A stretch of 64,000 nt of DNA from Streptomyces sp. NBC_01549 (lineage in GTDB: Bacteria > Actinomycetota > Actinomycetes > Streptomycetales > Streptomycetaceae): NCBI RefSeq assembly GCF_026339955.1, contig NZ_JAPEPW010000001.1, forward strand, positions 1,240,001-1,304,000, given 5' to 3'. The notes below the pieces were generated by a model. The model was not told the DNA's origin and searched no databases. It saw only the letters and a program-made list of their open reading frames with translations. Of this stretch, positions 1 through 64,000 are shown in pieces (the stretch's first letter is position 1; each line of letters starts with the position of its first letter). The translations under genes were made by a program, and so were the position numbers.

Positions 1-1529
1 TCGCCGCCGCCCGTACCCCCGAAGTGGACAGGGTCCTCGCTCGCCATCCGCTGCGTGAGCTGGTCAGCCGCTCGCAGCCGTTGCCCCTGCTGGTGGAACG
101 CGAGCGGGCGCTGTACGGCTCCTGGTACGAGTTCTTTCCACGTTCGGAGAGCGGATATCTCGATCCGCCGGTGCACGGCACCTTCCGCAGCGCCGCCGAA
201 CGGCTGCCCGCCATCGCGCGGATGGGCTTCGACGTCGTGTATCTGCCGCCGATCCATCCCATCGGGACCACCTATCGCAAGGGGCCCGACAACACGCTCT
301 CGGCGGGGGCCTACGACGTCGGTGTGCCGTGGGCGATCGGATCTCCGGAGGGCGGGCACGACGCCGTTCATCCGGACCTCGGCACGATCGACGACTTCGA
401 CGCCTTCGTGAGGCGGGCGGAGCGGGAGGGGCTGGAGATCGCTCTCGACTTCGCACTGCAGTGCTCTCCGGACCATCCCTGGGTGGAGAAGCACCCCGAG
501 TGGTTCCATCACCGGGCGGACGGGTCGATCGCGTACGCGGAGAATCCGCCGAAGAAGTACCAGGACATCTATCCGATCGCCTTCGACCAGGACATGCCGG
601 GACTGGTCCAGGAGACGCTGCGGGTGCTGCGGTACTGGATGAGCCACGGCGTACGGATCTTCCGTGTCGACAACCCGCACACCAAGCCGGTGGTCTTCTG
701 GGAGCGGGTCATCGCGGACATCAACCGCACCGACCCGGACGTGATCTTCCTGGCCGAGGCGTTCACCCGGCCCGCGATGATGCGCACGCTGGGGGCCGTC
801 GGCTTCCAGCAGTCGTACACCTATTTCACCTGGCGCAACACGAAGGAGGAGCTCACCGATTACCTCGGTGAGCTGTCGGGGGAGGCGGCCGCTCACATGC
901 GGCCCAACTTCTTCGTCAACACCCCTGACATCCTGCACGAGTTCCTTCAGCACGGCGGGCGGCCGGCCTTCGAGCTACGTGCGGTGCTCGCCGCGACACT
1001 GTCTCCGACCTGGGGCGTCTACAGCGGATTCGAGCTCTGTGAGAACACCCCGCTGCGTGCGGGCAGCGAAGAGTACCTGAACTCCGAGAAGTACCAACTG
1101 CGTCCGCGGGATTGGGAGTCGGCGGAGCGGGAGGGTCGTAGCATCGCGCCGTTGCTGGGTGCGCTCAACACCATCCGGCGGCGCAGCCCGGCCTTGCGCC
1201 AGTTGCGCGACCTTCACTTCCACCACACGGACAAGGACGCGGTGATCGCCTACTCGAAGTCGGTCACGGACGGGAGCGGATCGAACACGGTTGTGGTGGT
1301 GGTCAACCTCGACCCCCACCACACCCAGGAGGCGACGGTCTCGTTGGACATGCCGCAACTCGGCCTGGACTGGCACGAGTCCGTGCCGGTGCGCGACGAG
1401 CTCACCGGCGAGACCTACAACTGGGGCAGGGCCAACTATGTGCGTCTTGAGCCAGGGCATAGCCCCGCGCACATCCTCACCGTCCTGCGACCGTCCTCAC
1501 CGCAGATCGGAGGGTCACCCACCACATGA
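1..1529 (+). CDS. glgE: GlgE alpha-1,4-glucan:maltose-1-phosphate maltosyltransferase, 5' partial
   Basis: GlgE (GH13_3) transfers maltosyl units from maltose-1-phosphate onto alpha-1,4-glucan in the cytoplasm. The frame is open to the left edge (first full codon at position 3), so about 170 N-terminal residues of the usual ~670 lie outside the window. Seen: the GH13 barrel with the nucleophile Asp in FRVDNPHTK (codon 669-671) and the acid/base Glu in LAEAFTRP (codon 756-758), followed by a C-terminal beta domain ending near 1520. The stop TGA (1527-1529) overlaps the treS start as ATGA, implying translational coupling. The next three genes complete the GlgE pathway, which supports this identity over a generic amylase. 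Confidence 0.95.
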
Positions 1530-3247
1530 TCGTCAACGAGCCCGTCCCGGACACCTTCGAGGACACTCCGGCCAAGGACCGCGACCCCGAATGGTTCAAA
1601 CGCGCCGTCTTCTACGAAGTCCTGGTCCGCTCCTTCCAGGACAGCAACGGCGACGGAGTCGGCGACCTCAAGGGCCTCACCGCGAAACTCGACTACCTGC
1701 AATGGCTGGGCATCGACTGCCTGTGGCTGCCCCCGTTCTTCAAATCCCCCCTGCGGGACGGCGGCTACGACGTCTCCGACTACACCGCCGTCCTGCCCGA
1801 GTTCGGTGACCTCGCCGACTTCGTCGAATTCGTCGACGCCGCCCACCAGCGCGGCATGCGCGTCATCATCGACTTCGTCATGAACCACACCAGCGACCAG
1901 CACCCGTGGTTCCAGGAGTCGAGGACCAACCCCGACGGGCCCTACGGCGACTACTACGTCTGGGCCGACGACGACAAACAGTACGAGGACGCCCGGATCA
2001 TCTTCGTCGACACCGAGGCCTCCAACTGGACCTTCGACCCGGTCCGCAAGCAGTACTTCTGGCACCGCTTCTTCTCCCACCAGCCCGACCTCAACTACGA
2101 GAACCCGGCCGTCCAGGAGGAGATCGTCTCCGCACTGCGGTTCTGGCTCGACCTGGGCATCGACGGGTTCCGGCTGGACGCGGTGCCGTACCTGTACCAG
2201 GTCGAGGGAACGAACTGCGAAAACCTTCCGGCAACGCACGAGTTCCTGAAGCGGGTCCGCAAGGAGATCGACACGCACTATCCGGACACGGTGCTGCTGG
2301 CGGAGGCGAACCAGTGGCCCGAGGACGTCGTCGACTACTTCGGCGACTTCCCCTCGGGCGGCGACGAGTGCCACATGGCGTTCCACTTCCCCGTCATGCC
2401 GAGGATCTTCATGGCGGTGCGCAGGGAATCCCGGTACCCGGTGTCGGAAATCCTGGCGAAGACCCCGGCGATCCCGTCCAGCTGCCAGTGGGGCATCTTC
2501 CTGCGCAACCACGACGAGCTGACCCTCGAAATGGTCACCGACGAGGAACGCGACTACATGTACGCGGAGTACGCCAAGGACCCGCGCATGCGCGCCAACA
2601 TCGGGATCAGGCGGCGGCTCGCGCCGCTCCTCGACAACGACCGCAACCAGATCGAGTTGTTCACCGCCCTGCTGCTGTCACTGCCCGGCTCGCCGATCCT
2701 CTACTACGGCGACGAGATCGGGATGGGCGACAACATCTGGCTCGGCGACCGCGACGCGGTGCGCACCCCGATGCAGTGGACACCCGACCGCAACGCGGGC
2801 TTCTCCTCCTCCGACCCCGGCCGGCTCTTCCTGCCCACCATCATGGACCCGGTCTACGGCTACCAGGTGACCAACGTCGAGGCCTCGATGTCCTCGCCCT
2901 CGTCACTGCTGCACTGGACCCGCCGCATGATCGAGATCCGCAAACAGAACAAGGCCTTCGGCCTCGGCTCCTACACCGAGCTGCAGTCCTCGAACCCGGC
3001 GGTCATCGCGTTCCTGCGCGAGGCCCCCTCGACCGAGGACGAAGGGGACGACCTCGTCCTCTGCGTGCACAACTTCTCCCGCTTCGCCCAGCCCACCGAA
3101 CTGGACCTGCGGGCCTTCAGCGGCCGCCACCCGGTCGAACTCATCGGCGGGGTGCGATTCCCGGCCATCGGCCAACTCCCCTACCTGCTCACCCTCGCAG
3201 GCCACGGCTTCTACTGGTTCCGGTTGCGACGCGACCACGGTGAGTAG
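1526..3247 (+). CDS. treS: TreS trehalose synthase (maltose alpha-D-glucosyltransferase)
   Basis: 573 aa GH13 enzyme that interconverts trehalose and maltose by intramolecular transglucosylation; maltose then feeds the maltokinase gene downstream. Seen: FYEVLVRSF near residue 30, DFVMNHTS near 117-124, nucleophile Asp218 in [11 protein letters not shown], acid/base Glu260 in LLAEANQWP, and the HDE motif in [10 protein letters not shown]. Length is that of TreS without a fused maltokinase; the kinase here is a separate gene. The start is fixed by the ATGA overlap with glgE. After the stop, an imperfect GC-rich hairpin (3280-3305) may be a weak terminator. Confidence 0.96.
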
Positions 3248-3279
3248 TGATACCGTTACTACGTTCTGTTCATCAGAAC

Positions 3280-3305
3280 CCGAGACCGCCGGGCGGGTGG
3301 CTCGG
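3280..3305 (+). terminator. possible weak terminator after treS
   Basis: The arms CCGAG/CTCGG enclose CCGCC/GGTGG with one bulged base, 33 nt after the treS stop. No T-run follows, which is common for Streptomyces terminators, so the function is uncertain. Confidence 0.35.
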
Positions 3306-3437
3306 TCATCAACCGCACGCGCTCGTCGCGTGAAACCTCTTCGAGTGATCGGACAGGAGACGCCACCGACTCAGGTGGCGTGCACGCCAATGGTTCCGGC
3401 TCCGCAACTCGCCGGTCGTGGCTCGCGGCCACAATTG

Positions 3438-3467
3438 AGGGCGGGACGGTTTTCACCGTCCCGCCCT
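3438..3467 (+). promoter_or_regulatory. perfect 13-bp hairpin in the treS-mak gap
   Basis: AGGGCGGGACGGT pairs perfectly with its complement across a TTTC tetraloop, 60 nt upstream of the maltokinase start. It could end treS transcription, act as an attenuator, or stabilise a processed 3' end. No T-tract follows. Its position argues against the longer possible mak frame (start near 3380), which would have to be translated through it. Confidence 0.6.
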
Positions 3468-3526
3468 GGGCACCCTTCACGAAACCCGACGCTCCTCCGC
3501 CACACGACGTGGAAGGGACGCATGCC

Positions 3527-4978
3527 ATGTCGGAAGCCGCAACCCACTCTGTCACGGCCCCCGTCGCACGCCCCGAGTTGCTCGCGTCGCTCGATCCGCT
3601 GCTGCGGCAATGGCTGCCACGGCAGCGCTGGTTCGCGGGCAAGGGACGTCCGGTCACCGGGTTCTCCCTGGTGACGGCCAACGAACTGCTGCCCTCGACG
3701 AGTCAGCTGGGCCTGCTCCACCTGCTCGTCCGGGCGCACCAGCCACTCACTCCCGCCCAGGGAGCCACTCCCCAGCCCGGTGACTGCTACCAGCTGTTCG
3801 TCGGCGTACGCGAGGCACTCCCGCCGCGCCTCGCGCCCGCGCTGATCGGACACGTGACGGAGGGGCCGCTGGCGGGACACACGGTCTACGAAGCACTGCA
3901 CGACCCGCGCCCCGCCGACGTACTCCTGGAGGCCCTGCGCACCCGGGCCCGCATCGGCGAGCTGCGCTTCGAACGGGAACGGCACCAGGAGATCCGGGGT
4001 GATCTGATCCCGCGCCTGATCACCGCGGAACAGTCCAACTCGTCCCTGGTTTTCGGAGATACGTTCATCCTCAAACTGCTGCGCCGCATAGTCCCGGGGG
4101 TGAACCCCGATCTGGAACTGCCGCTGGCGCTGTCCCGGGAGGGCTGCCCGCGGGTGCCGGCACCGACCGCGTGGATGGCCGCCGACCTGGGCGAGGAGAC
4201 GTACGTCCTGGGAGTGCTGCAGCCCTTTGTCCAAGGCGCGGTGGACGGCTGGGAACTGGCGCTGAGTGGACTGGCCAAGGACGACGATCCCAGCGGCGAG
4301 GGCTTCGCGGGGGAGGCGCGGGCGCTGGGCCGGGCCACCGCCGAGGTGCACATGGCCCTCGCCCGTGCGCTGCCCACGGTCACGCTGGGGCATGTGCAGT
4401 TGGAACTGCTCGTCGCCGCCATGACCGAGCGGCTGGCCGCGGCCGCCCAGGCGGTGCCCGCGCTGCGGCCGTACGCCCCCGGTCTGCGCACTGCCTTCGA
4501 AGCGCTGGCCGACCTGGCCGGCGAGGGGCGGAGCTGGACCGCCCAGCGCATCCACGGGGATCTGCACCTCGGCCAATGTCTGCGCGCGCCCTCCGGGGAG
4601 TGGTCGCTCATAGACTTCGAGGGCGAGCCGTCGAAACCGCTCGCCGAGCGCCGCATGCCCCAGCCACCCCTGCGGGACATAGCGGGGATGCTCCGCTCCT
4701 TCGACTACGCGGCCCACGCGCTCCCCCAGGCTCTCGGCCCCGCCCGGTCGGGCGGGACCCCGATCCCGCAGGCGTCCGGCTGGGCCGACACCTGCCGGGC
4801 CGCGTACTGCACCGGCTACACGGAGGTTGCCGGCCGCGACCCGCGCGCCGATCCCGTACTCCTGCGCGCCTACGAGACGGACAAGGCGATCTACGAAGTC
4901 CTGTACGAGGCCCGGCACCGGCCCGACTGGCTGCCGGTGCCGATGGCGGCGATACGCAGGCTTGCCGCATCCCCCTGA
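3527..4978 (+). CDS. mak: maltokinase (Mak/Pep2)
   Basis: Phosphorylates maltose with ATP to maltose-1-phosphate, the GlgE substrate. 483 aa from ATG 3527, chosen because GGAAGG at 3511-3516 lies 10 nt upstream and the protein then begins shortly before the conserved LLRQWLPRQRWFAGKGRPV cap region. Seen: a kinase-like C-lobe with HGDLHLGQCL (catalytic loop, Asp) and LIDFEGEP (metal-binding Asp), typical of maltokinases in the APH/ChoK fold. The frame also stays open upstream to 3380, but that stretch crosses a strong hairpin and lacks a ribosome site. It lies between treS and glgB, as in other GlgE-pathway operons. Confidence 0.93.
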   Translation: MSEAATHSVTAPVARPELLASLDPLLRQWLPRQRWFAGKGRPVTGFSLVTANELLPSTSQLGLLHLLVRAHQPLTPAQGATPQPGDCYQLFVGVREALPPRLAPALIGHVTEGPLAGHTVYEALHDPRPADVLLEALRTRARIGELRFERERHQEIRGDLIPRLITAEQSNSSLVFGDTFILKLLRRIVPGVNPDLELPLALSREGCPRVPAPTAWMAADLGEETYVLGVLQPFVQGAVDGWELALSGLAKDDDPSGEGFAGEARALGRATAEVHMALARALPTVTLGHVQLELLVAAMTERLAAAAQAVPALRPYAPGLRTAFEALADLAGEGRSWTAQRIHGDLHLGQCLRAPSGEWSLIDFEGEPSKPLAERRMPQPPLRDIAGMLRSFDYAAHALPQALGPARSGGTPIPQASGWADTCRAAYCTGYTEVAGRDPRADPVLLRAYETDKAIYEVLYEARHRPDWLPVPMAAIRRLAASP

Positions 4979-5014
4979 CCTTCCCCACCTCACCCCGCCG
5001 AGGAGGCCCTGCCC

Positions 5015-7477
5015 GTGACGCCCCGCCCCCCGTCCGACGACAGTCCGAAGAAGAACGGCGCCAAGAAATCGGCTGCCGCCAAGAAGACCGCGGCCAAGAA
5101 GGCTGTGGTCAAGAAGGCTGTGGTCAAGAAGGTCGCTGCTCAGAAGCCTGCCGGGAGCAAGACCGCGAAGGACTCCAAGGACTCGAAGGATTCCAAGGTC
5201 TCGGCGAAGGGGGCCGGGGCGAGGATTCCCGAACCACGGGCTGCCGAGCCCAACGTCGCCGAGCCCGCCGTCGCCGACGGCGCTCCCGTCCTCGCCGGGC
5301 TGGAATCCGGCGACCGCGAGCGGCTGCTCTCCGGCACGCATCACGATCCGCACGGGGTGCTCGGCGTCCATCCGGTGCCAGGCGGTGTGGCCTTCCGGGC
5401 CTTCCGTCCGTACGCGCTCGGGGTGAGTGTCGTGACCGGCGACTTGCGGGCCGACCTGCACGACGACGGGGACGGGTTCTTCTCGGGGCTGGTGCCGCTG
5501 CGCGCGGTCCCGGAGGCGTACCGGCTGCACGTGGAGTACGAGGGGACGGTTCAGGACACCGAGGACGCGTACCGCTTCCTGCCCGCGCTCGGGGAGTTCG
5601 ATCTCCATCTGCTCGGCGAGGGACGCCACGAGGAGCTGTGGCGGGCCCTGGGTGCGGAGCCGATGGTGCACCAGGGCGTGACCGGCACCCGTTTCACGGT
5701 CTGGGCGCCGAACGCGCGCGGGGTCCGCCTCGCCGGCACCTTCAACTTCTGGGACGGCACCGGGTATCCGATGCGGTCGCTCGGCTCCTCCGGGGTGTGG
5801 GAGCTGTTCGTGCCGGCGATCGGCGAGGGCGAGCTCTACAAGTTCGAGATCACCCGCCCGGACGGCTCCCGCACCCTGCGGGCCGACCCCATGGCCCGCC
5901 GCACCGAGGTTCCGCCGCGCACGTCGTCGGTCGTGCACGCCTCGCACCATGTGTGGCGGGACGAGGAGTGGATGGCGGCGCGCGGGGCCCGTCCGGTGCA
6001 CGAGGCACCGCTGTCGGTGTACGAGGTCCACCTGCCTTCATGGCGTCCCGGCCTGACCTACCGCCAACTGGCCGAGCAACTGCCCGCCTACGTCTGCGAC
6101 CTGGGCTTCACCCATGTCGAGCTCATGCCGGTCGCCGAGCATCCCTTCGGCGGCTCCTGGGGCTACCAGGTCACCGGCTTCTACGCCCCGACCGCACGGC
6201 TGGGCACCCCCGACGACTTCAAACACCTCGTCGACGCCCTGCACCGGGCCGGGATCGGCGTCCTCATGGACTGGGTACCGGCCCACTTCCCGCGCGACGA
6301 ATGGGCGCTGGCCGAGTTCGACGGACGCCCCCTGTACGAACACGCGGACCCCCAGCGGGCCGCCCACCCCGACTGGGGCACCCTCGAATTCGACTTCGGG
6401 CGCCGCGAGGTACGCAACTTCCTCGTCGCCAACGCCGTGTACTGGTGCGAGGAGTTCCACATCGACGGACTGCGCGTCGACGCGGTCGCCTCGATGCTCT
6501 ACCTGGACTACTCGCGGGAGCCGGGGCAGTGGACCCCGAACGAACACGGCGGCCGGGAGAACCTCGACGCCGTCGCCTTCCTCCAGGAGATGAACGCCAC
6601 CGTCTACCGCCGCGCCCCCGGTGTCATGACGATCGCCGAGGAGTCGACGGCCTGGGACGGCGTCACCCGGGCCACCCACCACACCGGACCCGGGGGCTTC
6701 GGGGGGCTGGGGTTCGGGCTGAAGTGGAACATGGGGTGGATGCACGACTCGCTGAGCTATGTGCAGCACGAGCCGGTCCATCGCAAGTACCACCACAACG
6801 AGATGACGTTCTCGATGGTGTACGCCTACAGCGAGAACTACGTCCTGCCCATCTCCCACGACGAGGTCGTCCACGGCAAACGGTCACTGGTGTCGAAGAT
6901 GCCCGGCGACTGGTGGCAGCAACGCGCCACCACCCGCGCCTACCTCGGCTTCATGTGGGCCCACCCCGGCAAACAACTCCTCTTCATGGGCCAGGAATTC
7001 GCCCAGGGCGCCGAATGGTCCGAAGCCCACGGCCCCGACTGGTGGCTCCTGGATCCCGCCTACCCCGCCGAACCCGACCACCGCGGCGTCCGCGACCTCG
7101 TCCGCGACCTCAACACCGTCTACCGCCACGAACCCGCCCTCTGGCAACGCGACACCGACCCCGCCGGCTTCACCTGGATCGCCGGCGACGCCGCCGACGA
7201 CAACGTCCTCGCCTTCCTCCGCCACGACGCCGACGGCACCCCCCTGCTCGCCGTCTCCCACTTCTCCCCCGTCGTCCGCCACGACTACCGCCTCGGCATC
7301 CCCGAGTCCGTCCCCGCCTGGCACGAAGTCCTCAACACCGACGCCGCCCGCTACGGCGGCAGCGACGTCCACAACCCCCACCCGGTCAAACCCGAGCCCC
7401 ATCCCGCGCACGCCCACCCCACCAGCCTGCGGCTGACCCTGCCTCCACTCGCCACGATCTGGCTCCGCCCCGCCTGA
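5015..7477 (+). CDS. glgB: GlgB 1,4-alpha-glucan branching enzyme with Lys-rich N-terminal tail
   Basis: Introduces alpha-1,6 branches into the glucan made by GlgE. 820 aa; GTG start with AGGAGG at 5001-5006. Residues ~8-65 form a low-complexity tail rich in Lys/Ala/Val (repeats such as [14 protein letters not shown] and [10 protein letters not shown]), resembling a histone H1-type tail. Then come N1 and CBM48-like modules ([25 protein letters not shown]), and the GH13_9 barrel with the nucleophile Asp in [12 protein letters not shown] and the acid/base Glu in [12 protein letters not shown]-terminal beta domain is complete. Usual GlgB length is 730-770 aa, so the tail is an extra. Inferred: polycationic tethering to nucleic acid, polyphosphate or glucan complexes. 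Confidence 0.95.
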
Positions 7478-7530
7478 CGCCTCCGGCGACCATGGCGTCA
7501 GCGGGCGCGCGCGGGTGATGCCGGCGAGGG

Positions 7531-7560
7531 CGGGGCGAGGACCATGGACTCCTCGCCCCG
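7531..7560. terminator. bidirectional terminator between glgB and helD
   Basis: A perfect 10-bp stem, CGGGGCGAGG paired with CCTCGCCCCG, with a 10-nt loop lies between two convergent stop codons. A smaller 7-bp hairpin (7475-7481 with 7494-7500) overlaps the glgB stop codon. Confidence 0.8.
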
Positions 7561-7568
7561 CCCGGCGG

Positions 7569-9848
7569 TCAGACGGTCGCCGCCCGCAGCGCCTGAGGCA
7601 GCTCCCCCGTGTACACGATCCCCAGCGCCTGCGTCGCCCGCGTCAGCGCCACGTACAGGTCGCTCGTGCCGTACCGCGCCGGTTCGACCACGAGGACGGA
7701 GTCGAATTCCAGCCCCTTGGCCTGGCGGGGGTCGAGGAGGACGACCGTCCGGGTCAGGTCGGGCTCCTCCCCCGCCGTCACGTCCTCCAGCCGGTCCGCG
7801 AGCGAGGTGTGCAGTTCGCGGGGTGCGATCACCGCGAGTCGCCCCTCGGCGGGGGTCAGTTCGGCGACGGCCTTCGCGACGGTGCCGGGCAGGTCGTCCC
7901 CGGCGGCGCGGGCCCAGGGCCGTACGCCCGTCGAACGCACCGAGCGCGGCGGCTCGAAGTCCGGGTGCCGCGCGCGCAGGACGCCCGCCGCCACGTCCAT
8001 GATCTCGGACGGGGTGCGGTAGTTGACGGCGAGGCGCTTGTGCTCCCAGCGGTCCTCGACGTAGGGGGTGAGGATCTCCGACCAGGATCCCACTCCGGCC
8101 GCCTCGGCGGTCTGCGCGGGGTCGCCGACCAGGGTCATCGAGCGGGTCGGGCTGCGCCGCATCAGCAGGCGCCAGGCCATCGGCGAGAGTTCCTGTGCCT
8201 CGTCGACGATGATGTGGCCGAACGCCCACGTCCGGTCGGCCGCCGCGCGTTCGGCGGCGCTGCGGTGGTCGTCCTCCTCGTGCCGCTCGGCCATCCGCTC
8301 GGCGTCGATGATGTTGTGCGCGGACAGGATCTCGGAGTCCTCCTCGTCCTTGTCCTCGAACTCGTAGGTACGGGAGGCGTAGGACACGTCCAGCACGCCC
8401 TGCGCGTACGCCACCTGGGCGCGGCGTTCCTGGTCGGCGAGGGCGCGGGCGACGCGGTCGTCCTCGCCGAGCAGTTCGGCGGCCTCGTCGAGGAGGGGAA
8501 CGTCGGCGGTGGTCCAGGACAGGGTGACCGGGCGGCGGATCGCGGCGGCGTCCTCGTCCGGGACATATCCCTCGGGGTCCGCGAGGAAGTCGGCGACCAG
8601 GCGCTGCGGGGTCAGCCGCGGCCACAGCTGGTCGATGGCCGACCAGACCTCGGGGTTCTCGGCGAGGTCGTCACGGATCTGGGTGATGTCGCTCGGGTCG
8701 AGCAGGTTCGAACCGTCGAAAAGGTCGGTGCCGATGCGCTCGGCCAGCATGTCGGTGAGCGTGTTGAGGATGTGGCCCTCGAAGTACTCGCGGGCCACGT
8801 TGTGCGGCAGTTTCGCCTCGCGGGTACGGTCGCGGGCGACCTGGACGAGCCCGGCGTCGAGCATCAGGATGTCCCGGTCGTGCTCGATCGCGATGACCGG
8901 GTCGGGCAGCGCCTGGCGGTCCTGGACCACGGCGGCGAGCACCTCGGCCATGTCGGCGCGGCCCTTCACGGCGGCGGCCCGCGGGGTGTCGGTGGCGGTC
9001 GCCCTGACGCCGGGGAACAGTTCGCCGACGGTCGTGAGCAGCACGCCCGTCTCGCCGAGCGAGGGCAGTACCTCGCCGATGTAACCGAGGAAGGCCGGGT
9101 TGGGGCCGACGATCAGGACGGCGCGCTTCGCCAGCAGTTCCCGGTACTCGTACAGCAGGTACGCGGCCCTGTGCAGCGCCACGGCCGTCTTTCCGGTGCC
9201 GGGGCCGCCCTCGACGACCAGCACGCCCTTGTGCGGGGCGCGAATGATCCGGTCCTGTTCGGCCTGGATGGTCTGCACGATGTCGCTCATGCGGCCGGTG
9301 CGCGCCGAGTTCAGCGCGGCCAGTAGTACGGCGTCGCCGGTCGGGTCCTCGTGGCCGGTGCGCTCGTGGTCGCCGAGGTCGAGGATCTCGTCGTGCAGGT
9401 CGGTCACCCGGCGGCCGTCGGTGGTGATGTGCCGGCGGCGGCGCAGGTCCATCGGCGTGTGGCCGGTGGCGAGGTAGAAGGGGCGGGCGACCGGGGCCCG
9501 CCAGTCGATGAGGATGGGGGTGTGATCGGTGTCGCCGGCGCGGATGCCGATGCGGCCGATGTGATGGCTGACGCCGGAGGTGAGGTCGATCCGGCCGAAG
9601 CAGAGCGAGCCGTCCACGGCGTTCAGCGCGGCGAGCAGGCCCGAGCGCTCGGCGACCAGCACGTCCCGTTCGAGCCTGGCCTGCATGGGCGTGCTGCCCT
9701 GCGCGAGCGCGTCGCCGACGGAGGCCTCGGTGTCGCCTCGCAGCACGTCCACGCGTGCGTACAACCCGTCGATGAATTCCTGCTCGTGCAGCAATTCATC
9801 GTCGGGAAATCCTGTGGTGCCCTCTGCGTTTGAGCCCCTGTTTGACAA
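7569..9848 (-). CDS. helD: HelD-family RNA polymerase-associated helicase (UvrD/Rep-like)
   Basis: 759 aa SF1 ATPase. HelD proteins pull stalled RNA polymerase off DNA and recycle it; some actinobacterial relatives (HelR) give rifamycin tolerance. Seen: N-terminal coiled region (DELLHEQEFIDGLYARVD), FGRIDL and IDWRAPVARPFY signature, Walker A GGPGTGKTAVAL near 215, Walker B IIVDEAQELS, and C-terminal helicase motifs including DPRQAKGLEFD and VALTRA. Start is TTG 9848, weakly preceded by GGAGCGGAA. A minus-strand promoter TTGCGC-18 bp-TATATT (-35 at 9947-9952, -10 at 9923-9928) would give a ~70-nt leader. I saw no rifamycin-associated element, so HelD rather than HelR is only a guess. Confidence 0.88.
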   Translation of the reverse strand: MSNRGSNAEGTTGFPDDELLHEQEFIDGLYARVDVLRGDTEASVGDALAQGSTPMQARLERDVLVAERSGLLAALNAVDGSLCFGRIDLTSGVSHHIGRIGIRAGDTDHTPILIDWRAPVARPFYLATGHTPMDLRRRRHITTDGRRVTDLHDEILDLGDHERTGHEDPTGDAVLLAALNSARTGRMSDIVQTIQAEQDRIIRAPHKGVLVVEGGPGTGKTAVALHRAAYLLYEYRELLAKRAVLIVGPNPAFLGYIGEVLPSLGETGVLLTTVGELFPGVRATATDTPRAAAVKGRADMAEVLAAVVQDRQALPDPVIAIEHDRDILMLDAGLVQVARDRTREAKLPHNVAREYFEGHILNTLTDMLAERIGTDLFDGSNLLDPSDITQIRDDLAENPEVWSAIDQLWPRLTPQRLVADFLADPEGYVPDEDAAAIRRPVTLSWTTADVPLLDEAAELLGEDDRVARALADQERRAQVAYAQGVLDVSYASRTYEFEDKDEEDSEILSAHNIIDAERMAERHEEDDHRSAAERAAADRTWAFGHIIVDEAQELSPMAWRLLMRRSPTRSMTLVGDPAQTAEAAGVGSWSEILTPYVEDRWEHKRLAVNYRTPSEIMDVAAGVLRARHPDFEPPRSVRSTGVRPWARAAGDDLPGTVAKAVAELTPAEGRLAVIAPRELHTSLADRLEDVTAGEEPDLTRTVVLLDPRQAKGLEFDSVLVVEPARYGTSDLYVALTRATQALGIVYTGELPQALRAATV

Positions 9849-9871
9849 TTCCGCTCCCGGCCGGATATACT
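9842..9871 (+). promoter_or_regulatory. near-consensus promoter TTGACA-18-TATACT
   Basis: -35 TTGACA (9842-9847), 18-bp spacer, -10 TATACT (9866-9871): the closest match to the housekeeping (HrdB) consensus that I saw in this window. It points away from helD and overlaps the helD start codon. The predicted start of transcription is A9878 or G9879, inside the small palindrome GTTCAGTGAAC (9874-9884). Confidence 0.75.
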
Positions 9872-9922
9872 GCGTTCAGTGAACTTCTCCGCGACCAATT
9901 CTTCTGAAGTCGCGAATCATTC

Positions 9923-9952
9923 AATATACGCAAGGAAATCCCCCGAGCGCAA
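9923..9952 (-). promoter_or_regulatory. putative helD promoter TTGCGC-18-TATATT
   Basis: On the minus strand, -35 TTGCGC (complement of 9947-9952), an 18-bp spacer and -10 TATATT (complement of 9923-9928) predict transcription from about 9916 toward helD. The -35 box lies in the loop of the 9935-9968 terminator hairpin, so this promoter and the plus-strand unit are interleaved. Confidence 0.45.
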
Positions 9953-9968
9953 TTGCCCGGGGGATTTC
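9935..9968. terminator. 11-bp intrinsic terminator
   Basis: GAAATCCCCCG pairs perfectly with CGGGGGATTTC around a 12-nt loop, with short T-rich tails in both directions. It can end the plus-strand small RNA and the minus-strand thioredoxin transcript. Confidence 0.8.
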
Positions 9969-10015
9969 TTGTAGTTCCGCTGGATATCTACGTGGTCCGA
10001 GCACGTCGGACCACG

Positions 10016-10348
10016 TCAGAGCACCTCGGACAGCTCCTCCAGCAGCCGGCGCTTCGGCCGGGCGCCCACCATCGACTTCACCGGCTCACCGCCGCGAAAG
10101 ACCATGAACGTGGGCATCGACAGCACCCGGTAGGCGTTCGTCGTCAGCGGGTTCGTGTCCACGTCCAGCTGGACCACCTTGAGCCGCTCGCCCTCCTCGG
10201 CCGCCAGGGCGCTGAGCACCGGCCCCATCTGCCGGCACGGCGGGCACCAGTCGGCCGTGAACTCCACCAGCACCGGGAGCTCGGCGCCGATCACCTCCGC
10301 CTCGAAGTCCGCGTCCGTCACCGAAGCCACGCCTGCCACCTTGATCAC
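10016..10348 (-). CDS. thioredoxin, WCPPC active site
   Basis: 110 aa single-domain thioredoxin for cytoplasmic disulfide reduction. Seen: the active site ADWCPPCRQMGP (Pro-Pro instead of the usual Gly-Pro between the cysteines) and the cis-Pro loop SMPTFMVF. Start GTG 10348 is chosen because GGGAGG lies about 9 nt upstream and it overlaps the MerR stop as GTGA, and because it gives normal thioredoxin length; longer frames add an Ala/Gly/Arg-rich stretch that is MerR sequence in another frame. It is co-transcribed with the MerR gene. The CPPC site should shift redox potential relative to CGPC; the target is unknown. Confidence 0.9.
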   Translation of the reverse strand: MIKVAGVASVTDADFEAEVIGAELPVLVEFTADWCPPCRQMGPVLSALAAEEGERLKVVQLDVDTNPLTTNAYRVLSMPTFMVFRGGEPVKSMVGARPKRRLLEELSEVL

Positions 10349-10773
10349 CGCGTCCGCCCTCCCAGTTCGCATACGGGTTCCGGGCCGCCCGGAACCTCCG
10401 CCTCGGCCGCCAGCTCGTCGCGCGCCCGCTCGGCCCGCGCCAGCTGCGCGCCGACCTCGGCCCGTACGACCCGCAACTCGTCGATCAGCGCGTCGAGCTC
10501 GCCCAGCTTGCGCCGGTAGACCGCGAGCGAGGCCGGACAGGAGTCCCCCTCCGGGTGCCCCGCCCGCAGACACTCCACGAAGGGCCGGGTCTCCTCCAGG
10601 TCGAACCCGAAGTCCTGCAGCGTCCTGATCTGCCGCAGCAGCCGCAGGTCGTGCTCGTCGTACGTCCGGTACCCGTTCTCGCCCCGCCGCGCGGGCAACA
10701 GTCCCCGTGACTCGTAGTACCGAAGAGTCCGCGTGGTGGTCCCGGCCCGCGCCGCCAGCTCGCCGATTCGCAT
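10345..10773 (-). CDS. MerR-family transcriptional regulator
   Basis: 142 aa. Seen: N-terminal winged HTH MRIGELAARAGTTTRTLRYYESRGLLPARR, then the wing and a dimerisation helix (FGFDLEETRPFVECL, LGELDALIDELRVVRAEV). One or two cysteines (VECLRAGHPEGDSCPASL) could bind metal or thiol ligands. Start is ATG 10773; a longer frame to 10869 runs through the promoter. The start codon lies 7 nt after a -10 box in a MerR-type promoter with a 19-bp spacer (10781-10811), so autoregulation and leaderless translation are likely. The coupled thioredoxin gene suggests a thiol or redox signal. Confidence 0.9.
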   Translation of the reverse strand: MRIGELAARAGTTTRTLRYYESRGLLPARRGENGYRTYDEHDLRLLRQIRTLQDFGFDLEETRPFVECLRAGHPEGDSCPASLAVYRRKLGELDALIDELRVVRAEVGAQLARAERARDELAAEAEVPGGPEPVCELGGRTR

Positions 10774-10780
10774 GGGTGCG

Positions 10781-10811
10781 ACAGTAGGGGTTGACCCCAG
10801 CGTCAAGGCAA
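10781..10811 (-). promoter_or_regulatory. MerR-type promoter with dyad in a 19-bp spacer
   Basis: Reading the minus strand: -35 TTGCCT (10806-10811), 19-bp spacer, -10 TACTGT (10781-10786). The spacer carries the dyad TTGAC-6 nt-GTCAA. A stretched 19-bp spacer with an operator inside it is the hallmark of MerR-activated promoters. Confidence 0.7.
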
Positions 10812-11054
10812 GCTGGTGAGAACGCTTGCCCCGTGGGAGGACCACCGGCGCCAAGGTCACTGCATCCAAAGGGCCCTACGTCGAGACGTCACAGCAATCT
10901 CCGGATCCGGCGGCCTCGCGCCGGATCCGGGAAAAAAGGTCAGTTGCGAGACAGGCCGATAGCCGCCCACCAATCCTGCAGCAGATTCTTGTATACGCCT
11001 GAGCCGAGATGTGGGCGACGTGCCCAGAGCCCACCGTCTCGCCGAACCAGGGCA

Positions 11055-11062
11055 GCATGTCC
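11055..11062. repeat. left 8-bp target duplication of the ISL3 element
   Basis: GCATGTCC immediately left of the IS; the identical octamer at 12582-12589 lies immediately right. Eight-bp duplications are typical of ISL3-family insertion. Confidence 0.9.
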
Positions 11063-12581
11063 GGGTCTTCGAATTTAGTGGGGGTGTGCCTCCCGTCGGC
11101 TTCGCCGGGTGGTTGCGCAGCGTGAGCGGAGGCGTTGGTTCGCTCGGTTGCGGAAGCCGAAGGCGTTACGCGCTTCGAGCTTGATGAGGCGGTTGTTGCC
11201 CTCCGAGGCGGCGTTGGTGATCCCGGTGGTCAGGTAGGTCTCGATGCCGTCCCACCACTGCTCGATGGTCTCGGCGAGGGTGACGAGTTCGGGCAGGTGA
11301 GCGTGGTCGGCGACGTGGGCGAAGAAGCGGTGGCGGGCGGTGGAGATCGCGGAGTGGTCGGGGGTGACGTGCCTGCGGGTGACGGTCAGGCCCAGGAGGT
11401 CGCGCAGGAGTTCCTTGCCCTGCCAGGCCGCATAGATCTGTCGGCCGTAGGTCCCCATGTACTCCAACTCGGTCTTGAGGAGCTCGCGTTGTTCGTCGGT
11501 GAGGTCTTCCTTGTTGCGGCGCAGGAGCTTGCGGACGCTGTAGATGCTGTCGCCCTTGCGGGCCCGGCGGCCGTGCTGTTTCCAGGTGAGGCGTCGGCGC
11601 AGGTCGGCGAGGTGGCGCTGGGCGAGTTGCACGATGTGGAAGCAGTCCACGACCACCGCCGCGTGCGGCAGGGCACGGTGGACGGCGGCGCGGAAGGTGG
11701 AGCACAGGTCGATGGCGACGTAGCGGACCTGCTCGCGCCAGGCGGCGGGCCGGGCCGTCAGCCAGTCGGCGACGGAGGCGGAGTTGCGGCCCTCGACCTG
11801 GCCGAACAGGCCGCGCCCGCCGATCGCGTCGACGAAGCCGATGTGCCAGGCGTCCGCGACCAGCTCCCACTTCTCCGTGTCCGGGTTCTGCTCCCACACC
11901 GGCTTACCCCGCCGGGTCTCGTCGATCCCGATCGCCTCGGTCACCGGCGGCTCCTCGGGCAGGACCTTCGCGGCGTAGTCCTCGAAGCAGTGCTGCACGA
12001 TCGGCCAGGACAGGCCCAGATCCCGGCCGGCCTGCACCACCGATCGCCCGCCGTCACACACCGCGGCCCCGGCCGCCCGCCGAAGCGCCCCGGTCGTACG
12101 CATCCGCGCGGGTACCTGGCCTATGGACTCGGTGAACGAGCGGCGGTCGCAGTCGAGTTCGGTGCAGTGCCAGCGTGCCTTGCGCCACCGGATACTCACC
12201 GGGCGCCCGCCGCAGGACAGGTGTCTGGGGGCGGTGGTGCGGTAGTCCTTCAGCCGGGTGGAGAAAACCCCGCACGAGGGGCAGGCCCTCGCGGACTCCT
12301 CGTTCGTCACGACGTATACCGTCGATCCGCCTGCCTTGTCGTCCTTGACCTGCGTCACACTCACCCCCTCCAGCCCAAGCAGTCGCGTCGCAGCCTCGTT
12401 GGTCCCGGTATCGTCGATGCTCAAGCCCGTGGGTTCTTCATGATCGGTTGCCTAGACAACAACCATGATCACGAAGACCCGCGGGCTCCTTGCGTCCAGG
12501 CCACCCACACCCCAGGCCCATCACGCTCGGTGACTGAACGTCAGGCCGTCACCGCCGCACCCCCACTAAATTCGAAGACCC
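11063..12581 (-). mobile_element. complete ISL3-family insertion sequence (1519 bp)
   Basis: Bounded by perfect 24-bp terminal inverted repeats, 11063-11086 and 12558-12581, each beginning GGGTCTTCGAATTTAG when read inward, and flanked by the 8-bp duplication GCATGTCC on both sides. One transposase gene fills it. Perfect repeats and duplication suggest a recent insertion. It landed 25 bp beyond the stop codon of the neighbouring tnpB gene. Confidence 0.95.
11075..12424 (-). CDS. ISL3-family DDE transposase
   Basis: 449 aa. Seen: N-terminal zinc-finger-like region (CPSCGVFSTRLKDYR ... CTELDCDRRSF), HTH segment, then the DDE catalytic core with Asp in IGIDETRRGKP, Asp in VVVDCFHIVQLAQ and Glu in NAASEGNNRLIKLEARNAFG, the conserved ISL3 C-terminal motif. 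Start is TTG 12424 with no good ribosome site. The TAA stop (11075-11077) lies inside the left terminal repeat. No frameshift or missing catalytic residue is visible, so it may be active. Confidence 0.94.
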   Translation of the reverse strand: MSIDDTGTNEAATRLLGLEGVSVTQVKDDKAGGSTVYVVTNEESARACPSCGVFSTRLKDYRTTAPRHLSCGGRPVSIRWRKARWHCTELDCDRRSFTESIGQVPARMRTTGALRRAAGAAVCDGGRSVVQAGRDLGLSWPIVQHCFEDYAAKVLPEEPPVTEAIGIDETRRGKPVWEQNPDTEKWELVADAWHIGFVDAIGGRGLFGQVEGRNSASVADWLTARPAAWREQVRYVAIDLCSTFRAAVHRALPHAAVVVDCFHIVQLAQRHLADLRRRLTWKQHGRRARKGDSIYSVRKLLRRNKEDLTDEQRELLKTELEYMGTYGRQIYAAWQGKELLRDLLGLTVTRRHVTPDHSAISTARHRFFAHVADHAHLPELVTLAETIEQWWDGIETYLTTGITNAASEGNNRLIKLEARNAFGFRNRANQRLRSRCATTRRSRREAHPH

Positions 12582-12614
12582 GCATGTCCTGGCTGTTGGT
12601 CAACTGCCCGTCAT

Positions 12615-13859
12615 TCAGTCTGCCGAGCTTGCACAACGGGCATCACTGGCGGTGATGGTGCGTCTGCGTCCAACCCCACCTCGCTGTCGCGGGGGTGGGG
12701 CAGGGGCCGTTGACTGGGCCCCGCGTCGCCACAACTCCCACGCACGTGCGCGGATGTTGCGGGAGCCATTCCGGTCTGCGTGATCAACGAATCCGCAGTT
12801 CCGGCATGCGAACCAGGCCTGGGAGACCCGGTTCGCCTTGTCGATGTGCCCGCACTCGGCGCAGGTGCGCGAGGTGTACGCCGGATCGACATGCACCACC
12901 GGCACCCCGGCCTTGCGGGCCTTGTACGCGATGAACTGCCCGAGCTGACGGAAGGACCAGCTGGAGTGGGTGGCCCGTTGGGGCTTGCGAAGCCGTACCC
13001 GTTCACGGATCCCTGTCAGGTCTTCCAGGGCGATCCCGCGACCGGTGCGTTCTGCCTCAGCCACCACATGCTTCGCGATCTTGTGGTTGATGTCCCGCGC
13101 CCGCCGGGCCTCCTTGCGCCGTCGTTTCTTCAGGCGCCGTTTGGCGGACGGGGTGTTCTTCTTCTGCAGTTTGGTGCGCAGGTCGCGCTCGCGCAGGCGG
13201 ATGCGGTTCAGCTCGCGTCCGGCCATGATCTCGCCGTCACTGGTGGTGGCGATGTTCACGATTCCCAGGTCGATGCCGAGGAAGTCCACCGGACCGGTGT
13301 TGAGCGGCGCTTCAGGGATCTCGCAGGTGGCGTTCAAAAACCACATGCCGTCCCGGTACAGCAGGTCGGACTCGCCCTTGCGGTAGAGGGCCAGAGCTGC
13401 CAGATGCTCCGGGGATGCAACAAAAGCGACGTTCTTTACCCGTCCGCAAACTGTCCAGATAGACACCCGCCGATCGGGAATCAGCCAGGACAACATCCGG
13501 TCGTCGTAGGGCTGTGCGCCCTCCGGACGGAAGAAAATTGGTTTCTCCGTGGCCTTGCGATACCGCTTCGACCCCGGTCTGCCCAGGTTTCCGGCACCCA
13601 GATTCACCTTCAGCACAGCGTACGCGTCGCACGTTTTCTTGATCACGTGCTGGGCTGCCTGCGCCCCCAGACCCCACCGCGCCCTGATCTCGCCGTAAAC
13701 GTGCTCGCGCAGTGTGAAGTTCTTCTTCACATCCTTCTCGAATGCAACCTGGCCCGCCCAAGTGGCTGCTTCGTTGCAGGCGCGCAGTGTTGCCTCAAGT
13801 GCCGCCGCTTGCACGGGCGTCGGCAGCAGCTTCACCTGCACCACAAGCTTCACACGCAT
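12615..13859 (-). CDS. tnpB: TnpB RNA-guided nuclease (IS200/IS605 or IS1341 type)
   Basis: 414 aa from ATG 13859 (MRVKLVVQVKLLPTPVQ, the usual TnpB start); an upstream in-frame extension to 13976 looks untranslated. Seen: N-terminal OrfB_IS605 domain; RuvC-like Asp in GIDLGIVNIATTSDG, Glu in ALEDLTGI, final Asp in DHADRNGSRNI; zinc ribbon CAECG ... CRNCG. All catalytic residues are present. No tnpA lies nearby, so this is a lone-TnpB element. TnpB uses an omega RNA that covers the tnpB 3' end and the element's right end; the ISL3 insertion 25 bp past the stop must split that region. The C-terminus is Pro/Arg/Gly-rich beyond the RuvC domain. Confidence 0.93.
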   Translation of the reverse strand: MRVKLVVQVKLLPTPVQAAALEATLRACNEAATWAGQVAFEKDVKKNFTLREHVYGEIRARWGLGAQAAQHVIKKTCDAYAVLKVNLGAGNLGRPGSKRYRKATEKPIFFRPEGAQPYDDRMLSWLIPDRRVSIWTVCGRVKNVAFVASPEHLAALALYRKGESDLLYRDGMWFLNATCEIPEAPLNTGPVDFLGIDLGIVNIATTSDGEIMAGRELNRIRLRERDLRTKLQKKNTPSAKRRLKKRRRKEARRARDINHKIAKHVVAEAERTGRGIALEDLTGIRERVRLRKPQRATHSSWSFRQLGQFIAYKARKAGVPVVHVDPAYTSRTCAECGHIDKANRVSQAWFACRNCGFVDHADRNGSRNIRARAWELWRRGAQSTAPAPPPRQRGGVGRRRTITASDARCASSAD

Positions 13860-13895
13860 GACGCTAGCCGGACGTTCCAGCCTCGCACATTCGAA

Positions 13896-13920
13896 CACAG
13901 GAAATTTCAGCCTTCCTGTG
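13896..13920. repeat. hairpin near the left end of the tnpB element
   Basis: CACAGGAA pairs with TTCCTGTG (8 bp, 9-nt loop) 37 bp upstream of the tnpB start. Subterminal palindromes are transposition signals in IS200/IS605-type elements, so this may mark its left end; the exact boundary is not resolved. Confidence 0.5.
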
Positions 13921-13972
13921 ACTATAAAGTCCGGTCCGAGAATCCCATGGGCCCAGAAGCGCCCCGCAGGAC

Positions 13973-14743
13973 TCACGAAACCACGATCACACCCGCGGAC
14001 TCCTCGACCTCCAGCAGCGACGCGCTGTGCCGCTCCTCCTCGAACGCCTTGCGTCCGCCGCGCAGTCCGAAGAGGCGTTTGGCGAGGGCGATGTAGAGGA
14101 CGGCGAGGATGTTGAGGACCAGGGTGGCGACCTTCAAGTAGCTGACGTGCTCGGTGAGTTCGTAGATCTCCAGGGGCAGGAAGGCGGCGGTGGCGACCAC
14201 CGTCAGATACTCCGCCCAGCGCTTGGCGTACCAGAGGCCGCCCGCCTCGACGAGTTCGATCAGCGCGTACGCCAGCAGCAGCGCGGCCACCAGGACCAGC
14301 GTGGAGTGCTTGTAGCCGAAGGACTTCTGGATGGTGCCGACGACCGGCGAGTGGTCGAGGTCGTAGTGGAAGTGCTTGAAGACCGGCCGGAAGACGTCGA
14401 GGTTCTCGTCGAACAGCCGGCGCACCGCGTCCTGGCTGTTGCTAAATTTCCATACCGCTACGGCCACAAGCACGACGAACACCCCGCGCACGGCCCGTTC
14501 GATCGCCAGGAAGCGCAGGATGAACAGGTCCCGCAGCACCTTGCCGCGCGGTACCAGCGGCGCCTGCTCCGCGGGACCGGTTCCGTGCGGTTCGCCCAGC
14601 ACGAAGTCGCCGCAGCGCAGACAGCGCCAGGTCTCGCCGAGGCTCGTCTCGGCGCGCAGCCGCCGACGCAGTTCCGGCTCGTCGGGCGCGTACGTCACAT
14701 GGCCTTTGCGCGCGCATGTCCGCCGGTCCCAGTCGATCTTCAT
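13973..14743 (-). CDS. DUF2127-like integral membrane protein with Cys-rich N-terminus
   Basis: 256 aa. Seen: a soluble N-terminus with Cys/His positions (CARKGHVTY, then CLRCGDFVLGEPHG near 40) that could form a small zinc site, followed by about four membrane helices (AVRGVFVVLVAVAVW, TLVLVAALLLAYALIELVEA, LTVVATAAFLPLEIYEL, VATLVLNILAVLYIALAK). The GLWYAKRWAEYLTV segment and helix pattern recall DUF2127. Function is unknown. It is the first ordinary chromosomal gene right of the mobile DNA. Family assignment is from memory of the pattern. Confidence 0.75.
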   Translation of the reverse strand: MKIDWDRRTCARKGHVTYAPDEPELRRRLRAETSLGETWRCLRCGDFVLGEPHGTGPAEQAPLVPRGKVLRDLFILRFLAIERAVRGVFVVLVAVAVWKFSNSQDAVRRLFDENLDVFRPVFKHFHYDLDHSPVVGTIQKSFGYKHSTLVLVAALLLAYALIELVEAGGLWYAKRWAEYLTVVATAAFLPLEIYELTEHVSYLKVATLVLNILAVLYIALAKRLFGLRGGRKAFEEERHSASLLEVEESAGVIVVS

Positions 14744-14861
14744 ACTCGGTGTCCTCCGCAGAACATGCCGTGCCGTGCCGGTCAGTCCGGCACGGCACGG
14801 TAGTGCATGTTCTACGAGACGGAACCCCGACGGTCACGGTTCCGAGGCGGGCGAGGCGCGC

Positions 14862-16556
14862 TCAGCGCGTCGCGGCCGCGGTGAGCTCCGGTTCCTCCGC
14901 GACCCGCTCCGGGACCTCCTGCGGGTGCCCGCCGCTCCTCCGGGGCAGCAGGACGGTGACCAGCACGGTGCCCACGCCCAGGATCACCGCGCCGATCAGA
15001 CTGGTGTGCGCCACCGCGTCCGAGAAGGACGAGCCGACGGCCTCCGCCATCCGCCGTGCCCCCTGGGCGAGTTGGCCGGACTGCTCCTTCAGCTGCGCGG
15101 CCTTCTCGGCGTTCCCCGCGTGCCCCGCCCGCGCGGCCTGTTCGCCGAGCTGCCGGGCCTTGTCGCCGATGCCCTGGGCGACCGCGTAGCCCGCGCCGAC
15201 CGAGTCCTGCGCCGTGGTCAGGGCGCCCGCCGGGAGTTCGCTGCCCGCGGTGGCGTCCGAGAGGTGCGCGGAGTACGAACTCGCCAGCACGGAACCGAGG
15301 ATCGCGATGCCGAGTGAGCCGCCGAGCTCCAGCGAGGTGTCGTTGACCGCGCCGCCGACACCGAGTTCGGCCTCGGGGAACGCGCCCATGATGGCGTCCG
15401 TGCAGGGCGAGAGCGCAAGCCCGATCGCGAGGCCCAGGATGGCGAGGGGCAGTACGAGATCGCCGTACGAGGATGCCGCGTCCACCTGGGTGAGCAGCGC
15501 GAGCGCCACCGTGCCGCCAACCATGCCCGCGGTCACCGTGATCTTCATGCCGATGCGCGGGGTGAGGTAGCCGGTGAGGGCCGAGCCGACGAACACGGCC
15601 CCGGCGAGCGGCAGCATCCGCACTCCGGTGTCCAGCGCGTCGTAGCCGAGGACGAACTGGAGGTGCTGGGTGAGGTAGTAGAAGGCGCCGAAGACGGCCA
15701 GGAAGAAGAGGGCGACGGCGAGGTTGGAGCCCGCGAACCGACGGTGGGCGAAGCGGCGTACGTCGACGACCGGGCGCGGGTGGCGCAGCTCCCACACCAC
15801 GAAGGCCACGAGGCCGGCACCGGCGACGACCGCGGCAGTCACGGCCTTGACGCCCCATCCGAAGTGCGGCCCCTCGATGATCATGTAGACCAGCGAGCCG
15901 ATCCAGACCACGGACAGCAGACCGCCGACGTGGTCGATGCGGTCGTGGTGCGCGGCCCTGGACGGCGGTACGAGGACGAGGGCGCCGACGATCGCGAGCG
16001 CGGCGACGGGCACGTTGATCAGGAACGTGGACGACCAGCCGTGGTCCTCCAGCAGCGCACCGGCGACCAGCGGCCCGGCCGCTATGGCGAGTCCGGCGGT
16101 GGCGGTCCACAGGGTGATCGCCTTCGCCCGCTCCTCACGCGGGAAGGTCGCGGCGAGCAGGGAGAGCGTCGCGGGCATGATCAGGGCGGCGCCGACGCCC
16201 ATGACGGCACGGGCCGCGATGACCCCGGTGGAGCTGTCGACGAGTGAGCCCGCGACCGCGCCCCCGCCGAAGACGACGAGTCCCAGGATGAGCGCGCCGC
16301 GCCGGCTGTACTTGTCGCCGATCGCGCCGAGCAGCAGCATCAGCGCCGCGTACGGGACGGTGTAGCCGTCTATGACCCACTGCAGATCCGCGCTGGACAG
16401 GCCCAGGTCCTGGGTCATGTCGGGGGCCGCGACCGTGAGGGCGGTGTTCGCCATCACGATGATCAGCAGGCTCAGGCAGAGCACCAGCAGCGCCCACCAG
16501 CGTCGGGCATAGGGCCGGTCCATCCCCTCGACCGGTTCGTTCATGACGAGACGCAT
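14862..16556 (-). CDS. MFS exporter, DHA2 (EmrB/QacA) family, 14 TM
   Basis: 564 aa proton-driven multidrug exporter candidate. Seen: TM1 LLVLCLSLLIIVMANTALTVAAPDM, motif A GAIGDKYSRRGALILG, motif C-like GWSSTFLINVPVA, about 14 membrane helices, and a long Ala/Gln-rich periplasmic or cytosolic insert (residues ~455-510: GIGDKARQLGEQAARAG) before the last helix. Start ATG 16556 is chosen for GGAGG 12 nt upstream; ATG 16544 has none. A TetR gene is divergent across a repeat-rich 185-bp region, the usual drug-pump arrangement, so repression relieved by ligand is likely. Confidence 0.9.
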   Translation of the reverse strand: MRLVMNEPVEGMDRPYARRWWALLVLCLSLLIIVMANTALTVAAPDMTQDLGLSSADLQWVIDGYTVPYAALMLLLGAIGDKYSRRGALILGLVVFGGGAVAGSLVDSSTGVIAARAVMGVGAALIMPATLSLLAATFPREERAKAITLWTATAGLAIAAGPLVAGALLEDHGWSSTFLINVPVAALAIVGALVLVPPSRAAHHDRIDHVGGLLSVVWIGSLVYMIIEGPHFGWGVKAVTAAVVAGAGLVAFVVWELRHPRPVVDVRRFAHRRFAGSNLAVALFFLAVFGAFYYLTQHLQFVLGYDALDTGVRMLPLAGAVFVGSALTGYLTPRIGMKITVTAGMVGGTVALALLTQVDAASSYGDLVLPLAILGLAIGLALSPCTDAIMGAFPEAELGVGGAVNDTSLELGGSLGIAILGSVLASSYSAHLSDATAGSELPAGALTTAQDSVGAGYAVAQGIGDKARQLGEQAARAGHAGNAEKAAQLKEQSGQLAQGARRMAEAVGSSFSDAVAHTSLIGAVILGVGTVLVTVLLPRRSGGHPQEVPERVAEEPELTAAATR

Positions 16557-16580
16557 GACTACGGTCGCCCTCCCTCTCTC

Positions 16581-16676
16581 TTCATCCCTCTTGCACACCG
16601 GTTCATCCCTCTTGCACACCGACGTGCAACTGCACAGCAATGTGCAATCTACTTCGATGCGCAATGCTGTGCAAAT
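16581..16676. promoter_or_regulatory. divergent operator region: 21-bp tandem repeat plus TTGCACA dyads
   Basis: The 20-bp unit TTCATCCCTCTTGCACACCG occurs twice with a 21-bp period (16581-16600, 16602-16621). Right of it are the dyad TGCACA-4 nt-TGTGCA and several more TTGCACA-like half-sites up to 16676. Two-turn spacing on one DNA face suggests cooperative binding, most simply by the divergent TetR protein at 16742. Confidence 0.65.
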
Positions 16677-16741
16677 GAAGGAGGTGGAGCCGTTATGGAG
16701 GGCACGGGCGAGCGCCTCGCACGGACCCGGGGGCGTGCAGA

Positions 16742-17359
16742 ATGGCAGCCATGACCACGGGTAGTGCCAGCCGCGCGGATGCGAACCGCCGCCGCATCCT
16801 CGACGTCGCGCTCGCCGAGCTGCTGCGCGACCCCGACGCGTCCATGGATCAGATCGCACGGGCCGCCGGCGTCGTACGGCGCACGGTGTACGGGCACTTC
16901 CCGAGCCGCGAGGTACTGATCAGCACCTTGACCGACGGCGCGGTGGAGGCGGTGGCCGCGGCGCACGCGGCGGGCCGGGAGAGCGGCCGGGACCCCGCGG
17001 AATCGCTGATCCGCTCGACGCTCGCCGTCTGGGAGATCGCCGACCGCTACCGGCTGCTGGTCGCCCTCGCCCAGCGCAGCGTCACGGTGCAGGGCATCCG
17101 CGAGCGGCTCACGCCGGTGCGCGAGGCCTGCGCGGAGCTGCTGCGGCGCGGCCTCGACGAGGGCGTGTTCGAGTCCGCGCTGCCGGCGCCCGCACTGGCG
17201 TACGTGCACGAGCAGATGCTGTTCGCCCTCATGGAGGCGGTGAACGACGGACTGCTGGCACCGCAAGAGGCGGGCCGCTCCGCCGCGATCACCATGCTGA
17301 CCGCGGCGGGCGTACCCGCCTCCAGAGCCACCGAACTGGTGACCAAGCTGAGCGATTGA
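16742..17359 (+). CDS. TetR-family regulator, likely controller of the divergent MFS pump
   Basis: 205 aa. Seen: N-terminal HTH in RILDVALAELLRDPDASMDQIARAAGVVRRTVYGHFPSREVLIS, with an all-helical ligand domain after it. Start ATG 16742 (a second ATG at 16751 is also possible). The operator region between this gene and the MFS gene suggests autoregulation as well as pump control. The inducer is unknown. Confidence 0.9.
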   Translation: MAAMTTGSASRADANRRRILDVALAELLRDPDASMDQIARAAGVVRRTVYGHFPSREVLISTLTDGAVEAVAAAHAAGRESGRDPAESLIRSTLAVWEIADRYRLLVALAQRSVTVQGIRERLTPVREACAELLRRGLDEGVFESALPAPALAYVHEQMLFALMEAVNDGLLAPQEAGRSAAITMLTAAGVPASRATELVTKLSD

Positions 17360-17397
17360 GCTGTTGAGGTTCCTCTTCGAACTTCTGCGGCACCACA

Positions 17398-17438
17398 CCG
17401 GGCGGCCAGGTCTACGGGGGGAGAACCTGGCCGCCCGG
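17398..17438. terminator. perfect 14-bp terminator between convergent tetR and dctA
   Basis: CCGGGCGGCCAGGT pairs with its exact complement at 17425-17438 around a 13-nt loop, in the convergent gap. It is followed by a copy of the dispersed GGGGCGCG...GACCAGCC repeat. Confidence 0.8.
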
Positions 17439-17457
17439 CGGCTTGGGGCGCCCCGAA

Positions 17458-17484
17458 GGGGCGCGAGGAACTGCGCGACCAGCC
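17458..17484 (+). repeat. dispersed Streptomyces intergenic repeat, copy 1
   Basis: Copy of a ~27-bp sequence with core GAACTGCGCGACCAGCC (here preceded by GGGGCGCGAG). Further copies are at 38507-38533 and 50826-50852, and a partial one at 59084-59094. All lie between genes. Confidence 0.75.
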
Positions 17485-17536
17485 ACGATCCACACGCGGC
17501 CTCCGAACGACCCGCAGCCCCTCTTCAGCGGAGCTC

Positions 17537-18925
17537 TTACGCCTTGGCCAGCTCCTTCTCGCCGCCCTGCTCCGGCACGTCCGCGACGCCGTCGGTGCCG
17601 TCGTCCTCGGCGTTGTCCAGCAGAGTCGTCTCGTCGAACGGCAGCTCACCGGCGAGCACCCGGTTCACCCGCTCCTTGTCGACCTCACCGGTCCACGTAC
17701 CGATGAGCAGCGTGGCGACGGCGTTGCCCGCGAAGTTGGTGACCGCACGCGCCTCGCTCATGAACCGGTCGATGCCGATGATCAGACCGACACCGTCGAC
17801 CAGCGCGGGCTTGTGCGACTGCAGACCACTGGCCAGGACGGCGATACCGGAGCCGGAGACACCCGCCGCGCCCTTCGAGGCGACCATCATGAAGAGCAGC
17901 AGGCCGATCTGCTGACCGATGCTCATCGGCTGGTCCATCGCGTCGGCGATGAACAGCGAGGCCATGGTCAGGTAGATCATCGTGCCGTCGAGGTTGAAGG
18001 AGTAGCCGGTCGGCACGGTGATGCCGACGACCGGGCGGCTGACACCCAGGTGCTCCATCTTGGCGATGAGCCGCGGCAGCGCGGACTCGGACGACGAGGT
18101 GGAGACGATCAGCAGGAACTCCCGGCCGAGGTACTTCAGCAGCTGGAAGAGGCTGACCTTGGCGACGAGCTTCGTCAGCGTGCCGAGCACGATAAAGATG
18201 AAGAGCGCACAGGTGATGTAGAAGCCGAGCATGATCGTGCCCAGCGCCTTCAGCGCGTCCATACCGGTCTCGCCGATCACGGCGGCCATGGCCCCGAAGG
18301 CGCCGACGGGCGCGGCCCACATGATCATGCCGAGGATGCGGAAGACCAGCTTCTGGATGTGCTCGACACCCTTCAGCACCGGCTGGCCCGCACGGCCCAT
18401 GGCCTGCAGCGCGAAGCCCGTGAGGAGGGCGATCAGCAGGGTCTGGAGCACCTGGCCCTCGGTGAAGGCCGAGACGAAGGTGGTCGGGATGATCCCGAGG
18501 ATGAAATCGACGGGGCCCTCGGCGGCGGCCTCGGCCTGCGTGTGTCCGACGCCCTTCACGGCCTCGGTCAGGTGCATCCCGCTGCCGGGGTGGATGATGT
18601 TGCCGACGACCAGGCCGATGGCCAGCGCCACGAAGGACATACAGATGAAGTAGCCGAGCGCGAGACCGCCGACCTTGCCGACCTTGGCGGCCTTGCGTAC
18701 CGAGCCGACGCCGAGCACGATCGTGCAGAAGATGATCGGGGAGATCATCATCTTGATGAGGCTCACGAAGCCGGTGCCGATCGGCTTGAGCTCCTTGGCG
18801 AAGTCCGGCGCGGCGAACCCGACGGCGATGCCGAGCGCAACCGCGATGATCACCGCGATGTACAGATAGTGGGTGCGGTCCCGCTTGGCGGCGGGTGCGG
18901 CAGGTGCCGTTTGGGTGCTGGCCAC
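17537..18925 (-). CDS. dctA: DctA C4-dicarboxylate/cation symporter
   Basis: 462 aa DAACS-family carrier importing succinate, fumarate or malate with H+ or Na+. Seen: eight or so membrane segments starting YLYIAVIIAVALGIAVGF, the re-entrant Ser-rich hairpin STSSSESALPRL, the NLDGTMIY signature in GYSFNLDGTMIYLTM, and MVASKGAAGVSGSG. Start GTG 18925 is preceded by AAGGAGG at ideal spacing; a longer frame to 18958 is not needed. The two-component system across the divergent gap is of the CitA/DcuS type, so induction by extracellular dicarboxylate is likely. Confidence 0.93.
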   Translation of the reverse strand: MASTQTAPAAPAAKRDRTHYLYIAVIIAVALGIAVGFAAPDFAKELKPIGTGFVSLIKMMISPIIFCTIVLGVGSVRKAAKVGKVGGLALGYFICMSFVALAIGLVVGNIIHPGSGMHLTEAVKGVGHTQAEAAAEGPVDFILGIIPTTFVSAFTEGQVLQTLLIALLTGFALQAMGRAGQPVLKGVEHIQKLVFRILGMIMWAAPVGAFGAMAAVIGETGMDALKALGTIMLGFYITCALFIFIVLGTLTKLVAKVSLFQLLKYLGREFLLIVSTSSSESALPRLIAKMEHLGVSRPVVGITVPTGYSFNLDGTMIYLTMASLFIADAMDQPMSIGQQIGLLLFMMVASKGAAGVSGSGIAVLASGLQSHKPALVDGVGLIIGIDRFMSEARAVTNFAGNAVATLLIGTWTGEVDKERVNRVLAGELPFDETTLLDNAEDDGTDGVADVPEQGGEKELAKA

Positions 18926-18963
18926 GGCTGCCCTCCTTGACGACGTCATCGGCATCATCCGGC

Positions 18964-19072
18964 GTGCGGCTCACGTCCGGCGGAACCCGGTGCGCGGCTC
19001 TCTCCGGGCAGTCCCGGGGTGCGGCTCACTCGGGGGATCCCGGTGTGCGGCTCACTCCGGGGGATGCGGTGA
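18964..19072. repeat. four imperfect tandem repeats (~26-29 bp)
   Basis: Units begin at 18964, 18990, 19019 and 19045 and share GTGCGGCTCACTCCGGG-like sequence. They lie between dctA and the kinase gene, just upstream of the dctA start, so they may hold repeated binding sites for the adjacent response regulator. Confidence 0.65.
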
Positions 19073-19149
19073 CTATCTCCCGCCGTGTGAGGGCGGTCAC
19101 CCTTCCGTTCATTTAGTTCATGCTTATAAGGAGAGGCAGACTGAACGAC

Positions 19150-20883
19150 ATGCGCTTCCCCCACGTCCCGCGACCCCGCAGCCTGGCCGGCCAGCTCTTC
19201 GCCATGCAGGCCGTGCTGATCGCGGTGCTCGTCGCCGGTTACGCACTGTTCAGCTACGTCAGCGACCGCAGCCAGGCCGAGGACGCGGCGGGCCGCCAGG
19301 CCATGGCCGTGGCCCGTTCGATAGCCGACGCGCCCTCCGTCCGCGACGCCATCCGCACCACGAACCCCACCAAGGATCTCCAGCCGTACGCGCTCCAGGT
19401 GCAGCGGGACACCGGCGTGGACTTCGTGACGATCATGAACCCGCAGGGCATCCGCTGGACCCACCCGGACGAGACGCTGATCGGCAAGCACTTCCTCGGG
19501 CACATCGGGCCCGCCCTGCACGGCAAGTCCTTCACGGAGACGTACACGGGCAGCCTCGGGGCGTCGGTCCGTGCCGTCACCCCGGTCCTGGACAACGGCC
19601 ACATCGTCGGGCTCGTCAGCGCGGGCATCAAGGTCGAGGCGATCACCCAGCGCGTACAGGAGCAGGTGACCGCCCTCGTCGGCGTCGCGGGCAGCGCTCT
19701 CGTGCTCGGCGGTATCGGCACGTACGTCATCAACGCCCGGCTGCGCCGCTCCACGCACGGCCTGAACGCGGCCGAGCTGAGCCGGATGCACGACTATCAC
19801 CAGGCCGCGTTGCACGCCGTGCGCGAGGGGCTGCTGATGCTGGACGGACAGTACAGGGTGGCGCTGATGAACGACGGCGGGCGGGAGCTGCTGGGGGTGA
19901 CGGACGAGGTCGTCGGACATTCCGTGGCCGAGCTCGGGCTGCCCGCACCGCTCACGGGCGCCCTGCTGTCGGCGGAGCCGCGGGTGGACGAGGTGCATCT
20001 GACGGCGTCGCGCGTGCTGGTCGTGAACACCTCCCCGGTGTCCGGCGGCGAGCGGCGCGGCACGGTGGTCACCCTGCGCGACGTGACCGAGCTCCAGTCC
20101 CTGATGGGTGAGTTGAACTCCGAGCGCGGCTTCACCCAGGCGCTGCGCTCTCAGGCGCACGAGGCCGCGAACCGGCTGCACACGGTGGTCTCGCTGATCG
20201 AGCTGGGGCGCGCCGAGGAGGCCGTCGAATTCGCCACCGCCGAGCTCGAACTGGCCCAGACGCTCACGGACGAGGTGATCTCGGCGGTCAGCGAGCCGGT
20301 CCTCGCCGCCCTGCTGCTGGGCAAGGCGGCCCAGGCGAACGAGCGGGGCGTGGAACTGGTGGTGTCGGAGGAGAGCGGTATCGACGACGGGCTGCTGCAG
20401 ACCGGCCTGCCGGCCCGTGACCTGGTGACCGTGCTGGGCAATCTGATCGACAACGCGATGGACGCGGCGCAGGGGACGGTGGGGGCACGGGTGACCGTCA
20501 CGGCCTTCACGGACGACTCCGGCCTGGTCCTGCGGGTCGCCGACACGGGCGCGGGCGTCGACCCCGCCCACACGGAGGCGGTCTTCCAGCGCGGCTGGTC
20601 CACCAAACCGGCGGGACCCGGCGGCCGGGGGCTCGGGCTGGCCCTCGTACGGCAGGCCGTGAGCCGTCACGAGGGCACGCTGACGGTGGCGGAGGCGCAC
20701 GGGGGCGGGGCGGAGTTCGAGGTGCGGCTGCCGTTGCCTACGGTGGCCTCGGGCGCCCCTGACGAACCCGCGCCCGGGGCCGCCGAAGGACGGGCCCCGG
20801 CCACCGCCGAAGGGGCCACCACCGAAGGGGCCGCAGCCGAGCCCGAGTCCGCCCAGCACGCCTTGCCTGGAGGCGACGTATGA
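19150..20883 (+). CDS. CitA/DcuS-type sensor histidine kinase
   Basis: 577 aa. Seen: TM1 (LFAMQAVLIAVLVAGYALFSYV), an extracellular PAS-like sensor (DTGVDFVTIMNPQGIRWTHP, typical of citrate/dicarboxylate sensors), TM2 near 180, a cytoplasmic PAS, the SpoB-like phosphoacceptor His in LRSQAHEAANRLHTVV, and the ATPase boxes LGNLIDNAMDAA, ADTGAGVD and GRGLGLALV. The C-terminus carries an extra Ala/Pro/Glu-rich tail of ~45 residues. Start ATG 19150 follows AGGAGAGG at about 13 nt; ATG 19120 is possible. It overlaps the response regulator gene as ATGA and faces dctA. Confidence 0.92.
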   Translation: MRFPHVPRPRSLAGQLFAMQAVLIAVLVAGYALFSYVSDRSQAEDAAGRQAMAVARSIADAPSVRDAIRTTNPTKDLQPYALQVQRDTGVDFVTIMNPQGIRWTHPDETLIGKHFLGHIGPALHGKSFTETYTGSLGASVRAVTPVLDNGHIVGLVSAGIKVEAITQRVQEQVTALVGVAGSALVLGGIGTYVINARLRRSTHGLNAAELSRMHDYHQAALHAVREGLLMLDGQYRVALMNDGGRELLGVTDEVVGHSVAELGLPAPLTGALLSAEPRVDEVHLTASRVLVVNTSPVSGGERRGTVVTLRDVTELQSLMGELNSERGFTQALRSQAHEAANRLHTVVSLIELGRAEEAVEFATAELELAQTLTDEVISAVSEPVLAALLLGKAAQANERGVELVVSEESGIDDGLLQTGLPARDLVTVLGNLIDNAMDAAQGTVGARVTVTAFTDDSGLVLRVADTGAGVDPAHTEAVFQRGWSTKPAGPGGRGLGLALVRQAVSRHEGTLTVAEAHGGGAEFEVRLPLPTVASGAPDEPAPGAAEGRAPATAEGATTEGAAAEPESAQHALPGGDV

Positions 20884-21560
20884 CCGCCGACCCCATCCGC
20901 GTACTCGTCGTCGAGGACGACCCGGTCGCCGCCGACGCGCACGTCATGTACGTGGGCCGGGTGCCGGGCTTCACGGCGGTCGGCAAGGCGCACACGGGCG
21001 CGGAGGCGCGCCGCGCGCTGGACCGTACGCCGGTGGACCTGCTGCTGCTCGACCTGCATCTGCCGGACGTGCACGGACTGCAGCTCGCCCGCTCCCTGCG
21101 CGCCGCCGGCTATCACGCGGACGTGATAGCGGTGACGTCCGCGCGGGACCTCGCGGTCGTACGGGAAGGGGTCTCGCTCGGAGTCGTCCAGTACGTCCTG
21201 AAACCCTTCACCTTCGCCACCCTGCGCGACCGCCTCGTCCGGTACGCCGAGTTCCACGCGGCGGTGGGCGAGGCGAGCGGCCAGGACGAGGTGGACCGTG
21301 CCCTGGCCACCCTCCGCGCCCCGAGCCCGGCCGCCCTCCCCAAGGGCCTCAGCGCACCGACGCTGGAGCGGGTCACCCGGACGCTGCGGGACAGCGCCGA
21401 GGGCCTGACGGCGGCCGGCGTCGCGGAGTCGGTCGGTATCTCCCGGATCACCGCCCGGCGCTATCTGGAACACCTGGTGGAGGCGGGACGCGCGGCGCGC
21501 GCTCCGCAGTACGGGCAGGTGGGGCGGCCGGAGTTGCAGTACCGGTGGGTCAAGGGCTGA
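20880..21560 (+). CDS. CitB/DcuR-type response regulator
   Basis: 226 aa. Seen: receiver domain with acidic pocket VVEDD, phosphorylation Asp in LLLLDLHLPDVHG, Thr in AVTSARD and Lys in YVLKPF; then a C-terminal HTH (LTAAGVAESVGISRITARRYLEHLVEAG) of the CitB type. The ATGA overlap with the kinase couples their synthesis. The most obvious target is dctA, 1.95 kb away across the divergent promoter region with tandem repeats. Confidence 0.93.
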   Translation: MTADPIRVLVVEDDPVAADAHVMYVGRVPGFTAVGKAHTGAEARRALDRTPVDLLLLDLHLPDVHGLQLARSLRAAGYHADVIAVTSARDLAVVREGVSLGVVQYVLKPFTFATLRDRLVRYAEFHAAVGEASGQDEVDRALATLRAPSPAALPKGLSAPTLERVTRTLRDSAEGLTAAGVAESVGISRITARRYLEHLVEAGRAARAPQYGQVGRPELQYRWVKG

Positions 21561-21682
21561 TCGCGCGGGGCGCCGGCCGTCCGGCAGGACATGCGACCCG
21601 GTGCGACTCATGTCCCCCTGAAACATCACACGCGGCCCCGTCTCCGTGAGCCGCCGCAAGGTCATGAGCCGCTGCAAGGTCA

Positions 21683-21712
21683 TTGACGTGGACTAGTCCA
21701 CGCTCTTACGTT
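21683..21712 (+). promoter_or_regulatory. promoter with palindromic operator for the sugar ABC operon
   Basis: -35 TTGACG (21683-21688), 18-bp spacer, -10 TACGTT (21707-21712). The spacer holds the perfect palindrome GTGGACTAGTCCAC (21688-21701). Its inner 12 bp differ from the DasR-type TGGTCTAGACCA at two symmetric positions, so a GntR/HutC-like repressor is plausible but unproven. Confidence 0.65.
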
Positions 21713-21766
21713 CACCGGGCAGACAACTCGGCCACCGATGACGTCGGCCAGTAGGAGGTCGTGCCC

Positions 21767-23131
21767 GTGCGCCCCACCGCCGCCCCGCTTCTCCTCGCCA
21801 CTCTCCTCACCGCGACCGCGCTCAGCGCCTGCGGATCGGGCTCCGGAAGCGATCCGGACACCGTGAAGATCTCCTTCAAGCAGTCCACGGACAACTCGAT
21901 CCGCGTCATGGACACCTACTTGGGGGAGATGAAGAAGGATTTCGAGAAGGCCAACCCCGGCAAGAAGGTCGAACTCGTCCCGATCAAGGCCCCGGACTCC
22001 GAGTACTACACCAAGCTCCAGCAGATGCTGCGATCCCCCAAGACGGCCCCCGACCTGGTCTACGAGGACACCTTCCTCATCAACTCGGACATCACGAGCG
22101 GGTACTTGAAGCCCCTCGACCCCTACCTCGACAAGTGGCCGGACTGGAACCAGTTCATCGACACGGCGAAGTCGGCCGCGAAGGCGCAGGACGGGAAGAC
22201 GTACGGCGTCCCGGACGGCACGGACACCCGGGGCCTCTGGTTCGACAAGGGCATCTTCAAGAAGGCGGGCCTGCCCGCCGACTGGCAGCCGAAGACGTGG
22301 GACGACGTGCTGGCCGCCGCACGCGCCATCAAGGCGAAGGTCCCCGGCGTCACCCCGCTCAACGTCTACACGGGCAAGCCGGCGGGCGAGGCGGCCACCA
22401 TGCAGGGCTTCGAGATGCTGCTGTACGGGACGGGGGACGCAACGTCGGACCCCCTGTACGACACGGCGTCGAAGAAGTGGATCGCGGGCAGCCAGGCCTT
22501 CAAGGACGCGCTCACCTTCGTGCACACGGTCTACAAGGAGAAGCTGGGCCCCGACGTCTCGGACGCCCTCGACCCGAACTTCCCCACGACCGTCCGCGGC
22601 GAACTGATGCCCGAGGGCAAGCTCGGCATCAACCTGGACGGCAGCTGGCTGCCGCAGGACTGGCTGAAGGGCGCGGGACACGAGTGGCCCGAGTGGTCGC
22701 AGAAACTCGGCCTCGCGTACATGCCGACGCAATCCGGCCAGGCCCCCGGCAAGGTGAGCATGTCCGGCGGCTGGACCTGGTCGATCCCCGCCAAGGCGTC
22801 CAACCCCGACCTCGCCTTCAAGTTCATCGAGACGATGCAGACCAAGGCGAACGCGCAGAAGTGGTACATCGCCAACTCCGGCATCGCGGTACGCAAGGAC
22901 GTGGCCTCCGACCCCGGGTACGTGAAGGCGCAGCCCGGCATCAAGTTCTTCACGGACCTGGTCGCCAGCACGCACTACCGCCCCGCCTACCCGGCCTATC
23001 CCAAGGTCTCGACGGCCATCCAGGAGGCGATGGAGGGCGTGACGACGGGTGACAGCTCGGTGGACAAGGCGGCCGGCGGCTATGACGAGGAGCTGAAGAC
23101 GGTCACCGACAACCAGGTGATCAGGAAGTGA
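21767..23131 (+). CDS. sugar ABC transporter substrate-binding lipoprotein
   Basis: 454 aa extracytoplasmic solute-binding protein (family 1). Seen: signal peptide and lipobox LSAC (lipidated Cys at about residue 21), then the two-lobed body with segments such as APDLVYEDTFLINSDITSGYLKPLD and WTWSIPAKASNPDLAFKFIE. Start GTG 21767 is chosen because AGGAGG (21753-21758) is 8 nt upstream; GTG 21761 is too close. The stop overlaps the first permease start as GTGA. No ATPase gene is present, so it probably shares MsiK as many Streptomyces sugar importers do (known for the group). Confidence 0.93.
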   Translation: MRPTAAPLLLATLLTATALSACGSGSGSDPDTVKISFKQSTDNSIRVMDTYLGEMKKDFEKANPGKKVELVPIKAPDSEYYTKLQQMLRSPKTAPDLVYEDTFLINSDITSGYLKPLDPYLDKWPDWNQFIDTAKSAAKAQDGKTYGVPDGTDTRGLWFDKGIFKKAGLPADWQPKTWDDVLAAARAIKAKVPGVTPLNVYTGKPAGEAATMQGFEMLLYGTGDATSDPLYDTASKKWIAGSQAFKDALTFVHTVYKEKLGPDVSDALDPNFPTTVRGELMPEGKLGINLDGSWLPQDWLKGAGHEWPEWSQKLGLAYMPTQSGQAPGKVSMSGGWTWSIPAKASNPDLAFKFIETMQTKANAQKWYIANSGIAVRKDVASDPGYVKAQPGIKFFTDLVASTHYRPAYPAYPKVSTAIQEAMEGVTTGDSSVDKAAGGYDEELKTVTDNQVIRK

Positions 23132-23991
23132 GACTGCGCCGCACCCTGGTCCGCGCCCTCCCCGTCACCCCCGCCGTGGCCCTCCTGCTCCTGTTCCTGG
23201 CGGGCCCGATCGCGTACTGCGCGTACATCGCCTTCACCGACCTCCAGCTCACCGGCCAGGCCCACTCGTCGTTCGTCGGCTTCGACAACTTCCGGGCGGC
23301 GTTCAAGGACGACGCGTTCCTGAACGCGGTCTGGCTGACGCTGGTGTTCACGGTCCTGTCGTCACTCGTCGGCCAGAACACACTCGGCCTGGCGCTGGCC
23401 GCACTGATGCAGCGGGCGTCGAAGCCGGTGCGGACGGTCGTGGGCGGGATCGTGATCACGGCGTGGGTGCTGCCGGAGGTGGTGGCGGGGTTCCTGCTGT
23501 ACGCGTTCTTCCGACGGGAGGGCACCCTGAACGCGATCCTGGAACAGCTCCACCTCCCCACCCAGAACTGGCTGTTCACGCTGCCGATCCTGGCGGTGTC
23601 GTTCGCGAACGTCTGGCGGGGGACGGCCTTCTCCATGCTGGTGTACTCGGCGGCCCTGAACGAGATACCGAAGGAGATCACCGAGGCGGCGGAGGCGGAC
23701 GGAGCGGGTGGCTGGCGCCGCATGTGGCACATCACGCTGCCGATGATCCGCCGCTCGATCGGCACGAACCTGATGCTCAACACCCTGCAGACGCTGTCGG
23801 TGTTCGGGCTGATCTGGGTGATGACGAGGGGCGGCCCGGGAAACAGGAGCCAGACGCTCCCGCTCTTCATGTACGAGCAGGCCTTCCAGAAGAGCATGAT
23901 CGGATACGGCACGGCGGTGGCGCTGCTCCTGCTGGTGGTCGGCTCGCTGTTCTCGTTGGTGTACATGCGGCTGCTGCGGACGGAGGTCTGA
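23128..23991 (+). CDS. sugar ABC transporter permease (MalF type)
   Basis: 287 aa. Seen: six membrane helices starting VTPAVALLLLFLAGPIAYCAYIAF, and the EAA-loop E-AA---DGA--W in EITEAAEADGAGGWRRMWHITLPM, which docks to the ATPase. Start GTG 23128 overlaps the binding-protein stop; the next permease follows after 1 nt. Confidence 0.94.
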   Translation: MRLRRTLVRALPVTPAVALLLLFLAGPIAYCAYIAFTDLQLTGQAHSSFVGFDNFRAAFKDDAFLNAVWLTLVFTVLSSLVGQNTLGLALAALMQRASKPVRTVVGGIVITAWVLPEVVAGFLLYAFFRREGTLNAILEQLHLPTQNWLFTLPILAVSFANVWRGTAFSMLVYSAALNEIPKEITEAAEADGAGGWRRMWHITLPMIRRSIGTNLMLNTLQTLSVFGLIWVMTRGGPGNRSQTLPLFMYEQAFQKSMIGYGTAVALLLLVVGSLFSLVYMRLLRTEV

Positions 23992-23992
23992 G

Positions 23993-24889
23993 ATGCCACG
24001 CACGCTCGGCTCCCGCCGCACCGCCCACCGCCTCGCCGCCGACGCGGGCCTGCTGGTGGTGGCCGCCGCCTTCGCCCTCCCCCTGGCCTGGGTGGTCCTG
24101 TCGGCCCTCGACCCGCACGCGGGCCTCGATGTGAAGGTCCCGGACGGCCTCACGCTGGACAACTTCGACGCGGTCCTGACACCGGACATCACCTACACAC
24201 CGCTGCTCAACAGCCTGATCCTGTGCGGGGGCGGCACACTGCTCACGGTGGTGTGCGCGGCACTGGCCGCGTATCCGCTGTCGCGGTTCCGCTCGCGACT
24301 GAACCGCCCCTTCCTGCTGACGATCCTCTTCGCGACGTGCCTGCCGATCACGGCGATCATGGTCCCGGTGTACGCGTTGTTCGTACGCGTGAACCTCATC
24401 GACACCACGCAGGGCACGATCTTCTTCTTCGCCGCGTCCCAACTCCCCTTCGCCATCTGGCTGATGAAGAACTTCATGGACGGCGTACCGAAGGAACTGG
24501 AGGAGGCGGCGTGGACGGACGGGGCGTCGTCGCTCCAGTCCCTGCTACGGATCGTGCTGCCCCTGATGGGGCCGGGGGTGGCGGTGGTGACGGTCTTCTC
24601 GTTCGTGATGATGTGGGGGAACTTCTTCGTCCCGTTCATGCTGCTGCTGACACCGGACCAGATGCCGGCGTCCGTGAGCATCAACGACTTCTTCGGAAAC
24701 CGGGGAACGGTGGTCTACGGGCAGCTGGCGGCGTTCTCGGTCATCTACTCGACGCCGGTGATCCTGCTGTACGTGCTGGTGGCCAGGCGGCTGGGCGGGG
24801 GGTCGCGCTGGGCGGGGCGGTCAAGGGGTGAGGGCCGGGCGGGCGGTCAACGGGTGGGGGCCGGGCCCGGACGTCACACCAACGCCTAG
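23993..24889 (+). CDS. sugar ABC transporter permease (MalG type), C-terminal frameshift likely
   Basis: 298 aa. Seen: helices from LLVVAAAFALPLAWVVLSAL onward and the EAA-loop ELEEAAWTDGASSLQSLLRIVLPL. The G6 run at 24797-24802 marks a probable frameshift: one more G would give the family-typical end GGVALGGAVKG and a stop at 24829-24831. As written, the frame continues ~20 residues (SRWAGRSRGEGRAGG...) and stops at TAG 24887-24889, inside a MITE target duplication. It may be a true mutation or a sequencing error in the G run. The transmembrane core is unaffected. Confidence 0.9.
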   Translation: MPRTLGSRRTAHRLAADAGLLVVAAAFALPLAWVVLSALDPHAGLDVKVPDGLTLDNFDAVLTPDITYTPLLNSLILCGGGTLLTVVCAALAAYPLSRFRSRLNRPFLLTILFATCLPITAIMVPVYALFVRVNLIDTTQGTIFFFAASQLPFAIWLMKNFMDGVPKELEEAAWTDGASSLQSLLRIVLPLMGPGVAVVTVFSFVMMWGNFFVPFMLLLTPDQMPASVSINDFFGNRGTVVYGQLAAFSVIYSTPVILLYVLVARRLGGGSRWAGRSRGEGRAGGQRVGAGPGRHTNA

Positions 24890-24994
24890 GGCCTGTCCGG
24901 CGGATCATGCCGCGGACGCGGGGCTTGGCACGCCCACCTGTACTGATGAGGCACCGTCGCCTCCCTGCGACTTGATCCGCCGGACAGGCCCTAG
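24886..24994. mobile_element. 101-bp MITE with 18-bp terminal inverted repeats and CTAG duplication
   Basis: GGCCTGTCCGGCGGATCA (24890-24907) is perfectly inverted at 24973-24990, and CTAG flanks both ends (24886-24889, 24991-24994). No coding capacity. The ends and CTAG (or TA) target fit an IS5-type parent. The left duplication contains the permease stop codon and the right one the stop codon of the convergent GNAT gene. Confidence 0.85.
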
Positions 24995-25461
24995 ACCAGC
25001 TCCAACACGCCCACCGTCTGCCCCCCGCTCGTCTCTCCGGTCAGCTTGAATCCCAGCCCGAGGTAGAAGCCCTCCGGGCCGGTCTCGCCGGGGTGCCAGG
25101 TGACCGTGAGACGAGTGCCACCCCGGCGCCGGATCTCGGCGGCCACCGACTCGACCGCGAAGCGGCCGTATCCCCTGCCCTGTTCCCCGGCCGCGATGTT
25201 CAGACGCCACAGGCCGGAGCGGCGGTCGGTGCCCGCCTCGCTTCCGTCCCAGCTGATGTCGAAGAAGGCCATCAGGAACCCGACGGTCCGGTCACCGTCG
25301 ACGATGAGGCGGGGCCAGGCGACGCCTGGATGCACATACGCCTCGGCCAGCGACTTCACGACCGGCGCGACCAAGTGCTCCTGATCGGCGCGGACCTTCA
25401 GCCCGATCGCGGTGTCGAAGTTGCCGGGGGTGATCTTCTCGAGGCGTGGCGCGGTCGTCAT
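24991..25461 (-). CDS. GNAT-family N-acetyltransferase
   Basis: 156 aa, cytoplasmic acetyl-CoA-dependent transferase of unknown substrate. Seen: the acetyl-CoA pocket motif GEQGRGYGRFAVESVAAEIRRRGG (Q/RxxGxG/A) and a C-terminal FYLGLGFKLTGET typical of GNATs. Its TAG stop (24991-24993) lies in the right MITE duplication, so the insertion may have changed its last residues. Start ATG 25461. Confidence 0.9.
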   Translation of the reverse strand: MTTAPRLEKITPGNFDTAIGLKVRADQEHLVAPVVKSLAEAYVHPGVAWPRLIVDGDRTVGFLMAFFDISWDGSEAGTDRRSGLWRLNIAAGEQGRGYGRFAVESVAAEIRRRGGTRLTVTWHPGETGPEGFYLGLGFKLTGETSGGQTVGVLELV

Positions 25462-25636
25462 ATCTTCACCCTAGGTGACCTGATCAAGCGATTTTCGACG
25501 CGTCGCGCCCCGCCCCGGAACCCTGGGAGGGTCCGACGGGAAGGGGCGGCAAGGGCAGAACCGTATGTTCGTACGATCCGTAATTGTGGCCGAACAGACC
25601 GTAGTCACCATCGCCCCGGCCCCATATTTTGTGCGC

Positions 25637-26344
25637 GTGCAGCGACCGCAGCCCCATCAGCCCACCCCGCCCTTCAACGCTCCGGCCGCCCGCAGACTGC
25701 GGGCCGCCCTCGACATGGGGCCCGAGCACGTCGCCTACGGAATGAGAGTCTCGTACGGGCTGCCGTACGTCACTCCCGACCTCGTCGTCGCCTGGGAGAG
25801 AGGGACGACCACCCCCAATGGACCCGAACTCACGGCACTCGCGAGTGTGTTGTGGTGCTCACCGGCTGAACTCATCGGCGCGCCACGAACGTTGCGCGAG
25901 CACCGCGTGTCACGCGGGCTGGCACAGGAGGACATCGCACGGGCCGTCGGCCTCGAACTCCTCGCCTACCAGCGGATGGAAGAGGCCGACGAGTGGCGCG
26001 GCAACGAGCGCCAGTCGGTCGTCCTCGCCGACACCCTCGAACTGTCGTTGCGGGACTTCGTCACCGTCACCGGACGCGACGACAAGCTCGCCGAGCTGCT
26101 GCGCAGCGCGGTGACGACGCGCTGGCAGGCGTACGTCCGTCCGCTCGGGAAGATGATCCCGCTGGACCGGCGCCTCCTGGAGGACGCCCTCCAGGAGATG
26201 CACACGGAGTACCAGGGGCAGATGGTCGCCACGCTCAGCTGGGGCGACGGATCGACCGCCGCCGACGCCGACGACTCCGGTCGCGACTTCCTCGACCGGA
26301 TCGTCGATCAGTTCTGGGCCATGCTCCAGAGAAGTACGTACTGA
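25637..26344 (+). CDS. helix-turn-helix (XRE-like) DNA-binding protein
   Basis: 235 aa from GTG 25637. Seen: two HTH-like segments, the first in MRVSYGLPYVTPDLVVAWERG and the second in REHRVSRGLAQEDIARAVGLELLAYQRME, then a helical C-terminus (LLEDALQEMHTEYQGQM). The frame is open further upstream to ATG 25565; I prefer 25637 because a TATTTT -10-like box ends 6 nt before it (25625-25630) and no ribosome site serves 25565. Its target is unknown; it stands next to pfkA, convergent with it. Confidence 0.75.
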   Translation: MQRPQPHQPTPPFNAPAARRLRAALDMGPEHVAYGMRVSYGLPYVTPDLVVAWERGTTTPNGPELTALASVLWCSPAELIGAPRTLREHRVSRGLAQEDIARAVGLELLAYQRMEEADEWRGNERQSVVLADTLELSLRDFVTVTGRDDKLAELLRSAVTTRWQAYVRPLGKMIPLDRRLLEDALQEMHTEYQGQMVATLSWGDGSTAADADDSGRDFLDRIVDQFWAMLQRSTY

Positions 26345-26370
26345 GCCCGTACCCACCGGGTCCGTACGAC

Positions 26371-27396
26371 CTAGAACACCGACTCCGCCTCGTCCATACG
26401 GTCCTTCGGTACCGTCTTCAGCTCCGTGACCGCCTCCGCCAGCGGCACCATCAGCACGTCCGTGCCCCGCAGCGCCGTCATGCGCCCGAAGTCACCGCGG
26501 TGCGCCGCCTCCACCGCGTGCCAGCCGAAGCGGGTGGCGAGCACCCGGTCGTACGCGGTCGGAGTGCCGCCCCTCTGCACATGGCCGAGAATGACCGGCT
26601 TGGCCTCCTTGCCGAGGCGCCGCTCCAGCTCGTACGCCAGCGCCGTGCCGATGCCCTGGAAGCGCTCGTGGCCGAACTGGTCGATGGCTCCGTGCCCGTA
26701 GTCCATGGTGCCCTCGACGGGGTGGGCCCCCTCGGCGACACAGATGACCGCGAACTTCTTGCCGCGGGCGAAACGCTCCTCGACCATCGCCATCACGTCG
26801 GACGGGTCGAAGGGGCGCTCGGGCAGGCAGATGCCGTGGGCGCCGGCCGCCATGCCTGACTCCAGGGCGATCCAGCCCGCGTGCCGGCCCATGACCTCGA
26901 CGACCATCACGCGCTGGTGGGACTCGGCCGTGGTCTTCAGACGGTCCATGGCCTCCGTGGCCACGCCCACCGCCGTGTCGAAACCGAAGGTCCGGTCCGT
27001 CGACGAGATGTCGTTGTCGATCGTCTTCGGGACGCCGACCACCGGCAGCCCCGCGTCCGACAGCATCCGGGCGGCCGTCAGCGTGCCCTCGCCGCCGATC
27101 GGGATCAGCACGTCGATGCCGAACTCGCGGGCCATGTCCTGCGCGTTCTCGCAGGCCTCGCGGAGCCGGTCGCGCTGCAGTCGCGAGGAGCCGAGAATCG
27201 TGCCGCCGAGGGCGAGGATGCCGCTGACCGCGTTGAGGTCGAGGGTGCGGTAGCGGCCGTCGAGCAGGCCCGCGTAGCCGTCCTCGAAGCCGATGACCTC
27301 GTCCCCGAAATTGGTGACCGCTCGGTGCACGACCGACCGGATCACGGCGTTCAGGCCCGGGCAGTCGCCGCCTGCGGTGAGAACTCCGATACGCAT
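26371..27396 (-). CDS. pfkA: ATP-dependent 6-phosphofructokinase
   Basis: 341 aa; phosphorylates fructose-6-phosphate in glycolysis. Seen: MRIGVLTAGGDCPGLNAVIR at the N-terminus, GGEGTL (Gly at the position that selects ATP; PPi enzymes have Asp there), the catalytic PKTIDNDI, and MGRHAGWIAL. Length fits the actinobacterial group. Divergent from pta across a 218-bp region. From memory it corresponds to PfkA2 of S. coelicolor. Confidence 0.95.
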   Translation of the reverse strand: MRIGVLTAGGDCPGLNAVIRSVVHRAVTNFGDEVIGFEDGYAGLLDGRYRTLDLNAVSGILALGGTILGSSRLQRDRLREACENAQDMAREFGIDVLIPIGGEGTLTAARMLSDAGLPVVGVPKTIDNDISSTDRTFGFDTAVGVATEAMDRLKTTAESHQRVMVVEVMGRHAGWIALESGMAAGAHGICLPERPFDPSDVMAMVEERFARGKKFAVICVAEGAHPVEGTMDYGHGAIDQFGHERFQGIGTALAYELERRLGKEAKPVILGHVQRGGTPTAYDRVLATRFGWHAVEAAHRGDFGRMTALRGTDVLMVPLAEAVTELKTVPKDRMDEAESVF

Positions 27397-27485
27397 CGTG
27401 CTGTGTCTCCTGCTCGCTGCTGGTACGTGTGAGCCGTTCCGATTGTTTCATGAGCCGAAGGGCGCCGACGATTCCCTCCTCCCCA

Positions 27486-27522
27486 CCAGGACGTTTGTCC
27501 TGGCGGGCGCCCTAGCTACCCT
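27486..27522 (+). promoter_or_regulatory. putative pta promoter with overlapping hairpin
   Basis: -35 TTGTCC (27495-27500), 16-bp spacer, -10 TACCCT (27517-27522). A 7-bp inverted repeat (CCAGGAC-GTTT-GTCCTGG, 27486-27503) covers the -35 box and could be an operator. Confidence 0.45.
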
Positions 27523-27614
27523 CAGAGGTATTGTCAAGAGGGTTCCGCTCACCCCAGTGGGCCATTTTTCCGAGCCCCGAAACCACCCAGCGCCGCAACG
27601 GATGGAGAGCACGC

Positions 27615-29693
27615 GTGACCCGCAGTGTCTACGTGACCGGGATCGACCGCGGCGACGGCCGCCAGGTCGTCGAGCTGGGGGTCATGGAACTCCTGACTCG
27701 CCAGGTCGACCGGGTGGGCGTCTTCCGTCCGCTCGTCCACGACGGCCCGGACCGGCTCTTCGAGCTGCTGCGCGCCCGCTACCGGCTGGCCCAGGACCCG
27801 GCGAGCGTGTACGGCATGGACTACCACGAGGCGTCCACGCTCCAGGCCGAGCAGGGCGCGGACGAGCTGGTCTCCACCCTCGTCGACCGGTTCCACCGCG
27901 TCGCCCGCGACTACGACGTCGTCCTCGTCCTCGGCACCGACTTCGCCGACACCCAGTTCCCGGACGAGCTGTCGCTGAACGCCCGGCTCGCGAACGAGTT
28001 CGGCGCCTCCGTGATCCCCGTCGTCGGCGGCCGCGGGCAGACCGCCGAGTCCGTGCGCGCCGAGGCCCGCAACGCCTACCGGGCGTACGACGGTCTCGGC
28101 TGCGACGTCCTCGCCATGGTCGTGAACCGGGTGGCCCCGGCCGACCGCGCCGCGATCAGCGAGCGGATCGACCACCGTCTGCCCGTCCCCTGCTACGTCC
28201 TGCCCGACGAACCCGCCCTCTCCGCGCCCACCGTCGCGCAGATCACCCAGGCCCTCGGCGGCACGGTGCTCCTCGGCGACGAAGCGGGCCTCGCCCGGGA
28301 CGCGCTCGACTTCGTCTTCGGCGGCGCGATGCTGCCCAACTTCCTGAACGCCCTGACCCCGGGATGTCTCGTGGTCACCCCGGGCGACCGCGCCGACCTG
28401 GTCGTCGGCGCGCTCGCCGCGCACAGCGCGGGCACCCCGCCCATAGCCGGCCTGGTGCTCACCCTGAACGAGCGGCCCAGCGACGAGGTCCTCACCCTCG
28501 CCGCCCGCCTCGCCCCCGGCACCCCGGTGATCTCGGTGGCCGGGACCTCCTTCCCCACCGCGGCCGAACTCTTCTCCCTGGAGGGGAAGTTGAACGCCGC
28601 CACCCCCCGCAAGGCGGAGACCGCCCTCGGCCTCTTCGAACGCCACGTCGACACCAACGACCTCCTCAGGCGCGTCTCCGCGCCGAGCAGCGACCGCCTC
28701 ACCCCGATGATGTTCGAGCACAAGCTCCTCGAACAGGCCCGCTCCGACAAGCGCCGCGTCGTGCTCCCCGAGGGCACCGAGGCGCGAGTCCTGCACGCCG
28801 CGGAGGTGCTGCTGCGCCGGGGTGTGTGCGACCTGACGCTGCTCGGGCCGGTCGACCAGATCCGCAAGAAGGCCGCCGACCTCGGCATCGACCTGGGCGA
28901 CTGCCAGTTGATCGACCCGGCCACCTCGGAGCTGCGCGAGCGCTTCGCCGAGAAGTACGCCGTCCTGCGCGCCCACAAGGGCGTCACCGTCGAGCTGGCG
29001 TACGACGTCGTCGCCGACGTGAACTACTTCGGGACGCTGATGGTGCAGGAGGGACTCGCCGACGGCATGGTCTCCGGCTCCGTGCACTCCACCGCCGCGA
29101 CCATCCGGCCCGCCTTCGAGATCATCAAGACCAAGCCGGACACCAAGATCGTCTCGTCCGTCTTCTTCATGTGCCTGGCCGACAAGGTCCTGGTGTACGG
29201 CGACTGCGCCGTGAACCCCGACCCGAACGCCGAGCAGCTCTGCGACATCGCCATCCAGTCGGCCGCCACCGCCGAACAGTTCGGCGTCGAGCCCCGGATC
29301 GCGATGCTGTCGTACTCGACGGGCACGTCCGGGTCGGGCGCCGATGTCGACAAGGTGCGCGAGGCCACCGGCCTGGTGCGGCTGCGCCGCGACGACCTGA
29401 AGATCGAGGGGCCGATCCAGTACGACGCCGCGGTCGAGCCGACCGTCGCGGCGACCAAGCTGCCGGACTCCGAGGTCGCCGGGCAGGCCTCCGTGCTGAT
29501 CTTCCCCGACCTCAACACCGGCAACAACACCTACAAGGCCGTACAGCGCTCGGCCGGCGCGATCGCCGTCGGGCCGGTCCTGCAGGGCCTGCGCAAGCCC
29601 GTCAACGACCTGTCCCGCGGGGCGCTGGTACAGGACATCGTCAACACGGTCGCGATCACGGCGATCCAGGCCCAGACTCCGAGCAGGGCATGA
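27615..29693 (+). CDS. pta: phosphate acetyltransferase, long form with BioD-like domain
   Basis: 692 aa; converts acetyl-CoA and phosphate to acetyl phosphate. Seen: N-terminal ~330 residues of the BioD/DRTGG type, beginning RSVYVTGIDRGDGRQVVELG where the P-loop is degenerate; the PTA_PTB catalytic domain from about 360 (FEHKLLEQARSDKRRVVLPEGTEARVL, DGMVSGSVHSTAATIRPAF, YSTGTSGSG, LIFPDLNTGNNTYKAVQR). Start GTG 27615 with GGAGAG 5 nt upstream. The stop overlaps an ATG as ATGA, coupling it to ackA. Confidence 0.95.
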   Translation: MTRSVYVTGIDRGDGRQVVELGVMELLTRQVDRVGVFRPLVHDGPDRLFELLRARYRLAQDPASVYGMDYHEASTLQAEQGADELVSTLVDRFHRVARDYDVVLVLGTDFADTQFPDELSLNARLANEFGASVIPVVGGRGQTAESVRAEARNAYRAYDGLGCDVLAMVVNRVAPADRAAISERIDHRLPVPCYVLPDEPALSAPTVAQITQALGGTVLLGDEAGLARDALDFVFGGAMLPNFLNALTPGCLVVTPGDRADLVVGALAAHSAGTPPIAGLVLTLNERPSDEVLTLAARLAPGTPVISVAGTSFPTAAELFSLEGKLNAATPRKAETALGLFERHVDTNDLLRRVSAPSSDRLTPMMFEHKLLEQARSDKRRVVLPEGTEARVLHAAEVLLRRGVCDLTLLGPVDQIRKKAADLGIDLGDCQLIDPATSELRERFAEKYAVLRAHKGVTVELAYDVVADVNYFGTLMVQEGLADGMVSGSVHSTAATIRPAFEIIKTKPDTKIVSSVFFMCLADKVLVYGDCAVNPDPNAEQLCDIAIQSAATAEQFGVEPRIAMLSYSTGTSGSGADVDKVREATGLVRLRRDDLKIEGPIQYDAAVEPTVAATKLPDSEVAGQASVLIFPDLNTGNNTYKAVQRSAGAIAVGPVLQGLRKPVNDLSRGALVQDIVNTVAITAIQAQTPSRA

Positions 29694-29728
29694 CCACCAC
29701 CATCCGCTACCCAGAAGGCACCCCCGCA

Positions 29729-30946
29729 GTGACCGCCACCCGCGTCCTCGTCCTCAACTCCGGCTCCTCGTCGGTGAAGTACCAGCTGCTCGACATGCGC
29801 GACAGCAGCCGCCTCGCCATGGGCCTCGTCGAGCGCATCGGCGAGGGCACCTCCCGGCTGAAGCACACGGCGCTCACCACGGGCGAGACCCGCGAGACGA
29901 TCGGTCCCGTCGCCGACCACGCCGCCGCCCTGAAGGCCGTCGCCGAGGAGCTGTCCAAGGACGGCCTCGGCCTGGACTCCCCCGAACTGGCCGCGATCGG
30001 CCACCGGGTGGTGCACGGCGGACAGCACTTCACCGAGCCCACGGTCGTCGACGAGACCGTGCTCACCGAGATCGAGCGGCTGATCCCGGTCGCCCCCCTG
30101 CACAACCCGGCGAACCTGACCGGCATCCGCACCGCCCAGGCACTGCGCCCCGACCTCCCCCAGGTCGCCGTCTTCGACACCGCCTTCCACACGACGATGC
30201 CGGAGTCCGCGGCGCGCTACGCGATCGACGTGAAGACCGCCGACGTGCACCGCATCCGGCGGTACGGGTTCCACGGCACCTCGCACGCGTTTGTGTCCCG
30301 GGAGACGGCGAAGCTCCTGGGCAAGGCGCCGCAGGACGTGAACGTCATCGTGCTGCACCTCGGCAACGGCGCCTCCGCCGCCGCCGTACGGGGCGGCCTC
30401 TGTGTGGACACCTCCATGGGGCTCACGCCGCTGGAGGGACTGGTCATGGGCACGCGGTCGGGCGACGTGGATCCCGCGGTCATCTTCCATTTGACGCGTG
30501 TTGGCGGGATGTCCACGGACGAGATCGACACTTTGCTCAACAAGAAGAGCGGCCTGATCGGCCTGTGCGGCGACAACGACATGCGGGAGATCCGTCGCCG
30601 TGTCGACGAGGGTGACGAGCAGGCGCGGCTCGCCTTCGACATCTACATCCACCGTCTGAAGAAGTACATCGGCGCCTACTACGCGGTACTGGGCCGGGTG
30701 GACGCGATCGCCTTCACCGCCGGAGTCGGCGAGAACGCCGCCCCGGTGCGCGAGGCCGCGGTGGCCGGCCTGGAGGAACTCGGCCTGGCGGTCGACGCCG
30801 ACCTGAACGCGGCTCGAGGGGACGGGCCCCGACTCGTCTCCCCCGAGGGCGCACGGGTCGCGGTCGCCGTGGTGCCGACCGACGAGGAACTGGAGATCGC
30901 CACGCAGACCTACGCACTCGTGGGCGCGTCCCACGACCTCATCTGA
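29729..30946 (+). CDS. ackA: acetate kinase
   Basis: 405 aa; makes ATP and acetate from acetyl phosphate (or the reverse). Seen: ASKHA-fold motifs VLVLNSGSSSVKYQLLD, YGFHGTSHAFVS, HLGNGASAAAV and FTAGVGENA. Start GTG 29729 places the NSGSSS motif at the usual distance from the N-terminus and has AGAAGG 10 nt upstream; ATG 29690, overlapping the pta stop, would add 13 residues and is a real alternative. Confidence 0.94.
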   Translation: MTATRVLVLNSGSSSVKYQLLDMRDSSRLAMGLVERIGEGTSRLKHTALTTGETRETIGPVADHAAALKAVAEELSKDGLGLDSPELAAIGHRVVHGGQHFTEPTVVDETVLTEIERLIPVAPLHNPANLTGIRTAQALRPDLPQVAVFDTAFHTTMPESAARYAIDVKTADVHRIRRYGFHGTSHAFVSRETAKLLGKAPQDVNVIVLHLGNGASAAAVRGGLCVDTSMGLTPLEGLVMGTRSGDVDPAVIFHLTRVGGMSTDEIDTLLNKKSGLIGLCGDNDMREIRRRVDEGDEQARLAFDIYIHRLKKYIGAYYAVLGRVDAIAFTAGVGENAAPVREAAVAGLEELGLAVDADLNAARGDGPRLVSPEGARVAVAVVPTDEELEIATQTYALVGASHDLI

Positions 30947-31056
30947 GCGGCACCGCGCCCCCCTCGAACGGGCGGCACCGTGCCACCTCACCTGAGCGGC
31001 AGCGCGCCCCTTTGTATCTTCCGCCAGACGGAATATTCCGTAGCGAAACAAACCGA

Positions 31057-31062
31057 TAGGAT
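31057..31062 (+). promoter_or_regulatory. -10 box of a leaderless pyk transcript
   Basis: TAGGAT ends 6 nt before the pyk ATG (31069) and no ribosome-binding sequence precedes the ATG. The palindrome CGGAATATTCCG (31029-31040) sits where a repressor or the -35 contact would be. Confidence 0.6.
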
Positions 31063-31068
31063 CGCCCT

Positions 31069-32502
31069 ATGCGCCGTTCGAAAATCGTCTGTACTCTCGG
31101 CCCCGCGGTCGACTCCCACGAGCAGCTCGTCACGCTGATCGAAGCCGGCATGAACGTGGCCCGCTTCAACTTCAGCCACGGCACGCAGGCCGAGCACCAG
31201 GGCCGCTACGACCGGGTCCGGGCCGCCGCGGCCGAGACCGGCAGGGCCGTCGGTGTCCTCGCCGACCTGCAGGGCCCGAAGATCCGTCTGGAGACCTTCG
31301 CCGAGGGACCCGTCGAGCTGGTGCGCGGTGACGAGTTCACCATCACCGTCGAGGACGTCCCCGGCGACAAGCACATCTGCGGCACGACCTACAAGGGCCT
31401 GCCCGGTGACGTCTCCAAGGGCGACCCGATCCTCATCAACGACGGCAACGTCGAGCTGAAGGTCGTCGAGGTCGACGGTGCCCGGGTCAAGACGGTCGTC
31501 ATCGAGGGCGGTGTGATCTCGGACCACAAGGGCATCAACCTGCCCGGCACGGCGGTGAACGTGCCGGCGCTGTCCGAGAAGGACGTCGAGGACCTGCGCT
31601 TCGCCCTGCGGATGGGCTGCGACATGGTCGCCCTGTCCTTCGTGCGGGACGCCAACGACGTGAACGACGTGCACAAGGTGATGGACGAGGAGGGCCGCCG
31701 GGTCCCCGTCATCGCCAAGGTGGAGAAGCCGCAGGCGGTCGAGAACATGGAGGCTGTCGTCGCGGCGTTCGACGCCGTCATGGTGGCCCGCGGTGACCTG
31801 GCCGTCGAGTACCCGCTCGAGAAGGTCCCGATGGTGCAGAAGCGCCTCGTGGAACTGTGCCGCCGCAACGCCAAGCCGGTGATCGTCGCGACCCAGATGA
31901 TGGAGTCGATGATCACCAACTCCCGCCCGACCCGCGCCGAGGCTTCGGACGTGGCCAACGCGATCCTCGACGGCGCCGACGCGGTCATGCTCTCCGCCGA
32001 GTCGAGCGTGGGCGCGTACCCGATCGAGACGGTCAAGACGATGTCGAAGATCGTCGTGGCGGCGGAGGAGGAACTCCTCTCCAAGGGGCTGCAGCCGTTG
32101 GTCCCGGGCAAGAAGCCGCGCACGCAGGGTGGTTCGGTCGCCCGTGCCGCCTGCGAGATCGCCGACTTCCTCGGCGGCAAGGGCCTGGTCGCCTTCACCA
32201 AGTCGGGTGACACCGCCCGTCGGCTCTCCCGCTATCGCGCGGCCCAGCCGATCCTGGCCTTCACCACCGACGAGGGCACCCGCAACCAGCTCGCGCTGAG
32301 CTGGGGCGTCGAGTCGCACGTCGTGCCGTTCGTGAACAGCACCGACGAGATGGTCGACCTCGTCGACCACGAGCTCCAGAAGCTCCGGCGCTTCAACGAC
32401 GGCGACATCGTCGTGATGACCGCCGGCTCGCCCCCCGGCGTCCCCGGCACCACCAACATGGTCCGGATCCACCACCTGGGCGAGAGCAGCCGCACCGCCT
32501 GA
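31069..32502 (+). CDS. pyk: pyruvate kinase
   Basis: 477 aa; last glycolytic step, phosphoenolpyruvate to pyruvate with ATP formation. Seen: MRRSKIVCTLGPAVDS, NFSHGTQAEH, Lys in VIAKVEKPQAVENM, the MVARGDLAVEYP metal site, ATQMMESMI and the C-terminal allosteric domain. Probably translated from a leaderless mRNA. With pfkA, pta and ackA it forms a short block of central-carbon genes; from memory it corresponds to Pyk2. Confidence 0.96.
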   Translation: MRRSKIVCTLGPAVDSHEQLVTLIEAGMNVARFNFSHGTQAEHQGRYDRVRAAAAETGRAVGVLADLQGPKIRLETFAEGPVELVRGDEFTITVEDVPGDKHICGTTYKGLPGDVSKGDPILINDGNVELKVVEVDGARVKTVVIEGGVISDHKGINLPGTAVNVPALSEKDVEDLRFALRMGCDMVALSFVRDANDVNDVHKVMDEEGRRVPVIAKVEKPQAVENMEAVVAAFDAVMVARGDLAVEYPLEKVPMVQKRLVELCRRNAKPVIVATQMMESMITNSRPTRAEASDVANAILDGADAVMLSAESSVGAYPIETVKTMSKIVVAAEEELLSKGLQPLVPGKKPRTQGGSVARAACEIADFLGGKGLVAFTKSGDTARRLSRYRAAQPILAFTTDEGTRNQLALSWGVESHVVPFVNSTDEMVDLVDHELQKLRRFNDGDIVVMTAGSPPGVPGTTNMVRIHHLGESSRTA

Positions 32503-32521
32503 CCCGCGGTCCCCGTACGCC

Positions 32522-32560
32522 ACTGAGGGCGCCTCCTGCCGGGCAGAGGGCGCCCTCAGT
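32522..32560. terminator. 12-bp terminator after pyk
   Basis: ACTGAGGGCGCC (32522-32533) pairs perfectly with 32549-32560 around a 15-nt loop, between the convergent pyk gene and the hypothetical gene at 32575. Confidence 0.8.
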
Positions 32561-32574
32561 CGTCTGTCGGGTCC

Positions 32575-32982
32575 TCAGCCGACGGTGCCCGACTCCACCG
32601 GGAAGTCCGGGGGCCAAGGCTGCGAGATGTCGAACAAGGAAGGATCCTCGAACGTGCGGGCCGCCTCACGCCAGGAGGGAGCGCCCGAGACGACGAAACT
32701 CCTGCCGGCCGGGTCGATCATCCATGTGTAGGAGGCGTCGCCTTCGGCCAGTTCATGACGTTCCCGCAGTTCCGCGAACTCCGTCTCGGAAGCCCGCCGG
32801 ATGCGCAGTCCCTTCTCGTAGATGGGCTTGAGGAGCATCAGCTCCACGTGCCCGAAGTACACCTCGACCCGGGTATCGGTCCCGTCGATCAGGGTGGCGT
32901 CGCTGCGCAGGAGGAGCTGACGGTGTGACGCGGCGAAGCTCACCACCCGGAACAGCCGACCCTCGCGCACGAACTCTGGCAT
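32575..32982 (-). CDS. hypothetical protein (135 aa)
   Basis: I do not recognise a family. A soluble, mixed alpha/beta protein without signal peptide or membrane segment; notable segments are HRQLLLRSDATLIDGTDTRVEVYFGHVELMLL and YTWMIDPAGRSFVVSG. ATG 32982 has a GGGAGA ribosome site. Codon use is normal for the window, so it is a real gene, isolated between two terminators. Confidence 0.75.
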   Translation of the reverse strand: MPEFVREGRLFRVVSFAASHRQLLLRSDATLIDGTDTRVEVYFGHVELMLLKPIYEKGLRIRRASETEFAELRERHELAEGDASYTWMIDPAGRSFVVSGAPSWREAARTFEDPSLFDISQPWPPDFPVESGTVG

Positions 32983-33230
32983 CGCTGTGTTCTCCCTGTC
33001 TTCGGCTCACTGCGCCCAGTCGGGCCTGGGCGTGGAGTGATGTCCCTCGCTGATGAGGTCAGCGGGGACTCGCACGCGCGCACGCCCGCGCATCACACGC
33101 TGGTCGTGCTTCCCCGGTGCCGCCCCCATGCCGCGGCTGGTCATGCACACGGCAAAGTCACTCCATGAGGAAGATGTGAAAGTTGTAAACGACTTTCAAA
33201 GGAGTCCTCTGGAGGTTCGAAGAGTCCGTT
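32983..33230. other. gene-free stretch upstream of the 135-aa hypothetical gene
   Basis: No convincing gene. It holds the inverted repeat TGAAAGT-8 nt-ACTTTCA (33177-33198) in a locally A/T-rich patch, which could be an operator or promoter element for the minus-strand gene that starts at 32982. Confidence 0.4.
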
Positions 33231-33283
33231 CAGGACTGTGGCCCGGCCCTCCGCGCGAGCGGAGGAACCGGGCCACAGTCCTG
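33231..33283 (-). terminator. 16-bp terminator of the secreted-protein operon
   Basis: CAGGACTGTGGCCCGG (33231-33246) is perfectly complementary to 33268-33283; the loop contains a second small stem (CCGC/GCGG). It lies 33 bp beyond the stop of the gene ending at 33316. Confidence 0.85.
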
Positions 33284-33315
33284 TGTGCGGCTCCCGAACG
33301 GGCCCTGTGGGGTGC

Positions 33316-34590
33316 TCAGTCGATGTACTGGTGCAGCCTGGGTATCGTCAGCGTGCCGCCGAACTGGCCGGCCTGTACGACCTTCACCTTGGTGAAGTAG
33401 ATCAGCGGGATGTTCAGCGGCGGCGGGTTGTCCGGGCTGAACGTGATCGGGATCAGGCCGAGCAGGTTGCCCGAGATGCTCTCGGTGTACATGACCGTCT
33501 TGCCGCCGCGGATCGTGGACGTCGTACCGCTGCCCGCCTGCACGTGGTACGTCTTGCCCGACTGCTCGTCCTTCACCGTCTGGTGCAGATCGCCGATGTC
33601 GGTGCCGTCCGAGATCACGTACTTCAGGACCTTCTTGACCGTGCCGTTGGCGGTCTTCACCTTCACGATGCCCTGGTAGTCAGCGCCCTTGAGCAGCAGC
33701 GAACTCGCGTTCAGGTACCAGGGGTCGTCGGGCAGGGTCACGGGGGTGTCGAGGCCGCCCTCATCGTCCGTGGCGACCGGGCAGTCCGACGCGTCCGTGG
33801 TGGAGCTCGGGGACGAGGTGGCCGCGTCGGCCGCGTCCTTGACCGCCTTGGTGGTGTCCTCGGCCGCCTTGGTCGCGGTGGAGGTCGTGTCCTTCACGGT
33901 GTCCTTGACCGTGTCGGCGACCTTGTCGGTGGTGTCCTTGACCGTGCCCGCGACCGTGCCGGACGTGCTCTTGTCGCCGGTGTCCTTGGTCGCGCTCGCC
34001 GAGGCGGAGGCCGACGGCGTGGGGCTGGCGGTGGCACTCGCGGTGGAGTCGCTGCCGCCGGTCAAGACGCCCGTGATCGCGTCGCCGATGGTGCCCAGCA
34101 GGTCGCCCCCGCTGCTCGCGGACGCCGACGGGGTCGCCGTCGCCGTGCTGCCACCACCGCTGCTCTGCGCCGACTTGCTCGCGGACGGCGTCGGCGTGGA
34201 CCCGCCCTTGTCGTCGGAACCTGAATCCGACGAAGAGGTCTTGTCCGGCGACGACGACGCACTGGCCGAGGGGGTCGACTCCGGCTTGTAGGCGGACGCG
34301 GAGGAGGTCGGGCTGGCCGACGTGTCCTTGTCGGCCAGGGCCTCGACGCACTTCTTGTACTCGTCGGCCGTCAGGCTCTTGGCGGACGAGTGGTCGTCGG
34401 CCTGCGCGAGTGTCGGCGTGAACCCCATCCCCATGAGGACCGCGGTCGGCATCGCCGCGAGGGCGACGGCCTTGCCCGCGGGCACGTGGAACCTGGTGAA
34501 CAGCGGCTTCCTCGGGGCCGCGTGGCGCGGCCCGGTTCTCACCCGGGACTCGTCCACATCAGTCCCGTGGATCGCCTCGTCAGCCGGCAC
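33316..34590 (-). CDS. exported protein with long Ser/Thr/Ala-rich linker
   Basis: 424 aa, family not recognised. Seen: a hydrophobic export segment near 38-63 (GKAVALAAMPTAVLMGMGFTPTLAQA) after a charged N-terminus; a low-complexity linker from ~85 to 270 rich in Ser/Thr/Ala/Asp with repeats of VKDTTDKVADTVKDTVKDTT type; and a compact C-terminal domain (~280-424: TPVTLPDDPWYLNASSLLLKGADYQGIVKV). GTG 34590 has AGGAGG 4 nt upstream. Overlaps the upstream gene by 11 bp, so it is the third gene of an operon. The linker resembles wall-spanning segments. Confidence 0.8.
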   Translation of the reverse strand: MPADEAIHGTDVDESRVRTGPRHAAPRKPLFTRFHVPAGKAVALAAMPTAVLMGMGFTPTLAQADDHSSAKSLTADEYKKCVEALADKDTSASPTSSASAYKPESTPSASASSSPDKTSSSDSGSDDKGGSTPTPSASKSAQSSGGGSTATATPSASASSGGDLLGTIGDAITGVLTGGSDSTASATASPTPSASASASATKDTGDKSTSGTVAGTVKDTTDKVADTVKDTVKDTTSTATKAAEDTTKAVKDAADAATSSPSSTTDASDCPVATDDEGGLDTPVTLPDDPWYLNASSLLLKGADYQGIVKVKTANGTVKKVLKYVISDGTDIGDLHQTVKDEQSGKTYHVQAGSGTTSTIRGGKTVMYTESISGNLLGLIPITFSPDNPPPLNIPLIYFTKVKVVQAGQFGGTLTIPRLHQYID

Positions 34591-35125
34591 TGTGCCTCCT
34601 GTTCAACCCGTTCGCCGGGCTCGTTCCTGACAGATCGTTCGGCTCGCCCAGCCCGTCCGTGCCCCCTGCTGCCATCCCCTGGGCGTTGCCCCCGTTCCCG
34701 GCCGCCGTCTTGACCGACTCCGCCTCGGGCTTTCCCGGCGCCCAGGCGACCGCCATGGCCCCACCGACCATGGAGAACAGGAAGCCGATCAGGAAGCCAC
34801 CGAAGTTCGAGACGGGAACAGACACCAGCGCCAGCAGGATCGCCGCGACTCCGGCGAAGGTCTGGACATGTTTCTGGAACCAGAGGCTGACACCCAGCAC
34901 GACGAGCAGCACGCCGATGATCAAGGAACCCGCACCGGCGGTGGTCGACATCGCCAGGGTCAGGTTGCCGAGCTGGAGGTTCGCGTAGGGGAAGTACATG
35001 ATCGGAATACCGCCGAGCAGGACGAAGAGTCCTGCCCAGAACGGCCGGTTGCCGCGCCAGACCCGGAAGTTCTGACGAAAGACTCGGAGATAGTGCTCGT
35101 CCTGAACGGGCGACTCGGCGCTCAT
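34580..35125 (-). CDS. DUF6114-like four-helix membrane protein
   Basis: 181 aa. Seen: a short cytoplasmic start (VFRQNFRVWRGNRPFWAG), then about four membrane helices (LFVLLGGIPIMYFPYA, AGAGSLIIGVLLVVLGVSLWF, FAGVAAILLALVSVPVSNFGGF, LIGFLFSMVGGAMAVAWAP) and an Ala/Gly-rich tail. Start ATG 35125; a longer frame to 35179 has a worse context. The neighbouring pair resembles the DUF6230/DUF6114 gene pair common in Streptomyces; the names are from memory. Confidence 0.8.
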   Translation of the reverse strand: MSAESPVQDEHYLRVFRQNFRVWRGNRPFWAGLFVLLGGIPIMYFPYANLQLGNLTLAMSTTAGAGSLIIGVLLVVLGVSLWFQKHVQTFAGVAAILLALVSVPVSNFGGFLIGFLFSMVGGAMAVAWAPGKPEAESVKTAAGNGGNAQGMAAGGTDGLGEPNDLSGTSPANGLNRRHSAG

Positions 35126-35230
35126 GGAAAACAGCTCCCTGGAACGGCGTTGCTGTGAGAAGTTCACGTACTGCAGCAAGGGTGGAACGGGCGGGAGCGC
35201 CTCAGGCTCCCCCGCCCGTTCAAGGGGTGC

Positions 35231-35884
35231 TTAGTAGCACTCCTTCGTGCCCGCGGACACGGACATCTTGAGACCGCTGAGCTTGAAGGTGCCGGCGGTG
35301 GTCGCCCACGCCGTCTGCTTCACGCCGGTCAGCTCGGCCGAGTCGGCCTGCTGGGCGAAGCCGTTCGGGTTGGCCTGCTCCTTGCCGCCCTTCATGCCCG
35401 GGCCCTTGCCGCCCTTGTCGGCGCCCGTGTCACCGGCGGCCACACCGATGTCGATGCCGTGGAAGACCGCATCGGCCGAGAGGTCCTCGACGTCGATGTA
35501 GAGGTTCTCGGCCTCGACCTTGTCGTGTCCCTCGCCACCCGCCCGAAGTATCAGGCTGGCGGAGCCGATGAACGGGATGTTCGGGGTGACCACGGACTGG
35601 CACATGTTCGTGATCTTGGCGGACTTGAACGCCGAGACCGCGACCGGGTGAATCGCGGACCCGCCGGTGAGGGTCTTGCCCGCGTCAACGGCTCCGTACT
35701 GCGAGAAGCCCTGACCTTCGAGCAGGTCGGCCGAGACCTTGAACGACTGGCCGGACACACTGAACGACGCGGCGAGAGCGCCCTGCGCGAGGGCGACACC
35801 TATCGCTGCCGTGGCGGCCACGCTGGGCACCATCACGACGGCGAACCGCTTCCATCTGGTCCCGCCACGCACCTGGGACTCCAT
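35231..35884 (-). CDS. DUF6230-like secreted protein
   Basis: 217 aa. Seen: N-terminal basic stretch RGGTRWKRF, hydrophobic signal segment (AVVMVPSVAATAAIGVALAQGALAA), and a beta-rich body with SFSVSGQSFKVSADLLEGQGFSQYG. Start ATG 35884 has AAGGAGG 4 nt upstream. First gene of a three-gene operon with the DUF6114-like and Ser/Thr-rich proteins. Biochemical role unknown; proteins of this type have carried the label cholesterol esterase in older annotations, which the sequence does not support by any visible catalytic motif. Confidence 0.8.
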   Translation of the reverse strand: MESQVRGGTRWKRFAVVMVPSVAATAAIGVALAQGALAASFSVSGQSFKVSADLLEGQGFSQYGAVDAGKTLTGGSAIHPVAVSAFKSAKITNMCQSVVTPNIPFIGSASLILRAGGEGHDKVEAENLYIDVEDLSADAVFHGIDIGVAAGDTGADKGGKGPGMKGGKEQANPNGFAQQADSAELTGVKQTAWATTAGTFKLSGLKMSVSAGTKECY

Positions 35885-36263
35885 ATTTCCTCCTTCTCGG
35901 ACGTACATCTCCTGGCCCTGACTGCCCCGTATCAGCGGCTCAGCCGGGCAGGGATGGGAGAAGTGCTACGTCCTCGGAAAGGAGAGCGCCCGTACTCATC
36001 GAGCGCCAACCGCGCCCGAAATCACCGGCGATCACCCCCGAGCGACAACCACTGGTCGCGCCTGACACACATCACGCACAACCTGCTGGACAGGCTCCGC
36101 CGAACGGCAAAGACCCCCCTGCCCAAGGGCCGGCGCCACTGCCGCCGCCCCTACCCGGTGGGGACCCAGAAAACCCCTTGACCCGATTGGCTGTCGGAGT
36201 AGGGGGGAATGGACCGAGCGTCGCCGATCGTGGTGCATTCTCGCCGCCCGCACAAGGGGGTTC

Positions 36264-36279
36264 GTTACTGGCTAGTAAC
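36264..36279. promoter_or_regulatory. palindrome GTTACT-GGCT-AGTAAC
   Basis: Perfect 6-bp half-sites with a 4-bp centre. The related element TTACT-CCC-AGTAA is at 36395-36407. Together they look like paired operators of one dimeric regulator. Confidence 0.6.
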
Positions 36280-36394
36280 GGCCGGATAACCGAACAACGA
36301 CCCGCCGGTATCGGCCGACAACTCTGGGTGGTGTCGAGGGTGACGCCAAAACAGTTGATCCACGGACAGAATCCGACAGATCAACGCCTCTGAC

Positions 36395-36407
36395 TTACTC
36401 CCAGTAA
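36395..36407. promoter_or_regulatory. palindrome TTACT-CCC-AGTAA
   Basis: Same half-sites as 36264-36279 with a 3-bp centre, about 130 bp away. Confidence 0.5.
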
Positions 36408-36418
36408 CAGCGGCCGCG

Positions 36419-36437
36419 TTTACCAAGATTTGGTAAA
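36419..36437. promoter_or_regulatory. palindrome TTTACCAA-GAT-TTGGTAAA
   Basis: Perfect 8-bp arms with a 3-bp centre; with a one-base bulge the stem extends into CCGCG on each side. It may be an operator or the terminator of the minus-strand gene ending at 36544, 107 bp away. Confidence 0.55.
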
Positions 36438-36543
36438 GCGCGGCCACCTGCCGCTCTCTCGGCAAATCTTTCACCTGGGCATCACACACCCCGGCGTTTA
36501 GGAACAGGTCAGCGCACCGGTCGGAACCCGGTGCGGGAACCGA

Positions 36544-37521
36544 TCAGAACAGCGCCCTGGCGAGCGCCCGGCGCGCCCCGATCACCCGCGGATCGTCGGC
36601 TCCCACGACCTCGAAGAGCTCCAACAGCCGCAGCCGTACGGCATCGCGGTCGTCGCCCGCCGTGCGCTGCACCGTGGCGATGAGCCGCCCGAACGCGTCC
36701 TCGACGTGCCCGCCCACCAGGTCGAGGTCCGCGGCCGCGATCTGCGCCTGTACGTCCTTGGGCTTCTCGGCGGCGTCCTTGCGCACCTGGAGCGGGTCGG
36801 CACCCTGCACGCGCTGCAGCAACTCGGCCTGGGCGAGGCCGAGCTTGGCCTCCGTGTTGCCCGGGTCGTCGCTCAGCACGTTCTTGTACGCCTGCACGGC
36901 ACCGCCCAAGTCACCGGCGTCCAGGGCCTGTACAGCGGCCTCCAGGAGCGCGTCATAGGGCCCTGCCGGCACCTCGTGCGCCACGGGGGCGCTGTCGGGC
37001 CGGCCGTCGGGGTCGACGGTCACGCCGGTCAGGCCGAAGCGCTGCTCGGCGACCTCGACGAGTTGGTCGAGGGTCCCGCGGATCTGCGCCTCCGGGGCCG
37101 CCCCCTGGAAAAGCGGCAGCGCCTGCCCCGCCACGACGGCGAACACGGCCGGGATCCCCTGGATCCCGAACTGCTGCATCAACATCTGGTTGGCATCGAC
37201 GTCGATCTTGGCAAGGACGAACCGTCCGTTGTACTCGACGGCCAGCCGTTCGAGCACCGGGCTCAGTTGCTTGCAGGGCTCGCACCACTCGGCCCAGAAG
37301 TCGATGACGACCGGAACCTCGGTGGACCGCTGCAGGACATCGCGCTCGAATCCCGCCTCGTCGACATCGATGACGAGACTGGCGGGAGACACGGCCCCGC
37401 CTCCGCCGCCCTGTCTGGCCGCTTCGGCGCGCGCCTGCTCCGCCTTCGCCTTGGCCTCCTGGGCCGCCTTCACCGCGGCGAGGTCGACGACTCCGCTCAT
37501 GGACATGTTCCGTGGCTGCAT
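36544..37521 (-). CDS. thioredoxin-TPR protein, YbbN/CnoX-like
   Basis: 325 aa. Seen: a helical Ala/Glu/Lys N-terminus (~10-40) and Gly run, a thioredoxin fold with active site WAEWCEPCKQLSPVL near 85, cis-Pro GIPAVFAV, then a C-terminal TPR region (YDALLEAAVQALDAGDLGGAVQAYKNVLSDDPGNTEAKLGLAQAELL). YbbN/CnoX proteins act as chaperone-linked thioredoxins. The longer frame to 37629 is unlikely; ATG 37521 has GGAGG 8 nt upstream. Confidence 0.92.
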   Translation of the reverse strand: MQPRNMSMSGVVDLAAVKAAQEAKAKAEQARAEAARQGGGGGAVSPASLVIDVDEAGFERDVLQRSTEVPVVIDFWAEWCEPCKQLSPVLERLAVEYNGRFVLAKIDVDANQMLMQQFGIQGIPAVFAVVAGQALPLFQGAAPEAQIRGTLDQLVEVAEQRFGLTGVTVDPDGRPDSAPVAHEVPAGPYDALLEAAVQALDAGDLGGAVQAYKNVLSDDPGNTEAKLGLAQAELLQRVQGADPLQVRKDAAEKPKDVQAQIAAADLDLVGGHVEDAFGRLIATVQRTAGDDRDAVRLRLLELFEVVGADDPRVIGARRALARALF

Positions 37522-37766
37522 GAGTACATCCTCCCCCTTCCTCGCGCACGTGTGAAAAGCGCTGTGAAAGCCGGGCCGCTTTACGACGCGACCCGACTCG
37601 ATCCGTACTGCCGAGCACCGGGTCCCCACCCGACGCCAGTGATTGTCGCCCGTCCACGAGTCACCATGTACGAGCTTTCGCTACGACCCGTAGCGTAACT
37701 GTCCCGGGGCTCCCCTGTCCGCAACCCCCCGGTGATCTCCCTCACGGCTTCACACAACCGCCTGAT

Positions 37767-37793
37767 TTGCTCGCCGGGAGCGGCGGATAGGGT
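37767..37793 (+). promoter_or_regulatory. leaderless promoter of the TetR gene
   Basis: -35-like TTGCTC (37767-37772) and -10 TAGGGT (37788-37793) with a short 15-bp spacer; the -10 ends 6 nt before ATG 37800, and no ribosome site is present. Confidence 0.5.
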
Positions 37794-37799
37794 CCTGAC

Positions 37800-38426
37800 A
37801 TGCAGAGTCGCACTACCGCTCCCCGTACGGGGCGCCCGCGCAGCGCTGCCGCGGATGCCGCGATCCTGGAGGCGACGCGGGCGGCGCTGGTCGAACTGGG
37901 CTGGTCCAAGCTGACGTTGGGGGACGTGGCGACCCGGGCCGGGGTCGCCAAGACGACCCTCTACCGACGCTGGGCGGGCAAGAACGAGCTCGTGGTCGAC
38001 GCGGTGGCCGTCCTCTTCGACGAACTGGAACTCCCCGACCGCGGAAGCCTCGCCGCCGACATCGAGGGCGTGGTGCTCCAGTTCGCGGCGCTCCTGAACC
38101 GTCCCGAGACCGCGACGGCCCTGATGGCGGTGGTCGCCGAGTCGACCCGTGACGAGCCGCTCCGCGAACGCATCCGCACGTCCATCGTCGACCGCCAGAA
38201 GCGGCTCGTCGTGGAGGGCCGGGCCCGGGCCACCGCCCGCGGCGAGCTCCCTCCGGAGTCCGACCCCGAGGTCGCCGCGCGCACCGCGGATCTCATCTTC
38301 GACGTGGTCGCGGGGGCGGTGGTGCACCGCACTCTCGTCAGTGCGGAGCCGGCGGACGAGGAGTGGGTGCGCGCGTTCACCCAGCTGCTCCTCCTGGGCC
38401 TGACCGGCGCGACACCCCCCACCTGA
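37800..38426 (+). CDS. TetR-family regulator
   Basis: 208 aa. Seen: HTH in AILEATRAALVELGWSKLTLGDVATRAGVAKTTLYRRWAGKNELV and a TetR_C-type helical domain. Predicted leaderless. It lies convergent to icmA; no target is evident and I saw no clear dyad at its own promoter. Confidence 0.92.
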   Translation: MQSRTTAPRTGRPRSAAADAAILEATRAALVELGWSKLTLGDVATRAGVAKTTLYRRWAGKNELVVDAVAVLFDELELPDRGSLAADIEGVVLQFAALLNRPETATALMAVVAESTRDEPLRERIRTSIVDRQKRLVVEGRARATARGELPPESDPEVAARTADLIFDVVAGAVVHRTLVSAEPADEEWVRAFTQLLLLGLTGATPPT

Positions 38427-38506
38427 CCCGGCCGTTCCTCGCCCCCACCGGCCCGCGGACAAGGCACTCCGGCCGGACGGGGATCCGGGGCGCAGCCCCG
38501 GCCCAA

Positions 38507-38533
38507 GGGGCGCGGGGAACTGCGCGACCAGCC
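38507..38533 (+). repeat. dispersed Streptomyces intergenic repeat, copy 2
   Basis: GGGGCGCGGGG followed by AACTGCGCGACCAGCC, between convergent tetR and icmA. A GC-rich hairpin (CCGGGG-CGCA-CCCCGG type, 38486-38501) precedes it. The neighbouring CCCCCACCGGCCCGCGG segment also occurs at 38435-38451. Confidence 0.75.
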
Positions 38534-38591
38534 CCCACCGGCCCGCGGTCGAAAAAGACGACACGGGGGCCGGGGGCGGAGCCCCAGGGGG

Positions 38592-40292
38592 TCAGAAGCC
38601 CGCTGGCTCCGTGTACACACCCCACTCGTCCCGGAGCACGTCACAGATCTCGCCGAGCGTGGCCTCGGCCCGCACCGCGTCCAGCATGGGCGCGATCATG
38701 TTCGACCCGTCCCGCGCGGCGGCGAGCATCGCCTCCAGACAGGCCCGTACGCGCGCGTCGTCGCGCCCGCCCCGCCGCACACCCAGCTCCCGTACCTGCT
38801 CCCGCTCCACCTCGTGACTGACCCGCAGGATCTCCAGATCCCCGGTCACGGACCCGTGGTGGACGTTCACGCCCACCACCCGCTTGTCGCCCTTCTCCAA
38901 CGCCCGCTGGTACTGGAACGCCGACTCGGCGATCTCCCCGGTGAACCAGCCGTCCTCGATGCCCCGAAGGATGCCCGAGGTGATGGGACCGATGGGGTGC
39001 TGTCCGTCGGGATGCGCCCGCAGGCCCCGCTCCTTGATCTGCTCGAAGATCTTCTCCGCGTCGGCCTCGATCCGGTCGGTGAGCTGCTCGACGAACCAGG
39101 AACCGCCCAGCGGGTCGGCGACGTTGGCGACGCCGGTCTCCTCCATCAGTACCTGCTGCGTCCGCAGGGCGATCTCGGCGGCCTGCTCGGACGGGAGCGC
39201 GAGCGTCTCGTCCAGCGCGTTGGTGTGGAGCGAGTTCGTGCCGCCCAGAACGGCCGCGAGCGCCTCCACCGCCGTACGCACGACGTTGTTGTACGGCTGC
39301 TGCGCCGTCAGCGAGACACCCGCGGTCTGGGTGTGGAAGCGCAGCCACTGCGCCTTCTCCGACTTCGCCCCGTACACGTCCCGCATCCACCGCGCCCAGA
39401 TCCGCCGCGCCGCCCGGAACTTGGCGATCTCCTCGAAGAAGTCGAGGTGCGCGTCGAAGAAGAAGGAGAGGCCGGGGGCGAAGACGTCCACGTCCAGGCC
39501 GCGCGAGAGCCCCAGCTCGACGTAGCCGAATCCGTCCGCCAGCGTGTACGCCAGCTCCTGCGCGGCCGTGGAGCCGGCCTCCCGGATGTGGTACCCGGAG
39601 ACGGACAGCGGCTTGTAGGCGGGGATCTTCGCGGCGCAGTGCTCCATCAGGTCGCCGATGAGGCGCAGGTGCGGCTCGGGCTGGAAGAGCCACTCCTTCT
39701 GGGCGATGTACTCCTTGAAGATGTCGGTCTGGAGGGTGCCGTTCAGGACGGACGGGTCGATGCCCTGCCGTTCCGCCGCGACCAGGTACATGCAGAAGAC
39801 GGGTACGGCCGGTCCGCTGATCGTCATCGACGTCGTGACGTCGCCCAGCGGGATGTCCTTGAACAGGACCTCCATGTCGGCCGCCGAGTCGATCGCGACC
39901 CCGCAGTGCCCGACCTCGCCGAGGGAGCGCGGGTCGTCGGAGTCGCGCCCCATGAGCGTCGGCATGTCGAAGGCGACCGACAGTCCGCCGCCGCCCGCGG
40001 CCAGGATCATCTTGTAGCGCTCGTTCGTCTGCTCCGCGTTCCCGAACCCGGCGAACTGGCGGATCGTCCACGTACGCCCTCGGTAGCCGGTCGGGTACAG
40101 CCCGCGGGTGAAGGGGTACTCGCCGGGCCAGCCGATCCGCTCGAAGCCGTCGTACCTGTCCCCCGGCCGCGGCCCGTACACCGGCTCCACCGGATCACCG
40201 GAGAGCGTGGTGAAGTCGGCCTCACGCTTGCGCGAGGTGTCGTACCGGGCCTGCCAGCGTCGGCGGCCCTCTTCGATGGCGTCTGCGTCCAT
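38592..40292 (-). CDS. icmA: isobutyryl-CoA mutase large subunit IcmA
   Basis: 566 aa, the length of known IcmA; substrate-binding half of the B12-dependent enzyme that interconverts isobutyryl-CoA and n-butyryl-CoA (the B12-binding IcmB is encoded elsewhere). Seen: the TIM-barrel motif YPFTRGLYPTGYRGRTWTIRQFAGFG and the two residues recalled as separating isobutyryl-CoA from methylmalonyl-CoA mutases: Phe80 (in RQFAGFG) and Gln198 (in YIAQKEW), where methylmalonyl enzymes have Tyr and Arg. No B12-binding DxHxxG is present, as expected. ATG 40292 is 6 nt after a -10-like TAAATT within a 24-bp palindrome, so leaderless and repressor-controlled. Confidence 0.93.
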   Translation of the reverse strand: MDADAIEEGRRRWQARYDTSRKREADFTTLSGDPVEPVYGPRPGDRYDGFERIGWPGEYPFTRGLYPTGYRGRTWTIRQFAGFGNAEQTNERYKMILAAGGGGLSVAFDMPTLMGRDSDDPRSLGEVGHCGVAIDSAADMEVLFKDIPLGDVTTSMTISGPAVPVFCMYLVAAERQGIDPSVLNGTLQTDIFKEYIAQKEWLFQPEPHLRLIGDLMEHCAAKIPAYKPLSVSGYHIREAGSTAAQELAYTLADGFGYVELGLSRGLDVDVFAPGLSFFFDAHLDFFEEIAKFRAARRIWARWMRDVYGAKSEKAQWLRFHTQTAGVSLTAQQPYNNVVRTAVEALAAVLGGTNSLHTNALDETLALPSEQAAEIALRTQQVLMEETGVANVADPLGGSWFVEQLTDRIEADAEKIFEQIKERGLRAHPDGQHPIGPITSGILRGIEDGWFTGEIAESAFQYQRALEKGDKRVVGVNVHHGSVTGDLEILRVSHEVEREQVRELGVRRGGRDDARVRACLEAMLAAARDGSNMIAPMLDAVRAEATLGEICDVLRDEWGVYTEPAGF

Positions 40293-40299
40293 GCTTCGA

Positions 40300-40323
40300 A
40301 TTTACTAGGACGTCCTAGTAAAT
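40300..40323 (-). promoter_or_regulatory. 24-bp perfect palindrome over the icmA promoter
   Basis: Half-site ATTTACTAGGAC followed by its exact complement. On the minus strand a -35-like TCGACA, 18-bp spacer and -10 TAAATT (ending 6 nt before the ATG) place the palindrome between and over the promoter boxes, where a bound repressor would block RNA polymerase. Confidence 0.8.
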
Positions 40324-40366
40324 GTCGATGGCGAACCGCCACGGACCACTCCCGTGGCGGTAAGGG

Positions 40367-40711
40367 TTACGCCTTGACGACCGCGGGAGAGTCCTCCGCG
40401 ACCTTCGAGTCCAGCTCCTGGGTGACCTTGCGCTCCACGAAGAACGCGGCCGTCGGAATGGTCCCCGCGAGCAGCACCCACAGCTGCTTGCCCACCGGCC
40501 ACTTCGCCTTGGCGCCCAGGTCGAAGGCGAAGACCAGGTAGACGACGTACAGCCAGCCGTGCGCGATGGCGACGACGCGGGTGAAGTCCACGGCACCGTC
40601 CATCTGGAACACGTACTTGGCGATCACACCGAGGGTCAGCAGGACCAGCAGCACACCGGTGACGTAGGCCATCACGCGGTAGCGGGTCAGCACGCTCTTC
40701 TTCATGGGCAT
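40367..40711 (-). CDS. DUF3817 integral membrane protein (1)
   Basis: 114 aa, three membrane helices: YRVMAYVTGVLLVLLTLGVIAKYVF, VVAIAHGWLYVVYLVFAFDLG and LWVLLAGTIPTAAFFVERKV. The IAHGWLYVVYLV and IPTAAFFVERK pattern is that of DUF3817. A paralogue lies at 46238-46585. Start ATG 40711 or 40705. Downstream of the MarR gene, same strand, 72-bp gap. Confidence 0.85.
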   Translation of the reverse strand: MPMKKSVLTRYRVMAYVTGVLLVLLTLGVIAKYVFQMDGAVDFTRVVAIAHGWLYVVYLVFAFDLGAKAKWPVGKQLWVLLAGTIPTAAFFVERKVTQELDSKVAEDSPAVVKA

Positions 40712-40783
40712 GAGCGTAACGACCCCATTTGCGCGATCTACGAGCACCCCCGCTCCGGCGCGCCTCGTTCCTCTGTTCCTCGC

Positions 40784-41293
40784 CTACTCCTCGTCGAAGT
40801 CGCTCGCGGCGATGCGCAGGGGCCGCAGCATCGCGAAGATCTCCGCACACTCCTCGGAGTCGTAGGCCCCGAGCCCGAAGTCCATCGCCATCAGGTCGCG
40901 GGTCGCCGCGTCGCAGACCTCGCGGCCCTTCTCGGTGATGGAGGCGAGCGTGCCGCGCCCGTCGTTGGGGTTGGGCCGCTTGTCGACGAGCCCCGACTTC
41001 ACCAGCCGGTCCACGGTGTTCGTGACGGAGGTCGGATGCACCATGAGGCGCTCGCCGATCTTGGACATCGGGAGCTCGCCGGCCTTGGAGAAGGTGAGCA
41101 GGACCAGTGCCTCGTAGCGCGCGAAGGTCAGTCCGTACGGCTTGACGACCGCGTCGACCTCGGCGAGCAGGATCTGGTGCGCGCGCATGATCGAGGTGAT
41201 CGCGGCCATGGACGGCACGGATCCCCAGCGCTGCTTCCAGAGTTCGTCGGCGCGGGCGATGGGATCGAAGGCAAGGCTGAGCGGCTTCGGCAC
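40784..41293 (-). CDS. MarR-family regulator
   Basis: 169 aa. Seen: winged HTH with GLTFARYEALVLLTFSKAGELPMSKIGERLMVHPTSVTNTVDRLVKSGLVDKRPNPNDGRGTLASITEKG, including the wing Asp-Gly-Arg. GTG 41293 lies 11 nt after the stop of the MFS gene, so the two are likely co-transcribed and the regulator may control the pump. Confidence 0.92.
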   Translation of the reverse strand: MPKPLSLAFDPIARADELWKQRWGSVPSMAAITSIMRAHQILLAEVDAVVKPYGLTFARYEALVLLTFSKAGELPMSKIGERLMVHPTSVTNTVDRLVKSGLVDKRPNPNDGRGTLASITEKGREVCDAATRDLMAMDFGLGAYDSEECAEIFAMLRPLRIAASDFDEE

Positions 41294-41304
41294 GGCATAA
41301 GACC

Positions 41305-42666
41305 TTACCCGCCGGTCATATGCTGGTCAGCCCCGTCTCGCCTTTCGGTCCCCAACCCCTGAACGGCGGGGGTCGCGGCCCCTTCCGTACGCCGTGCCTC
41401 CACCGCCAGCAGGACGCAGCAGACGGTGCCGAGCACCCCCGCGCCCGCGACCGTCGCCCGCACCCCGGCGAACTCCGCCACCACCCCCGACAGCGCCATC
41501 CCCACCCCCTGGACGGTCATCAGCCCCGCGGTGTTCAGGGTCATCGCGCGCCCTCGCAGCTCCTCGGGCACGGCCCGCACGAACCACTGGTCCAGGCCCA
41601 GCGAGTACGCGGATCCGGTGCCCGCGAGCAGCAGCAGGGCCAGCGACCAGCCGAGGTCCGGCCGCAGGACGTAGCCGACGTACGGCAGCAGGGTGACGCA
41701 GACGAGCGGGAGGGCGAGGCGGGTGCGGGTCGCGGGCCGCAGCCTCGATCCGGCGTACAGCTCCCCCGCGATCGTGCCGACCGGCAAGGCGCACATCAGC
41801 AGGCCGAGCCCGGCCGATCCGACGCCGAGCCCGTCGGCGTAGGGCGCGGCCAGCGCCTCCGGCGCGACGGCGAACATCGGTGGCACCCAGAACAGCAGGA
41901 GCAGGGCCCGTACCCGCCGGTCGGCGAGGACGCGGCGGGTACCGCGGAGCGAGTCCTTCACCAGCGCACCACCCTGACGGGCCCGCGCGGGCCGTCGCCG
42001 GGTGCCGAACCGCAGCACCGCGGCGGAGGTCAGGAAGGTGCACACCGTGATGAACAGCGCACCCCGCGGTGACACGACGGTGAGCAGCACGCCGCCGAGC
42101 CCGAACCCGGCGAGCAGCGCGCCCTGCGAGACGATCCGCAGCAGGGAGCGGCCCAGTACGAACAGATCGCCCTCGCCGAGAACATCGGTCAGCGTCGCCG
42201 TCCGCGCCCCCTGGAAGAGCGGTGAGACCACGGCGAGGGCGCAGCGCATGGCCAGCAGTACGGCGATGGGCGCGCCCGGCACCACCATGACGGCCACGCA
42301 GCCCGCGCACACCAGGTCGCACACGACGAGAATCCGGCGGGCCGGGAAGCGGTCCGCCGCGCCGGCGAGGAGGGTTCCACCGATGAGGTAGGGGAGGAAG
42401 CCGAGCGCGAACGTCAGGGCGCTCATCAGCGGTGAGCCCGTCAGGTCGTAGACCAGGACGGACAGGGCGAGCTCGCTGACGATGAGCCCGACCAGCGAGA
42501 ACGCGTGGGCGGCGAAGACGGCGCGGAACTCCCGTACGGCGAAGACGGGGCCGTAGCCCGTGGCTTCGGGCGCGTTCGACGGGACTTTCGGTGGGGTGTT
42601 CGGTGGATCGGGCAGCGCCGTCGTGCCCTTCATCTCTGCTTCCGGCATGGGCAACAGCGTGCTCAC
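41305..42666 (-). CDS. MFS transporter
   Basis: 453 aa, 12 predicted helices. Seen: a Pro-rich cytoplasmic start, then VFAVREFRAVFAAHAFSLVGLIVSELALSVLVYDLTGS typical of the drug-efflux MFS_3/ENTS-like group, and GTLLAGAADRFPARRILV (motif A). Substrate unknown. GTG 42666 is divergent, by 56 bp, from an ArsR-like regulator gene. Confidence 0.9.
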   Translation of the reverse strand: MSTLLPMPEAEMKGTTALPDPPNTPPKVPSNAPEATGYGPVFAVREFRAVFAAHAFSLVGLIVSELALSVLVYDLTGSPLMSALTFALGFLPYLIGGTLLAGAADRFPARRILVVCDLVCAGCVAVMVVPGAPIAVLLAMRCALAVVSPLFQGARTATLTDVLGEGDLFVLGRSLLRIVSQGALLAGFGLGGVLLTVVSPRGALFITVCTFLTSAAVLRFGTRRRPARARQGGALVKDSLRGTRRVLADRRVRALLLLFWVPPMFAVAPEALAAPYADGLGVGSAGLGLLMCALPVGTIAGELYAGSRLRPATRTRLALPLVCVTLLPYVGYVLRPDLGWSLALLLLAGTGSAYSLGLDQWFVRAVPEELRGRAMTLNTAGLMTVQGVGMALSGVVAEFAGVRATVAGAGVLGTVCCVLLAVEARRTEGAATPAVQGLGTERRDGADQHMTGG

Positions 42667-42722
42667 CCCTCGGGCCGGGACGTAGAGTTTCGGCTCCAGC
42701 CGAATCTTCAGTTCTTCAGGAG

Positions 42723-43718
42723 GTGTCTTCTCTGCCTTCCCTTCTGCACTTCGGGGAGGACGACCTCCTCAACTGCCGTTTCGCGGTGTCGCCCCTGTGG
42801 GAGACGCAGGAGGCGGTTCGCACACTCAACCGTCCCGCGCGGCACGGCTACCACGCGCACTGGCTGCGCCGTATCCGCGCGGCGGCCGACGGACTCGACC
42901 TCACACCGCTGTGGCTGCTGATGCCACAGCGCGGCTACTGCCCCGACTGGCTCTGCCCGCCTCCGATCGGTCCTGCGGCCACCTTCGAGGAGGAGATCGC
43001 GGCGGTCCGCGCGGCCGACCCCGAGGCGGCCCGCGAGGAGACCGCGAGGTCACTCGCGGACACTCCAGGTGCCCTCGAATCGTCCCGCGGCCGGTCGCTG
43101 TTGAAGGACCCGATGCGCATGATCCAGGAGCTGGCCGACCTGATGGAGACGGCCTGGCACGCGCTCGTCGAGCCGGACTGGCCGCGGCTGCGCGCCCTGC
43201 TGGAGGCGGACGTCGCGTTCCACTCGCGGCGGCTCGCGGAGGTCGGTCTGGGCGGGCTGCTGCCGGAGATCGACCGTCGGTTCGGCTGGCGCTCCCACAC
43301 GCTGGCCATCGAGTGGAAGGGCCGGCACGAGCGGGACCTCGCGGGCCAGGGCCTGATTCTGGTGCCCAGCGTCTTCATCTGGCCGGAGGTGGTCAGTTCC
43401 TTCGATCCCCCCTGGCAGCCCACGCTCGCCTACCCCGCCCGGGGCATCGGCGGTCTGTGGGCCGAACCGACGGACCACACCCCCGACGCCCTCGTACGAC
43501 TCCTGGGACGGGGCAGGGCCACCGTCCTCACGGCCCTGGACGAACCCACCACCACGACAGCCCTCGCCCACCGCCTCCGCCTCGCCCCGTCGTCCGTCTC
43601 CGCCCACCTCACGGTCCTGCGCGCCGGAGGCCTGCTCACCTCACGCCGCTACGGCCACCAGGTGCTGTACGAACGCACCCCGCTGGGGATGGCGTTGGCG
43701 TCGGGTCCGGAGCAATAG
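42723..43718 (+). CDS. ArsR-like winged-helix regulator with N-terminal DUF5937-type domain
   Basis: About 331 aa. Seen: a long N-terminal domain (LHFGEDDLLNCRFAVSPLWETQEAVRTL) and a C-terminal winged helix (ATVLTALDEPTTTTALAHRLRLAPSSVSAHLTVLRAGGLLTSRRYGHQVLYERT). The start is uncertain: GTG 42723 overlaps the AGGAGG (42718-42723), while CTG 42732 is 8 nt from it. Divergent from the MFS gene, which it probably regulates. The domain name is from memory. Confidence 0.82.
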   Translation: MSSLPSLLHFGEDDLLNCRFAVSPLWETQEAVRTLNRPARHGYHAHWLRRIRAAADGLDLTPLWLLMPQRGYCPDWLCPPPIGPAATFEEEIAAVRAADPEAAREETARSLADTPGALESSRGRSLLKDPMRMIQELADLMETAWHALVEPDWPRLRALLEADVAFHSRRLAEVGLGGLLPEIDRRFGWRSHTLAIEWKGRHERDLAGQGLILVPSVFIWPEVVSSFDPPWQPTLAYPARGIGGLWAEPTDHTPDALVRLLGRGRATVLTALDEPTTTTALAHRLRLAPSSVSAHLTVLRAGGLLTSRRYGHQVLYERTPLGMALASGPEQ

Positions 43719-43738
43719 CCCGCCCCGCGTCGCCCCGG

Positions 43739-44371
43739 TCAGCCGCGCGTGGTGCGGCGCAGGTGGTGGCGGATGGCCCGTTGCGCGACCGGGCCGAGGG
43801 TGTCGAGGGCCGTGACCAGGGCGGCCAGTTGCTCCAGGGCGTCGAGAGCGGCCCGGGAGCCCTTGGGGTCGACCCCCTCGTACAGCTCGATACCGACGAA
43901 GGACGCGACGACGGCACGGGCCAGCCCGGCCGGATCGGCGAACTCGCCGAGCGGGGTCGGTGCGAGGACTCGGACCAGGACCCGCTCGATCTCCGTGATC
44001 CACAGGTCCAGCCCCGCCGAGGTCGCCGGCGCCAGACGTGCGTCCGTCTGCGCCCCCGCGAGGAGCTGCCCGAGGACGGCGACATGCCCCTCGGCCCGCT
44101 CCACCTCGTGCATCTCCCGCCCGAACGCGAGGAGTTCGGCCAGTGACCCGACCTCGGCGAGCCGTTCCCGGTAGTGCGCGACCCGCTGCTCGGCCCCGTA
44201 CCGGACCGCGGCCGACAGCAACTCGTCGACGGACCCGAAGTGGTAGAAGACGAGGGCCTGGTTGACCCCGGCGGTCGCCGCGATCGTACGGGCCGAGGTC
44301 TTCGCGATCCCCTGCTCGGTGAGCGTTCTCAGGGCGCCCTCCAGCAGTTTCGTCCGGGTCGCCTCGCTCAT
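43739..44371 (-). CDS. TetR-family regulator, last gene of the SRPBCC/DUF4166 operon
   Basis: 210 aa. Seen: HTH in KLLEGALRTLTEQGIAKTSARTIAATAGVNQALVFYHFGSVDELLSAAV, and a TetR_C domain. Start ATG 44371 overlaps the DUF4166 stop as ATGA. Two perfect GAGCGATCGCTC palindromes at the operon promoter are the obvious binding sites, giving autoregulation. Confidence 0.93.
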   Translation of the reverse strand: MSEATRTKLLEGALRTLTEQGIAKTSARTIAATAGVNQALVFYHFGSVDELLSAAVRYGAEQRVAHYRERLAEVGSLAELLAFGREMHEVERAEGHVAVLGQLLAGAQTDARLAPATSAGLDLWITEIERVLVRVLAPTPLGEFADPAGLARAVVASFVGIELYEGVDPKGSRAALDALEQLAALVTALDTLGPVAQRAIRHHLRRTTRG

Positions 44372-45051
44372 GCGCGCGCCTCCTCGCGGACGGGCCGCAG
44401 CCCGGGCCGGACCCCGCGGGTACGGACGTCGGTGTATGTCGCCCGGAAGGTGCCCTCGTAGCCGAAGAGCGGGCCGAAGCGCCGGTTTTCCACCCGGACC
44501 CGGATGCGGAAGCGGCCGGTGGAGTCGTCGTAGGACTCGCGCACCTCGGCGTCGGCGCCGATGAGTTCGGGGACGCGCACGTCCACCGGGCCCTCCCGGA
44601 AGCGGTGTTCGCCGGAGCGGATCAGCAGGGAACCGTCGGGCTCGGCGCTCAGGTGCAGGTCGCTGGCGAGGTGCTGGTGGGTGCCGAGGTAGTCGAGGAC
44701 GCGGTCACCCTTGGGGCTCAGCACCATCTGGGCGTCGAAGCGGCGGGGGCGGCCGGGCAGGTCGAAGGTGCGCACGAAGCTCACCGTCTCACGGCCGAAG
44801 GTGTCGGCGTAGGGCACGTTCTCGATCATGAAGGGGACATTGCGTCCGGCGCGCGGGACGAGGATGTTGCGGGTGCCGCCGAGGGCCAGGAACGGCTTCA
44901 CGAAGCCCCTCCCGTGCCAGATGCGCTCCATGACGCCGTGGCCGGTGCAGGCCTCCCCGCCGGCCAGGCCCACGGAGAAGCGCCGCCGCAGCTCGGGGTG
45001 GAGGCGGTCGAAGTCGGCGCCCATGGCGGTGCGGAAGATGGAGGGTGTCAC
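44368..45051 (-). CDS. DUF4166 protein
   Basis: 227 aa. Seen: FRTAMGADFDRLHPELRRRFSVG at the N-terminus and a beta-rich body (CTGHGVMERIWHGRGFVKPFLALG, FDAQMVLSPKGDRVLDYLGTHQHLASDLHL) matching DUF4166. Role unknown; the fold may bind a lipid or hydrophobic ligand. GTG 45051 overlaps the upstream stop as GTGA and its own stop overlaps the tetR start, so synthesis of all three is coupled. Confidence 0.85.
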   Translation of the reverse strand: MTPSIFRTAMGADFDRLHPELRRRFSVGLAGGEACTGHGVMERIWHGRGFVKPFLALGGTRNILVPRAGRNVPFMIENVPYADTFGRETVSFVRTFDLPGRPRRFDAQMVLSPKGDRVLDYLGTHQHLASDLHLSAEPDGSLLIRSGEHRFREGPVDVRVPELIGADAEVRESYDDSTGRFRIRVRVENRRFGPLFGYEGTFRATYTDVRTRGVRPGLRPVREEARA

Positions 45052-45797
45052 CGCTGCTCCAGGGTGGCGAGGACGCGCGGGGCACGGGCCTGCGCGATCG
45101 GGGTGCGCACGCAGCGGCGGGCGGCCGGGGTGCCGGGCAGCGGGGGCGTGAAGAGGGCCAGGAGGGCGGCGAGGACGGCCAGTACGGGGGTCGAGTAGAG
45201 GGCGAGCGGCGCCAGCGGGCCCGCCGCGTCCACGAGCGCGCCGTACACCGTGCCCGAGCAGGCGGCCAGGAGGACGAGGCCGCGCACGGCGCACTCGGCG
45301 AGCCAGTGGCGCAGCGCTCTCTCCGGCGTGATGCCCCGCTCCAGCCAGATCCGCAGCCGGTCGAAGGACCAGGCCGTGGCCCAGCCGATGAGGGGACGGA
45401 AGACGAGCCGGTCGGCCACAGCTCCGAAGCGGCCCCAGCGTGGGCGGTAGTCGTAGCCGGTGAGGAAGCGGACGCCGTCGGCGTCGGGGACGTAGCGCCA
45501 GTAGCCGCTGCCGTCGGCGAGGAGGGAGAGCGGGTGCGGGGAGGCGAAGCGCAGGGCGGAGGTGCGGGTGCCGTCCGGGCGCTCCTTCTCCCCGGCGCAG
45601 GCGCCCGTCCCGGCGACGGTCAGGAAGGGCAGCAGCCGGGTGGCGTACCGGAAGCCCTGGGGCTCACCCTCGGTGCGCGGGAGGTAGTCGATGGAGGTGA
45701 ACCTCAGGTCCCAGCGCTGGTGCTGCGCGGGGTCCTGCGTCCGTGCCCACAGGTCGTCGAGATCGCCTCGCACATGTGTCTCTACGTAGAGCCCCAT
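45048..45797 (-). CDS. SRPBCC-like protein with membrane tail
   Basis: 249 aa. Seen: a START/SRPBCC-like N-terminal region (MGLYVETHVRGDLDDLWARTQDPAQHQRWDLRFTSIDYLP) and two C-terminal hydrophobic segments (AVRGLVLLAACSGTVYGALVDAAG, ALYSTPVLAVLAALLALFTPPL). First gene of the operon; promoter and paired operators lie directly upstream. Probably a lipid-ligand protein anchored at the membrane (inference). Confidence 0.82.
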   Translation of the reverse strand: MGLYVETHVRGDLDDLWARTQDPAQHQRWDLRFTSIDYLPRTEGEPQGFRYATRLLPFLTVAGTGACAGEKERPDGTRTSALRFASPHPLSLLADGSGYWRYVPDADGVRFLTGYDYRPRWGRFGAVADRLVFRPLIGWATAWSFDRLRIWLERGITPERALRHWLAECAVRGLVLLAACSGTVYGALVDAAGPLAPLALYSTPVLAVLAALLALFTPPLPGTPAARRCVRTPIAQARAPRVLATLEQR

Positions 45798-45826
45798 TTA
45801 CCGAACCCCCAGATCAGTAACCACTC

Positions 45827-45842
45827 TTGAGCGATCGCTCAA
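45827..45842. promoter_or_regulatory. TetR-type operator O1, TTGAGCGATCGCTCAA
   Basis: Perfect 16-bp palindrome upstream of the SRPBCC operon; its centre is 42 bp from that of O2. Confidence 0.85.
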
Positions 45843-45855
45843 TCGATCGCGCCTG

Positions 45856-45884
45856 AGATTACCGGGGTTTGAGCGATCGCTCAA
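45856..45884 (-). promoter_or_regulatory. promoter TTGAGC-17-TAATCT of the SRPBCC operon
   Basis: On the minus strand, -35 TTGAGC (45879-45884) is part of operator O2, and -10 TAATCT is at 45856-45861. A repressor on O2 would cover the -35 box and O1 lies just downstream of the start site. Confidence 0.6.
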
Positions 45885-45886
45885 AC
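45867..45886. promoter_or_regulatory. TetR-type operator O2, 20-bp perfect palindrome
   Basis: GTTTGAGCGATCGCTCAAAC, sharing the 16-bp core of O1. Centre-to-centre distance is 42 bp (four helical turns), so two dimers would sit on the same DNA face. Confidence 0.88.
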
Positions 45887-45897
45887 GGTCGGGCGCG

Positions 45898-45927
45898 AAA
45901 AACCCCGGCCCACAGGACCGGGGGTTT
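45898..45927 (-). terminator. intrinsic terminator after the thiamine-binding-like gene
   Basis: On the minus strand AAACCCCCGG pairs with CCGGGGTTT (one bulge) and is followed by TTTTT (complement of 45898-45902). Confidence 0.8.
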
Positions 45928-45947
45928 CGGGTCTTCTCGCCGAAGGC

Positions 45948-46241
45948 CTACGCGGACAGGTGCCGCTCCACCGTCTCCACCTTGGAGGTCAGACCGTCCG
46001 TCACACCGGGCCGGATGTCCGCCTTCAGGACGACGGAGACGCGCGGTGCCCGTGCCTCGACGGCGGCGACGGCGCGCTTGACCACGTCCATCACCTCGTC
46101 CCATTCCCCCTCGATGGAGGTGAACATGGCGTCGGTGCGGTTCGGCAGCCCCGATTCACGGACGACCCGGACGGCGTCGGCGACGTACTCCCCCACGTCC
46201 TCGCCGACACCCAGAGGTGTCACGGAGAAGGCGACGATCAT
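45948..46241 (-). CDS. MTH1187-type thiamine-binding-like protein
   Basis: 97 aa. Seen: [32 protein letters not shown] and [28 protein letters not shown], the ferredoxin-like fold of the MTH1187/YkoF group, whose members bind thiamine or related ligands. Start ATG 46241 overlaps the upstream DUF3817 stop as ATGA. Confidence 0.88.
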
Positions 46242-46585
46242 GAGGACTCCACGACTCCCTCACGGCGTGCACGGGAGGCGATGACCGCGTCCTCGGTCTC
46301 GCGCCGGAGCTTGCGCTCGGCGAAGAAACCGCCGGTGGGCAGCACGGAGAGGACGAAGTAGAGGGCCGCCGTCTTCTTGGCCCACTTGGCACGGCTCCAG
46401 GCGTCCGCCCAGAAGATCACGTACAGGATGAAGAGGATCCCGTGGATGGCGCCCATGACGGGCACCCCGTTGAAGTCCGTGGTCCGCTTCAGCACCGAGC
46501 AGAGGAGCAGCAGCAGGAAGGAGACGGCCTCGGGGGCCGAGACCAGGCGGAGGCGGCGGAGGGCGGTGGCGGTCTTAATGTCCAC
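46238..46585 (-). CDS. DUF3817 integral membrane protein (2)
   Basis: 115 aa, three membrane helices: [43 protein letters not shown] and [22 protein letters not shown]. Paralogue of the gene at 40367-40711, sharing the HG--(Y)V(I/V)Y and P(T)-(G/A)-FF-ER-K pattern. Coupled to the thiamine-binding-like gene. Confidence 0.87.
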
Positions 46586-46792
46586 GGGTCACCTTCGGTG
46601 GGAGATTCGCTTTCGGCGGGGAGCCGCTTTGTGAACGCAAGCACAAGCGTCCACCATTGTGGCATCCGAGCCCGAGTACTCGCGCTCCGGGGTGCGGGGC
46701 GAGGTGTCCGCTTGGCCCCTAAGGGTCCGCTCAGGGGTGATATCGACCTCTGGGCCCTGTCCGCGCCCCCGCCCTGCCGCTACCTTCGCAAC

Positions 46793-47431
46793 GTGGCGAT
46801 GTTCCGACTTCAAGGCAGCAAGGTGCTGGCCGTCGACATGACCGGGGACGCCGTGAAGGCGAAGAACGGCTCGATGGTCGCGTACGACGGTCAGATGGCG
46901 TTCAAGAAGCTGAGCGGCGGTGGGGAGGGGATCCGCGGGATGGTGACCCGGCGCATCACCGGTGAGCAGATGACGGTGATGGAGGTGAAGGGGCACGGGA
47001 CCTGCTGGTTCGCGGACCGGGCCTCCGAGATCAACCTGGCGAGTCTCCAGGGGGACAAGCTGTACGTCGAGTCGAGCAACCTGCTCGCGACTGACGCGGG
47101 TCTGAGGACGGGCACGTCCTTCACGGGCCTCAGGGGCGCCTCCCAGGGCAACGGGCTGTTCACGACCACCGTCGAGGGCCACGGCCAGGCGGCGATCACG
47201 TCCGACGGCCCGGCGGTGGTGCTGCGCGTCAGCTCCCAGTACCCGCTGACGGTCGACCAGGGGGCGTACATCGCGCACCAGGGCAATGTCCGGCAGTCCT
47301 TCCAGGCCGGCGTGACCTTCCGCACATTCATGGGCGAGGGCGGCGGTGAGGCCTTCCAGATCCGTTTCGAGGGCGACGGACTGGTCTACGTGCAGCCCAG
47401 TGAGCGCAACACGATCGCGGGGGACCTTTGA
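46793..47431 (+). CDS. AIM24-family protein (1 of 3)
   Basis: 212 aa beta-barrel-like AIM24 (TIGR00266-like) protein of unknown role. Seen: MFRLQGSKVLAVDMTGDAVKAKNGSMVAYDG, the LFTTTVEGHG core and YPLTVDQGAYIAHQGNV. GTG 46793 is preferred over ATG 46799 because -10 TACCTT (46781-46786) ends 6 nt before it and no ribosome site exists: a leaderless start. Followed after 1 nt by a paralogue. Confidence 0.88.
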   Translation: MAMFRLQGSKVLAVDMTGDAVKAKNGSMVAYDGQMAFKKLSGGGEGIRGMVTRRITGEQMTVMEVKGHGTCWFADRASEINLASLQGDKLYVESSNLLATDAGLRTGTSFTGLRGASQGNGLFTTTVEGHGQAAITSDGPAVVLRVSSQYPLTVDQGAYIAHQGNVRQSFQAGVTFRTFMGEGGGEAFQIRFEGDGLVYVQPSERNTIAGDL

Positions 47432-47432
47432 C

Positions 47433-48083
47433 ATGCCGTTCCGCGAAGTGAACTCCAAGATGATCGAGGCGACGGTCCTGCCCGGCCAGCGCCTGTTCAG
47501 TCAGCGCGGCGCGATGCTCGCCTACAAGGGCGACGTCTCCTTCACGCCCAACGTCCAGGGTGGCCAGGGCGGGGTCATGTCGATGATCGGCCGCCGGGTC
47601 GCCAATGAGGCCACCCCGTTGATGACCGTCGAGGGCAGCGGCACGGTCTTCTTCGGGCACGGGGGCCATCACATCCAGGTGATCAACCTCTCGGGCGACA
47701 CCCTGTACGTCGAGGCGGACCGGCTGCTGGCCTTCGACGGCACCCTCCAGCAGGGCACGATGTTCCTCGGCTCGCAGGGCGGGGTCATGGGCATGGTCCG
47801 CGGCCAGGTGACGGGCCAGGGGCTCTTCACGACCACTCTCAAGGGGCACGGCGCGGTGGCCGTGATGGCCCACGGGGGCGTGATCGAGGTCCCCATCTCC
47901 CCCCAGCGCCCCATCCATGTGGACCCCCAGGCGTACGTGGCGCACCACGGTGACGTACGCAACAAGCTGTCCACGGCGCTCGGCTGGCGCGACATGGTGG
48001 GCCGCGGCTCGGGCGAGGCGTTCCAGCTGGAGCTGAGCGGCAGTGGTGCGGTGTACGTCCAGGCCTCGGAGGAGAAGCTGTGA
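47433..48083 (+). CDS. AIM24-family protein (2 of 3)
   Basis: 216 aa. Shares with its neighbours the pattern GAMLAYKGDVSFTP, GLFTTTLKGHGAVAVM and PIHVDPQAYVAHHGDV. Start ATG 47433 with GGGGGA upstream. Stop overlaps the next start as GTGA. Confidence 0.92.
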   Translation: MPFREVNSKMIEATVLPGQRLFSQRGAMLAYKGDVSFTPNVQGGQGGVMSMIGRRVANEATPLMTVEGSGTVFFGHGGHHIQVINLSGDTLYVEADRLLAFDGTLQQGTMFLGSQGGVMGMVRGQVTGQGLFTTTLKGHGAVAVMAHGGVIEVPISPQRPIHVDPQAYVAHHGDVRNKLSTALGWRDMVGRGSGEAFQLELSGSGAVYVQASEEKL

Positions 48084-48889
48084 GCGCGTACGGGACCCCG
48101 GGCGGCCCGGTGATCTACGACCCGATGACCCTGCCGGTCGACGACAACGTCAACAAGTACACCTTCTGCGTGGAGCTCAAAGGGAGCCAGTGGTTCCTGC
48201 AGAAGGGCAAGATGATCGCCTACTACGGGTCGATGGACTTCAACGGCATCGGGCACGGCCGACTGGACCGTCTCGTGCGCACCTCCTTCCATTCGCCTCT
48301 GCATGCGAGCGACTGGGTGGTGGCGGAGGGCTCGGGCAAGATGCTCCTCGCCGACCGGGCCTTCGACGTGAATTCGTACGACTTGGACGAGGGCAATCTG
48401 ACCATTCGCTCCGGCAACCTGCTCGCTTTTCAGCCAAGTCTCGCGCTCAAGCAGTCGATCGTGCCGGGCTTTCTGACACTGATCGGAACCGGCAAGTTCG
48501 TGGCGGCCTCTAACGGTCCGGTGGTGTTCATGGAGCCTCCCATCCGGGTGGATCCGCAAGCGCTTGTCGGCTGGGCCGACTGCCCGTCCCCGTGCCATCA
48601 CTACGACCACGGGTACATGACAGGCCTCATGGGCGGTCTACGTGCACTGACAGGCCTCGGCGGGGCCTCCGGAGAGGAGCATCAGTTCGAGTTCGTAGGG
48701 GCCGGCACGGTGCTGCTGCAGTCCACGGAGGTCCTCATGGCCGAGCAGGCCACGGGGGCGGTTCCGCACGAGCCGGGCGTGCCCGGCGGCGGCGGGGCAC
48801 CCGGCCACCAGGGACAGTACGGTCAGCAAGCCGGCGCACCGCGCCTTCCCGGACAGCTCGGAGACCTCCAGCGTCGCTTCGGTCTGTGA
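48080..48889 (+). CDS. AIM24-family protein (3 of 3), with Gly/Gln-rich tail
   Basis: 269 aa. Seen: KGKMIAYYGSMDFNG, LRVDPQ-type segment RVDPQALVGWADC, and a disordered tail of ~45 residues rich in Gly, Gln and Pro (PGGGGAPGHQGQYGQQAG) that the other two copies lack. More diverged from copies 1 and 2 than they are from each other. Confidence 0.9.
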   Translation: MSAYGTPGGPVIYDPMTLPVDDNVNKYTFCVELKGSQWFLQKGKMIAYYGSMDFNGIGHGRLDRLVRTSFHSPLHASDWVVAEGSGKMLLADRAFDVNSYDLDEGNLTIRSGNLLAFQPSLALKQSIVPGFLTLIGTGKFVAASNGPVVFMEPPIRVDPQALVGWADCPSPCHHYDHGYMTGLMGGLRALTGLGGASGEEHQFEFVGAGTVLLQSTEVLMAEQATGAVPHEPGVPGGGGAPGHQGQYGQQAGAPRLPGQLGDLQRRFGL

Positions 48890-48981
48890 GCGGTAGTCTG
48901 CGGAGTGTGACGTCGAACGCGTGCGCGTAGTCACACCACCCTCACTAGTTCGCATTTCAACATTTTAGGTAGACTTCACTT

Positions 48982-49458
48982 ATGGAGACCGAGACGGCCA
49001 CGCGCTGGCTGACCGATGCGGAGCAGTGCGCCTGGCGCACCCACCTGGAGGTCAACAGGCTGTTGACGTACCAGCTCGAAAGGGATCTGCAGCCGTTCGG
49101 GCTGACGATGAACGACTACGAGATCCTGGTGAACCTCTCCGAGTCGGAAGGCTTCCGGCTGCGGATGAGCGACCTCGCGGCCGCCACCCTCCAGTCCAAG
49201 AGCCGGCTCTCGCACCAGATCACCCGCATGGCGAACGCGGACCTGGTCCGGCGCGAGAACTGCGAGTCCGACCGCCGAGGACTGTTCGCCGTCCTCACCG
49301 AGCATGGCATGGAGACGATGAAGAAGGTCGCCCCGCACCACGTGGCGTCCGTACGCAGGCACTTCATGGACCTGCTGTCCCCGGAGGCCCTGGAGGAGCT
49401 GCACAAGTCGCTGCGGCCGATCGCGGAGCATCTGCGGGGGCAGCGGGGTAAGCCGTAA
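48982..49458 (+). CDS. MarR-family regulator
   Basis: 158 aa. Seen: winged HTH GLTMNDYEILVNLSESEGFRLRMSDLAAATLQSKSRLSHQITRMANADLVRRENCESDRRGLFAVLTEHG with a Cys (ENCESDRRG) in the wing that could sense oxidation. -10 TAGACT (48970-48975) ends 6 nt before ATG 48982 with no ribosome site, so leaderless. Its 3' end is antisense to the end of the truncated MFS gene. Confidence 0.93.
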   Translation: METETATRWLTDAEQCAWRTHLEVNRLLTYQLERDLQPFGLTMNDYEILVNLSESEGFRLRMSDLAAATLQSKSRLSHQITRMANADLVRRENCESDRRGLFAVLTEHGMETMKKVAPHHVASVRRHFMDLLSPEALEELHKSLRPIAEHLRGQRGKP

Positions 49459-50305
49459 CGCTCCGCCGGGTTCCCCGCGCCCTTCCGCGGCGCGGGCCCG
49501 CCTGGCGCACGGAGAGGAGTCCCGCCGCCACCGCCACCGTCCCCGACAGGGCGAAGCACAGGCCCAGAGGCAGGTGGCCCACAAGAAGGCCCACTCCCGC
49601 GGTGCCGCCCGAGCTTCCGGCGTTCACCGCCGTGTTGACCCAGGCACCGGCCTGGGTACGGCGGCCGGGCGGGGCCGCCTCGTCGGCGATCAGGTAGGAC
49701 GTGGTGAGAGCCGGGGCGACGAAGAAGCCGGCACAGGCCACCGCGACGGTCAGGGTGCCGAGGCCGGGAGCGAGGCCCGCGCCCAGCAGGGCGAGGCCCA
49801 GGCCGCCGGCCAGCAGCGGCAGGCGTACCCGTGCGGGTGTGCGCCAGTCCACGGCTCCGTTCAGGACGCCGCCCAGGGCGCTGCCCAGCGACAGTGCGGC
49901 GAGCACCCAGGCCACCACGTCGTTCCCGTGATGGCTCTGTGCGGCGAAGGCCATGACCAGAAGTTCGACGGCTCCCACGGACAGGCCGACACCCGCCGCG
50001 ACGACGACGGGTTGCAGGAGCGCAGGCCCGCCGCGGAAGCGGTGCCCCGGGCGCGCGGTCGGCTTCGTGACAGCCGGACGTACGCCCGCCACGGCCGGCG
50101 ACAGGACGAAGGCGAGCGTTCCGGCCCACACCAGCAGGGCGCAGAGCGCGAGCGCGGCGGCCGGCGGTGCGAACCGGACGACCGCGCCCACCAGCAGCGG
50201 ACCCGAGACGAAGAGGATCTCCTCGGCGATCCCGTCCAGGGTCTCCAACGGTGCGGCGATTGCCTTGGTGGAGCTACGGAAGGCTGATTCCGGCTCGGGC
50301 GTAAC
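49364..50305 (-). pseudogene. 5'-truncated MFS transporter
   Basis: The reading frame encodes the C-terminal ~7-8 helices of an MFS protein, starting in the region usually found around TM5 (PLETLDGIAEEILFVSGPLLVG). No start codon with ribosome site and no N-terminal four helices are found upstream; the frame before 50305 is unrelated. The C-terminal 95 bp overlap the MarR gene antisense. Codon use is still normal, suggesting recent decay. A short functional half-transporter is a less likely alternative. Confidence 0.75.
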
Positions 50306-50647
50306 AATATGGACTGCCTCTCGTTCTACCCGACATACACGCCGCGTGCTTGAAATGCGCGCGGTCCCCGCCACTGGCATCGTGCTTCACCTGCGGTGAT
50401 CGGTTCAGCGTCCGGCGGGGCAGCGATCCCAGGGTGTGCCCGACCCAAAAGAGCCGGGCACAGTCCAGACGCTGGCACCGCGTCACCGCCAGTGACGCCG
50501 CACACGGGCTCTACCCAAGGATCGGCCCGGACTCCTCCGCGCTCGTTACCGCTTCCACCCCTCGGGGCCACGCGATAACCCAGGATCCTTAAGAGTTCCA
50601 GAGACGCTGTACGCCCGCTGCAGGACCCGCTTGTCCTCGATGACCTC

Positions 50648-50673
50648 GCCCCACGGTGCGCGCACCGTGGGGC
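50648..50673. repeat. 26-bp perfect palindrome
   Basis: Half-site GCCCCACGGTGCG followed directly by its complement, with no loop. It does not sit at a promoter of any intact gene, which is unusual for an operator of this quality. Confidence 0.7.
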
Positions 50674-50825
50674 CGAGAGGCGGCGTGCAGGCGCCCGCGG
50701 CGAGGGCGCAGAGTGCGGGTGCCGGTGTTCCGGGCCGCCAGGCCGCTGTCGCGAGGGCCGCGTGAACGGCCTCGTCCTCAAACGCCGGACGGGCTGAAGC
50801 TGCCGACCGGAGTGGAGGCCTTTGA

Positions 50826-50852
50826 GGGGCTCGGGGAACTGCGCGACCAGCC
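50826..50852 (+). repeat. dispersed Streptomyces intergenic repeat, copy 3
   Basis: GGGGCTCGGGG followed by AACTGCGCGACCAGCC, downstream of the meaB stop. Confidence 0.75.
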
Positions 50853-50961
50853 CCCACCCACCCGCAGCCGAAGAACACACCCGGGGGGTCCGAGAGCGGA
50901 GCCGAGCCCCCAGGTTCGGGATGGGTCGGGTAGGGGCGGCGGGGGCGAGGAAACCCCTGTC

Positions 50962-51918
50962 TCAGGCCTCCGTCAGGCCCTCGACCAACGAGTCCGCCGC
51001 CCGGTAAGGATCCAGCTCCCCCGCCACGATCCGCTCCGCGAGCGCGCTGAGGCGGCGATCACCATGAAGGTCGCCGATGCGCTGCCGCAGTGCCGTGACG
51101 GCGATCGTCTCGACCTCCTGGGAGGCCCGGGCGAGGCGCCGCTCGGCCAGTACGCCGTGCTCCTCCATCCAGGCGTGGTGCTTCTCGAGGGCCTCGACGA
51201 CCTCGTCGATGCCCTCACCCCGCGCCGCGACCGTCTTGACGATCGGCGGCCGCCAGTCGCCGGGCCCCCGGGATTCGCCCAGCCCGAGCATGTGGTTCAG
51301 CTCGCGCGCGGTCGCGTCGGCACCGTCCCGGTCGGCCTTGTTCACCACGTACACGTCGCCGATCTCCAGGATTCCGGCCTTCGCCGCCTGGATGCCGTCG
51401 CCCATGCCGGGGGCCAGCAGGACCACCGAGGTGTCCGCCTGGGAGGCGATCTCCACCTCCGACTGGCCCACGCCGACCGTCTCCACCAGGATCACGTCAC
51501 AGCCCGCCGCGTCCAGGACGCGGATGGCCTGGGGGGCCGACCAGGCGAGACCGCCCAGGTGGCCCCGGGTGGCCATCGAGCGGATGTAGACGCCGGGGTC
51601 GGAGGCGTGCTCGGACATGCGGACGCGGTCGCCGAGCAGCGCGCCTCCGGAGAACGGCGAGGACGGGTCGACGGCCAGGACGCCGACCCGCTTGCCCTGC
51701 CGCCGGTACGCCGTCACCAGGGCCGAGGTCGAGGTCGACTTGCCGACGCCCGGGGAGCCGGTGAGCCCGACGACGTACGCGTTGCCGGTCAGCGGGGCCA
51801 GCGCCGCCATGACCTCGCGCAACTGCGGGGACGCCCCCTCCACCAGGGAGATCAGCCGGGCCACGGCCCGCGGCCTGCCTTCCCTGGCCTGGGCCACCAG
51901 CGAGGAGACGTCCTGCAT
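50962..51918 (-). CDS. meaB: MeaB methylmalonyl-CoA mutase-associated GTPase
   Basis: 318 aa G3E GTPase that loads and protects adenosylcobalamin in acyl-CoA mutases. Seen: Walker A LTGSPGVGKSTSTSAL, switch segment ETVGVGQSEVEIAS, NKADRDG (base recognition) and the C-terminal dimerisation arm. ATG 51918 has GGAG 5 nt upstream (GTG 51921 is possible). Lies 66 bp after the thiolase gene on the same strand; IcmA at 40 kb is a natural partner. Confidence 0.95.
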   Translation of the reverse strand: MQDVSSLVAQAREGRPRAVARLISLVEGASPQLREVMAALAPLTGNAYVVGLTGSPGVGKSTSTSALVTAYRRQGKRVGVLAVDPSSPFSGGALLGDRVRMSEHASDPGVYIRSMATRGHLGGLAWSAPQAIRVLDAAGCDVILVETVGVGQSEVEIASQADTSVVLLAPGMGDGIQAAKAGILEIGDVYVVNKADRDGADATARELNHMLGLGESRGPGDWRPPIVKTVAARGEGIDEVVEALEKHHAWMEEHGVLAERRLARASQEVETIAVTALRQRIGDLHGDRRLSALAERIVAGELDPYRAADSLVEGLTEA

Positions 51919-51983
51919 CACAGCTCCGTTCAGCTCCGTTCAGATCCGTACGCACCGGGGTCGTACGGAAAGGGACAACGGCT

Positions 51984-53186
51984 TCAGGCCTTGGGTACCC
52001 GCACGATCAGCGCGTCACCCTGCCCACCGCCACCGCACAGTGCCGCCGCGCCGACCCCGCCGCCGCGCCGCTTGAGCTCGAGGGCGAGGTGCAGGACGAG
52101 GCGGGCGCCGGACATCCCGATCGGGTGACCGAGGGCGATGGCGCCACCGTTGACGTTCACCTTTTCCGTGGATACGCCGAGGTCCTTCATTGACTGCACG
52201 GCGACCGCGGCGAACGCCTCGTTGATCTCGATCAGATCGAGGTCGGAGACGTCGAGGCCCTCCTTCTTCAGGGCGTGCAGGATCGCGTTCGAGGGCTGGG
52301 ACTGGAGGGAGTTGTCCGGACCCGCGACGTTCCCGTGCGCGCCGATCTCGGCGATCCACTGGAGACCGAGCTCCTGCGCCTTGGTCTTGCTCATCACGAC
52401 CACGGCCGCGGCGCCGTCGGAGATCTGCGACGAGGTGCCCGCCGTGATCGTGCCGTCCCGGGTGAAGGCGGGGCGCAGCTTGGCCAGCGACTCCGCCGTG
52501 GTCTCGGCGCGGATGCCCTCGTCCTTGCTGAAGACGACGGGCTCGCCCTTGCGCTGCGGAATCTCCACGGGCGTGATCTCCGCCTCGAAGATGCCGTTCT
52601 TCTGGGCGGTGGCCGCGCGCTGGTGCGAGAGGGCCGCGATCTCGTCCTGCTCCGGTCGGGCGATGCCCAGGCGCGTGTTGTGCTTCTCCGTCGACTCGCC
52701 CATGGCGATGTTCTCGAAGGCGTCGGTGAGACCGTCGTACGCCATGGCATCGAGCATCTCGATCGCGCCGTACTTGTAGCCCTCGCGGGACTTGGGGAGC
52801 AGGTGGGGCGCGTTCGTCATGGACTCCTGGCCGCCCGCGACCACGATGTCGAATTCACCCGCGCGGATCAGCTGGTCCGCGAGTGCGATGGCGTCGAGGC
52901 CGGACAGACACACCTTGTTGATCGTGAGCGCCGGGACACTCATCGGGATGCCCGCCTTGACCGCGGCCTGGCGTGCCGGGATCTGCCCTGCCCCGGCCTG
53001 CAACACCTGGCCCATGATCACGTACTGCACCTGGTCGCCGCCGATCCCCGCACGGTCGAGGGCGGCCTTGATCGCGAAGCCTCCGAGGTCGGCCCCGGAG
53101 AAGGACTTCAGCGAGCCCAGCAACCGTCCCATGGGCGTTCGGGCGCCCGCGACGATCACCGAGGTACTGCTGTTCGTTCCAGACAT
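51984..53186 (-). CDS. acetyl-CoA C-acetyltransferase (thiolase)
   Basis: 400 aa; condenses two acetyl-CoA to acetoacetyl-CoA, or the reverse. Seen: nucleophile Cys in [28 protein letters not shown], catalytic His in [16 protein letters not shown] and the second Cys in ALCGGGGQG. Start ATG 53186 with AAGGGG 10 nt upstream. Divergent from the epimerase gene; with it, meaB and icmA it points to butyrate/ethylmalonyl/propionate-type CoA metabolism. Confidence 0.95.
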
Positions 53187-53332
53187 GAGGTGCGATCCCC
53201 TTACCGGCTGCACAGCCGAGGAGTGAACGAGGGTTTACTTGAATGTACTGAGCGGTAGGCCACCCGTCATCCGGCAGTCAGTGTGATCGCGCGCACGTTG
53301 CGTAACCGCCGTATGAGCGCTGCACTGACTCC

Positions 53333-53773
53333 ATGCTGACGCGAATCGACCACATCGGTATCGCCTGCTTCGACCTCGACGCGACTGTCGAGTTCTACCG
53401 GGCGACGTACGGCTTCGAGGTCTACCACTCCGAGGTCAACGAGGAGCAGGGCGTGCGCGAGGCCATGCTCAAGATCAATGAGACGTCCGACGGCGGCGCC
53501 TCCTACCTCCAGCTCCTGGAGCCGACCCGCGAGGACTCGGCCGTCGGGAAGTGGCTGGCGAAGAACGGGGAAGGCGTCCATCACATCGCGTTCGGTACGG
53601 CGGACGTCGATGCCGATGCCGCCGATATCAGGGAAAAAGGCGTACGAGTCCTCTATGACGAGCCCCGGCGCGGCTCCATGGGCTCCCGAATCACGTTCCT
53701 TCACCCCAAGGATTGCCACGGTGTCCTGACAGAACTGGTCACTTCGGCGGCTGTTGAGTCACCTGAGCACTGA
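53333..53773 (+). CDS. mce: methylmalonyl-CoA epimerase
   Basis: 146 aa vicinal-oxygen-chelate metalloenzyme that racemises C2 of methylmalonyl-CoA. Seen: N-terminal metal His in RIDHIGIACFDLDATVEFYRA, second-half His in GEGVHHIAFGTADVDA and Glu in GVLTELVT; full-length. No ribosome site precedes ATG 53333, so it may be leaderless, though no clear -10 box is present at the right distance. Confidence 0.95.
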   Translation: MLTRIDHIGIACFDLDATVEFYRATYGFEVYHSEVNEEQGVREAMLKINETSDGGASYLQLLEPTREDSAVGKWLAKNGEGVHHIAFGTADVDADAADIREKGVRVLYDEPRRGSMGSRITFLHPKDCHGVLTELVTSAAVESPEH

Positions 53774-54038
53774 CCTCCGTATATCTGGGCCGGTAGGGTT
53801 GGGGGCGGCCGCTGCCTTTTCGGGGCGGCCCAGGGCCTGTCCGGCGACGGGCCCTGAGGTCATGCCGTCCTGGGGGCGGTGTGGTCAAGGGCCGGGGTCC
53901 AGGTTTCGGGGGACGAGCGTCGGGGCGACAGCCCGTGCTCCGCTGTTGATCTGACACCATTCCCCGGGGGCCCCGTTCGGCGGATGGACGGGGTTCGTTT
54001 GGAGAGACTTGCGACCAGGGGACGGATGGGACCGCGCA

Positions 54039-57000
54039 GTGCGGGGCTACGAACGCCAGGAGCGAGAGCCGGCGGCTGACGTCGACCACCTCTCTCGGTT
54101 CGAGGCCGAGATGGAACGGCTGAAGACCGAGCGGGAGAAGGCCGTCCAGCACGCCGAGGACCTCGGCTATCAGGTCGAGGTGCTGCGCGCCAAGCTGCAC
54201 GAGGCGCGCCGCAGTCTGGCGACCCGGCCTGCCTACGAGAGCGGTGGCGACCTCGGCTATCAGGCCGAGCAATTGCTCCGTAATGCCCAGATCCAGGCCG
54301 ATCAGCTGCGCGCCGACGCCGAGCGCGAGATGAGCCAGGCCCGGGCGCAGACGCAGCGCATCCTCCAGGAGCACGCCGAGCAGGCCGCCCGGCTGCAGGC
54401 CGAGCTGCACCAGGAGGCGGTCGCGCGCCGCCAGCAGCTCGACCAGGAGCTCGCCGAGCGCCGTCAGACCGTCGAGTCGCACGTCAACGAGAACGTGGCG
54501 TGGGCCGAGCAGCTGCGCGCCCGCAGCGAGCAGCAGGCCCGCCGGCTCCTGGAGGAGTCGCGCACGGAGGCGGACCAGGCGCTGAGTGCCGCCCGCGCGG
54601 AGGCCGAGCGGATCGCCGCCGAGGCCCGCCAGCGGCTCACGAACGACGCCGAGTCGGCCCGCTCGGAGGCCGAGGCGCTGCTGCGCCGGGCACGCACGGA
54701 CGCCGAGCGGCTGCTGAACGCCGCGTCGATGCAGGCCCAGGAGGCCACCGACCACGCCGAGCAGCTGCGCAGCTCCACCGCGAACGAGTCGGACAGCGCC
54801 CGCCGCCAGGCCACCGAGCTGAGCCGGGCCGCCGAGCAGCGCATGACGGAGGCCGAGTCGGCGCTGCGCGAGGCGCGGAGCGAGGCCGACAAGGTCGTCG
54901 CCGAGGCGAAGGAGGCCGCGGCCAAGGCTCTGGCGAGCGCCGAGTCGGCGAACGAGCAGCGCACGCGGACGGCGAAGGAGCAGGTCGCCCGGCTGGTCAG
55001 CGAGGCCACCAAGGAGGCCGAGACCACCAAGTCCGACGCCGAGCAGGCCGTCGCGGACGCCAAGGCCAAGGCCGAGAAGATCGTCGCGGAGGCCGAGGAG
55101 ACCGCGCGCAGCCTCACCGCCGAGGAGACCGCCTCCCAGCTCTCCAAGGCGGCCCGTACGGCCGAGGACGTCCTCAACAAGGCGTCCGAGGACGCCAAGG
55201 CGACCAGGAAGGCCGCGGCCGAGGAGGCCGAGCGGATCCGCACCGAGGCGGAGACCGAGGCGGACAGGCTGCGTGCCGAGGCGCACGACATCGCCGAGCA
55301 GCTCAAGGGCACGGCGAAGGACGACACCAAGGAGTACCGCGCCAAGACCGTCGAGCTGCAGGAGGAGGCGCGCCGGCTGCGCGGCGAGGCCGAGCAGCTG
55401 CGCTCCGACGCGAACGCCGAGGGCGAGCGGATCCGCTCCGAGGCCCGGCGCGAGGCCGTCCAGCAGATCGAGGAGGCGGCCAAGACCGCCGAAGAGCTGC
55501 TCGCGAAGGCCAAGGCGGACGCGGACGAGTTCCGGAACACGGCCACCAGCGACAGCGAGCGGGTACGCACCGAGGCCATCGAGCGTGCCACGACGCTGCG
55601 CCGCCAGGCCGAGGAGACCCTGGAGCGCACGCGCAAGGAGGCCGAGCGCAACCGCGAAGAGGCCGTCGAGCTCTCCGAGACGATCAAGGCGGAGGCCGAG
55701 CGGGCCGCCGAGGCGCTGCGCGAGGAGACCGAACGCGCCATAGCGGCCCGTCGCACGGAGGCCTCCGAGGAGCTGACCCGGCTGCACACCGAGGCCGAGC
55801 ATCGGCTCACCTCGGCGGAGCAGGCGCTGAGCGACGCTCGGGCGGACGCCGAGCGGATCCGCCGCGAGGCCGCCGAGGAGAGCGACCGGCTGCGTTCCGA
55901 GGCCGCCGAGCGGATCCGTACGCTGCAGGCGCAGGCCGAGGCGGAGGCGGAGCGGCTGCGCAACGAGGCCGCCGCGGACGCCTCCGCGTCGCGCGCCGAG
56001 GGCGAGAACATCGCCGTACGACTGCGGTCGGAGGCCGCGGCGGAGGCCGAGCGGCTGAAGTCGGAGGCCCAGGACAGCGCCGACCGGGTACGGGCGGAGG
56101 CCCAGGCCGCGGCCGAGCGGCTGGCGACCGAGGGCGCGGAGACGCTGGCCGCCGCCCAGGAGGAGGCCGCCCGGCGCCGCCGCGAGGCCGAGGAACTCCT
56201 CGGTTCCGCGCGCCAGGAGGCCGACCAGGAGCGCGAGCGGGCCCGCGAGCAGAGCGAGGAGCTCCTCGCCTCCGCGCGCAACCGTGTCGACGAGGCCCAG
56301 GCCGAGGCCGTACGGCTGGTCGAGGAGGCCGACCGGCGCGCGACCGAGATGGTCTCCAGCGCCGAACAGACCGCGCAGCAGGTGCGCGACTCCGTGACGG
56401 GGCTGCACGAGCAGGCCCAGGAGGAGATCACCGGTCTGCGCAGCGCCGCCGAGCACGCTGCGGACCGCACCAGGACCGAGGCGCAGGAGGAGGCGGATCG
56501 GGTCCGCGCCGACGCCTACGCGGAGCGGGAGCGGGCCGCCGAGGACGCGAGCCGTATCCGGCGCGAGGCGGCCGAGGAGACGGACGCCGCCAAGTCCCTC
56601 GCGGAGCGCACGGTCTCGGAGGCGATCGCCGAGTCCGAGCGGCTGCGTTCGAAAGCCTCCGAGCACGCCCAGCGGGTGCGCGCCGAGGCCTCCGACGCCA
56701 TCGCCAACGCCGAGCAGGACGCTTCGCGCAGCCGCGCCGAGGCCCGGGAGGACGCGAACCGGATCCGTTCGGACGCGGCCACGCAGGCGGACACGCTCAT
56801 CAATGAGGCGCGCTCCGAGGCGGAGCGGCTGACGAACGAGACGAACGCCGAGGCCGAGCGCGTACGCGCGGAGTCCGTGGCCAAGGCCGAGCGGCGCATC
56901 TCGGATGCGACCGGGGACGCGGAGCGGCTGCGCGCCGAGGCCGCGGAGACGGTCGGTTCCGCGCAGCAGCACGCCGAGCGGATCCGCAGCGAGTCCGAGC

Positions 57001-57890
57001 GCCTCAAGGCCGAGGCGGAAGCGGAGGCGGAGCGGCTCACGTCCGGCGCCCGCGAGGAGGCGGACCGGACGCTGGACGCGGCGCGCCAGGAGGCCAACAA
57101 GCGGCGCTCCGAGGCGGCCGAGCAGGTCGACACCCTCATCTCGGAGACGGCGTCCGAGGCGGACAAGCTGCTCGCCGAGGCGCAGCAGAGCGCGCAGAAG
57201 ACCACGGCGGACGCCGAGTCCCAGGCCGACACGATGGTGGGCGCGGCGCGCAACGAGGCCGAGCGGCTGGTCTCCGAGGCGACCGTCGAGGGCAACACCC
57301 TGGTGGAGCGCTCCCGTGCGGACGCGGACGAGCTGCTGATCGGCGCGCGCCGGGACGCGACCGCCATAAGGGAGCGGGCGGAGGAGCTGCGCGACCGCAT
57401 CACCACCGAGATCGAGGCACTCCACGAGCGGGCCCGGCGTGAGTCGGCCGAGACGATGAAGACGGCCGGCGAGCGCTGCGACGCGCTGGTGCGGGCCGCC
57501 GAGGACCAGCTCGCCGAGGCCGAGGCGAAGGCGAAGGACCTGGTCTCGGAGGCCAATTCCGAGGCGAGCAAGGTCCGTATCGCCGCGGTCAAGAAGGCCG
57601 AGGGGCTCCTCAAGGAGGCCGAGCAGAAGAAGAGCTCGCTCATCGCCGAGGCGACGGAGATCAAGGCCGAGGCCATCCGCGAGGCGCGGGCCGCGGTCGA
57701 GGAGGGCAAGCGCGAGCTCGAGGTGCTGATCCGCCGGCGCGAGGACATCAACGCCGAGATCTCCCGTGTCCAGGACGTCCTGGAGGCGTTGGAGTCCTTT
57801 GAGGCCCCGTCCGCGGGCAAGGACGGTGGGGTCAAAGCGGGCGCTGCCGCCGGCGCAACTCGTTCGGGTGGCAAGTCATCAGAGGGATAG
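54039..57890 (+). CDS. scy: Scy, polarity-determining coiled-coil protein
   Basis: 1283 aa from GTG 54039 (start MRGYERQEREP). Scy organises the tip-focus complex with DivIVA and FilP and sets sites of polar growth and branching (known in S. coelicolor). Seen: a short DivIVA-like N-terminal part (FEAEMERLKTEREKAVQHAEDLGYQVEVLRAKLHEARR), then over 1000 residues of continuous coiled coil built of repeats such as AEAERLRAEA, with long-period (hendecad-like) register, and a Gly/Ala-rich tail. Recalled length in S. coelicolor is ~1326 aa, so a few repeat turns are missing. Formerly annotated as cellulose-binding protein. Stop codon lies inside a hairpin. Confidence 0.95.
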   Translation: MRGYERQEREPAADVDHLSRFEAEMERLKTEREKAVQHAEDLGYQVEVLRAKLHEARRSLATRPAYESGGDLGYQAEQLLRNAQIQADQLRADAEREMSQARAQTQRILQEHAEQAARLQAELHQEAVARRQQLDQELAERRQTVESHVNENVAWAEQLRARSEQQARRLLEESRTEADQALSAARAEAERIAAEARQRLTNDAESARSEAEALLRRARTDAERLLNAASMQAQEATDHAEQLRSSTANESDSARRQATELSRAAEQRMTEAESALREARSEADKVVAEAKEAAAKALASAESANEQRTRTAKEQVARLVSEATKEAETTKSDAEQAVADAKAKAEKIVAEAEETARSLTAEETASQLSKAARTAEDVLNKASEDAKATRKAAAEEAERIRTEAETEADRLRAEAHDIAEQLKGTAKDDTKEYRAKTVELQEEARRLRGEAEQLRSDANAEGERIRSEARREAVQQIEEAAKTAEELLAKAKADADEFRNTATSDSERVRTEAIERATTLRRQAEETLERTRKEAERNREEAVELSETIKAEAERAAEALREETERAIAARRTEASEELTRLHTEAEHRLTSAEQALSDARADAERIRREAAEESDRLRSEAAERIRTLQAQAEAEAERLRNEAAADASASRAEGENIAVRLRSEAAAEAERLKSEAQDSADRVRAEAQAAAERLATEGAETLAAAQEEAARRRREAEELLGSARQEADQERERAREQSEELLASARNRVDEAQAEAVRLVEEADRRATEMVSSAEQTAQQVRDSVTGLHEQAQEEITGLRSAAEHAADRTRTEAQEEADRVRADAYAERERAAEDASRIRREAAEETDAAKSLAERTVSEAIAESERLRSKASEHAQRVRAEASDAIANAEQDASRSRAEAREDANRIRSDAATQADTLINEARSEAERLTNETNAEAERVRAESVAKAERRISDATGDAERLRAEAAETVGSAQQHAERIRSESERLKAEAEAEAERLTSGAREEADRTLDAARQEANKRRSEAAEQVDTLISETASEADKLLAEAQQSAQKTTADAESQADTMVGAARNEAERLVSEATVEGNTLVERSRADADELLIGARRDATAIRERAEELRDRITTEIEALHERARRESAETMKTAGERCDALVRAAEDQLAEAEAKAKDLVSEANSEASKVRIAAVKKAEGLLKEAEQKKSSLIAEATEIKAEAIREARAAVEEGKRELEVLIRRREDINAEISRVQDVLEALESFEAPSAGKDGGVKAGAAAGATRSGGKSSEG

Positions 57891-57951
57891 CCAGAACCAC
57901 CCATTCCGTGCTTTGTGCGGATCTTTGCCACAGGTTCTGGCAAGCCCTCTG
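57880..57951 (+). terminator. two-step hairpin at the scy stop codon
   Basis: CAGAGGG/CCCTCTG (7 bp) and CCAGAACC/GGTTCTGG (8 bp) are separated by a symmetric 4x4 internal loop; the TAG stop (57888-57890) is in that loop. No T-run follows. It may end scy mRNA, or regulate readthrough into filP, which starts 183 bp after the scy stop. Confidence 0.6.
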
Positions 57952-58073
57952 ACAGTTAGCCACCCAAAAGGAGTCTCATTCTCCAGATCAAACACGTATC
58001 CGCTCGATGACACACCGCTTTGGCCCCTAGGATTCCCCTTATCACCTCACCGGTCTCATTCGACAGGAACCCC

Positions 58074-59009
58074 ATGAGCGACACTTCCCCCTACGGCTTC
58101 GAGCTTGTGCGGCGTGGGTACGACCGCGCTCAGGTGGACGAACGCATTTCGAAGCTCGTCTCCGACCGTGACAGCGCTCTGGCCCGTATCACTGCTCTCG
58201 AGAAGCGCATCGAGGAGCTCCACCTCGAGACGCAGAACGCCCAGGCCCAGGTCAGCGACGCGGAGCCGTCGTACGCGGGTCTCGGCGCGCGCGTCGAGAA
58301 GATCCTCCGCCTCGCCGAGGAGGAGGCGAAGGATCTGCGCGAGGAGGCCCGTCGCGCGTCCGAGCAGCACCGTGAGCTCGCCGAATCGGCCGCCCAGCAG
58401 GTCCGCAACGACGCGGAGTCGTTCGCCGCGGACCGCAAGTCCAAGGCGGAGGACGAGGGCGTCCGGATCGTCGAGAAGGCCAAGAGCGACGCCTCGCAGC
58501 TGCGCCAGGAGGCGCAGAAGGACGCGCAGTCCAAGCGCGAGGAGGCGGACGCCCTCTTCGAGGAGACCCGCGCCAAGGCCGCGCAGGCCGCCGCCGACTT
58601 CGAGACGAACCTCGCCAAGCGCCGCGAGCAGTCCGAGCGTGACCTGGCGTCGCGTCAGGCCAAGGCCGAGAAGCGCCTCGCGGAGATCGAGCACCGCGCG
58701 GAGCAGCTGCGCCTGGAGGCGGAGAAGCTGCGCACGGACGCCGAGCGCCGCGCCCGCCAGACGGTGGAGACGGCCCAGCGCCAGGCCGAGGACATCGTGG
58801 CCGACGCGAACGCCAAGGCCGACCGCATCCGCTCGGAATCCGAGCGCGAGCTGGCGGCGCTGACGAACCGTCGCGACTCGATCAACGCGCAGCTCACGAA
58901 CGTCCGCGAGATGCTCGCGACGCTCACGGGCGCCGCGGTGGCCGCCACGAGCACGCCGGCCGAGGACGAGCCGATCTCCCGCGGGGTTCCGGCCCAGCAG
59001 ACCCGGTAG
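58074..59009 (+). CDS. filP: FilP, intermediate-filament-like coiled-coil protein
   Basis: 311 aa; FilP forms cytoskeletal networks that stiffen the hyphal tip region and interacts with DivIVA and Scy (known). Seen: short N-terminal domain (YGFELVRRGYDRAQVDERISKLVSDRD, DivIVA-like), then coiled coil with long Ala/Glu/Lys/Arg repeats to ~290 and a disordered end. ATG 58074 with AGGAAC upstream. Directly follows scy, as in other Streptomyces. Confidence 0.95.
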   Translation: MSDTSPYGFELVRRGYDRAQVDERISKLVSDRDSALARITALEKRIEELHLETQNAQAQVSDAEPSYAGLGARVEKILRLAEEEAKDLREEARRASEQHRELAESAAQQVRNDAESFAADRKSKAEDEGVRIVEKAKSDASQLRQEAQKDAQSKREEADALFEETRAKAAQAAADFETNLAKRREQSERDLASRQAKAEKRLAEIEHRAEQLRLEAEKLRTDAERRARQTVETAQRQAEDIVADANAKADRIRSESERELAALTNRRDSINAQLTNVREMLATLTGAAVAATSTPAEDEPISRGVPAQQTR

Positions 59010-59037
59010 TTCCGGTCCAGTTCCTGGTATCGGCTCC

Positions 59038-59066
59038 GGCCCGCACCCCTCCTCGGGATGCGGGCC
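59038..59066 (+). terminator. terminator after filP
   Basis: GGCCCGCA pairs with TGCGGGCC (8 bp, 13-nt loop), 28 bp after the filP stop. A partial copy of the dispersed repeat (GGGGCGCGGGG, 59084-59094) follows. Confidence 0.7.
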
Positions 59067-59227
59067 GTTGTCGTGCCCCGAAAGGGGCGCGGGGCTGTGA
59101 CATTTCGCGGCTGGGCCGCGTGGGCGCGACAAGCCACGATGGCGCAGCGGTCGGAGACCGGTGAACAGGCGGCGAACACGCTCCCGCCCAAGTGGCACAG
59201 CCCCGGACCCCGTCCTACCGTGGCCGC

Positions 59228-60178
59228 ATGATCGAGCTCGAGGGGCTGACCAAGCGGTACGGCGAGAAGGTGGCGGTCAACCATCTGACCTTCACCGTCA
59301 GACCCGGCATCGTGACGGGGTTCCTCGGTCCGAACGGCGCGGGCAAGTCCACGACGATGCGAATGATGCTCGGCCTCGACCGCCCCACCGCGGGCGACGT
59401 ACGCATCGACGGGAAGCACTACGACCACCTCAAGGACCCGTTGAAGTACATCGGCGCCCTGCTGGACGCCAAGGCCATGCACGGTGGCCGCAGTGCCTTC
59501 AACCACCTCCTCTGTCTCGCCCAGAGCAACGGCATCCCCAGGGCACGGGTGGACGAGGTCCTGGACACCGTGGGCCTCACCTCGGTGGCCAGGAAGAAGG
59601 CCAAGGGCTTCTCGCTCGGCATGGGTCAACGACTCGGCATCGCGGCCGCGCTCCTCGGCGACCCGCGGATCCTGATGTTCGACGAGCCGGTCAACGGCCT
59701 CGACCCCGAAGGCATCCACTGGATCCGCAACCTGATGAAGTCGCTGGCCGGCCAGGGCCGTACGGTCTTCGTGTCGAGTCATCTGATGAGCGAGATGGCG
59801 CTGACCGCGGACCACCTCGTCGTCATCGGCCAGGGACGTCTCCTCGCCGACACCTCCATGGCCGACTTCATCGCGCAGAACTCGCGGTCGTACGTCCGTA
59901 TCCGCTCCCCCCAGCGCGAGCGGCTGCTCGACGTCCTGCACGGGGCGGGGATCACGGTCGTCGAGGCCGGCAGCGGGACGCTGGAGGTGGACGGCCCGAA
60001 GTCCGAGCACATCGGTGAGCTGGCCGCGCAGCACCAGCTCGTGCTGCACGAGCTGAGCCCTCAGCAGGCCTCCCTGGAGGAGGCGTTCATGCAGCTCACC
60101 GCGGAGTCGGTGGAGTACCACGCGCACACCGAGGCCCCGTCCCAGCAGTGGGGCGGCGGCTGGGACAAGGAGACCTGA
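59228..60178 (+). CDS. ABC exporter ATP-binding protein (1)
   Basis: 316 aa, BcrA/DrrA-like. Seen: Walker A GPNGAGKSTTMRM, signature GFSLGMGQRLGIA in place of LSGGQ, Walker B ILMFDEPVNGLDPEG, switch His in VFVSSHLMSEM. -10 TACCGT (59216-59221) ends 6 nt before ATG 59228: leaderless. Followed by its permease after 2 nt. Closely similar to the ATPase gene at 63123. Confidence 0.94.
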   Translation: MIELEGLTKRYGEKVAVNHLTFTVRPGIVTGFLGPNGAGKSTTMRMMLGLDRPTAGDVRIDGKHYDHLKDPLKYIGALLDAKAMHGGRSAFNHLLCLAQSNGIPRARVDEVLDTVGLTSVARKKAKGFSLGMGQRLGIAAALLGDPRILMFDEPVNGLDPEGIHWIRNLMKSLAGQGRTVFVSSHLMSEMALTADHLVVIGQGRLLADTSMADFIAQNSRSYVRIRSPQRERLLDVLHGAGITVVEAGSGTLEVDGPKSEHIGELAAQHQLVLHELSPQQASLEEAFMQLTAESVEYHAHTEAPSQQWGGGWDKET

Positions 60179-60180
60179 GC

Positions 60181-60951
60181 ATGGCGGCGACCCAGGTCCT
60201 CAAGTCCGAGTGGACCAAGATCCGGTCCGTCGCGTCCACCGTGTGGACGCTCAGCCTCGCCGCGGTGGTCACCATCGCGCTCGGCATCCTGATCTCCCTG
60301 CTATCGAAGAACGAGTTCGACAAGATGGGCGACAGGGACCGGCTCTCCTTCGACCCGACGTTCATCAGCTTCGCGGGGATGACCCTCGGTCAGCTCGCGA
60401 TGATCGTGTTCGGGGTGCTCGTGGTCGGCAACGAGTACAGCACCGGCATGATCCGCACCTCGCTGGCCGCGGTCCCGCAGCGCGGCACGTTCCTCTTCAG
60501 CAAGGTCGCGGTGGCGGCGGGGCTCGCCCTCGCCGTCGGCATGATCACCAGCTTCATCGCCTTCTTCCTGGGGCAGGCGGCGCTCGGCACGCACAGCGCG
60601 TCGATCGGCGACCCCGGAGTGCTGCGCGCGGTGCTCGGCGGCGGCCTCTACATGACGTTGATCGCGGTCTTCTCGATGGGCGTCGCGACGATGCTGCGCA
60701 GCCCGATGCTCTCGCTCGGCATCCTGATGCCGTTCTTCTTCCTGATCTCCAACATCCTCGGCGCGGTGTCCGCGACCAAGAAGATCGGCCGCTATCTGCC
60801 CGACCAGGCCGGCAGCAAGATCATGCGAGTGGTGACCCCGATCGGCGACGACACCCCGTACGGACCCTGGGGCGGCCTCGCGATCATGGTGCTGTGGGTG
60901 GTCGCGGCGCTCCTCGGGGGTTATCTGGTGCTGAAGAGGCGGGACGCCTAA
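60181..60951 (+). CDS. ABC-2 type permease
   Basis: 256 aa, six predicted helices (STVWTLSLAAVVTIALGILI, LAMIVFGVLVVGNEYSTGMI, SFIAFFLGQAALG, YMTLIAVFSMGVATML, GILMPFFFLISNILGAV, LAIMVLWVVAALLGGYL). The NEYSTGMIRTSLAAVP motif is typical of ABC-2 membrane parts. Partner of the ATPase just upstream; substrate unknown. Confidence 0.92.
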   Translation: MAATQVLKSEWTKIRSVASTVWTLSLAAVVTIALGILISLLSKNEFDKMGDRDRLSFDPTFISFAGMTLGQLAMIVFGVLVVGNEYSTGMIRTSLAAVPQRGTFLFSKVAVAAGLALAVGMITSFIAFFLGQAALGTHSASIGDPGVLRAVLGGGLYMTLIAVFSMGVATMLRSPMLSLGILMPFFFLISNILGAVSATKKIGRYLPDQAGSKIMRVVTPIGDDTPYGPWGGLAIMVLWVVAALLGGYLVLKRRDA

Positions 60952-60955
60952 ACAC

Positions 60956-61225
60956 TCAGGGCCCGGGGTTCTCGCCGTTCGGGTGGGGTTCCAGGGCGTC
61001 GAAGTCCGTCCAGCCCTCCCAGCGCCATACGTCCTTGTCCAGGTCGGGCTGGAGCGACACGAAGCGGCCGAGTTCGAACTCGCCCGCCTCCAGGTCGAAC
61101 CAGCGCTCGTCGGCGACCTCGGTGCCCAGGCCCACGGTCCGCGCCGTCAGCCGCACGAGGAGCTTGACTCCGTACGAGCCGGACAGGTCCTTGCCCTGGA
61201 TGCGCCGGAACGGCAGTGCGGCCAC
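60956..61225 (-). CDS. small hypothetical protein behind a terminator
   Basis: 89 aa from GTG 61225, with GGAGGG about 10 nt upstream. No family recognised; acidic and Trp-rich C-terminus (ERWFDLEAGEFELGRFVSL, DKDVWRWEGWTDFDAL). The frame is open upstream to 61474, but that would translate through the strong terminator at 61249-61307, so the short form is chosen. Four bases separate its stop from the convergent permease stop. Confidence 0.65.
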   Translation of the reverse strand: MAALPFRRIQGKDLSGSYGVKLLVRLTARTVGLGTEVADERWFDLEAGEFELGRFVSLQPDLDKDVWRWEGWTDFDALEPHPNGENPGP

Positions 61226-61248
61226 CGGCGCCAGGCCCTCCGGGGCAC

Positions 61249-61307
61249 AAAAAAACCGGCCGCGAGCCAGGCCAACCCGCTGGGCGGGCTCGACTGGCTC
61301 GCGGCCG
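61249..61307 (-). terminator. intrinsic terminator or attenuator upstream of the 89-aa gene
   Basis: On the minus strand a perfect 14-bp stem (CGGCCGCGAGCCAG with 61257-61270) with an inner 5-bp stem is followed by G and T7 (complement of A7, 61249-61255): the most classical terminator in the window. It lies 24 nt before the start codon of the 89-aa gene, so it either ends an unknown minus-strand RNA from 61.3-61.9 kb or attenuates the gene. Confidence 0.85.
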
Positions 61308-62008
61308 AGGACCTTCAGCCACTGCTTTTGGAGCTCTCTCCGTCGAATTGACCGGAGACTCTCCCCTGGATCGCTCCGGGGAGTTTGACGGCGCTTATGT
61401 CCGTCCGGCGATGATCCTCCCGACCGCCGAGCGGGTGCGAGAACCCCGCTTTGCTCCAGCAGCTTGGCTATCACTGCTGGATGGCCGCGCTATAGCAGAG
61501 AGCGGCAGCTCGGGGCCTCCGCCTGGACGGCTGTACGACAGACAGACCATGACGACGAAGGACCGAAGTGTCGCAGACGAGCTGAGGTTTCCTGGGAGTT
61601 CCCGGTGTGCTCGGATCCCCCTGGAAAGCGGCCCGTTGCACTGAGCAGGGTATGGACTCCTGCCAATGGGCCACATGCCGTCGCCGCTGGGTACGGTACG
61701 GGTGCTCATCGTGTGCGGTACCTGCCGCCTGCACCATCGCTGGCCGCGACGGTTCGGAAACTGGGGTAGCCGCCCCGCCGGACACTTTCCGCCCGGTGTG
61801 GACCCAGGCGGGGCGGGGACCCCGCGTCGCTTTCCTGGGCACGGGGCGGATTCTCAATGAGGCCGGAAATGCTCCAACCCTCGACACCACGCACGCTACC
61901 GCGTCCACAATTGTGCTCCGCCACCCCAGCGGAAACACTCACCGGAAAGTGTCGCGGCCTTCCGGTTCCGCCACACCAAACGAGAAGGCCTGATAAGTAG
62001 CTACGCCC
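61308..62008. other. 700-bp region of atypical composition without a clear gene
   Basis: Several frames are open on both strands (for example 61395-61709 minus, 61607-61993 plus), but third-position G/C is well below that of neighbouring genes and no motif is recognised. An 11-bp inverted pair GACACTTTCCG (61781-61791) and its complement (61943-61953), and the hairpin CTCCCC/GGGGAG near 61370, are visible. Possibly decayed foreign DNA, or the template of an RNA ending at 61249. Confidence 0.5.
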
Positions 62009-62908
62009 ATGAAGCCGAACAACCCGCCCCGCAGAACCCTCGAGGCGCTGGGACTGGACGACGTGCCCGCCAAGCAGCCGCTCACCTACCCCGGCCGTCC
62101 CACCACCGAACCCTCGCTGCTGACCGGCGGCGAACTGCTCCAGCTCGACGTACGGCCGCTGCGGCTCGGCGAGTGGTACGTGGAGGAGCGCCAGGAGCAG
62201 CAGCGGCTCGACGAGGCGCTCGCCGACCTCGGCCAGGTCGGCACCGGGCACCGCTACCCGGTGATCGCCGTCGGCTCCAACGCCTCCCCCGGCCAGGTCG
62301 CCCACAAGCTGACCCGGCTCGGTATCCCGGCGACGGTGCCGATGGTGCCGGTGCGGGTGCGCGGCATCGGGGTGGGCTGCTCGGGGCACATCAGTCCGGC
62401 GGGGTACGTGGCGGGGACGCCGTACGTCGACCCGCGCGCTGAGACCACGCTCGTCGTCACCTGGCTGGACTCGACGCAGCTGAAGGCGGTCGACGACACC
62501 GAGTTCCCCGACTACCGGCGGGCGATACTCCCGGGCGACGCCTTCGCGATGACGATGCCCTCGGGGGAGCGGCTCGGCGGCGCGTACATCTACTTCAGCG
62601 CGCACGGGGTGCTCGCCGACCCGGCCACCGAGCAGCCGCGTCCGGGCGGCGGCGACCAGGCGGAGCTGCTCGCCGCGCTGCTGGCCGGCTCCGCGCGGCT
62701 GCGTGAGCTGCTCGGCCCCGACCCTGCCAGCTGGGTCCGGCGCGCCGGAGCCGACCGCGCGCTGCGCGAGCGGGGCACGCTCGTCTTCGGTGAGGAGGGC
62801 TGGGTACTGCCGCAGACGGACTTCCTGCCGTACGTCGACGACACGGCCGAGCTGCGGCTGTACGACGACCTGCCGCCGCTGGACGGCTCGCTCCCCCGTC
62901 GGGCGTGA
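62009..62908 (+). CDS. gamma-glutamylcyclotransferase-like protein
   Basis: 299 aa. Seen: a leader of ~85 residues, then YPVIAVGSNASPGQVAHKL, resembling the YGSN loop of GGCT-fold proteins, GCSGHISPAGYVAGTPYVDP, and a C-terminal extension. The catalytic Glu expected of true cyclotransferases cannot be assigned with confidence. Function unknown. ATG 62009. Confidence 0.7.
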   Translation: MKPNNPPRRTLEALGLDDVPAKQPLTYPGRPTTEPSLLTGGELLQLDVRPLRLGEWYVEERQEQQRLDEALADLGQVGTGHRYPVIAVGSNASPGQVAHKLTRLGIPATVPMVPVRVRGIGVGCSGHISPAGYVAGTPYVDPRAETTLVVTWLDSTQLKAVDDTEFPDYRRAILPGDAFAMTMPSGERLGGAYIYFSAHGVLADPATEQPRPGGGDQAELLAALLAGSARLRELLGPDPASWVRRAGADRALRERGTLVFGEEGWVLPQTDFLPYVDDTAELRLYDDLPPLDGSLPRRA

Positions 62909-62957
62909 AGGGTGCGTTTCCGGCCTGACCAGGCACGACGGGTACCTGACAAAGGCT

Positions 62958-63005
62958 AGGGGCGCGGGTAAGGCTCCAGGTGAGACCCTTACCTCACCCG
63001 CCCCT
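62958..63005 (+). terminator. terminator after the cyclotransferase-like gene
   Basis: AGGGGCG/CGCCCCT and GGTAAGG/CCTTACC form a 7 + 7 bp stem with an asymmetric internal loop. Confidence 0.6.
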
Positions 63006-63033
63006 CGCGTGACCTGCACATTTTTACTTTCTC

Positions 63034-63064
63034 TTGAGTGGAACCGTCAGCGCCCCGATATTCT
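63034..63064 (+). promoter_or_regulatory. putative promoter of the second ABC ATPase gene
   Basis: -35 TTGAGT (63034-63039), 19-bp spacer, -10 TATTCT (63059-63064), in an A/T-richer patch. The leader then contains the perfect hairpin GGGGCG-TG-CGCCCC (63078-63091). Confidence 0.5.
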
Positions 63065-63122
63065 CCTAACCCTTACGGGGGCGTGCGCCCCGACGTCCTG
63101 AACCTTTCGATGGGTGCGGAGA

Positions 63123-64000
63123 ATGATCGAGGCAGTCGGCCTGACGAAGCGCTACGGCGCCAAGACAGCCGTGTACAACCTTTCCTTCCAGGTGCGGCCG
63201 GGTGCCGTCACCGGCTTCCTCGGGCCCAACGGCTCGGGCAAGTCGACAACGATGCGGATGATCCTCGGCCTCGACAACCCCACCTCGGGGCAGGTCACCA
63301 TCGGCGGCTTCCCCTACCGCAAGCTGCCCAACGCGCCCCGCCAGGTCGGCGCGCTCCTCGACGCCAAGGCCGTGCACGGCGGTCGGCACGCCCGCAACCA
63401 CCTGCTCTGCCTCGCCCAGCTGTCGGGCATCCCGGCCCGCCGGGTGGACGAGGTACTCGGCGTGGTCGGGCTCCAGGACGTGGCCAAGAAGCGCTCCAAG
63501 GGCTTCTCGCTCGGCATGGGACAGCGGCTCGGCATCGCGGCCGCGCTCCTCGGGGACCCTCAGGTGCTGCTCTTCGACGAGCCGGTCAACGGCCTCGACC
63601 CCGAGGGCATCCTCTGGGTCCGCAACCTGATGAAGGCGCTCGCGGCGGAGGGCCGCACGGTCTTCGTCTCCTCGCACCTGATGAGCGAGATGGCGCTGAC
63701 CGCCGACCACCTGATCGTGATCGGCCGCGGTCAGCTGCTCGCCGACCAGAACATCAAGGACTTCATCTCGCACAACTCGGCCGACTTCGCCCGGGTCCGC
63801 ACCCCGGAGACCGAGCCGCAGCAGCGCGAGAAGCTGACCGCCGCGCTCACCGAGGCGGGCGGCCAGGTGCTGCCCGAGCAGGACGGCGCGCTGCGCGTGA
63901 TGGGCCTGCCGCTGCCCCGTATCAGCGACCTCGCGCACTCCGCCGACGTACGCCTGTGGGAGCTCTCTCCGCATCAGGCCTCGCTGGAGGAGGCGTACAT
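63123..64000 (+). CDS. ABC exporter ATP-binding protein (2), 3' partial
   Basis: 292 codons before the window edge. Seen: Walker A GPNGSGKSTTMRM, signature GFSLGMGQRLGIA, Walker B VLLFDEPVNGLDPEG, VFVSSHLMSEM. Same architecture and many identical segments as the ATPase at 59228-60178, so the two arose by duplication. ATG 63123 with GGAGA upstream. A permease gene is expected just right of the window. Confidence 0.93.
   Translation, partial: MIEAVGLTKRYGAKTAVYNLSFQVRPGAVTGFLGPNGSGKSTTMRMILGLDNPTSGQVTIGGFPYRKLPNAPRQVGALLDAKAVHGGRHARNHLLCLAQLSGIPARRVDEVLGVVGLQDVAKKRSKGFSLGMGQRLGIAAALLGDPQVLLFDEPVNGLDPEGILWVRNLMKALAAEGRTVFVSSHLMSEMALTADHLIVIGRGQLLADQNIKDFISHNSADFARVRTPETEPQQREKLTAALTEAGGQVLPEQDGALRVMGLPLPRISDLAHSADVRLWELSPHQASLEEAY

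Follow-up and report, generated by a model that had tools for sequence, protein, structure and literature searches.

The best parallel to the arrangement described here is the rifampicin alarm of Bacillus subtilis helD, the antisense control of which, through convergent promoters, was published in January 2026 (PMC12802891). In that system a sense and an antisense promoter have starts that lie 39 bp apart, the antisense RNA is about 90–94 nt long, and helD is repressed by transcriptional interference; rifampicin stalls polymerase at the antisense promoter, the busier of the two, and thereby induces helD, and shortening the spacing by 17 bp abolishes the alarm (PMC12802891). The convergent layout is not used by all helD genes according to the discussion of that paper, which also describes the genes that protect Actinobacteria against rifampicin, helD included, as carrying a rifamycin-associated element (RAE). 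RAE-controlled helR is known from M. abscessus and S. venezuelae (PMC10719064, PMC8655204). Interference between convergent promoters is known in addition from phage 186 and Shigella icsA (cited in PMC12802891), where a strong promoter represses a weak facing one, as we propose below for Streptomyces helD; the genes concerned are unrelated to helD.

The Streptomyces helD locus resembles that of B. subtilis in several respects. The gene is again helD, a candidate antisense promoter in its 5′ leader faces the sense promoter, the predicted starts are about 40 bp apart and the predicted antisense RNA is about 93 nt long (39 bp and about 90–94 nt in B. subtilis), and a terminator downstream is able to serve the upstream gene as well. 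The antisense promoter, which is the stronger by measurement in B. subtilis, is the nearer to consensus in most Streptomyces. The sequence-level marks of the B. subtilis system, facing sense and antisense promoters with starts about 39 bp apart (40 bp here), are found at Streptomyces helD. The two also differ: B. subtilis has a Class I, Firmicutes HelD and Streptomyces a Class II protein, the antisense spacer is 19 bp there and 18 bp here, and in Streptomyces the helD start codon shares bases with the antisense −35 and the sense −35 spans the loop of the terminator. Finally, the rifampicin response is demonstrated for B. subtilis and proposed for Streptomyces.

A preliminary description of this DNA had supposed that control of an RNA polymerase recycling factor by an antisense RNA would be new, and the B. 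subtilis report corrects this. The genome survey in PMC12802891 retained only promoter pairs free of overlap with other annotated regions, and the Streptomyces layout may have escaped it because its antisense −35 runs into the helD start codon. When titles and abstracts were searched for antisense transcription or facing promoters at the helD of Streptomyces, PMC12802891 was the one relevant paper among the matches listed, and no Class II actinobacterial helD with a convergent layout and without an RAE was found among them. The passages searched in PMC4895711, PMC4681348, PMC8079986, PMC8780764, PMC11678152 and PMC3765725 and in the RIP-seq study PMC11077062 place no transcript here (the antisense start may be listed in their supplementary tables), and no mention of scr5438 or scr5439 was found in the literature searched.

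The helD locus and its facing promoter-like sites

The window, by which we mean the whole 64-kb stretch of DNA analysed, carries helD on the minus strand at 7569–9848. The gene starts with TTG, has TCA as its second codon and encodes a 759-residue RNA polymerase recycling factor that matches the HelD of PDB entry 6yxu over residues 16–755 (E 2e-177) and that we therefore take to be of the Class II type; the 6yxu chain is presumably that of M. smegmatis. The NCBIfam HelD and HelR models match the protein, all of them below cut-off (motor_HelR_2, 734 bits against 1100; motor_HelR, 426 bits against 750), and it is thus not a HelR by that measure. Its neighbors are trx, a MerR regulator and glgB. 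The thioredoxin gene trx (10016–10351, minus strand, start approximate; Pfam Thioredoxin, 4e-26) lies immediately upstream, and the helD-trx pair matches S. coelicolor SCO5439 (755 aa) beside trxA2/SCO5438; we take the synteny with glgB to hold in S. coelicolor as well. Two transposase-like frames on the minus strand (11075–12424 and 12615–13976; ISL3-like and IS605 OrfB-like by eye) adjoin the MerR-trx-helD group.

On the plus strand, opposite helD, a candidate antisense promoter occupies 9842–9871, with a −35 of TTGACA (9842–9847), a spacer of 18 bp and a −10 of TATACT (9866–9871), as the preliminary description had it. It is the one site on either strand of the window that agrees with at least 10 of 12 consensus positions when spacers of 16–18 bp are allowed and the −10 has A in second and T in sixth place; the interval 9300–10500 holds one promoter-like site against a mean of 0.1 in shuffled sequence. 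The antisense start is predicted at 9878, the seventh base past the −10. The facing helD promoter, on the minus strand at 9923–9952, has a −35 of TTGCGC (9952–9947), again an 18-bp spacer, and a −10 of TATATT (9928–9923), and its start is predicted at 9917, the sixth base past the −10. The predicted starts are therefore 40 bp apart, both bases counted, and the overlap of the antisense RNA with the helD leader that had been described exists at about 40 nt rather than 38. The overlap of the antisense promoter with the helD start codon (9848–9846) likewise stands, two bases being shared with the −35, and the helD ribosome-binding site, GGGAG at 9854–9858 on the minus strand, falls within the antisense promoter spacer.

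Two inverted repeats lie downstream of the antisense start. An 8-bp repeat at 9888–9916 (arms 9888–9895 and 9909–9916), which is the hairpin previously noted, can form in the antisense RNA and also in the predicted helD mRNA, there at the 5′ end. A terminator-like stem-loop at 9935–9968 (arms 9935–9948 and 9955–9968) is symmetric, folds on either strand and would be usable by the antisense RNA on the plus strand and by trx, whose transcript would end there, on the minus strand. Its stem had been given as 11 bp, and is instead one of 14 positions, 13 of them paired and one an A-C mismatch; the helD −35, which had been placed in the loop, spans the loop and also reaches the inner end of the 5′ arm. 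A simple terminator scan listed nothing in the region, so this stem was not picked up, probably because its T run lies partly within the symmetric stem. From the promoter and the terminator we predict an antisense RNA, as-helD, of about 93 nt (9878–9970, plus strand), complementary to nucleotides 1–40 of the helD leader if both predicted starts are correct. As a conserved gene, a leaderless small protein encoded by as-helD can be dismissed: GTG at the predicted start opens a frame of 31 codons in the window, and a start codon is found there in only 43 of 109 orthologs, with frames of mixed length.

Control of this helD by an RAE was considered and rejected. The best match to the 19-bp RAE consensus between 9840 and 10040 is 11 of 19 positions, by a consensus that finds an element with one mismatch near the HelR gene of the same genome. 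That separate HelR (L142; 1218.9 bits against a cut-off of 750) lies outside the window, where a glycosyltransferase-like frame is followed by HelR (G000:C12:5555134-5558754; L142, L339). Of the RAE-like sequences in the genome, the one with a single mismatch, at C12:5558736, is in the glycosyltransferase-like frame (by eye), shortly before its probable start, and this is likely an RAE-controlled rifamycin resistance operon. The helD studied here is like the RAE-controlled helR genes (PMC10719064, PMC8655204) in encoding a Class II HelD-type actinobacterial protein tied to polymerase rescue; unlike them it has no RAE, and a separate HelR lies near the one-mismatch element. The organism would therefore have a HelR of the RAE type beside a HelD with convergent promoters, and since HelR has its own RAE-like element the helD in the window may not be the rifamycin-responsive copy.

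Conservation of the layout among Streptomyces

A protein search gave a HelD match in each of 131 Streptomyces genomes, at E of about 1e-45 or better in 122 and with weaker matches only in nine. Upstream regions were taken from 110 of the 122 (12 were left out) and 109 were analysed, L130 being dropped since it had no tblastn match. A DNA search of 200 genomes of the family gave matches in 49, and in most of the best of these the block of similarity begins within a few bases of the antisense −35. The groups A, B and C referred to below are an ordering by HelD similarity and not a tree, and the 109 orthologs are related, so that counts among them are not independent events. Named species with the group A form of the antisense promoter include, among the matches listed (80 of 118 stretches), S. 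scabiei 87.22, S. parvulus and S. glaucescens.

In 109 of 109 orthologs the 480-nt stretch holds a single TTGACA, which sits at the helD start, in frame and with no stop, and C[CT]CC, the complement of the ribosome-binding site, follows it at the same distance in all 109. Because the promoter analysis was anchored on these two elements, the anchor itself dictates TCA at codon 2 and the base that opens codon 3; what is free beyond it is that no ortholog lacks the anchor (0/109), that TTGACA occurs once per 480 nt and that it is in frame. The helD start codon is TTG in 108 orthologs and GTG in one. Codon 2 must be TCA because the TTGACA −35 is placed at the helD start and any other serine codon would break it, and TCA makes up only 9 of 747 serine codons in 30 partial helD sequences. 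Codon 3 is AAC in 66 orthologs, ACC in 27, ACT in 7, AAT in 4, AGC in 3 and ATC in 2, and thus the protein changes there while the promoter base is kept.

The remaining promoter elements were called as the best of several spacers, a procedure that favors agreement. The antisense spacer is 18 bp in 100 orthologs, 17 in seven and 16 in two; the antisense −10 fits TANNNT in 107 of 109; on the sense side, 105 have TATATT as their −10 and 106 a −35 that begins with TTG. If starts lie 6–7 bases past the −10, they are 39–45 bp apart in 96 orthologs and 50–55 bp apart in ten, none has 46–49 bp, and the other three are wide (61, 80 and 98 bp). Five group A orthologs with loop insertions (L039, L043, L044, L050 and L062) are all at 50–55 bp, where 41 bp is usual; that this wider class has about one additional helical turn is suggestive only. 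We know of no conserved 40-bp spacing in phage 186 or at Shigella icsA. The facing promoter-like sites, the distance between them and the terminator are features of the genus, and the failure of conservation by which the preliminary description proposed to judge its antisense unit did not occur, since both the boxes and their geometry are kept across Streptomyces. Comparative sequence gives good support to a conserved unit of antisense transcription that is interleaved with the helD promoter, and an antisense transcript at helD is probably real.

We think it likely that helD is controlled by interference between these two convergent promoters about 40 bp apart, and that the interference is relieved when initiating polymerase is blocked. 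The near-consensus antisense promoter would fire toward the weaker helD promoter and give a short transcript that stops in the terminator common to trx; any polymerase that occupied or departed from the antisense promoter would hinder helD initiation and clearance, so that helD would be low when polymerase is working normally. Rifamycins or other polymerase inhibitors would strike the busier antisense promoter first and lift the interference, and HelD, which frees stuck polymerase, would then be induced. A low level of the initiating nucleotide would be another candidate signal. By analogy with B. subtilis helD we infer that both promoters fire and interfere with each other, and that inhibiting polymerase relieves this. 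The antisense promoter is closer to consensus than the sense promoter in 78 of the 109 orthologs, equal in 18 and weaker in 13. In group C (42 of 109), however, the two promoters score much alike against the consensus (9.86 and 9.81), and this counts against the model, which wants the stronger promoter to be the antisense one. Also weighing against it are the three wide spacings, the antisense spacer of 18 bp where B. subtilis has 19, the better folding of the leader as the helD strand, the four helD-strand terminators, the separate HelR, the 17 of 61 genomes without the strict pattern and the 35 of 55 further loci without an antisense site (see above and below).

The hairpin, the terminator and the antisense RNA

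The preliminary description proposed that the antisense RNA itself controls helD. It might do so by pairing with the first 40 nt of the helD mRNA (kissing loops followed by decay) or by acting in trans. A number of features speak for such an RNA. At about 93 nt with its own terminator it resembles a classical small RNA, the segment 9878–9975 folds with a z-score of −5.0, and the 8-bp repeat is present in both RNAs. In addition, covariation in other Streptomyces, which had been put forward as a check, is found in both the hairpin and the terminator. Among 48 aligned group A sequences, 92% of the cells at paired positions are standard pairs, and 8 of 22 pairs have changes on both sides (3 of 8 in the hairpin and 5 of 14 in the terminator) where shuffles give 3.9, with none of 500 as high; further pair types number 19 against 16.7 expected, with 16 of 500 as high. 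Whichever way the pairing partners are slid in these sequences, fewer cells pair and the covariation score falls. In one ortholog (L011) the terminator stem has a largely different sequence and still encloses the CAATTG loop, which forms part of the helD −35.

The hairpin does not say which strand carries the functional RNA: with the stem register picked in each sequence for best pairing, it has no strand bias by G-U/A-C asymmetry (G-T 18, A-C 23). The leader segment folds better as the helD strand in 72 species and as the antisense strand in 24; the hairpin may therefore serve the helD mRNA, and part of its conservation may belong there. Rfam has no match at gathering score at the helD leader. 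The sole Rfam match in the window is a che1 RNA (RF02935; 36026–36125, minus strand, 90.6 bits).

Other features speak against an action of the antisense RNA on helD. It cannot cover the helD ribosome-binding site, since that site sits in the antisense promoter spacer, 5′ of the RNA start, and the start codon is uncovered as well; this geometry argues against a block of translation, and decay would be possible. The hairpin loop varies in length and in sequence, and the body of as-helD differs between species groups, whereas both promoters and their spacing are kept. Moreover, 19 of 109 orthologs (L079–L090, L092–L096, L115 and L136) have a strong plus-strand terminator-like hairpin followed by Ts just past the antisense start. 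These early terminators end 20–28 bases from that start and would leave a predicted antisense RNA of about 25–33 nt; in equal windows helD-strand terminators occur in 4 of 109 orthologs, all of them within the 19 and with poorer T runs. The early terminators point to real plus-strand transcription, and at the same time against a need for the full RNA. Because the RNA misses the ribosome-binding site, its body varies and 19 of 109 orthologs would cut it short, we regard transcriptional interference as the more likely regulator; the conserved interleaved unit of the preliminary description stands, and its RNA mechanism is in our view unlikely.

Association with helD and meaning of the convergent layout

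A strict form of the convergent pattern, TTGAC-N19-TANNNT-N35..62-ANNNTA-N17..19-NNNCAA, occurs once in the 12.6-Mb genome, at helD, and its reversed control does not occur. Across 61 Streptomyces genomes there are 44 matches in 44 genomes against four for the reversed control, 17 genomes being without the pattern. All but one of the 44 lie no more than 130 nt from the end of a HelD match; the last (in G235) is 378 nt from a HelD match that begins at residue 95. Further helD loci, hand-picked and possibly including paralogs (53 from other families and two from divergent Streptomyces), were searched for an antisense TTGAC[A/G]-16..19-TANNNT near the HelD start. It is found in 20 of 55 and missing at 35, with 0 of 55 in the sense orientation in the same region and 2 of 55 in a control region further upstream. 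In 12 of the 20 the base past the −35 permits an overlapping ATG or TTG start. The positives belong to families f1, f3, f19, f20, f21 and f39, and there are none in f6 (five loci), f15 (three), f30 (three) or the remaining families sampled.

The antisense promoter might be real and have nothing to do with polymerase inhibitors, serving instead to hold a bound polymerase as a roadblock or to insulate trx and helD from each other. The terminator common to trx suits this idea, and by the size of polymerase footprints the spacing would fit two head-to-head polymerases. We nevertheless consider it quite improbable, since in the 61 genomes every match to the strict pattern had a HelD match beside it, and an alarm for polymerase inhibitors with this layout is known for helD of another phylum (PMC12802891). 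Least probable is that the plus-strand boxes are by-products, TTGACA being forced by the helD start and second codon and the rest by the leader and terminator: it is true that the start codon shares bases with the −35 and that the spacer holds the ribosome-binding site, yet TCA, so rare among the serine codons of the partial helD sequences, is invariant at codon 2, the TANNNT −10 kept in 107 of 109 orthologs lies outside both start codon and ribosome-binding site, and early terminators favor the plus strand (19 against 4 of 109, equal windows).

Promoter interference thus remains our preferred reading of Streptomyces helD. Going further, we put forward tentatively, and with somewhat less than even confidence, the idea that head-to-head promoters about 40 bp apart recur, linked to helD in Firmicutes as well as in Actinomycetes, as a way to sense blocked initiating RNA polymerase without any protein, and that in Streptomyces this sensor is kept throughout the genus and built into the helD start codon. 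Streptomyces make and meet many polymerase inhibitors. Their non-HelR helD has the convergent layout where, from PMC12802891, an RAE would be expected. If the idea is true, two phyla gained or kept a polymerase-inhibitor alarm without a dedicated sensor protein, it becomes possible to test how the distance between promoters sets a sensor of this kind, and Streptomyces would be a ready reporter for new polymerase inhibitors.
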